A stretch of DNA of 24,939 nt from a virus, in the IMG/VR virus record IMGVR_UViG_3300046534_000828, positions 1 through 24,939 of that record; one strand, 5' to 3'. Below are positions 1 to 24,939 of the stretch, in pieces (positions within the stretch are counted from its first letter, which is position 1; each line of letters opens with the position of its first letter). The notes under the pieces were generated by a model that worked only from the letters and a program-made list of their open reading frames with translations, searched no databases and was not told the DNA's origin. The position numbers were made by a program, and so were the translations under genes.

Positions 1-289
1 GGCGGTAGCAGCCCCCAAATGGCCATCAACATGCCGATGCCGCAGCAATTGGCAGCACAGCCCCGAACCCGGCAGTGGGTGACCGGCCAGAGAAGCCACC
101 CGTGCAGGTGGCTACCCAGTTGGCACCTACTCAGAAGTCAGAACTTTGGAAGAAGTCAAAATTGTCAATAAACTATATGAGATAGTAACGAACCACCCAG
201 AAGGCGAGCGAGGCTATCTCCGGATGATTGACGAAGGCGACGGCGAGCTTGTCGCTAAGATATTCCGAGAAGCTAAGACGCCCGAATAA
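1..289 (+). CDS. Tandem paralog copy 1, 5'-partial, interrupted reading frame
   Basis: The gene enters from outside the window and ends at TAA 287-289. The frame starting at base 2 encodes AVAAP at its left end and a well-formed C-terminus (HPEGERGYLRMIDEGDGE, then VAKIFREAKTPE) at its right end, but carries an in-frame TGA at 80-82. The +1 frame is more protein-like in the middle, reading STAPNPAVGDRPEKPPVQVA. Copy 2 (294-623) shows exactly the same frame pattern. The gene therefore appears to need either UGA readthrough, or a +1 shift near the C run at 12-16 and a compensating -1 shift near 143-150. No family is recognised. Differences between the copies in the C-terminal part fall largely at third codon positions, which argues for selection on protein rather than for decay. 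Consensus sequence error is an alternative that cannot be excluded. Confidence 0.45.
94..113 (+). promoter_or_regulatory. Hairpin 11 nt after the in-frame TGA, copy 1
   Basis: AGCCACC (94-100) pairs perfectly with GGTGGCT (107-113) around the six-base loop CGTGCA. It begins 11 nucleotides after the TGA at 80-82. Placement resembles that of RNA elements that stimulate recoding, but no such role is proven. Confidence 0.45.
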
Positions 290-293
290 CACC

Positions 294-623
294 ATGAATC
301 AAGAAATTGAAATAACCAACGAAATGCTGGAAGCTGCCGCCGTCGCAGCCCCCAACTGGCCTGAAAACCGCCGGTGTCATCTGGACTGGCAACACAGCCC
401 CAAACCCGGCTGTGGGTGACCGGCCAGAGAGGCCGCCCGTGCAGGTGGCTACCCAGTTGGGAACATTCCAGAAGTCGGAACTGATGAAGAAGCTGAAATC
501 GTCTTCAAGCTGGAGAATATAGTGAGTGCCCACCCAGAAGGGGGGAGCTACACACGGATGATCGACGAAGGCAAAGGTGAGGATGTCGCTAAGATATTCA
601 GGGAGGCTAAAACAGAAGAATAG
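294..623 (+). CDS. Tandem paralog copy 2, interrupted reading frame
   Basis: It starts at ATG 294 (MNQEIEITNEMLEAAAVAAP), four bases after the stop of copy 1, without a Shine-Dalgarno site, and ends at TAG 621-623. The start frame contains an in-frame TGA at 417-419. The same frame resumes after the TGA with DEEAEIVFKLENIVSAHPEG and ends DVAKIFREAKTEE. The +1 frame reads TGNTAPNPAVGDRPERPP then VQVATQL in the middle, and is the more natural coding frame there. If translated as one chain with two shifts, the product would be about 110 residues. Function is unknown. The post-TGA segment has no in-frame ATG until 'RMIDEG', so it is unlikely to be an independent gene. It could instead be two short ORFs, or a decayed gene duplicated after decay. 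Confidence 0.5.
431..450 (+). promoter_or_regulatory. Hairpin 11 nt after the in-frame TGA, copy 2
   Basis: GGCCGCC (431-437) pairs with GGTGGCT (444-450) using two G-U wobbles, with the same CGTGCA loop and the same 11-nt distance from the TGA at 417-419. Both substitutions relative to copy 1 are A to G changes that keep the pairing. Confidence 0.45.
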
Positions 624-640
624 CACTACAACACACCCCC

Positions 641-670
641 GCCCGGTCCTTCAATGGGCCGGGCATTTCT
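641..670 (+). terminator. Probable intrinsic terminator
   Basis: GCCCGGTCC (641-649) pairs with GGGCCGGGC (656-664) over nine base pairs, one of them G-U, around the loop TTCAAT. It is followed by ATTTCT, a short and weak T tract. It lies between the interrupted paralog pair and the gene starting at 677, only 12 bases before that ATG. Downstream genes would then depend on leaky termination, antitermination or an unseen promoter. Confidence 0.7.
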
Positions 671-676
671 GGTGCC

Positions 677-865
677 ATGAAACACGACAAAGACGTGCCC
701 CCGATTGAAGTCTACGAGGCGGCTGAGATACTAAATAACTACTTCCTAAAGCAACGCAATGAACGCGAATGGGAGTTCTCACATGTCGCCAGCAGGTTGC
801 TAGTGTTTAAACTTCAACGTGAAGTGAGAGCACTTAAGTTTCAAATCAAACAACTAACAAACTAA
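677..865 (+). CDS. Hypothetical protein, 62 aa
   Basis: A small charged protein with no recognised family. The C-terminal half (about residues 38-60) is rich in K, R, L and Q with helix-like spacing and could form a short coiled coil. There is no signal peptide and no cysteine. The ATG sits just behind the hairpin at 641-664 and has no Shine-Dalgarno site. Its stop TAA shares a base with the next ATG (TAATG, 863-867), which suggests translational coupling. It is more AT-rich than the polymerase gene that follows. Confidence 0.6.
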   Translation: MKHDKDVPPIEVYEAAEILNNYFLKQRNEREWEFSHVASRLLVFKLQREVRALKFQIKQLTN

Positions 866-1152
866 TGTCCGAAATACCAATAATTAAAATAGAGCTTGAA
901 AGTATGCGGCAGACTATGTGTCATGCTTTCAGTAAACAGTTGTTAAACCTCGACGAGCAATTCAAGGTAGCAGTTGAAAATGCTACCAAACCTGAAGCAA
1001 TACAAAAGCTGTTAAATGCAAAGGCACATGAGTATATTCATGAATCAATTAACCAAGAAGTGAAACATTACTTTTTATATGGTGATGGTTTGTTAGCAAT
1101 CAAAGAACAAGTAAGAAAAAAGCTAGACGAAGAACTTGAAACACCAAACTAA
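865..1152 (+). CDS. Hypothetical protein, 95 aa
   Basis: A predicted mostly helical, soluble protein with no recognised family. It has a single cysteine (C19), and its C-terminus is highly charged (EQVRKKLDEELETPN). Its start overlaps the previous stop and its own stop overlaps the polymerase start, both as TAATG, so it is probably translated as part of one coupled unit. AT-rich codons (aaa, gaa, att, tta) distinguish it from the polymerase gene, hinting at a different origin. Its position directly upstream of the polymerase suggests a replication-associated role, but nothing in the sequence shows this. Confidence 0.65.
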   Translation: MSEIPIIKIELESMRQTMCHAFSKQLLNLDEQFKVAVENATKPEAIQKLLNAKAHEYIHESINQEVKHYFLYGDGLLAIKEQVRKKLDEELETPN

Positions 1153-3698
1153 TGTCCGAAGAACCAGAATTCAACCTAGACAACTTCTCCTTCAAACAAG
1201 AGAACCTAACCTCCACGCCTACTGTCCCTAACCGTCCGCCTACCTCACCTGCCCCATACAAAATCGCCTTCATTGACGAGTGGCCAGGTCCCGACGACTT
1301 CTCCTCGGGCATCGCGTTCACAGGTCGCGCAGGCAACGTACTAACCTCAGTCCTAACGCAACTAGGCGTCTTGTCCTCCGCGTGTTTCTACGGCTACGCC
1401 TACAACGCCGAAGTCAAGTTCCCTAAACGTTACCCTGACTGGCACTCCCTACAAGCCAACCGCTACCGCAACACCCTGCAAAAGGAGTTGAAAACTTTCA
1501 ACCCACACATCACAGTAATCATGGGTGACGCAGCGGCCAAAGGTCTAGGCATCATGAACAAGACCTCTGCCGCATGGCGGGGCAGTGTGTTTAAGTGTGA
1601 CGACCTAGACTCACCACTACTAGGCCGCAAGTGTATGATCGTCCAACACCCACTCATCATCATGAAACAATACGCATTCATGCCTTTGTTTCTCATGGAC
1701 TTGAGTCGTGCCAAACAACAAGGCACAAGTAAGGAACTCCCTGACCGCCGCAAGGACTATGCAGTAGACTTGTCATGTGGTGTGGTAGTACAAAAACTCC
1801 AACGCCTACGAGAGGAACAAAAGCTAGTCTCCATGGACATTGAAGGATACGTGAACAACGTCACGTGTATATCATTCACCAACACCGAGGGTGAGGCATT
1901 CATCGTTGACCTGTTATCGTGTTCACTCACAGAAGAGAAGATCTTACTCAAGGCCATCTCAGAACTATGCTACGATAAACTTGTACCTAAGGTCCTACAG
2001 AACTCCCTTTACGACTCCTTCGTACTAGCCTACACCTACAACATAGTCATTCGTAACATCCAGCACGACACAATGCTATCAGGTTGGGAGATCTACCCTG
2101 AACTACCCAAGGGCCTAGGCACGTTGACATCTATCTGGACCACTCATCCTTACTACAAGTCGGACAGAAAGATCAATGACAAGCTCACGCACCACAGGTA
2201 TTGTTGCACCGACTCCGACGTGACCCTTGAGATCTCAAAGGCACACCAGAAGAACCTAACCGGTCCTGCGCTCGAGCATTATAACTTCAACTTAAGTATG
2301 TTAGCCCCGCTCCTGTTCGCACAACTCAAAGGCATGAAGTACGACGGGGACAAGGCCAAGCAAATGTTAGGCCAGGTCAGTGTCCGCATGGACGAGATTC
2401 AGAACCGCCTCAACAATAGCACCTTCGACGGACGAGAGTTGAACATCAACTCACCTAAACAGATGCAGAACTTCCTATACAAAGAGAAGTCCCTGCCGAC
2501 TCAGTTCAAGATGCTAGCCGGTCGTGTGACTAACACACCCACCACTGACGTGAAGGCTTTGTTGAAACTCAACCGCAAGTTCGAGGAGCTATACCTGAGC
2601 GACATACTTCTCATGCGGAAGTTAGAAAAGCAACGACAAGGGTTGAACATGACTCACGACACGGATGGCCGAGTGCGGTGTAGCTACAACGTCGTGGGCA
2701 CTGACACAGGCAGACTAAGTTGCAGTAAATCCGCACATGGTACAGGCACGAACCTAACCACTATCCCTAAGGCATTCAGGAGTCTTTACCTAGCAGACGA
2801 GGGACACTACTTCTTCCAGTGTGACTTGGCAGGTGCCGACGGTTGGACAGTGGCCGCACACAGTAAGGCGTTAGGCGATCCGACTATGATCGACGACTAC
2901 AACTTCGGACTAAAGCCCGCCAAGATTATCGCGCTCCTATACAACCACGGACCCGAAGTCAACAAGTGGTCCCGTGACAAGATCCTCGAAGAAAGCAAGG
3001 CAATCGGCGATGGTTGGTTATACTTCTCTTCCAAGCAGGTGCAGCACGGCGGCAACTACGGACTAGGGGTAAGGGCAATGAGTGAGAACATCATGCTCCA
3101 AAGCTACAAGCGTAACAACGAGATGATTCTGGTGACGCCTAGTACGTGTCAGCAACTCAAAGACTTGTATCTCATCCATCGATACCCAGGAGTGATCCAG
3201 TGGCAGAATAGAATCAAGTACCAGTTCAGCAATGCACGTGGGTACCCTGAGATGAGCAGTGCGAGCGGACACACTAGAAGGTTCCTTGGAAGGAAGAAAG
3301 AGAACAGTACGCATCAAGCCGCGTATAGTCAAGAGCCTCAGATCAACACCACGTATGCGACTAACCTTGCGATTGTGAACATGTGGAATGATCCTGAGAA
3401 CAGGATTAAAGAAGCCGAAGAGTTTTCTCATGGATTCAAGTACACGACTCTGGATGGAAGCATACATACCACTACTAAGAACCATGAATTCAAAAGTGTG
3501 GGTGGGTTGCTCATCGAACCACTCCACCAAGTTCACGACGCCGCGTGCGGTCAGTTCCCTAAAGACCTACAGGTATGGGCGTGCAAGAAGATACGAAGTT
3601 ACTTCGACAATGAACTCAACATCGCGGGTACCAAGATGGTTATCCCGTTCGACGGAGAGTATGGCCGGAGTTGGGGAGAGATGGATAAACCACTATAA
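1152..3698 (+). CDS. Family A DNA polymerase with N-terminal uracil-DNA-glycosylase-like domain
   Basis: An 848-aa phage replicative polymerase. Residues ~36-190 match the layout of family 4/5 uracil-DNA glycosylases: FTGRAGNVL (56-64), MGDAAAKGLG (124-133), WRGSVF (142-147) and HPLII (166-170). A 3'-5' exonuclease domain follows, with DIE (229-231), QNSLYD (283-288) and Y350xxxD354. The polymerase domain has TDTGRLS (517-523), motif A CDLAGADGW (557-565, D558), motif B QHGGNYGLG (631-639) and motif C VHDA (794-797). Compared with Pol I, motif A lacks the usual steric-gate glutamate (D563 lies near its place), H632 lies where a lysine is usual, and motif C ends HDA instead of HDE. The start overlaps the upstream stop (TAATG). 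The role is genome replication, possibly coupled to uracil recognition; whether the glycosylase fold is active is unknown. Confidence 0.95.
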   Translation: MSEEPEFNLDNFSFKQENLTSTPTVPNRPPTSPAPYKIAFIDEWPGPDDFSSGIAFTGRAGNVLTSVLTQLGVLSSACFYGYAYNAEVKFPKRYPDWHSLQANRYRNTLQKELKTFNPHITVIMGDAAAKGLGIMNKTSAAWRGSVFKCDDLDSPLLGRKCMIVQHPLIIMKQYAFMPLFLMDLSRAKQQGTSKELPDRRKDYAVDLSCGVVVQKLQRLREEQKLVSMDIEGYVNNVTCISFTNTEGEAFIVDLLSCSLTEEKILLKAISELCYDKLVPKVLQNSLYDSFVLAYTYNIVIRNIQHDTMLSGWEIYPELPKGLGTLTSIWTTHPYYKSDRKINDKLTHHRYCCTDSDVTLEISKAHQKNLTGPALEHYNFNLSMLAPLLFAQLKGMKYDGDKAKQMLGQVSVRMDEIQNRLNNSTFDGRELNINSPKQMQNFLYKEKSLPTQFKMLAGRVTNTPTTDVKALLKLNRKFEELYLSDILLMRKLEKQRQGLNMTHDTDGRVRCSYNVVGTDTGRLSCSKSAHGTGTNLTTIPKAFRSLYLADEGHYFFQCDLAGADGWTVAAHSKALGDPTMIDDYNFGLKPAKIIALLYNHGPEVNKWSRDKILEESKAIGDGWLYFSSKQVQHGGNYGLGVRAMSENIMLQSYKRNNEMILVTPSTCQQLKDLYLIHRYPGVIQWQNRIKYQFSNARGYPEMSSASGHTRRFLGRKKENSTHQAAYSQEPQINTTYATNLAIVNMWNDPENRIKEAEEFSHGFKYTTLDGSIHTTTKNHEFKSVGGLLIEPLHQVHDAACGQFPKDLQVWACKKIRSYFDNELNIAGTKMVIPFDGEYGRSWGEMDKPL

Positions 3699-3702
3699 TA
3701 TT

Positions 3703-3915
3703 ATGATACAAAGACTACTAGATATGGGGTTCGGCTTCGCGCTGCACCTGAAGAATGGCGGGGAGTTACACGTGAGAGTGAGGTTCAAGAACAGGGAGCA
3801 ACGAACTTGTTTTAAGAAGGGTACTGACATAGATGCAGCCATGGTTGAATCGGCTACGAATTTAGCTGACGCGTTCCCGCATTTGGTCGATCCGAAAGAT
3901 GTGAGTAATGTTTGA
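3703..3915 (+). CDS. Hypothetical protein, 70 aa
   Basis: It starts at ATG 3703, four bases after the polymerase stop. A longer upstream extension in the same frame would only shadow the polymerase gene. The protein is small and soluble, with alternating hydrophobic and charged residues (LHVRVRFKN) suggesting a short beta hairpin, then a helix (AAMVESATNLADAF). No family is recognised. Its TGA stop (3913-3915) lies inside the -35 box of the promoter at 3912-3940, so the operon appears to be divided here into an upstream part and a separately driven downstream part. Confidence 0.6.
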   Translation: MIQRLLDMGFGFALHLKNGGELHVRVRFKNREQRTCFKKGTDIDAAMVESATNLADAFPHLVDPKDVSNV

Positions 3916-3940
3916 CATTTGCCGCTAGCAAGCTTATACT
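3912..3940 (+). promoter_or_regulatory. Near-consensus sigma70-type promoter
   Basis: TTGACA (3912-3917), a spacer of exactly 17 bases, then TATACT (3935-3940), one mismatch from TATAAT. Transcription would be expected to start around 3946-3949, only a few bases before ATG 3951, giving a leaderless or nearly leaderless message. The spacer contains one GCTAGC (3924-3929). It is the only promoter this good that I found in the window, and it would drive 3951-6792. Confidence 0.8.
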
Positions 3941-3950
3941 CTTATTCGAT

Positions 3951-4331
3951 ATGGCTCCTCTAATCATTCATCTAAGCTCCGCTAGCATCAAGCTAGCGCC
4001 CGCAATCCCTATTCACGCTCATTGCAGCGATTCCCGAAACTACAAAACCGCAATCCAATCCGCCCTACACACCGCAGCACTCAACCAACCAGTGCCAACA
4101 ATTGGCTTCCAACACCTAGCCCCGTCCGCTATACCATACATCCTAACCATGGTCAACCATTACAAACTAGACATCTACCTATCATGCTCCATAACAAAAC
4201 AAAATGTAACTTCTGTGAAAGCCGCCTCACTTATGTTAAAGATTCCAGAGTTAACAAAGCTGGTCACAGACGCCGAAGAAGGTTTTGCCTCGAATGCAAC
4301 CGACGATGGTCTACCGTCGAACTTCCTCTAA
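3951..4331 (+). CDS. Hypothetical protein, 126 aa, 3' end overlapped by the next gene
   Basis: ATG 3951 lies about 10 bases after the -10 box, so translation probably begins on a leaderless message; TTG 3912 in the same frame is inside the promoter and unlikely as a start. Codon choice from 3951 to about 4190 (tac, atc, cta, acc, aac) matches the neighbouring genes, so this part looks genuinely coding. The last 148 bases overlap the NrdR-like gene in another frame, and codon use there favours the other frame. The C-terminal ~49 residues may therefore be incidental. The protein is hydrophobic to neutral, with no recognised motif and no clear membrane helix. Its position as first gene after a strong promoter would suit a regulator or host-takeover protein, but that is a guess. 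Confidence 0.55.
   Translation: MAPLIIHLSSASIKLAPAIPIHAHCSDSRNYKTAIQSALHTAALNQPVPTIGFQHLAPSAIPYILTMVNHYKLDIYLSCSITKQNVTSVKAASLMLKIPELTKLVTDAEEGFASNATDDGLPSNFL
3980..3998 (+). promoter_or_regulatory. GCTAGC inverted pair, operator candidate
   Basis: Two GCTAGC palindromes (3981-3986 and 3992-3997), 11 bases apart centre to centre, form a seven-base-pair stem with the loop ATCAA. A third GCTAGC sits in the promoter spacer at 3924-3929. CCGCTAGCAAGCT (3922-3934) and CCGCTAGCATCAAGCT (3979-3994) are close repeats on either side of the expected start point. A repressor or activator site is a reasonable inference; no cognate protein is known. Confidence 0.4.
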
Positions 4332-4384
4332 CTGACTACAACAAGCTGTCAAAAATCATCAACAAACTTACTGAACTACTATGA
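4184..4384 (+). CDS. NrdR-like zinc-ribbon protein, 66 aa
   Basis: The protein carries CNFC (8-11), KDSRVNKAGHRRRRRFCLEC (19-38) and a WSTVE tail. This is the spacing and sequence style of the N-terminal zinc ribbon of the repressor NrdR (CxxC, DSR, a basic RRRR stretch, CLxC, then FTTxE). The ATP-cone domain that makes up the rest of NrdR is absent, so it cannot be a full NrdR. A small DNA- or RNA-binding zinc protein is the best reading; control of nucleotide-metabolism genes is only suggested by homology. The start at ATG 4184 is chosen because the ribbon begins just after it and upstream sequence in this frame does not look coding. Its TGA overlaps the ligase ATG (ATGA, 4381-4384). Confidence 0.7.
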   Translation: MLHNKTKCNFCESRLTYVKDSRVNKAGHRRRRRFCLECNRRWSTVELPLTDYNKLSKIINKLTELL

Positions 4385-5241
4385 ACTTCCCACCTATCAC
4401 CCTCATCAAACCAATGAAGGCCCACAAGTACAACCCCGTAAAGGTCGTACGCCCTGGCTTCCTTCAACCAAAACTCAACGGCCTTCGTGCCTTATGGAAC
4501 GGTGTCACACTCAACAGCTACAACTTAGAAGAGTGGCACCCGAGTGTACTCCACCACATCACCACTGCCCTATACGACCTAGGACTCTCCGACATACTTG
4601 TTGACGGTGAGCTCTACACTCACGGACAATCCCTACAGTGGATCAACTCCCGCGCAAGTATCAACCGGAAACGTACCCACAAGGAATCACACCTAGTACA
4701 ATTTCATATCTTCGACGTGGTTTCCACCTCACCCTTCAAGGACCGTGTGAACATTCTCAAACACATCGAGCGTGCTCTCATGAACAACCCTGACTTACCC
4801 ATACGTGTTTGTCCTACCTACGAGTTCACCTCAGAGCACGATGAGAATACGATCTTTAAGTTATGTCGTAAGGAAGGGTATGAGGGTATGATCTACCGGC
4901 AACCTGACGAGGAGTATGGTCGCCTAGCGAACTGCGGGAATAAAGAAAATCGTTGGTGGAAGCTAATGAAACGCAAGTTCTGGGAAGACATGGATGCTGA
5001 GATCGTGGAGTGTATTGAAGGGAAAGGTAAGTTCACAGGAAGCCTAGGCGCGTTTCGATGCGAGGGCGAGAACGGCTCTACCTTTCAAGTCGGCACAGGC
5101 GAGGCACTTACCCACGAGATGCGCCAACAGTACTGGAATAGACGAGAGAGTCTTATCGGTAAGAAATGCAAGGTGGTTTATGAGATGCTGAGTGATAGTA
5201 AGGTGCCACTGAAACCAGTAGTGGAAGTTGTGTATGAGTGA
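4381..5241 (+). CDS. ATP-dependent DNA ligase
   Basis: A 286-aa compact phage ligase that seals nicks during replication and repair. The adenylation motif is QPKLNGLRA (29-37), with K31 as the expected AMP-linked lysine; it reads KLNG rather than the usual KxDG. VDGELY (74-79) supplies the conserved glutamate. EGYEGMIYR is the motif IV region and WWKLMKRKF the motif V region. A C-terminal OB-fold-like segment follows (MDAEIVECIEGKGKFTG). The length is near that of minimal ligases. The start overlaps the previous stop (ATGA) and the end overlaps the next gene by eight bases. It belongs with the polymerase and ATPase in the replication set. An RNA ligase or capping-type nucleotidyltransferase is less likely given the OB domain. 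Confidence 0.9.
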   Translation: MNFPPITLIKPMKAHKYNPVKVVRPGFLQPKLNGLRALWNGVTLNSYNLEEWHPSVLHHITTALYDLGLSDILVDGELYTHGQSLQWINSRASINRKRTHKESHLVQFHIFDVVSTSPFKDRVNILKHIERALMNNPDLPIRVCPTYEFTSEHDENTIFKLCRKEGYEGMIYRQPDEEYGRLANCGNKENRWWKLMKRKFWEDMDAEIVECIEGKGKFTGSLGAFRCEGENGSTFQVGTGEALTHEMRQQYWNRRESLIGKKCKVVYEMLSDSKVPLKPVVEVVYE

Positions 5242-5512
5242 GCCACTACCAGCAGATAAATACGACCCAGACACTTTGATGGAGTACAAAGAATGGAAAG
5301 ATGCAGGCTACTGCGTGATGAAAGGAATGAAGTCACGATGCAGAGATGCCGCAGGTGCGTGCTTGTTCAGTGCTGATCAGGTTACTGAGTTAAAACCCAG
5401 GACCAAATACAGTATGACAAACACTGCGCTTGAACAAAGAATGAGTGAACAGGCTTACTCACAAAACATCAACAACTTTGACGACATAGAAGTCGAGCAT
5501 TACAACTCATGA
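5234..5512 (+). CDS. Hypothetical protein, 92 aa
   Basis: I chose ATG 5234 over the upstream TTG 5228; the ATG overlaps the ligase stop by eight bases. The protein is acidic and soluble, with three cysteines near C28, C36 and C44 that could be structural, but no recognised zinc-finger spacing. The C-terminus is polar and probably disordered (SQNINNFDDIEVEHYNS). Its TGA overlaps the next ATG (ATGA, 5509-5512). Being wedged between ligase and ATPase in a coupled operon suggests a replication accessory role, which is inference only. Confidence 0.65.
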   Translation: MSEPLPADKYDPDTLMEYKEWKDAGYCVMKGMKSRCRDAAGACLFSADQVTELKPRTKYSMTNTALEQRMSEQAYSQNINNFDDIEVEHYNS

Positions 5513-6792
5513 ACACCTACCTAGAAAACTACGCCATCTATTCCGGCGGTAATGAAGCACCACCAATCTACCACAAGTGGGCTGGTATCTGTTCACTGTC
5601 CTCGTTCGTATCTCGTAAAGTCTGGATCGACCAAGGGTTCTTTACCGTGTTTCCTAACCTCTACGTGATCTTCGTCGGCAATCCTGGTAACGGGAAGTCA
5701 ACCGCGATGAAAATCGGACGGGACTTAGTGCGTGAACTTGACCCTGAGTTCTGTCCTATCGTGCCAAGTTCCATCACTAAGGAATCTCTCACACAAGACG
5801 TGGGAGATGCAAGCGGTAAGTACCTGAAGTCCTACGAGTATGACGGTGAGCAAGTCCCATACACCCCGATTAACATCTACGCCAACGAGATCGTGACCCT
5901 ACTCGGGTCTAATCCTATCGGCATGATTGAGTTCTTCACAGACATCTGGGACGAGAAGGATGTGTTCGAGTCCAACACCAAGAACAAAGGCAAGGACAAG
6001 ATTGTGAAACCCTCGGTGAACTTGTGCGGCTGCATGACTCCTGAGATCACGGGCAACCTACTGAAAGAGAATATCATCAGTGGTGGGTTTGCACGTAGGT
6101 GTATATTCGTCTACGGCACACGACGCGGTAACCCCGTGCCGTTCCCTACAATCACCAAGGAACAAATCGAGGCACGTAACGCGTGCTTGGAGTGGGGCAA
6201 GGAACTCACCTCTACCGTTGGTGAGTTTAGCTGGCACCCAGAAGCACGAGAACTCTTCGAAGCATGGTATAAAGAAAACCATGACTTTGTGCAGAACAAT
6301 ACAGACGTGTGGTTGAACGGGTATTATACCAGCAAGAACGCACTTGTTATCAAGGTCGCTGCGCTTCTCGCGCTCGGCGAGTCCACAAACCTCACACTAC
6401 AAACCCATCATATCCAACAAGCTCTTGACTTACTAGCCGAGACCGAGGTGGATATGCACAAGGTGTTTGCGGGAACTGGACGTAATGCTGAGTCTGGTAT
6501 TGCGACTAAGATAATGGCTATGATCAACTCAGCGCCCAGTGGCAAGGTGCAGCAGAAGAAAGTTCTGTCTGTACTCTATGACCACGGGACGTATGATGAG
6601 ATCGAACGCGCAACTACACACCTTATTGGTACGGACCAACTAGACAGGTTTGTTAGCGGCCGCGTGACGTACTTGCAAAAGCATCGAGAAGACCAGACGA
6701 CTGATTCGACATCGTCGGCCTTAACAACTGATTTGCATATTGACCTAGCACAGGGACAGGCAGATTTGACTGCCCTCGAAGATTCTCTGTAA
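5509..6792 (+). CDS. P-loop ATPase, DUF3987-like, putative replicative helicase
   Basis: A 427-aa protein with a clear Walker A motif, FVGNPGNGKST (55-65). YANEIVTLLG (124-133) occupies the Walker B place but has NE instead of DE. A beta strand NLCGCMTPE (171-179) and the arginine-bearing GGFARRCIFVYG (192-203) resemble the sensor and arginine-finger parts of RecA/DUF3987-type ATPases found near phage replication genes. Residues ~330-395 look like a winged-helix domain. It most likely unwinds or loads at the replication fork with the polymerase and ligase upstream. There is no primase zinc finger or TOPRIM motif in it. Its last 140 bases overlap the 3' end of the convergent late gene; the last ~35 residues are low in complexity and may be dispensable. 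Confidence 0.8.
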   Translation: MNTYLENYAIYSGGNEAPPIYHKWAGICSLSSFVSRKVWIDQGFFTVFPNLYVIFVGNPGNGKSTAMKIGRDLVRELDPEFCPIVPSSITKESLTQDVGDASGKYLKSYEYDGEQVPYTPINIYANEIVTLLGSNPIGMIEFFTDIWDEKDVFESNTKNKGKDKIVKPSVNLCGCMTPEITGNLLKENIISGGFARRCIFVYGTRRGNPVPFPTITKEQIEARNACLEWGKELTSTVGEFSWHPEARELFEAWYKENHDFVQNNTDVWLNGYYTSKNALVIKVAALLALGESTNLTLQTHHIQQALDLLAETEVDMHKVFAGTGRNAESGIATKIMAMINSAPSGKVQQKKVLSVLYDHGTYDEIERATTHLIGTDQLDRFVSGRVTYLQKHREDQTTDSTSSALTTDLHIDLAQGQADLTALEDSL

Positions 6793-9700
6793 GCATTGCC
6801 TTCAGCATGTCATTTCCTGGGTTAGCACGTGGCCGACCCATTTCATTACCGATACGTATTTTAGTCCTAGCTTGATCCACCACACTTGTGCGGGGGAAGA
6901 GGCTAGGATTAAATGTGTCTAGGAGGTTTGACCTTTCCACTGACCCTTGTAGGCCGCCTTGTAGTCTCGGGTCAAAGCCGTTCGCATTTGTTGTAATGTG
7001 ACGCTCTAGGGCATTGAGTGCACTTGCTGCATCATACCCAAGCACGCTGCTCTCTTGCTGGTTGAGCATATTACGCGCGGCACCTATTCCCTTTTCCTCA
7101 TAGGTCTTGATATAGTCTTGCTTGAACCTGTCGTTCTTTTCACCTCGGATTCTATCCTGTGTGTAGGTTATATTAGCCGCGTCTCTTTGTGCAATAGTAC
7201 GTGACGGAGGGAATCCCAAGGTGGCCGCCATGCGTTCAGACTGCGTAGGCACCAACAACACATTACCACGCTTGTCGGTAATATTACCATTGTCTGTCCA
7301 CAGTTTCATCAACCGGCCTAGGCCAATAGGCAACGCCTCTGCGACACCTTTTGTCACGTCACCCTGAAACACACTCTTTATCCCGCCCATGTAGTCCTCA
7401 CCGCGTGACAGCGTAGGTCCCATGAGAGCCTTAGGTGACCAACCCTCAAAGGAGTTGAACCCGAGCAACCCGCCCATACTGATTCGTGAGCTGAAGTCCA
7501 TCGGCGCGCCCATAGCATACGAGATACCATGCGTACCCATGTCCGTGATAAACGTTCCTGGCTCATCGCCACCAAACGCCTTGTCGATTTCCTGTAGCCA
7601 CATGCGCTTAGTCTCCTCAGGCTTAAGTTGAGTGTGCTCCTCTGCCAACGCCATCGCGATGCCCGCACCTGGGATACCGCCGATAACACCGGCCATGGAC
7701 ATCAGTGAGACAGTGGACTGGATAAACGCTTTCTTTGCCTGTCTACGTTCAGCAGGTGTGAACCCTCTGTCCTCTCTTCCGTATCCTTTTTGCGCATACC
7801 TATACACGTTACTCAACTGTCCTGACGCAAAGCCAGCCAACGAGTGTACCGACTGTGCCACAGTTCGCCAAGGACCGCTATTGTCAAACAAGTGTGTCGC
7901 CCTGTCCAAACGCCCGATACTATTGTTGGCTATGCCAGAGATCCGCACGGCCTCATTATACATAGCGTCGAACTCGTTCTTAGTAATAACCTTGTCCTTG
8001 CCTTTTATGGTGGCTTTGCCCTGACGCTTACTCATCTGTAACTCCATAGCACTGATGATACTCACTCGCTCGTTGAAGCCTGTGAACAATCCGTAGAGTT
8101 TACTACTAGCATCAACTGCTGACCCGTATGCAGTCCCGGCAAGTTTCCCAGGACTCAATGCTGACTTCCCCTGACTCATACGCCCTAAGTTAATCTGCTC
8201 TAGCATTCCTGCTTGTGCATCCATGGCTTCTTGTCGTTGGCCTAGTCCAATCAGACCTTGCTCATCGGCCTTACGTATTAGCATGTCATACATATCCCGG
8301 TGCTTACCATTGACGTTAACCCGAGTCCCAGAGTTCCACTTACCAGTGCTACCATGCTCGGTTAACTTGGCAGCGGCCGCCAGTGGTAGTTGGTAGCTTT
8401 GGATAATACCCGCACCTTCTTCCACTAATTTAGGTGACACGTTTAACGGTGCTTGGGTGGCCTCCAGTAGACCGGAGCTGATATTGAACCCTAGAAAGTG
8501 CAAGAAGTTACCCTTGGTTATGGCCTTACCTGTTGCGGTGTCAGGTTGCCTAAAGTTTGCAAGCGCACGTTGGGCATCAGCAAACGCAACCACGTTTGCA
8601 TCATTATTAACAATCTCTGGGTTCTTTGCTTCGAAGCGCATGATTGCATCTGTCTGAGACTTAGGTACAAGACTCGTCATCTTCTGCATATACCGCAGGT
8701 GCTGTTCAATAAAGTCTAGCTCCTCTCGTCCCGCGCGTAAGTTGTTCTTTACATCCACACTCCCTAGTTCCTTACTAGTGTTCTCGGAACTAAATGCACT
8801 GCGGAAAGACTCCCGTGACGCTTTTATCGCATCATAACCAGCCTGGGTCACCTCGCCTGTTTGAACGAGTTGTTCTAACGTAGCTAACGTGGTCCTATCG
8901 TCAGCAGCGGTGAGTAAGTCGTCTAGGTTTTTACTCTGCTTATTGGCATTGCCAAATTTTGTGTGTGTGTCGAGGAAACCTTTACCAGGGTAGTGCACCT
9001 TAGTCCCTTCGGCCCTGAGTTCTTTGACTCTCAACGCCGCTTGTTCAGGTCTGTCGAAACTTAACCTACCAGGACTTGGGTCACCCTTTTTCGTAAAGCT
9101 CACATGGTATTGCTTCATGCGTCGTTCAGTCACAAGGAAGTTACTGTTCTCAAACATCGCACCTTTCTTGGCCAAGAGTTGAGTGGAACTCTTCAGGAAG
9201 ATTTCAGGAACCTTAGGGTTGATTTTGTGGTGTGCTGCGAGTTGTTGGAATGAGCCATCGTTACGCTCATAGGCCGCGAACATTTCCTTGCTTGCCTTGA
9301 GTACCTGCGCATTACTCCCACTCATCTGATCGCGGAGTAAGGTGGCTAGGTTATACTGTTCATTCTTCTTGTCTGTACTAAGGATCTCGCTTTGCATACG
9401 CTTGTTGCTCTGCGTGATTCTTGCCATGGTCTCTAGCACATCGCCTTTTTGATTAGGAGTTAAGTCCTTTAGCAGGTCATTGTAGGCCTTCGGGTCTTGT
9501 AGTTTCAGGTCAAAGATACTTATGTTATTCTCACGCTGGTATAGGTGCGCCATGTTCACCGCCTCGAAAGCTTTCTGGTCATTATACACCCGACCAACTG
9601 GCCCTTTGTCTTTGGGTACAATCACCTTGCCATTAGGTAGTACTTCTTTGGAGAACATGAACACCACTAGACTTCTCTGTAGTTCATTCCTCATACCTTT

Positions 9701-12661
9701 CTCACCCCTGAAGGCTTGACCAATGTCCCTGAAGTGTGCGTTGCGCTCGATCTTGTGCATCTCGCCTTCACCCATACCAGACAACACCCTGCGCAACTTA
9801 CTATCACGCCCAAGGAACATGGCGTCGAGCATCAGGTCTGTGGACTTATTCCCATCACCGAAGTCTAACTTACTTCCGTCGATTTCCATGTCCGCCCACA
9901 CTCTACCAAGGCCGCCAACTGTGCTACGGTCTAGTGCCGCGAACTCAGCTTGTGACTTGATATTGTCCATGTCTAACTTCCGTCCAGCCTTGTCGATTTG
10001 ACTTTTAAACTTCCGGACACTCTTGAGACTACTGAGCTTCTGTCCACGCAGTGTGTTGAGTCCCATGAGTCCTTTGACTCCCGCGAGACTATCACGCAGA
10101 AATTGCATAGCGGCCACGGCAAAGTCGTACAATCGCTGAGAGCTGTACATAAACGACTTGTGCACGTCGCCACCCTTGGCACTAGTGTGCGCGAGTATCC
10201 CTGCCACGTTAGACATGACCTCATCCACACTATTTGAAGTCTTCTCAAACACCGGGTCTAGTTGATCCCTGAGTTCTTTAGGTAGGTTCAGTTCAGACAA
10301 CTCCCGCAACATCTTCGTCCGTTGCGCAGGAGTCATAGTTGTGATGTCATCGACTAGACGGCCGTATGACTTCATACTACGCGAGTCGAGTTTGCCGAGT
10401 TCAAACAGCTTCTTAAACTGATGGCCTAGTATCTCGTGCGATGCTACGAAGGTAGCCATGTCGCCTTTGTTTAGTTTGTTCAGGAAGACAGCGTTCTGGA
10501 CTGAGGAGCGGGAACTAAGTCCGGCGACAGAGCCCGATGGGTCTAGGATAGATCCCACGGACACGTCCTCGCCTGTAAGACGTTGAAACATGTCCGCAAT
10601 TTTGGCTACTTCAGGTGCGAGTGCACGCGCTTTGCCAGGGTCGACTCCATCGCGCATCATCACGAGTGTGGCCGCACGTACTGTGTCACCAGAGTTGGCG
10701 TCGAGGGGTCCGTCTAGTTCAGGCCGTCCGTTGTAGTCGTCTCGGAAGGTATCGGTCACAGTCCTATTGTCAGGATCAGACGAGGGGACAACGCTTTCTA
10801 GTGTAACGTGTTTTGCGGCTGCTATTGAGTCGTCTGCCTGGATGTTCAGCGACTCCTTATCGAACATACCTTTGAGGGCGTTAATGTCTTTGTTCTTCTT
10901 TGCTAACCACGTGGATAGGACGCGCGCACCACGGTTGGTCTGATTGGAAATATGGAGGGTGTTGCCGGTTCTGTCAAGGAATTCTTGGTACGCTTTGTTG
11001 GCATTAGTGACTAGACCTTTGTCAGGAAGTGACTCGAGTCTGTCAAAGACTGTATTGAAGTCCTCGTTTGGTACTGTTTCCTTACGGCCAGTTTTATTTT
11101 TCCCTTTCGCCCCTGTTGCTTTGCGGCGTGTGTCATTAGTCTTGGCATTGTCTAGACGTTTCACAAGATCCTTCAGGTCTTTGCCGGAAGCTTTCCAATT
11201 ACTTACTATATTCGCAATGTCGTTAAAGAGTTCCAAGTTATCCTTGTTCCTATTCAAGCGTCTCTCGACAAGCCTAGTGACCACAGGGTCTGCACCTTTG
11301 CCATAACTCAGAACCTTCATGACATCACTCATAGTGTTTATTTTGTCAATCTCGATCACCTCTTCGTTCTTGACCTTCTGAATCACGGTCTCGATGGGTT
11401 CCTCTGACTTACCTTGCTTCGCTACTGCCTCGACTTGCTTTGCCAGAGTCATATCGTTGTGTGGGACTTTGCCTTGGACGGCCCTTAGACTGTTTACATC
11501 CGCGATCTGTGCTTGCGCTTCGGCCATATCGACTGGACGTTTGGCCGCATGGTCTAGGATAGTCTTACTATACATAGCCTCGGTTTGTACGCGGAGAGGT
11601 GTAGGCATACCGACATCGAATGCAGTTGCGACTGAGTTGCCGAAGATACTAGTGCCGGACTTCTCGTTTGGAGTGTAAGTGGACTTCAGTGGACCCTCGA
11701 CTGGACCTGAACGTACAAGTTGTGGCCCTTCCTGCGGACCTATACGTACGAGTTGTGGCCCCTCGACTGCACCTATACGGACGTTGTATGGTGCAGGTGA
11801 TGGCCCTTCTACAGGAGCAGCATTAGCAAGTGCGTCGGCGGCAGCTTGTGCCTCGTCTAGTGCAGCTGTCTTTTTACCATCCGCGATGTTTTTAGTTCCG
11901 CGTACTTGTGCAGTAATAGCTTGCTTGACGTCAAGAGGTGCGAAGGCTAGGTTACCAATAGCTTGTGCCGCCCAGTAATCTGACGTACCCATCTCACTAT
12001 ACGAACGTTCCTCAGCAAGTCCTATGTCAGCCATGTCTACACCTGTGTCATAGATAAAGGAGTCAAGTAGGTTGCCGGAGAACCGTGCGGCTGTCCCACC
12101 CACGGCATTGGAGGTAAGCTTTGTTCCGATCTTTGCAGCTGCGTCTACTCCGAATAGTTTCGTGCCTGCGCTTGTGCCAAGTGCTTTTGTGGCTAGTCCT
12201 GACGAGATCTTACCGATGGCTAAAGGTGCAGCAATCGCAGCTCCCGCACCAAGTGCCGCGCGTGCCTTACTACCAGTTTGTTCGAATTGGTTTGAACCGG
12301 CCATATAAGCACTTACACCTATTCCTAGTGGTCCTAACATAGCCGGGAGTAAGTCAACTGCACCACGTGGTAAAGCCTCACCTACCTGACGACCTAGTTC
12401 CTCTTTGCCCATCAGACTACCGGCAAAGCCACCAATGTCTCGACCGACCTCGTTCGCACCAGAAGCTTCCAGTAAGAAGTTATGTCCGGCAGACGCTATT
12501 TTCACTCCTCGACCAAACATGTTGGTCTTACCAGCGTCAAAGCTATCGGAGTTCGTCATCTTGTTTCCAAGATCTGAGAACTGCTCAAGGGACATTGACT
12601 CTAGTTCAGGTGGCCGTTCACGGTAGGCCAGCTCGACGTTAAAGAAAGGTAGTTTGCTCAT
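6653..12661 (-). CDS. Giant virion protein (2002 aa) with HExxH zincin motif
   Basis: The largest gene and the last of the late block, a common place for podovirus internal or ejection proteins. Residues ~100-165 are Ala/Gly-rich and hydrophobic. A second hydrophobic stretch with MSMAGVIGGIPGAGIAMALA lies in the C-terminal quarter. Both could insert into or cross a membrane. HEILGH (742-747) in the context FVASHEILGHQF is a zinc-metallopeptidase signature. Residues 284-324 carry short EGPQLVR repeats. No lysozyme, transglycosylase or RNA polymerase motif was recognised. The likely role is an ejected virion protein that helps DNA enter the cell, with possible peptidase activity on cell wall, membrane or virion proteins. 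The start follows an SD-less leader, AACCAATAAACTATG. Confidence 0.8.
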   Translation of the reverse strand: MSKLPFFNVELAYRERPPELESMSLEQFSDLGNKMTNSDSFDAGKTNMFGRGVKIASAGHNFLLEASGANEVGRDIGGFAGSLMGKEELGRQVGEALPRGAVDLLPAMLGPLGIGVSAYMAGSNQFEQTGSKARAALGAGAAIAAPLAIGKISSGLATKALGTSAGTKLFGVDAAAKIGTKLTSNAVGGTAARFSGNLLDSFIYDTGVDMADIGLAEERSYSEMGTSDYWAAQAIGNLAFAPLDVKQAITAQVRGTKNIADGKKTAALDEAQAAADALANAAPVEGPSPAPYNVRIGAVEGPQLVRIGPQEGPQLVRSGPVEGPLKSTYTPNEKSGTSIFGNSVATAFDVGMPTPLRVQTEAMYSKTILDHAAKRPVDMAEAQAQIADVNSLRAVQGKVPHNDMTLAKQVEAVAKQGKSEEPIETVIQKVKNEEVIEIDKINTMSDVMKVLSYGKGADPVVTRLVERRLNRNKDNLELFNDIANIVSNWKASGKDLKDLVKRLDNAKTNDTRRKATGAKGKNKTGRKETVPNEDFNTVFDRLESLPDKGLVTNANKAYQEFLDRTGNTLHISNQTNRGARVLSTWLAKKNKDINALKGMFDKESLNIQADDSIAAAKHVTLESVVPSSDPDNRTVTDTFRDDYNGRPELDGPLDANSGDTVRAATLVMMRDGVDPGKARALAPEVAKIADMFQRLTGEDVSVGSILDPSGSVAGLSSRSSVQNAVFLNKLNKGDMATFVASHEILGHQFKKLFELGKLDSRSMKSYGRLVDDITTMTPAQRTKMLRELSELNLPKELRDQLDPVFEKTSNSVDEVMSNVAGILAHTSAKGGDVHKSFMYSSQRLYDFAVAAMQFLRDSLAGVKGLMGLNTLRGQKLSSLKSVRKFKSQIDKAGRKLDMDNIKSQAEFAALDRSTVGGLGRVWADMEIDGSKLDFGDGNKSTDLMLDAMFLGRDSKLRRVLSGMGEGEMHKIERNAHFRDIGQAFRGEKGMRNELQRSLVVFMFSKEVLPNGKVIVPKDKGPVGRVYNDQKAFEAVNMAHLYQRENNISIFDLKLQDPKAYNDLLKDLTPNQKGDVLETMARITQSNKRMQSEILSTDKKNEQYNLATLLRDQMSGSNAQVLKASKEMFAAYERNDGSFQQLAAHHKINPKVPEIFLKSSTQLLAKKGAMFENSNFLVTERRMKQYHVSFTKKGDPSPGRLSFDRPEQAALRVKELRAEGTKVHYPGKGFLDTHTKFGNANKQSKNLDDLLTAADDRTTLATLEQLVQTGEVTQAGYDAIKASRESFRSAFSSENTSKELGSVDVKNNLRAGREELDFIEQHLRYMQKMTSLVPKSQTDAIMRFEAKNPEIVNNDANVVAFADAQRALANFRQPDTATGKAITKGNFLHFLGFNISSGLLEATQAPLNVSPKLVEEGAGIIQSYQLPLAAAAKLTEHGSTGKWNSGTRVNVNGKHRDMYDMLIRKADEQGLIGLGQRQEAMDAQAGMLEQINLGRMSQGKSALSPGKLAGTAYGSAVDASSKLYGLFTGFNERVSIISAMELQMSKRQGKATIKGKDKVITKNEFDAMYNEAVRISGIANNSIGRLDRATHLFDNSGPWRTVAQSVHSLAGFASGQLSNVYRYAQKGYGREDRGFTPAERRQAKKAFIQSTVSLMSMAGVIGGIPGAGIAMALAEEHTQLKPEETKRMWLQEIDKAFGGDEPGTFITDMGTHGISYAMGAPMDFSSRISMGGLLGFNSFEGWSPKALMGPTLSRGEDYMGGIKSVFQGDVTKGVAEALPIGLGRLMKLWTDNGNITDKRGNVLLVPTQSERMAATLGFPPSRTIAQRDAANITYTQDRIRGEKNDRFKQDYIKTYEEKGIGAARNMLNQQESSVLGYDAASALNALERHITTNANGFDPRLQGGLQGSVERSNLLDTFNPSLFPRTSVVDQARTKIRIGNEMGRPRANPGNDMLKAMLTENLRGQSNLPVPVLGQYANQLLRPTMSNQSSGLLDAFASTSRGR
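11693..11812 (-). repeat. 33-bp repeats encoding EGPQLVR peptides
   Basis: Inside the 2002-aa gene, AVEGPQLVRIG (residues 298-308) is followed directly by PQEGPQLVRSG (309-319), with partial copies PVEGP before (283-287) and after (320-324). Each full unit is 33 bases. It lies between the hydrophobic N-terminal region and the coil-rich middle, so it is probably a flexible linker. Confidence 0.7.
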
Positions 12662-12680
12662 AGTTTATTGGTTGTTAGTT

Positions 12681-13775
12681 TTATTGCCCCAGAAGTAGTT
12701 TGAATAGGTCCATCACATCTTCATCAGGCAAAGGTGTACTTCCGTATCCGGCAGGAGCACGGCCAGGAGCAGGAAGTGTAGGCCTAAAGTTAGCACGACC
12801 AGGAGGTGCAGATGTAGGCGCGCCCCACCCAGAGCGACCAGCAGGACTAGCACGACCAGGAGGTGCAGGTACAGGAAGTGCAGGTTCAGGTTCACCCCAA
12901 CCAGAACGTCCAGCACGCGCAGGTTCAGGTGTAAGTTCCTCCCACCCAGAACGACCAGCAGTAGTTTCATGTGCAGGTGCGAATATTGAGTTTAGCTGTT
13001 CCTCTGTCAACTGGCCTGCACCATAAAGCTCAGGGTATTTGAATATCAGTTGTAAGGATGGTGACAAGTTTGGTTTGCCATTTGCCTGTCGTAGTTGTTC
13101 ATGCATTTGTAGCTCACTCGCTGACTGCCCAACGTTGGATGTCATACTCATACTATCAAGCCTACGTTTCCGTACTGGTTCAGCTGCATCTACACGTGCC
13201 TGAGCAAGTGCCGGACCTGTTGGAAATGTACGTGCAGGCGGCTGGTTACTAGGTTGTTGCACAGGCTGGTTACCTGTTTGTGCAGGTTGTTGCACAGGTT
13301 GGTTGTTTACAGCCGGTGCAGAGCTCACTTGATAACCACTTGGGTTAATCCCTTGCTGTTGCAAGAACAAGTTGAGCATATCCGTACCTCCTTGTGCCTG
13401 TGCAACTTCCTGTTGCCTGCGCAACTCTGTCATCTCCTGCTCGTGGGCAAAACCTGCTTGTCTGCGTTGTTCAGATGCTGCACTAGACTCGCCAGGACGC
13501 AAATGTGGGTTCTTGGCGTAGAACTGATCCATGCCGCTCATGTGCTGCATACCGGTCATAGGGTCTATGGCACTGCCATTAATACCTGTGTGTCGCATAC
13601 GCTTACCTTGTGTGGCGAAAGCGTCAAGCCCGCGCCTAGTCTTTTCTGCTTCGGCCGCTTGCGTTTGTGCAAGCATACCTTGGAAGTCAGGCGGCCCGTT
13701 TTGTTTCTGCCCTTGGTTAGACAGAAATTGCTGCAATAGGTCAATGCCTATTCCTTGTGATTGTGTAGCTGCCAT
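12681..13775 (-). CDS. Q/P-rich structural protein with AGRSGW repeats, 364 aa
   Basis: No family is recognised. The N-terminal two thirds are Q-rich and helical. NQPVQQP occurs at 158-164 and 169-175. From ~270 the chain is a Pro/Gly linker with AGRSGW at 273-278, 288-293 and 312-317, interspersed with PPGRA. It ends in the amphipathic tail DEDVMDLFKLLLGQ. Similar hydrophobic pieces occur at LLQQFLSNQG (13-22) and MLNLFLQQQG (133-142). It lies in the late operon immediately before the giant virion protein and just after another Q-rich protein, so an internal virion or assembly protein is likely. Repeated Trp-containing motifs on a flexible tail look like a multivalent binding peptide; the partner is unknown. 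The ATG follows CAACTAATATT with no Shine-Dalgarno site. Confidence 0.7.
   Translation of the reverse strand: MAATQSQGIGIDLLQQFLSNQGQKQNGPPDFQGMLAQTQAAEAEKTRRGLDAFATQGKRMRHTGINGSAIDPMTGMQHMSGMDQFYAKNPHLRPGESSAASEQRRQAGFAHEQEMTELRRQQEVAQAQGGTDMLNLFLQQQGINPSGYQVSSAPAVNNQPVQQPAQTGNQPVQQPSNQPPARTFPTGPALAQARVDAAEPVRKRRLDSMSMTSNVGQSASELQMHEQLRQANGKPNLSPSLQLIFKYPELYGAGQLTEEQLNSIFAPAHETTAGRSGWEELTPEPARAGRSGWGEPEPALPVPAPPGRASPAGRSGWGAPTSAPPGRANFRPTLPAPGRAPAGYGSTPLPDEDVMDLFKLLLGQ
12822..12959 (-). repeat. AGRSGW coding repeats
   Basis: Three imperfect copies encode AGRSGW(E/G)(E/A) in the C-terminal tail of the 364-aa protein, with spacings of 15 and 24 residues. The tryptophan and the GRSG core are invariant while the linkers vary in length. 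Confidence 0.75.
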
Positions 13776-13779
13776 AATA

Positions 13780-14316
13780 TTAGTTGTTTGGTAGTGGTTG
13801 TGATCTTGCTTCGTAGTAGCCTCTGAGTTCTTTTGTGTCTAAAGCTGGTGGGATTTCACTTACTTCGCCCATGTTACCACGTTTGATAGCATCCCAGTAC
13901 TGTGCAGCTTGTGCGACTCGCAAGGCATTCATAGGTGCGGCTGCTCCTTCTTGTAGTCCAAGCGCGCGTTCATTACGATCTGCTTCTAGTTGACGGAATG
14001 CGTTGAGTCGTTGTTCGGCCTCAACATCCTGCGCAAACTGATCTTGGGTAAGCCCGAACTGATCTTGGGCAAAACCAAAGTTATCTTGTGCAAATTGGTT
14101 ATCGAATACTTGCTGTTGCTCACCTGCTTGTTGTTGCGCTAGTGCCATCATAAGGGCTTGTTCAGCACCTTGCATTTGTAACGGATGCATGTCTTGCGCC
14201 CGTTGCTCTTGTGCCATACCTGACTGCATTTGCATCAGTTGGGCCAAGTCGCCAAGACCTGAGTCTTGGTTCATGAACTGCATAAAAGCAGCTAGTTCTT
14301 GTGAATCGTTGTTCAT
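13780..14316 (-). CDS. Q-rich hypothetical virion protein, 178 aa
   Basis: Strongly glutamine- and methionine-rich, probably all helical. Residues 75-95 are three heptads, FAQDNFG, FAQDQFG and LTQDQFA. The C-terminal third (residues ~100-178) is more ordinary and may be a folded domain. No catalytic motif or membrane segment is seen. It precedes the 364-aa Q-rich protein with a four-base gap. Position and composition resemble small internal proteins in podovirus ejection modules, but there is no sequence match I can name. The start follows CCTAAACTTAT with no Shine-Dalgarno site. Confidence 0.65.
   Translation of the reverse strand: MNNDSQELAAFMQFMNQDSGLGDLAQLMQMQSGMAQEQRAQDMHPLQMQGAEQALMMALAQQQAGEQQQVFDNQFAQDNFGFAQDQFGLTQDQFAQDVEAEQRLNAFRQLEADRNERALGLQEGAAAPMNALRVAQAAQYWDAIKRGNMGEVSEIPPALDTKELRGYYEARSQPLPNN
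14032..14094 (-). repeat. Three 21-bp heptad repeats
   Basis: Tandem 21-base units encode FAQDNFG, FAQDQFG and LTQDQFA at residues 75-95 of the 178-aa protein. On the plus strand they show as repeated 'aactgatcttggg' segments. Confidence 0.8.
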
Positions 14317-14322
14317 ATAAGT

Positions 14323-15432
14323 TTAGGTTGGGTCGTTGCATTCGCCTGTTACAATAGTCTGTACGTCGGTTGTGGTGATGAGTCCGTCAACCCAAGTCAG
14401 TATAGGAGTATAGGCGCCGTCGCAGTCTTCGACTCGTAGTGAGCCGTTAGCCCCGTTACCATACACGCGTACTACGTCAAGTAATGTGTCGATTGTGATT
14501 TGTTGTTGGCCAGAAGGTCCTTGGGTAATAGTCCTGTGCTCTGCCTTAGTTGGGTTGGCTCCACCAGCTGACTCAACTTCAGTCTTCAGAATTGCCCCTC
14601 CTCCGCCTACGTTGATGCCGTCGAATCTGTGCTCAATTGTCTCACCGCCTGCACTTTCAGCAACATCCACACCCCACGTTTCAACATGCGTTCTGTATTG
14701 GTGAAGTCCGGTGGTACGTTCGTATCGTTTGTAAGGACGTGAACCACCACCCAAGTTTTCGCCACCTACCAAGGTGACTACAAAACGAAGCGGCCCTGAG
14801 TGGAGCTGTTTTATTATCAACTTACCATCAACTGTCTTGACCTTTAGGATCTCAATATACGCGTGCTCACTTTTCTTCGCGACCTGTTCTGGGTCTTGTG
14901 GCTGGTAGTGATCTGGTATTTCGTTCTCTGCCATCACGACTATTTCCACAGGAGGAGTCACAACTCCTGTTCCTGAACGTTCGACCTTGGCATAGATACT
15001 CTCGTCAGAACCCACGAGAAACTCAGGTGGTTCGTCCGCGTCAAGAGTTACTGCCGCAGCACCTGTACCCTTTTCTGGCATAACGTATAGCCAAGCAGGT
15101 GAGACGCCTGGATCGGATGCAGCAGAAAATGGGTCGTCGAACCATGCATATCCTGGTACTAAAATGATCTTTAGTTCCCCGTCGACTAGTTTAACTGACT
15201 TAGGGTAGAATTGGGTAGTATGACCTGACTTTTCCTTAACCCTATCAGGGATGTTTTGGTCACGTTTACCGACTTGCCTTATACCTGCACCTGTGTTCAC
15301 CATGCCTCGACCACCTTGACCAAATGACGTGGAGGTATAAAGAGGCGAGGAGACGTGAAGAGGCTTGGATTTGTAAAGTGGCTGAGACTTGTGAAGAGGT
15401 TTGGACTTATGTAGGTTATACTGAAGGGGCAT
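14323..15432 (-). CDS. Hypothetical structural protein with N-terminal hexapeptide repeats, 369 aa
   Basis: ATG 15432 (MPLQYNLHKS) is preferred over the upstream start at 15462, which would deepen the overlap with the previous gene from 17 to 47 bases. The N-terminus is a tandem array of P-L-[HY]-K-S-[KQ]-type hexapeptides (residues 6-35). A Gly-rich bridge follows, then beta-rich sequence with several Gly clusters (GGENLGGGSR). The C-terminus may be a small domain with two cysteines in GECNDPT and EDCDGAY. No family is recognised. In this cluster a tail, spike or tail-attached protein is plausible, with the repeats acting as a docking segment. Confidence 0.65.
   Translation of the reverse strand: MPLQYNLHKSKPLHKSQPLYKSKPLHVSSPLYTSTSFGQGGRGMVNTGAGIRQVGKRDQNIPDRVKEKSGHTTQFYPKSVKLVDGELKIILVPGYAWFDDPFSAASDPGVSPAWLYVMPEKGTGAAAVTLDADEPPEFLVGSDESIYAKVERSGTGVVTPPVEIVVMAENEIPDHYQPQDPEQVAKKSEHAYIEILKVKTVDGKLIIKQLHSGPLRFVVTLVGGENLGGGSRPYKRYERTTGLHQYRTHVETWGVDVAESAGGETIEHRFDGINVGGGGAILKTEVESAGGANPTKAEHRTITQGPSGQQQITIDTLLDVVRVYGNGANGSLRVEDCDGAYTPILTWVDGLITTTDVQTIVTGECNDPT
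15328..15417 (-). repeat. Five 18-bp repeats encoding PLHKSK-type hexapeptides
   Basis: Five tandem 18-base units encode NLHKSK, PLHKSQ, PLYKSK, PLHVSS and PLYTST. Similarity fades from the N-terminal to the C-terminal units. The array begins right at the overlap with the upstream gene. Confidence 0.8.
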
Positions 15433-16582
15433 AATAAGTTTTGGATGTGGTGATATAACCACCTTTGTAAGGATTAGACACGACGGAGCCTAGTAAGGAA
15501 GTGGGCCAGTCAATCTGAGTGGCTGCAGCACCCCCAATGGTTGCTACTTTGGTTGCAGTGAAACTGAGTGCACGAGTTGCAGGGGTTGTTAGCACAGGAT
15601 GCGTGCCCATTGTCTCGGTGAAAGTTATTGCACCATGCAGGCATTCAGGAATTGTGAAGTTCATGAAGATACCTTGATAAGAGATTGAGTCAGGAATCAA
15701 CTGCTTCACTCCGGCGCCAGTTGCAGCCGTCGTGCTCCAACCTACAACCACACTGACCTTACAGGCACCACTGAAAGCTTCCTTTAGTTTGTAGTCAATC
15801 AAGACACCTGCAATGTATTCGACGGTACCGCCCTCTCCATCATCACCCTCCGCTTCAAGTATACCAAAGTCAATATCACCTACGAGAACCGCTGGCCAAT
15901 GGTAGTTCTCGTTACTAACAAACGTGAAGCCAGGAGCAGTCACACCATCTGACATCACCTCTTCACTTACAGTATACCATCCGCACTTTACCTTCTCGTA
16001 GGAACGAAACACATACACGTCTGGGTCTGGGTCCACACCAGGTATTAGTACTAATCCAAGTACAGTGGGCTTGGTGCTGGTCAAAGCCACAGTCACCTCA
16101 TGACTCTCGTTTAGTTGCGCATCCCACTCACTTGTGGTTAGTGTCTCTTGTGAGATAATGTAAGTAGTCTCGCGTTCGTTGTGTACTTCGTCAAAGTAGG
16201 TGATTTTACTTTCCCATACCGTCGCACCTGTGATAGCAACCGCGTCCTTGTTGACGATCTCTTGGTCCACACGTGCGTTGCAGATAAACTCATTTATGTT
16301 CTCCAAGAAGTTTTGCCGGACCTTGAAGAGTGGATCGCCGCTCCCGTCAACCTCTTCTGTGAAGTATATGGTGCAGCGGGACTTGTTTGTGTTGAATGGT
16401 TGGACATCGACGAAGTAGCCGAATAGACTGTCTAGGCGTGTGCCATGCGGGCACTCAAATGATAGTGAAGTCATATACTGGCCGAACTTCTCAACAAACG
16501 AGTGCCCTTGCATAATGGGCCCACGTACTGAGATGTTCGGATCCCGTTGGATCATACTCTTTAATTTACTTCCTAAGCTCAT
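15416..16582 (-). CDS. Hypothetical beta-rich structural protein, 388 aa
   Basis: A soluble protein with alternating hydrophobic residues typical of beta sandwiches, no signal peptide and no membrane segment. The N-terminal segment (MSLGSKLKSMIQRDPNIS) is helical and basic. It is placed directly after the adaptor-like gene (two-base gap), where tail nozzle or connector proteins are commonly encoded in podoviruses, but it is much shorter than the T7 nozzle protein and no similarity was recognised. The last 17 bases overlap the next gene. A virion tail protein is the best guess. Confidence 0.65.
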   Translation of the reverse strand: MSLGSKLKSMIQRDPNISVRGPIMQGHSFVEKFGQYMTSLSFECPHGTRLDSLFGYFVDVQPFNTNKSRCTIYFTEEVDGSGDPLFKVRQNFLENINEFICNARVDQEIVNKDAVAITGATVWESKITYFDEVHNERETTYIISQETLTTSEWDAQLNESHEVTVALTSTKPTVLGLVLIPGVDPDPDVYVFRSYEKVKCGWYTVSEEVMSDGVTAPGFTFVSNENYHWPAVLVGDIDFGILEAEGDDGEGGTVEYIAGVLIDYKLKEAFSGACKVSVVVGWSTTAATGAGVKQLIPDSISYQGIFMNFTIPECLHGAITFTETMGTHPVLTTPATRALSFTATKVATIGGAAATQIDWPTSLLGSVVSNPYKGGYITTSKTYYAPSV

Positions 16583-16584
16583 TT

Positions 16585-17586
16585 TTACTGGTGGTAGATT
16601 CCTCCGTCACTCGCGTAGCAGTCATGCTCACGTAAGGCTGCAAACTCCCGTTCACGCATCTGCTCTGGCGGTGACAAGGAGCCTTCTTGACGTGGGACGA
16701 AGGTCTGTAAAAGGTGGTTGGTCTCGACAATTGCGGCCCATTGCATGTATGCGTAGCCATGCTTAAGGAACCAGTCGGTGGAGGCCGTGCCGGTGTTGTT
16801 GTAGGACAAGTTAAATATAGAGCGTCCGTCTGCTGTGGCGTAGGCAACAGGAAAGGTGTGTGCTGTAAGACGTAAGACATCTGCCGCGTATGGCTGGTCC
16901 ACTACATAATTACCAGCGGGTAGTACCACTTCAAACGTGTTCGCGTAATCATGTACGGCTTGGTCCACGGTAACACTTGTGACAGTGGGAAAGGTTGTAC
17001 CGCTCAGACTTAGTAACAAAGACTCACCACCGTTGGTAAGCGCATACGACATAACATCTTCCTGTAGACTATAGTCAGGGAGCCAGCGATACCCGAACAC
17101 CGTGACTATGATGTCCTTGTCCATTGCATTAGAGAAATACAATTTGTTGTTGCTCAACACACACTTGGCCTCATAGTAGGTCGAATGTAAGACATGAGCT
17201 GAGTATGTGATGGGATTTTGTGGTCGTACGTTATCACGCTCATACCGTCGATCCCAGTCTTCAGCACGAGATATGACGTTAATCGGTCTGCTAGCTTCCT
17301 TATGATACACTCCGGAGAGGAGCTTCAAGCTGACACCGTTAACATCGTCGAGGTCGACGTAACCACCCGCAGGTATTGTTACGTCGAGTTCGACGCTTGC
17401 ACAACTAAAGTTATGACGTAACTCCGCCCACTTTCTAGCTGAATTTGCAGCGGTGACAATCAAGTCGTCCACTACAATTTTTACATCACCAACGTCTCCT
17501 TGGGAAAGAAGAGGATGGTTCTCGACAGCAGGAAAGTCGACTTGGAGATACGTATTAACGTTTTTAATTAGATGTGCAAGAGTCAT
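16585..17586 (-). CDS. Candidate head-tail adaptor protein, 333 aa
   Basis: The N-terminus (MTLAHLIKNVNTYL) is helical, followed by beta-rich sequence. Near residues 280-325, WFLKHGYAYMQWAAIVETNH followed by a charged helix with Q, E and R resembles the pattern of phage adaptor and connector proteins, where a conserved aromatic helix leads into a helix spanning the ring. Two genes downstream of the major capsid protein is the usual place for an adaptor. The assignment rests on position and this weak pattern; a tail tubular or other structural protein is possible. There is no Shine-Dalgarno site before the ATG. Confidence 0.6.
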   Translation of the reverse strand: MTLAHLIKNVNTYLQVDFPAVENHPLLSQGDVGDVKIVVDDLIVTAANSARKWAELRHNFSCASVELDVTIPAGGYVDLDDVNGVSLKLLSGVYHKEASRPINVISRAEDWDRRYERDNVRPQNPITYSAHVLHSTYYEAKCVLSNNKLYFSNAMDKDIIVTVFGYRWLPDYSLQEDVMSYALTNGGESLLLSLSGTTFPTVTSVTVDQAVHDYANTFEVVLPAGNYVVDQPYAADVLRLTAHTFPVAYATADGRSIFNLSYNNTGTASTDWFLKHGYAYMQWAAIVETNHLLQTFVPRQEGSLSPPEQMREREFAALREHDCYASDGGIYHQ

Positions 17587-17592
17587 AACAGA

Positions 17593-17793
17593 TTACTTAC
17601 CGGTTGCTTGGCCACGAGCACCGAGCTTACCCAAGGAAGGTTTGCTGGTTTCGTAGTTCGTCATTTTATTATCCGCACTAACATGCGGGGCGTGTTCACG
17701 TGCAAATGGCTGGTTAAGCTTTTCAAGTGCACCTTTATCTGGCATATGTCTGGTTGGGTCAAAGTTGACCATGTCTGTATTTTTCAGGTTCAT
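17593..17793 (-). CDS. Small hypothetical protein between capsid and adaptor, 66 aa
   Basis: A polar, probably disordered protein (DPTRHMPDKGALEKLNQP, ending KLGARGQATGK) with no cysteine, signal or membrane segment. It sits 21 bases after the capsid stop and six bases before the adaptor-like gene, so it is likely co-transcribed and late. The ATG follows CCCAAAACAAAAAGTA, another A/C-rich SD-less leader. A small capsid decoration or head-completion protein is possible from position only. Confidence 0.6.
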   Translation of the reverse strand: MNLKNTDMVNFDPTRHMPDKGALEKLNQPFAREHAPHVSADNKMTNYETSKPSLGKLGARGQATGK

Positions 17794-17814
17794 TACTTTT
17801 TGTTTTGGGTTAGG

Positions 17815-19188
17815 TTAGGATTTGGTGATAGTCTGCAAGTTGTGGATCAACATGTGAGACTCAGGGAATCGCACCTCAAGTCCAGCTTCTGTGAGCCACT
17901 CGTCCTTACGTCCGTCAACATCGTTGTTCTGACGGTTAGGGATAAGAGTAGTATCACGGTCGTTGAGCGATCGGTAGCGGAGTTCGCCAACATCAGTGAT
18001 GAGGGCGGAGTAACGAAGAGTTGCGTCTTCGGTGAACAATGGGTGAGACTTAAAGTGCAACACGCCAAAGGGGGTCTCGACAGTCGTGACGTTCATACCA
18101 TAGGTATGTTCGGCAGTCATGTTCTTGTTCACAGTCACGAGGCTGAGTTCAATGAGTGTGTTCAAGGCACGAAGTACACCGCTTCCGCAGAGCACAAGTT
18201 TCTCGAAGGACTTGTTGTTGGTGCGTCGGAACACACGCTCAACAAGGTCAAGCCAGAATTCGTACGTGATGGAACCGTCCGAGATGTTGATGATACGCTT
18301 CTCCTCGTCAGTGTTGGCGGTAAGGGCAAGACCGTTAGGACGATACCCAAGTGCACCACCACCAGCTTTCTCGTACTCGTTGAGGTACCACATAATGCCA
18401 CCAGTGGTGCGTCGTGGGACGGCTTCACCTGTGGTTGGGTCGGTGATGTTAATGATTGACTTAGAGCCAAACAAGAACGCCTTCTCCATACCAATCATGT
18501 GGTCAAGTGCACTATCACGCGCCTTCTCTTTGTAGATACCAGTCTTGTCGAAGTTGGCTGGGATCTTGAGTGAGGTTGCCGTGAAGTTGATACTGTCTCG
18601 GAAGATCTGCGTGTAGTTATTCGGGTTGATAGGCAAGATGAGACGGCCTGTGCCACTCTGTCCACCCTCCGCGTTGGCTGTGCCGAGGCAGAAGACGTCG
18701 TTACCTGCGATACCCGTGGAGGTGGTCGCGGTGTTGATGACGTCGTCTACGCTCTCTTGTAGCATGAACTCAATGTGCGTAGCATCAACGATAGTGGTGA
18801 CCATTCCACGGATGTCAGATGAACCGCCAGTGACAAGCACGTCTTTGATCCAGATTACATTAGTGGGTTTGAAGTCAGCAGAACTTGCTACGAGGAGTCG
18901 GTAGACTGTTTCAGCTGTCATGTCAGCTGGAGAGCCGATACTTGTGGAACCTCCGGACGCAGTCAGTGGAACACCAGAGGTGCCTACTGTGGTGCGGATC
19001 TGAACCATACGTTTTTCGAACCAACCGAAGTTGGGGTTATCTGTCGCTTCGGTGTCCATCAAGGACAAGAGGCCGGTTAGCGTTGCTGCACCATTCGGAT
19101 GATTGTGAAAAATCTGCCGGCGGTCGTTTTGGGAGTAAAACGATCCGTCGTCGAATGTCTTACTGGAGGTAAGTCCTAGGATACTCAT
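17815..19188 (-). CDS. Major capsid protein, SU10/DUF5309-like
   Basis: A 457-aa protein whose overall pattern matches SU10-type HK97-fold capsid proteins: an N-terminal RRQIFHNHPNG stretch, ALDHMIGMEKAFLFGSK in the middle, and a C-terminal ALITDVGELRYRSLNDRD followed by GLEVRFPESHMLIHNL. It lies directly after the scaffold candidate and before connector genes, the standard order. It forms the icosahedral shell. The 32-base leader (19189-19220) is A/C-rich with no Shine-Dalgarno site. A 295-aa ORF on the opposite strand is an antisense shadow. There is no sign of a protease gene nearby, so maturation cleavage is uncertain. Confidence 0.9.
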   Translation of the reverse strand: MSILGLTSSKTFDDGSFYSQNDRRQIFHNHPNGAATLTGLLSLMDTEATDNPNFGWFEKRMVQIRTTVGTSGVPLTASGGSTSIGSPADMTAETVYRLLVASSADFKPTNVIWIKDVLVTGGSSDIRGMVTTIVDATHIEFMLQESVDDVINTATTSTGIAGNDVFCLGTANAEGGQSGTGRLILPINPNNYTQIFRDSINFTATSLKIPANFDKTGIYKEKARDSALDHMIGMEKAFLFGSKSIINITDPTTGEAVPRRTTGGIMWYLNEYEKAGGGALGYRPNGLALTANTDEEKRIINISDGSITYEFWLDLVERVFRRTNNKSFEKLVLCGSGVLRALNTLIELSLVTVNKNMTAEHTYGMNVTTVETPFGVLHFKSHPLFTEDATLRYSALITDVGELRYRSLNDRDTTLIPNRQNNDVDGRKDEWLTEAGLEVRFPESHMLIHNLQTITKS

Positions 19189-19220
19189 AGTATTTGTTTG
19201 TTGTCTTGTTTTTTGTTGTT
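19189..19220 (-). promoter_or_regulatory. A/C-rich SD-less leader of the capsid gene
   Basis: Read on the minus strand, this leader is made of CAA-like units (AACAACAAAAAACAAG, then ACAACAAACAAATACT before ATG) with only one G. Such unstructured leaders can replace a Shine-Dalgarno site in translation. It lies before the gene expected to be most highly expressed. Confidence 0.55.
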
Positions 19221-20000
19221 TTATCCCCAGATACTTGACGAGCCGCTAGCCGCAGCAGGTGCTACTGGAGCCCCCGCATGGTTATTAGACATCAAAGATG
19301 CAGGAGTTATTCCACCTTGGTTACCGGCCGGAGGTGCATTGTTGAGTGTGAAGGAAGGATTCATTGTTTTAATGATTTGTTCCATCGCACTCGCGATTGC
19401 TGGATAAAGAGCTTCTTTTGTTGCGAACGACTGACCGCTGGCTTGGACCTGTTGTCCTGCCGTGTCGATAAGCTGTTCGAATTGTTTCAACGCGGGGTAC
19501 TGTGTAGTGAACTCAGACCGTAGTTGTTGTTTCTGTGCAGCCGCGTGCTGTTGTTGCATCGGTGCGATTTGTTGACCGAATTGCTGCTGCATCTGTTGAC
19601 CTAGTGCTTGGGCATAAGTCTGAGATTGTTGCATCTGTGCAGAGTGCATTTGTTGCAACACGCCCATGATCTTGGACGGATCGACTTGACCGTTCTCGTC
19701 CTGCGCAAATGACTGAGCAAATGACGTGGCGAACTCCTCATTAGGATTCCAGACCTTGAGTTGCTCGTTGATTTGATCTTGAGTTAGTTGCGCAGGTGGT
19801 TGGTCTTGCTGCATTCCTCGTCTGACGGCGTCGGCAATGTCGTCTGCACTTGGTGATGCAGATACAGGCGCAGGCGTAGGTGCTGGCGTGACGTCAGGTA
19901 CGACTTGCAAGTCAGGATTTGTGTCAGGGACTGTGTCAGCTCCACTAACCTCTGGTGTGAATACCGACTCAGGAGCCGGATTAGGTGTAATATCATTCAT
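19221..20000 (-). CDS. Candidate scaffolding protein, Q-rich, 259 aa
   Basis: An acidic, Pro-rich N-terminus (residues ~1-55) leads into a long Gln/Met-rich helical region (~110-180), followed by a helix around LKQFEQLIDTAGQQVQ and a flexible Gly/Pro tail. This is the composition and length of phage scaffolds, which are helical and leave or are degraded as the shell matures. Position immediately upstream of the capsid gene agrees. Its ATG overlaps the end of the 98-aa gene by eight bases. The poly-Q composition makes any homology weak, so this is a context call. Confidence 0.7.
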   Translation of the reverse strand: MNDITPNPAPESVFTPEVSGADTVPDTNPDLQVVPDVTPAPTPAPVSASPSADDIADAVRRGMQQDQPPAQLTQDQINEQLKVWNPNEEFATSFAQSFAQDENGQVDPSKIMGVLQQMHSAQMQQSQTYAQALGQQMQQQFGQQIAPMQQQHAAAQKQQLRSEFTTQYPALKQFEQLIDTAGQQVQASGQSFATKEALYPAIASAMEQIIKTMNPSFTLNNAPPAGNQGGITPASLMSNNHAGAPVAPAAASGSSSIWG

Positions 20001-20289
20001 TGGTTTCTTGTTGTATTTGGTGCTCAGTAATATTTTCTACAAGCTGTGCACGAAGTCGCTCAAGAAAAACCGAGTCGAGTTTTAACTGACGTACTTCGCC
20101 AATAAAACCTTCTCTGGTAAAAGGTGTGTAGTTTGCATCAACCGGTTGATGGAGTAGGTGTTCCATACGCGCGTCGAGTTCTAAAATATACGCGTCTTTG
20201 TATAGTTGACCAGCATCGGACGCAAGAAAGGACTCGATTTGGGTTACTAGTGTCGGCGCCATTGCCACTGGTACTTCGTCTATGGTCAT
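19993..20289 (-). CDS. Small hypothetical protein between portal and scaffold, 98 aa
   Basis: A helical protein with an acidic, Leu-rich centre (ASDAGQLYKDAYILELDARM) and a C-terminal amphipathic helix (LERLRAQLVENITEHQ). No cysteine, membrane segment or known motif is visible. Its ATG shares bases with the portal stop (ATGA, 20286-20289) and its stop overlaps the scaffold start, so translation is probably coupled. Head-assembly function is inferred only from position. Confidence 0.6.
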   Translation of the reverse strand: MTIDEVPVAMAPTLVTQIESFLASDAGQLYKDAYILELDARMEHLLHQPVDANYTPFTREGFIGEVRQLKLDSVFLERLRAQLVENITEHQIQQETNE

Positions 20290-22130
20290 TGTGTAGGTTG
20301 TTGCTGTTGCTGTTGTTGCTGCGCGATGAGTTGGTTCATGTTAGGCTGACCGGGTTTAGGTGCAAAGCGTTCCATGTTGCGAATGCCGCGAAGTGTGAAG
20401 ATCTCTTTGATGAGCGCTGAGATGTCAATTTGCAACGTGCCTAACATTTCCGGTGGCATAGAGGCCACGATGTTGAGGAGTTCTTGCAGAGACTGGGCAG
20501 TGTATTGTTTCTCACTAGGTAATGTACCATCGAACACGAAGAAGTCGGCCTTCCGTACCAGGCTGGCGATGTCCGATTTGTACTGAGGGAATTGCTGAAG
20601 TTGCTCTTGGTTCTGTCCGACGACTGCTTGGAAGCCTTCCTGGGTAAGAGACTGCCGGGAGTTAATAACCATCTTCTTACCTAATGGCTTTAGTGCACCT
20701 TCCCAGATCATTTTGCCATACAAGGACAGGCGTGATGCGCTACCACTGATGGCTCCTCGTGCCTCTGTTGCTGAACGACGGCCGGAGTGGAATTGCCCTT
20801 GTGCGGTTTGGTTAATCCCAGTGACCGTTTCCATGACAGAAGAAAGACTACTGATGTCATTCATGTGGTTGGAGGTTACGTCTTGCACAGGGAGCTGCTT
20901 GATGAAGCGGTCGATGCCTACACGTGGTGCGCCCATCTTAGTCTTAATGACTCGGGAGTTATTAACGACTGTCCGCATGTCAATGACCGATGGGTCGACG
21001 ACCAGTTGGTTGTCTAGTGTACGGTGGACAGAGGCGACATGAGAGTTGAAGAACCAATCGGTAAGCTTCTGTAGGTTGTCGACTTGCGAGGCAAGAGAGG
21101 TGGATAGTTCTTTGTGTTGGTCAGGTGAGAACTGTCCTACGTCATAGGTGAATTGATTGTGCAGGTAGTTGAGTGGCTCGATACGTATGATGCGGCTATC
21201 ATTGGCTACCCAGATTAGAAAGGTAATAGGCTTGGAGGTGTTGCCTAGTTTAGTACCGTCTTCGAGTTCGTAGCGATCAGGGACAAGCTTAACTTGGAAC
21301 TCCGTAATACACACGTTAGTCTCTTGGGTCTGTCTGTTGGTGACGTCAATGGAAGTGAAGCGGGATACGTTCTCGCGCAGACTAATTGAGGTGGCGTTGA
21401 AAGGTTGTATTTGTTCAATCCCTGCGACTTTGCCCATTGCCTCCCAGTCACTGAGTTGGTGCCTTGGAAACTCCTCTTCGCTTGCGCAAAACTCACCTTC
21501 TTGGAAACGTGACAGTGGAAGGCGTGTGTCGTAGAAGAACTTGTAAGGAGAGACACTGAGGATTTTATTACCCTCGAAAGTGGTCATGGACTGGAAGAGT
21601 TTCTCAGTCCGGTGGTTTAGTCCGTCGAATGTGTCAGGTGCGCCGTCCTGCAAAAATGTCCCTTCTTCCATTTCCCAACTGGTCTTGAACACCCCAATAC
21701 CAAACCGTGCAATGTCAAGTAGGAATTGGTATAGGATAAGTGAGAATGTATTGGCATTCAAGTCGGCTTGTAGGACCTTCTCACACAACTCACGTATCAC
21801 GTCGTCCTCAGGTCCGCCTGAAGTTTCTAGTTCAAAGAAACGTTCCCGTTGGTGGAACATCATGAACATGAAGGCAACGAATGTGTTGACCTGTGCGTAT
21901 GTGAGAGGTACGGCGATCTTGGTTGGTGAACCTGTGCTGGCGTTCTTGCGGTCTTCGCGATCCACGTCACGCTCGGAGTCGTATAGTTTTTGCATTGCAT
22001 CCCAGTCAGGGTAGTGCTTACTTATACTGCTTCTGGACATAGTGAGAAGCCCCTGCACTTTATGCAACAGTTGGTCGTGCATGGGTGTAGGGACTTCCTT
22101 GGAAAGTTCTGCTTTTAGTTTATCGTTCAT
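20286..22130 (-). CDS. Portal protein
   Basis: A 614-aa protein in the place and size range of podovirus-type portals, which form the dodecameric vertex ring through which DNA is packaged. It has a helical N-terminus (KVQGLLTMSRSSISKHYPDW), a conserved-looking KIAVPLTYAQVNTFVAFMF segment, and a core with alternating beta and helical parts including SVMETVTGINQTAQGQFHSG followed by RRSATEARG. This arrangement (helical loop then RxxTAxE-like) is typical of portals. The extreme C-terminus is poly-Q (eight Q in a row) encoded by CAA/CAG repeats. It starts two bases after the terminase stop, with an overlap into the next gene. Confidence 0.88.
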   Translation of the reverse strand: MNDKLKAELSKEVPTPMHDQLLHKVQGLLTMSRSSISKHYPDWDAMQKLYDSERDVDREDRKNASTGSPTKIAVPLTYAQVNTFVAFMFMMFHQRERFFELETSGGPEDDVIRELCEKVLQADLNANTFSLILYQFLLDIARFGIGVFKTSWEMEEGTFLQDGAPDTFDGLNHRTEKLFQSMTTFEGNKILSVSPYKFFYDTRLPLSRFQEGEFCASEEEFPRHQLSDWEAMGKVAGIEQIQPFNATSISLRENVSRFTSIDVTNRQTQETNVCITEFQVKLVPDRYELEDGTKLGNTSKPITFLIWVANDSRIIRIEPLNYLHNQFTYDVGQFSPDQHKELSTSLASQVDNLQKLTDWFFNSHVASVHRTLDNQLVVDPSVIDMRTVVNNSRVIKTKMGAPRVGIDRFIKQLPVQDVTSNHMNDISSLSSVMETVTGINQTAQGQFHSGRRSATEARGAISGSASRLSLYGKMIWEGALKPLGKKMVINSRQSLTQEGFQAVVGQNQEQLQQFPQYKSDIASLVRKADFFVFDGTLPSEKQYTAQSLQELLNIVASMPPEMLGTLQIDISALIKEIFTLRGIRNMERFAPKPGQPNMNQLIAQQQQQQQQPTQ

Positions 22131-22132
22131 GG

Positions 22133-23740
22133 TTAGTAACCAGCAAGGTAGAGTTCGTACTTCTGTTCAGCTGTCATGTTGGCTTTGTTTATGTTGGGCG
22201 CTTCTTCTGTGTATACTGGAATAGACAAGTCGCACCCGTTGATTTGGGTCTGACCAAAGAACTCGTCTTCATTTGAAATTGGGTCTACCCAGTCTAGTCC
22301 ATTGAGAATCAACCGATAGAAGTTCTCCATCATGTGGTCGTTTTTGTCAATAGGTTTGTTTTCGCGCTTAGAGTCCCACTCGTAGTGATCGAACTCCCAT
22401 AAGGTCTCGGCCAGTGACGAGTGGAAGTTAAGCCACTTGTGACCCTCGGGCATGGTCTTTTTTAATGCTGCTTGTGAGGCAATGATGCCACGGGCTAGGT
22501 CTTTTACGGCTTTCTGAACCACGATGCCGTGGATAGCAAGAGTGTCTGCAAAGGTGTCGCCACTGACCGGGTTGTTAATAAAGGCGGCGGGATCGCAAAG
22601 ACAAGTTAGGACTAGGCGGTTGGCGACAATGTTGTTGATTTGTTCCGCGAGGTTTTTGACTAAGGTCTGTTCGAATATCTCACGAAAGAAGAACACCTCA
22701 CCAGTTGGGGCTGTGGCCGCAAATAGTACTGCGTGAGGTGTTTGTGGGTGAGGATCGATTGCATAACGTATGGTGTAGTCGACTGGTGGGGTGACGCAGT
22801 TTTCCCACCCAGTTGGTGTGTTTTCATACACATGACCATCGGGTGAGTATTCAGGTGAGAATGATTTGTAAACCATACCGCTCATTGACTTAGGGATACC
22901 CTCTAGTCGGCATTGGCGCTCGTCCACTGACAAAGTCTTGGCATACTCCTCACGTGCTTCGTCGGTGATGTGTGGGTTGTCTTTGGTAGACCCGATGATT
23001 ACGAGTTTGTTGTCGAAAGAGGTAGAGCCTTCGGTGTTTAGGCGTGTGCGACGAGAAGGGATAAAGAAGTCATTGATCCATGCTTGGTTGAGTGGAGTGC
23101 AAAGGAACCATGCGCGACCGTTGGTGTCCATTAGTCCACGCGAGACGGCTTTCCATAGATCCTGTGGGATAGGCTCGTCGACATGAATCCAATCCCATTG
23201 TGAAGACTCGTGTCCCATTGGGTTTTGCAAGAACGACTTGACTGTGTCTAAGTAGATGGTGCTGATACCTCCCCACTTGGACTTGATCTTGATGCAGTCG
23301 ACATTACCACTAGACCCTTTATGCACGTTGATAAGTTCATCACGTGGGATATAGTCAAACAACTTGCCGCGACCTGTTCCGTCGATCTGGTTGGTGAAAA
23401 TCTCCTCAGCCTTACCCCAGTCGTGGACAAGGATAACACCTTTGGTGGATCGTTTTGGTATGCCGGCGTAACGCGCCACGTCTCCTTCAGGATACCACTC
23501 ACGGAACCCACGGGCATTTGCCACGTCTTCGGCTGCACCACACTGGCTTTTTCCCCATCGGTTACCTGTGCGAACGTAGCGGTACTTTTTGTGTCCTCCA
23601 CGGTGGAATAGGTCTTGCTTATGGTGAGGATGATAAAACGCACTACCGTTCTGCTGCTTCAGGATGTCTAGTTCCTCAAGTGCATTAACTAGCTGCGCTT
23701 GCTCGTGCAACGCTAGGTAGTCTGTAGATTGTTGGTTCAT
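22133..23740 (-). CDS. terL: Terminase large subunit
   Basis: A 535-aa packaging motor. Walker A is GNRWGKS (59-65), Walker B is WIHVDEP (184-190), and the coupling motif is FLCTPLN (212-218). The RNase H-like nuclease domain shows AIDPHPQ (327-333, D329), CDPAAF (382-387, D383) and KNDHMMENF (466-474, D468), which are the three expected acidic positions. Its job is to cut the concatemer and pump DNA through the portal encoded just after it. No small subunit gene is in the window. The ATG follows a structured intergenic inverted repeat and the SD-less leader AAAAACTTAAACA. Confidence 0.95.
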   Translation of the reverse strand: MNQQSTDYLALHEQAQLVNALEELDILKQQNGSAFYHPHHKQDLFHRGGHKKYRYVRTGNRWGKSQCGAAEDVANARGFREWYPEGDVARYAGIPKRSTKGVILVHDWGKAEEIFTNQIDGTGRGKLFDYIPRDELINVHKGSSGNVDCIKIKSKWGGISTIYLDTVKSFLQNPMGHESSQWDWIHVDEPIPQDLWKAVSRGLMDTNGRAWFLCTPLNQAWINDFFIPSRRTRLNTEGSTSFDNKLVIIGSTKDNPHITDEAREEYAKTLSVDERQCRLEGIPKSMSGMVYKSFSPEYSPDGHVYENTPTGWENCVTPPVDYTIRYAIDPHPQTPHAVLFAATAPTGEVFFFREIFEQTLVKNLAEQINNIVANRLVLTCLCDPAAFINNPVSGDTFADTLAIHGIVVQKAVKDLARGIIASQAALKKTMPEGHKWLNFHSSLAETLWEFDHYEWDSKRENKPIDKNDHMMENFYRLILNGLDWVDPISNEDEFFGQTQINGCDLSIPVYTEEAPNINKANMTAEQKYELYLAGY

Positions 23741-23750
23741 TGTTTAAGTT

Positions 23751-23814
23751 TTTAACCACGGTCTCTTCCCAGTGGAGGAAGGAAGAGTAAAGCCGGTTAT
23801 CACCCGTGGTTAAA
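23751..23814 (-). other. Nested inverted repeat before terminase
   Basis: TTTAACCACGG (23751-23761) and CCGTGGTTAAA (23804-23814) are a perfect 11-base inverted repeat. Inside it, CTCTTCC (23763-23769) pairs with GGAAGAG (23781-23787). The structure fills nearly the whole 75-base gap between the 74-aa gene and terminase. There is no clear U tract on the minus strand, so a terminator is not the obvious reading. An RNA processing site, attenuator or DNA packaging site are alternatives. Confidence 0.7.
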
Positions 23815-23815
23815 T

Positions 23816-24040
23816 TTATTCTGACTTCTCAGGACTTTTGATCTTGGCAATAAGAAAGGCTTCGAAACGTTTGTGTAGTTCTATGCGGTCTTTTTCACAC
23901 GCCTCGGACGCTTTTTCTAGTGCGGTGATGCGTGCTTCGTATTGACCCTTTAGGGCTTTGACTAGTGCGACACAAGCGACCCACAGGACTAAGGCGTTAC
24001 CGCCAACGGAAAGAAGGTCTGAAATTGTATTATGGTCCAT
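23816..24040 (-). CDS. Small membrane plus coiled-coil protein, holin or spanin candidate
   Basis: A 74-aa protein with one hydrophobic segment (about residues 12-29, GGNALVLWVACVALVKAL) followed by a charged coiled coil (YEARITALEKASEACEKDRI and onward) and a lysine-rich tail. It is encoded directly after the amidase, sharing TAATG, which places it in the lysis cassette. A small holin or an inner-membrane spanin subunit both fit a single N-terminal helix with a coil. No partner outer-membrane lipoprotein gene (spanin partner) is seen nearby, which slightly favours holin. It is too small and too hydrophobic to be the small terminase. Confidence 0.65.
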   Translation of the reverse strand: MDHNTISDLLSVGGNALVLWVACVALVKALKGQYEARITALEKASEACEKDRIELHKRFEAFLIAKIKSPEKSE

Positions 24041-24693
24041 TATAGGAGTAGGAAATTGCTAATTGCGTTAGAGTAGGAAGTTGCTACGTTTTCGTGGTCG
24101 TCTAGGAGTATGTTGGATTCTTTGGGACTTGACCTGAAGAAGGGTTCTAGTAGGACTGCGGCGGCTGGTGCTTTTTGAAGCATCTGGGAACCGCGTCCGT
24201 TGGGGTTGTGCAAGATGCCGTTGACTTGGCGTGGACGTGACCACGGGTAGGCGGCTTGCCATGAGTCGCGGAAGCACTTGGCTAACGCGGGGGTGCCGTA
24301 GTAGTGGAACTCGTGGCCGTTGGCTGACTTTTTGTCGAAAGCGTTGTAGTGCATCAGGATCACACAGTCTGCGTCAGGCATGTGCTTTTTGACTCCTGTT
24401 CGCATTTCGTTACAGCGTGAGGTGTAGGATGCGGTGCGGTGGGTGTAGATAAAGACTGTTGCGCCAAGTGCTTCTAGTTTATGTGCGAGCAAGGTGGCAA
24501 CTTTTATGTTCCACTTGCGCTCACCTTTGGTGCCACCACCTGGTTCGTGACCGATCACTAGACATACGTGCTTACCTGCTAGTGTTGGAGTTGGGGATGA
24601 AGTAGGCATTTGTGCTTGGATTAGGGTTATGATTTTTTCGTGTGCACTTGGTTGATTGTTGGCGTACCAGCGTAGGGTTGACTCGTAACTCAT
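24040..24693 (-). CDS. N-acetylmuramoyl-L-alanine amidase endolysin
   Basis: A 217-aa Amidase_3-like enzyme that cleaves the bond between MurNAc and L-Ala in peptidoglycan. Zinc and catalytic residues are visible as H49 in VIGHEPGGG (46-54), E58 in KGERKWN, H115 in LMHYNA (113-118) and E183 in LLEPFF (181-186). Residues 1-35 form an extra segment, perhaps a wall-binding or linker region; no signal peptide is present, so export would need a holin. Its TAA overlaps the ATG of the 74-aa membrane protein. The start has no Shine-Dalgarno site and lies 22 bases after the previous stop, with a nine-codon ORF bridging the gap. Confidence 0.88.
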   Translation of the reverse strand: MSYESTLRWYANNQPSAHEKIITLIQAQMPTSSPTPTLAGKHVCLVIGHEPGGGTKGERKWNIKVATLLAHKLEALGATVFIYTHRTASYTSRCNEMRTGVKKHMPDADCVILMHYNAFDKKSANGHEFHYYGTPALAKCFRDSWQAAYPWSRPRQVNGILHNPNGRGSQMLQKAPAAAVLLEPFFRSSPKESNILLDDHENVATSYSNAISNFLLL

Positions 24694-24719
24694 GCGGTGG
24701 GAGGTGTGCCGTCGATCAT
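24690..24719 (-). other. Nine-codon ORF bridging two genes
   Basis: ATG 24719 opens MIDGTPPTA and stops at TGA 24690-24692. It overlaps the stop of the upstream gene as ATGA and the start of the amidase as ATGA. It could pass ribosomes from one gene to the next by coupling, or be chance. Confidence 0.25.
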
Positions 24720-24939
24720 GGTAGGTTGGGGCGTTGCGCGCCGATGTAGTTGCGTACGAGGGTGGCGTTGGCGGCGCTGAGATCTTTGTCGAACATGCCG
24801 TGGACGAATACGTCTATGGCTGCGGAGTTGGCACCGTTAGTGTCTGCGCCTAGCGAGAAATCCTGAAAATTGAACGTTGTTGCCCTTGTTTCGGTTAATT
24901 CTCCAGCACCATTCAGAAGTGATTTATGCGCGCCGGTTT
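24716..24939 (-). CDS. C-terminal end of a tail or fibre-like protein, 5'-partial
   Basis: This is the only frame on the minus strand that is open from the window edge. It gives 73 residues ending IGAQRPNLP at TGA 24716-24718. Codon choice (aac, gcc, atc, tac) matches the rest of the late block. The pattern FNFQDFSLGADTNGANSAAI followed by HGMFDKDLSAANATLVRNYI resembles the end of LamG/concanavalin-like domains found in phage tail and fibre proteins, where a 'DRxLSxxE' helix and a final Tyr close the fold. Only the C-terminus is visible, so the identity is tentative. Confidence 0.55.
   Translation of the reverse strand, partial: TGAHKSLLNGAGELTETRATTFNFQDFSLGADTNGANSAAIDVFVHGMFDKDLSAANATLVRNYIGAQRPNLP

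Follow-up and report, generated by a model that had tools for sequence, protein, structure and literature searches.

A tandemly duplicated small phage gene with a shared in-frame UGA and a conserved hairpin directly behind it

Two tandem copies of a small gene at the left end of a tailed-phage record share an in-frame UGA at the same aligned place, show conservation of the start frame on both sides of this codon and carry, from the very next base, an RNA hairpin that is itself conserved between the copies (Table 1). We regard the pair as a real and unusual feature, and we tentatively propose that the internal UGA is recoded in frame, either by selenocysteine insertion or by plain readthrough. 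An initial annotation of this region had noted the shared interruption and had offered UGA readthrough or a pair of compensating frameshifts as its cause; the observation is partly confirmed by our analysis, and of the interpretation it is the readthrough half that finds support. That annotation did not mention the hairpin that follows the TGA directly, and we add it here. The window, meaning the whole stretch of DNA that was analysed (24,939 bases), is the entire virus record IMGVR_UViG_3300046534_000828, and nothing of the record lies beyond it.

Table 1. Features of the tandem gene pair, in coordinates of the window.
Feature	Position	Strand	Remarks
Copy 1 of the small gene, start-frame reading	2..289	+	5' end lost at contig end; TAA 287-289
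In-frame TGA, copy 1	80..82	+	Next base C
Conserved block, copy 1	50..123	+	5/74 sites differ; 0/13 four-fold sites
RNA hairpin directly 3' of TGA, copy 1	83..123	+	-16.9 kcal/mol; shuffle z -2.2
C-terminal segment, copy 1, start frame	137..286	+	Predicted helical; 35/50 residues identical; no separate start codon at a shared position
Copy 2 of the small gene	294..623	+	ATG 294 to TAG 621-623; 109 codons, internal TGA included
In-frame TGA, copy 2	417..419	+	Next base C; same aligned place as in copy 1
Conserved block, copy 2	387..460	+	
Same RNA hairpin, copy 2	420..460	+	Both differences from copy 1 (94/431, 98/435) change A-U to G-U
C-terminal segment, copy 2, start frame	474..620	+	Residue conservation; predicted helices
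Terminator-like hairpin behind copy 2	641..664	+	Weak: 3 found vs 2.2 in shuffles

The duplication that had been proposed for this region is borne out by direct comparison. A blastn alignment of copy 1 with copy 2 extends over 291 nt at 73.9% identity (E 1e-46), and self-comparison of the repeat returns 203 nt at 75% plus 72 nt at 79%. Over 285 aligned bases, the copies differ at 74 positions and by a single indel, which is 3 nt long and in frame, and 67 of the 95 start-frame codons specify the same residue in both. As described before, the internal TGAs lie in register, in the frame of ATG 294, and the C-termini are back in the start frame, which runs to a TAA in one copy and a TAG in the other. 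A convincing start had been claimed for both copies; this stands for copy 2, whose N-terminal segment (294-350) is coding-like in the start frame, but not for copy 1, where the contig starts inside the gene and the first 15 codons are missing. Position 1 is thus a contig break within the first repeat copy, and the missing part upstream may contain further copies. The runs of five C that had been pointed out are present at 12-16 and 349-353, with CCC followed by AAA or AAC in both copies. On the reverse strand, a 117-codon open frame (273-626) spans copy 2; stops break this frame in copy 1, and we consider it a probable chance ORF rather than a true gene.

The proteins encoded in the record are those of a tailed phage and include DNA polymerase A, ligase, primase, an SU10-type major capsid protein, portal, terminase and an amidase endolysin. 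The capsid protein matches PF17236 (E 3e-31), and homologous capsid, portal, polymerase and primase place the record in the SU10-MCP-type group of tailed phages. Annotated relatives detected by tblastn, among them Caulobacter phage Kuura, Microcystis phage Mel-JY34, Vibrio phage ABTNL-3 and Polaromonas phage Tiera, are mostly 43-45 kb phages with only 22-30% identity. They carry small early genes without known function upstream of the polymerase, and the tandem pair occupies the same location. Given this genome size and the position of the early genes in relatives, about 18 kb, including the early region, are probably absent from the left side of the record. The DNA polymerase A (1152-3698) features an N-terminal domain of the uracil-DNA-glycosylase superfamily (PF03167, residues 34-168), and an alignment reveals residues of this region that are common to four distant phage polymerases. 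Further downstream, a 2002-residue ORF on the minus strand (6653-12661) has no match in PHROG and Pfam; very long ORFs stand at its place in Mel-JY34 and Tiera, and its 3' end overlaps that of the convergent primase ORF by 140 bases (6653-6792).

The genetic code of the record is standard, as the other genes contain 0 in-frame TGA and 87 TGG codons among 7,775 codons and four of them use TGA as their terminal stop. These counts rule out a genome-wide reassignment of UGA (code 4 or 25), and the in-frame UGA of the tandem pair therefore requires a local cause. A search of the window for tRNA genes returned none.

Which frame is under constraint was assessed by comparing the copies with shuffles that place the same base changes at random within the same stretch. 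Since only two paralogs are compared and several overlapping stretches were tested, p values of about 0.02-0.07 are to be read as weak. Upstream of the TGA, the start frame yields p values of about 0.02 for identity and 0.001 for BLOSUM scores over 2-79, and of 0.06 and 0.0003, respectively, over 14-79; the identity values are modest, and the BLOSUM signal depends on a few Trp and Cys residues. Downstream of the TGA, the number of identical residues at 137-286 (Table 1) compares with 23.7 expected (p < 0.0003). Neither of the remaining frames is constrained at 2-79 or at 137-286. The in-frame UGA is thus flanked by conserved coding sequence in the two paralogs, with moderate support upstream and strong support downstream.

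Around the TGA, the copies share a block of strikingly low divergence. Five of its 74 sites differ, whereas the flanks do so at 47 of 130 sites (Fisher p 2e-6), corresponding to identities of 93% and 64%, and none of its 13 start-frame four-fold sites differ, compared with 9 of 21 in the flanks (Fisher p 0.006). The differences within the block, at positions 55, 65, 74, 94 and 98, all fall at codon position 1 or 3. The initial annotation had stated for the central part that differences never occur at codon position 2; this is correct inside 50-123, on the basis of these five differences, but fails just outside, at 126 and 129. The last base of the block coincides with the end of the 3' arm of the hairpin.

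The hairpin itself begins with the base right after the UGA and consists of CCGGC, a 7-bp upper stem, the hexaloop CGUGCA, the returning strand of the stem and GUUGG. The loop lies 18 nt from the UGA and presents G and U at +23/+24, counted from the U of UGA. The only two differences between the copies within the hairpin leave its pairs intact. When the 41-mers downstream of all 953 TGAs in the window, counted over both strands, are ranked by stability, copy 1 comes first and copy 2 third, a result that counts once, because the copies are not independent and the block is locally G+C-rich. Loop bases G and U at +23/+24 in combination with an energy of -13 kcal/mol or lower occur behind just these two of the 953 TGAs, and of dinucleotide shuffles of the two hairpins, 0.5% (copy 1) and 2.3% (copy 2) match them in loop type and energy. 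Some caution is warranted in that, when folded with surrounding sequence, the copies favour partly different structures. No known RNA family was detected in the region, where a single match stayed below the threshold. Copy 2 also has a 9-bp complement around its middle, which was considered as a bypass element and set aside, since copy 1 keeps just 7 of the 9 pairs.

On the proposed reading, each copy would be one gene in one frame, and part of the ribosomes would recode the internal UGA in response to the hairpin that begins at the following base. Termination at the UGA would release a 41-residue peptide, and recoding would produce a 109-residue helical protein. The hairpin might act as a bacterial SECIS element, with the SelB and tRNA-Sec of the host inserting selenocysteine; alternatively, it may merely stimulate readthrough of the UGA by a near-cognate tRNA. 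In-frame readthrough is the simplest account of the constraint on the start frame on both sides of the stop, the lack of a second start (no ATG, GTG or TTG occurs between the UGA and the conserved downstream region of copy 2), the hairpin at the stop in both copies and the conservation that ends with it, and the readthrough initially suggested gains support from the same features. These features are observed, whereas production of the full-length protein and the tRNA used are inferred. Selenocysteine as the recoded residue is doubtful and hard to tell from an ordinary amino acid, as no Cys homolog was found in the collections searched and there is no known selenoprotein family and no bulged U17. 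The fuller scenario, in which the phage would encode a tandem-duplicated selenoprotein outside known families, with SECIS hairpins of its own for host SelB, likewise appears rather unlikely.

If the UGA is recoded, a tailed phage would use a hairpin that follows a stop codon to control a two-copy small early gene, and if the residue is selenocysteine, the product would be a phage selenoprotein. Genes of such kind are split or dropped by gene finders.

Searches for relatives of the gene with C-terminal, +1-frame and start-frame peptides, with DNA patterns and with alignments found no homologs in viral_contigs, genome_contigs and phages, where the queries were short (peptides of 40-70 residues, patterns of 7-8 residues) and where close kin of the record may fall outside the collections. 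Within the collections searched, no homolog with Cys at the UGA position was found. Three family libraries contained no match for the gene and assigned it to no known selenoprotein family, and the stretches fetched for 80 distant polymerase relatives (at best 32% identical) include no copy of the gene or of the hairpin. For lack of a homolog, the case rests wholly on the two sequences. The lone pattern match (L087, ...AREASRAGGYPP...) proved to lie in an unrelated zinc-finger-like ORF. This 54-residue ORF ends in DAREASRAGGYPPYRPRLE (L087 5107-5138), which resembles the post-UGA sequence PAREA(A/T)RAGGYPVG, a similarity that we judge to be due to chance.

An AlphaFold model of the read-through protein, calculated from two-sequence input, is all-helical (pLDDT 75, pTM 0.70), with the lowest confidence at residues 21-40. 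A structure search with this model returned no structural neighbour, and we accordingly assign no function. The possibility of a glutaredoxin-like selenoprotein (GxGU motif) found no support in NCBIfam or in the model.

The main rival to recoding is gene conversion in a dead or truncated gene pair, which we consider quite possible. Here, the copies would first have diverged while functional; a stop or frame damage would then have arisen in one of them and spread to the other through a conversion tract of about 50-123, so that only the 41-residue peptide, or nothing useful, would be made now and the constraint on the C-terminal part would be a memory of an earlier state. Shared decay had initially been judged hard to reconcile with two diverged copies that keep the same interruption, but such a tract could carry the TGA into both. 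Indeed, the TGA sits inside the sole highly identical stretch of the repeat, and divergence in this stretch is low at all codon positions, four-fold sites included, as conversion would leave it. A dead gene would also fit the poor make-up of the start frame ahead of the TGA and the lack of detectable homologs. However, the C-terminal frame is clean in both copies, its one indel being in frame, and the rest of the record is free of damage. Moreover, conversion does not predict that the end of the tract should coincide exactly with that of a hairpin adjacent to the stop.

A double frameshift, with a +1 shift at the Pro codon in CCCCC-A and a -1 shift around QKSEL, would place the middle of the gene in the +1 frame, with peptides such as ...NPAVGDRPERPPVQ..., and it was in this frame that the initial annotation had found the middle more natural. 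With respect to composition we agree: at 14-79, the +1 frame shows ordinary codon and residue use in both copies, whereas the start frame scores lower than any window of the record's known genes (fraction 0.000, both copies), in part because its peptide PNWPENRRCHLDWQHSPKPGCG is unusual in Cys, Trp and His content. Conservation points the other way. Directly after the C-run (14-57), identical codons number 4 of 14 in the +1 frame, against 5.1 expected, and 7 of 14 in the start frame, against 4.6 expected. Judged from these two sequences, composition and conservation thus appear to be in conflict at 14-79, where the +1 constraint needed for a double shift is absent (p 0.4-0.5) and the start frame is the constrained one. 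A weak +1 signal is present at 59-139 (BLOSUM p 0.03) and at 75-182 (identity p 0.02; overall p 0.02-0.07), and +1 shifts at proline codons are known from Listeria phages (PMC5009743). Nevertheless, two programmed events would be needed per copy, reading both sequences revealed no conserved X_XXY_YYZ heptamer at which the return shift could occur, and the hairpin lies behind the UGA and behind neither shift site. The double shift has therefore lost ground and is unlikely.

Less probable still is a pair of overlapping short genes, in which the 41-residue peptide ending at the UGA would be followed by a +1 ORF from GTG 75/412 (GTGGGTGA) to TAG 183/520, coupled by reinitiation or reached by a +1 shift at GGG_UGA_C. 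The stop/start overlap exists in both copies, the +1 stop falls at the same aligned place and both frames show weak constraint at 75-182, but the arrangement does not account for the strong constraint on the start frame at 137-286, and no Shine-Dalgarno-like sequence was seen. Finally, that both copies carry a sequencing or assembly error, as their location at a contig end and within a repeat might suggest, is highly improbable, since the error would have to recur identically at the same place in two diverged copies and the 19 other genes are intact over 23,325 bases that include 32 homopolymers of at least 5, six of them of C or G.

Among known recoding systems, bypassing in T4 gene 60 (PMC5009743) resembles the present case in that two coding parts surround a structured, non-coding-looking stretch. 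Here, however, no matched take-off and landing codons were noticed around the stop, the stretch measures about 110 nt, and the parts share one frame with conserved residues in between. A +1 frameshift at a Pro codon has been described in the Listeria phages PSA, A118 and A500 (PMC5009743), which likewise have a phage gene with a CCC codon and a UGA stop downstream; there, CCC is followed by UGA, whereas here AAA or AAC comes next, the product would require a second shift and no +1 constraint is found past the site. Programmed readthrough of UGA aided by a 3' RNA structure shares with the tandem pair the UGA-C context, a structure right downstream and resumption of the same frame. It differs in that the present hairpin follows the UGA without a spacer.

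With respect to selenocysteine insertion, a phage tRNA-Sec gene has been reported (PMC6145125), and our literature search for a phage selenoprotein gene found none. Published constraints on bacterial SECIS elements comprise a loop of 3-9 nt, an upper stem of 4-16 bp, a G in the first two loop bases, a distance of 16-37 nt from the UGA and an energy at or below -7.5 (PMC13188914). The hairpin agrees with all of them (6-nt loop, 7-bp stem, 18 nt, energy far below -7.5), in a model that is lenient, as 72 of the 953 TGAs of the window also pass. Compared with bacterial selenoprotein genes, the tandem pair stands out by its location in a phage, by the lack of a Cys homolog in the collections searched and by its place outside known selenoprotein families. 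E. coli SelB needs a bulged U17. This base is present in E. coli fdhF, whereas +17 is a C within the upper stem here; the general model of bacterial SECIS elements does not demand it. The likeness to the 42-base region of fdhF, whose sequence we confirmed in 5,368 genomes, lies in the overall arrangement: in both, the UGA is followed immediately by a stem-loop, and the apical loop carries G and U at +23/+24.
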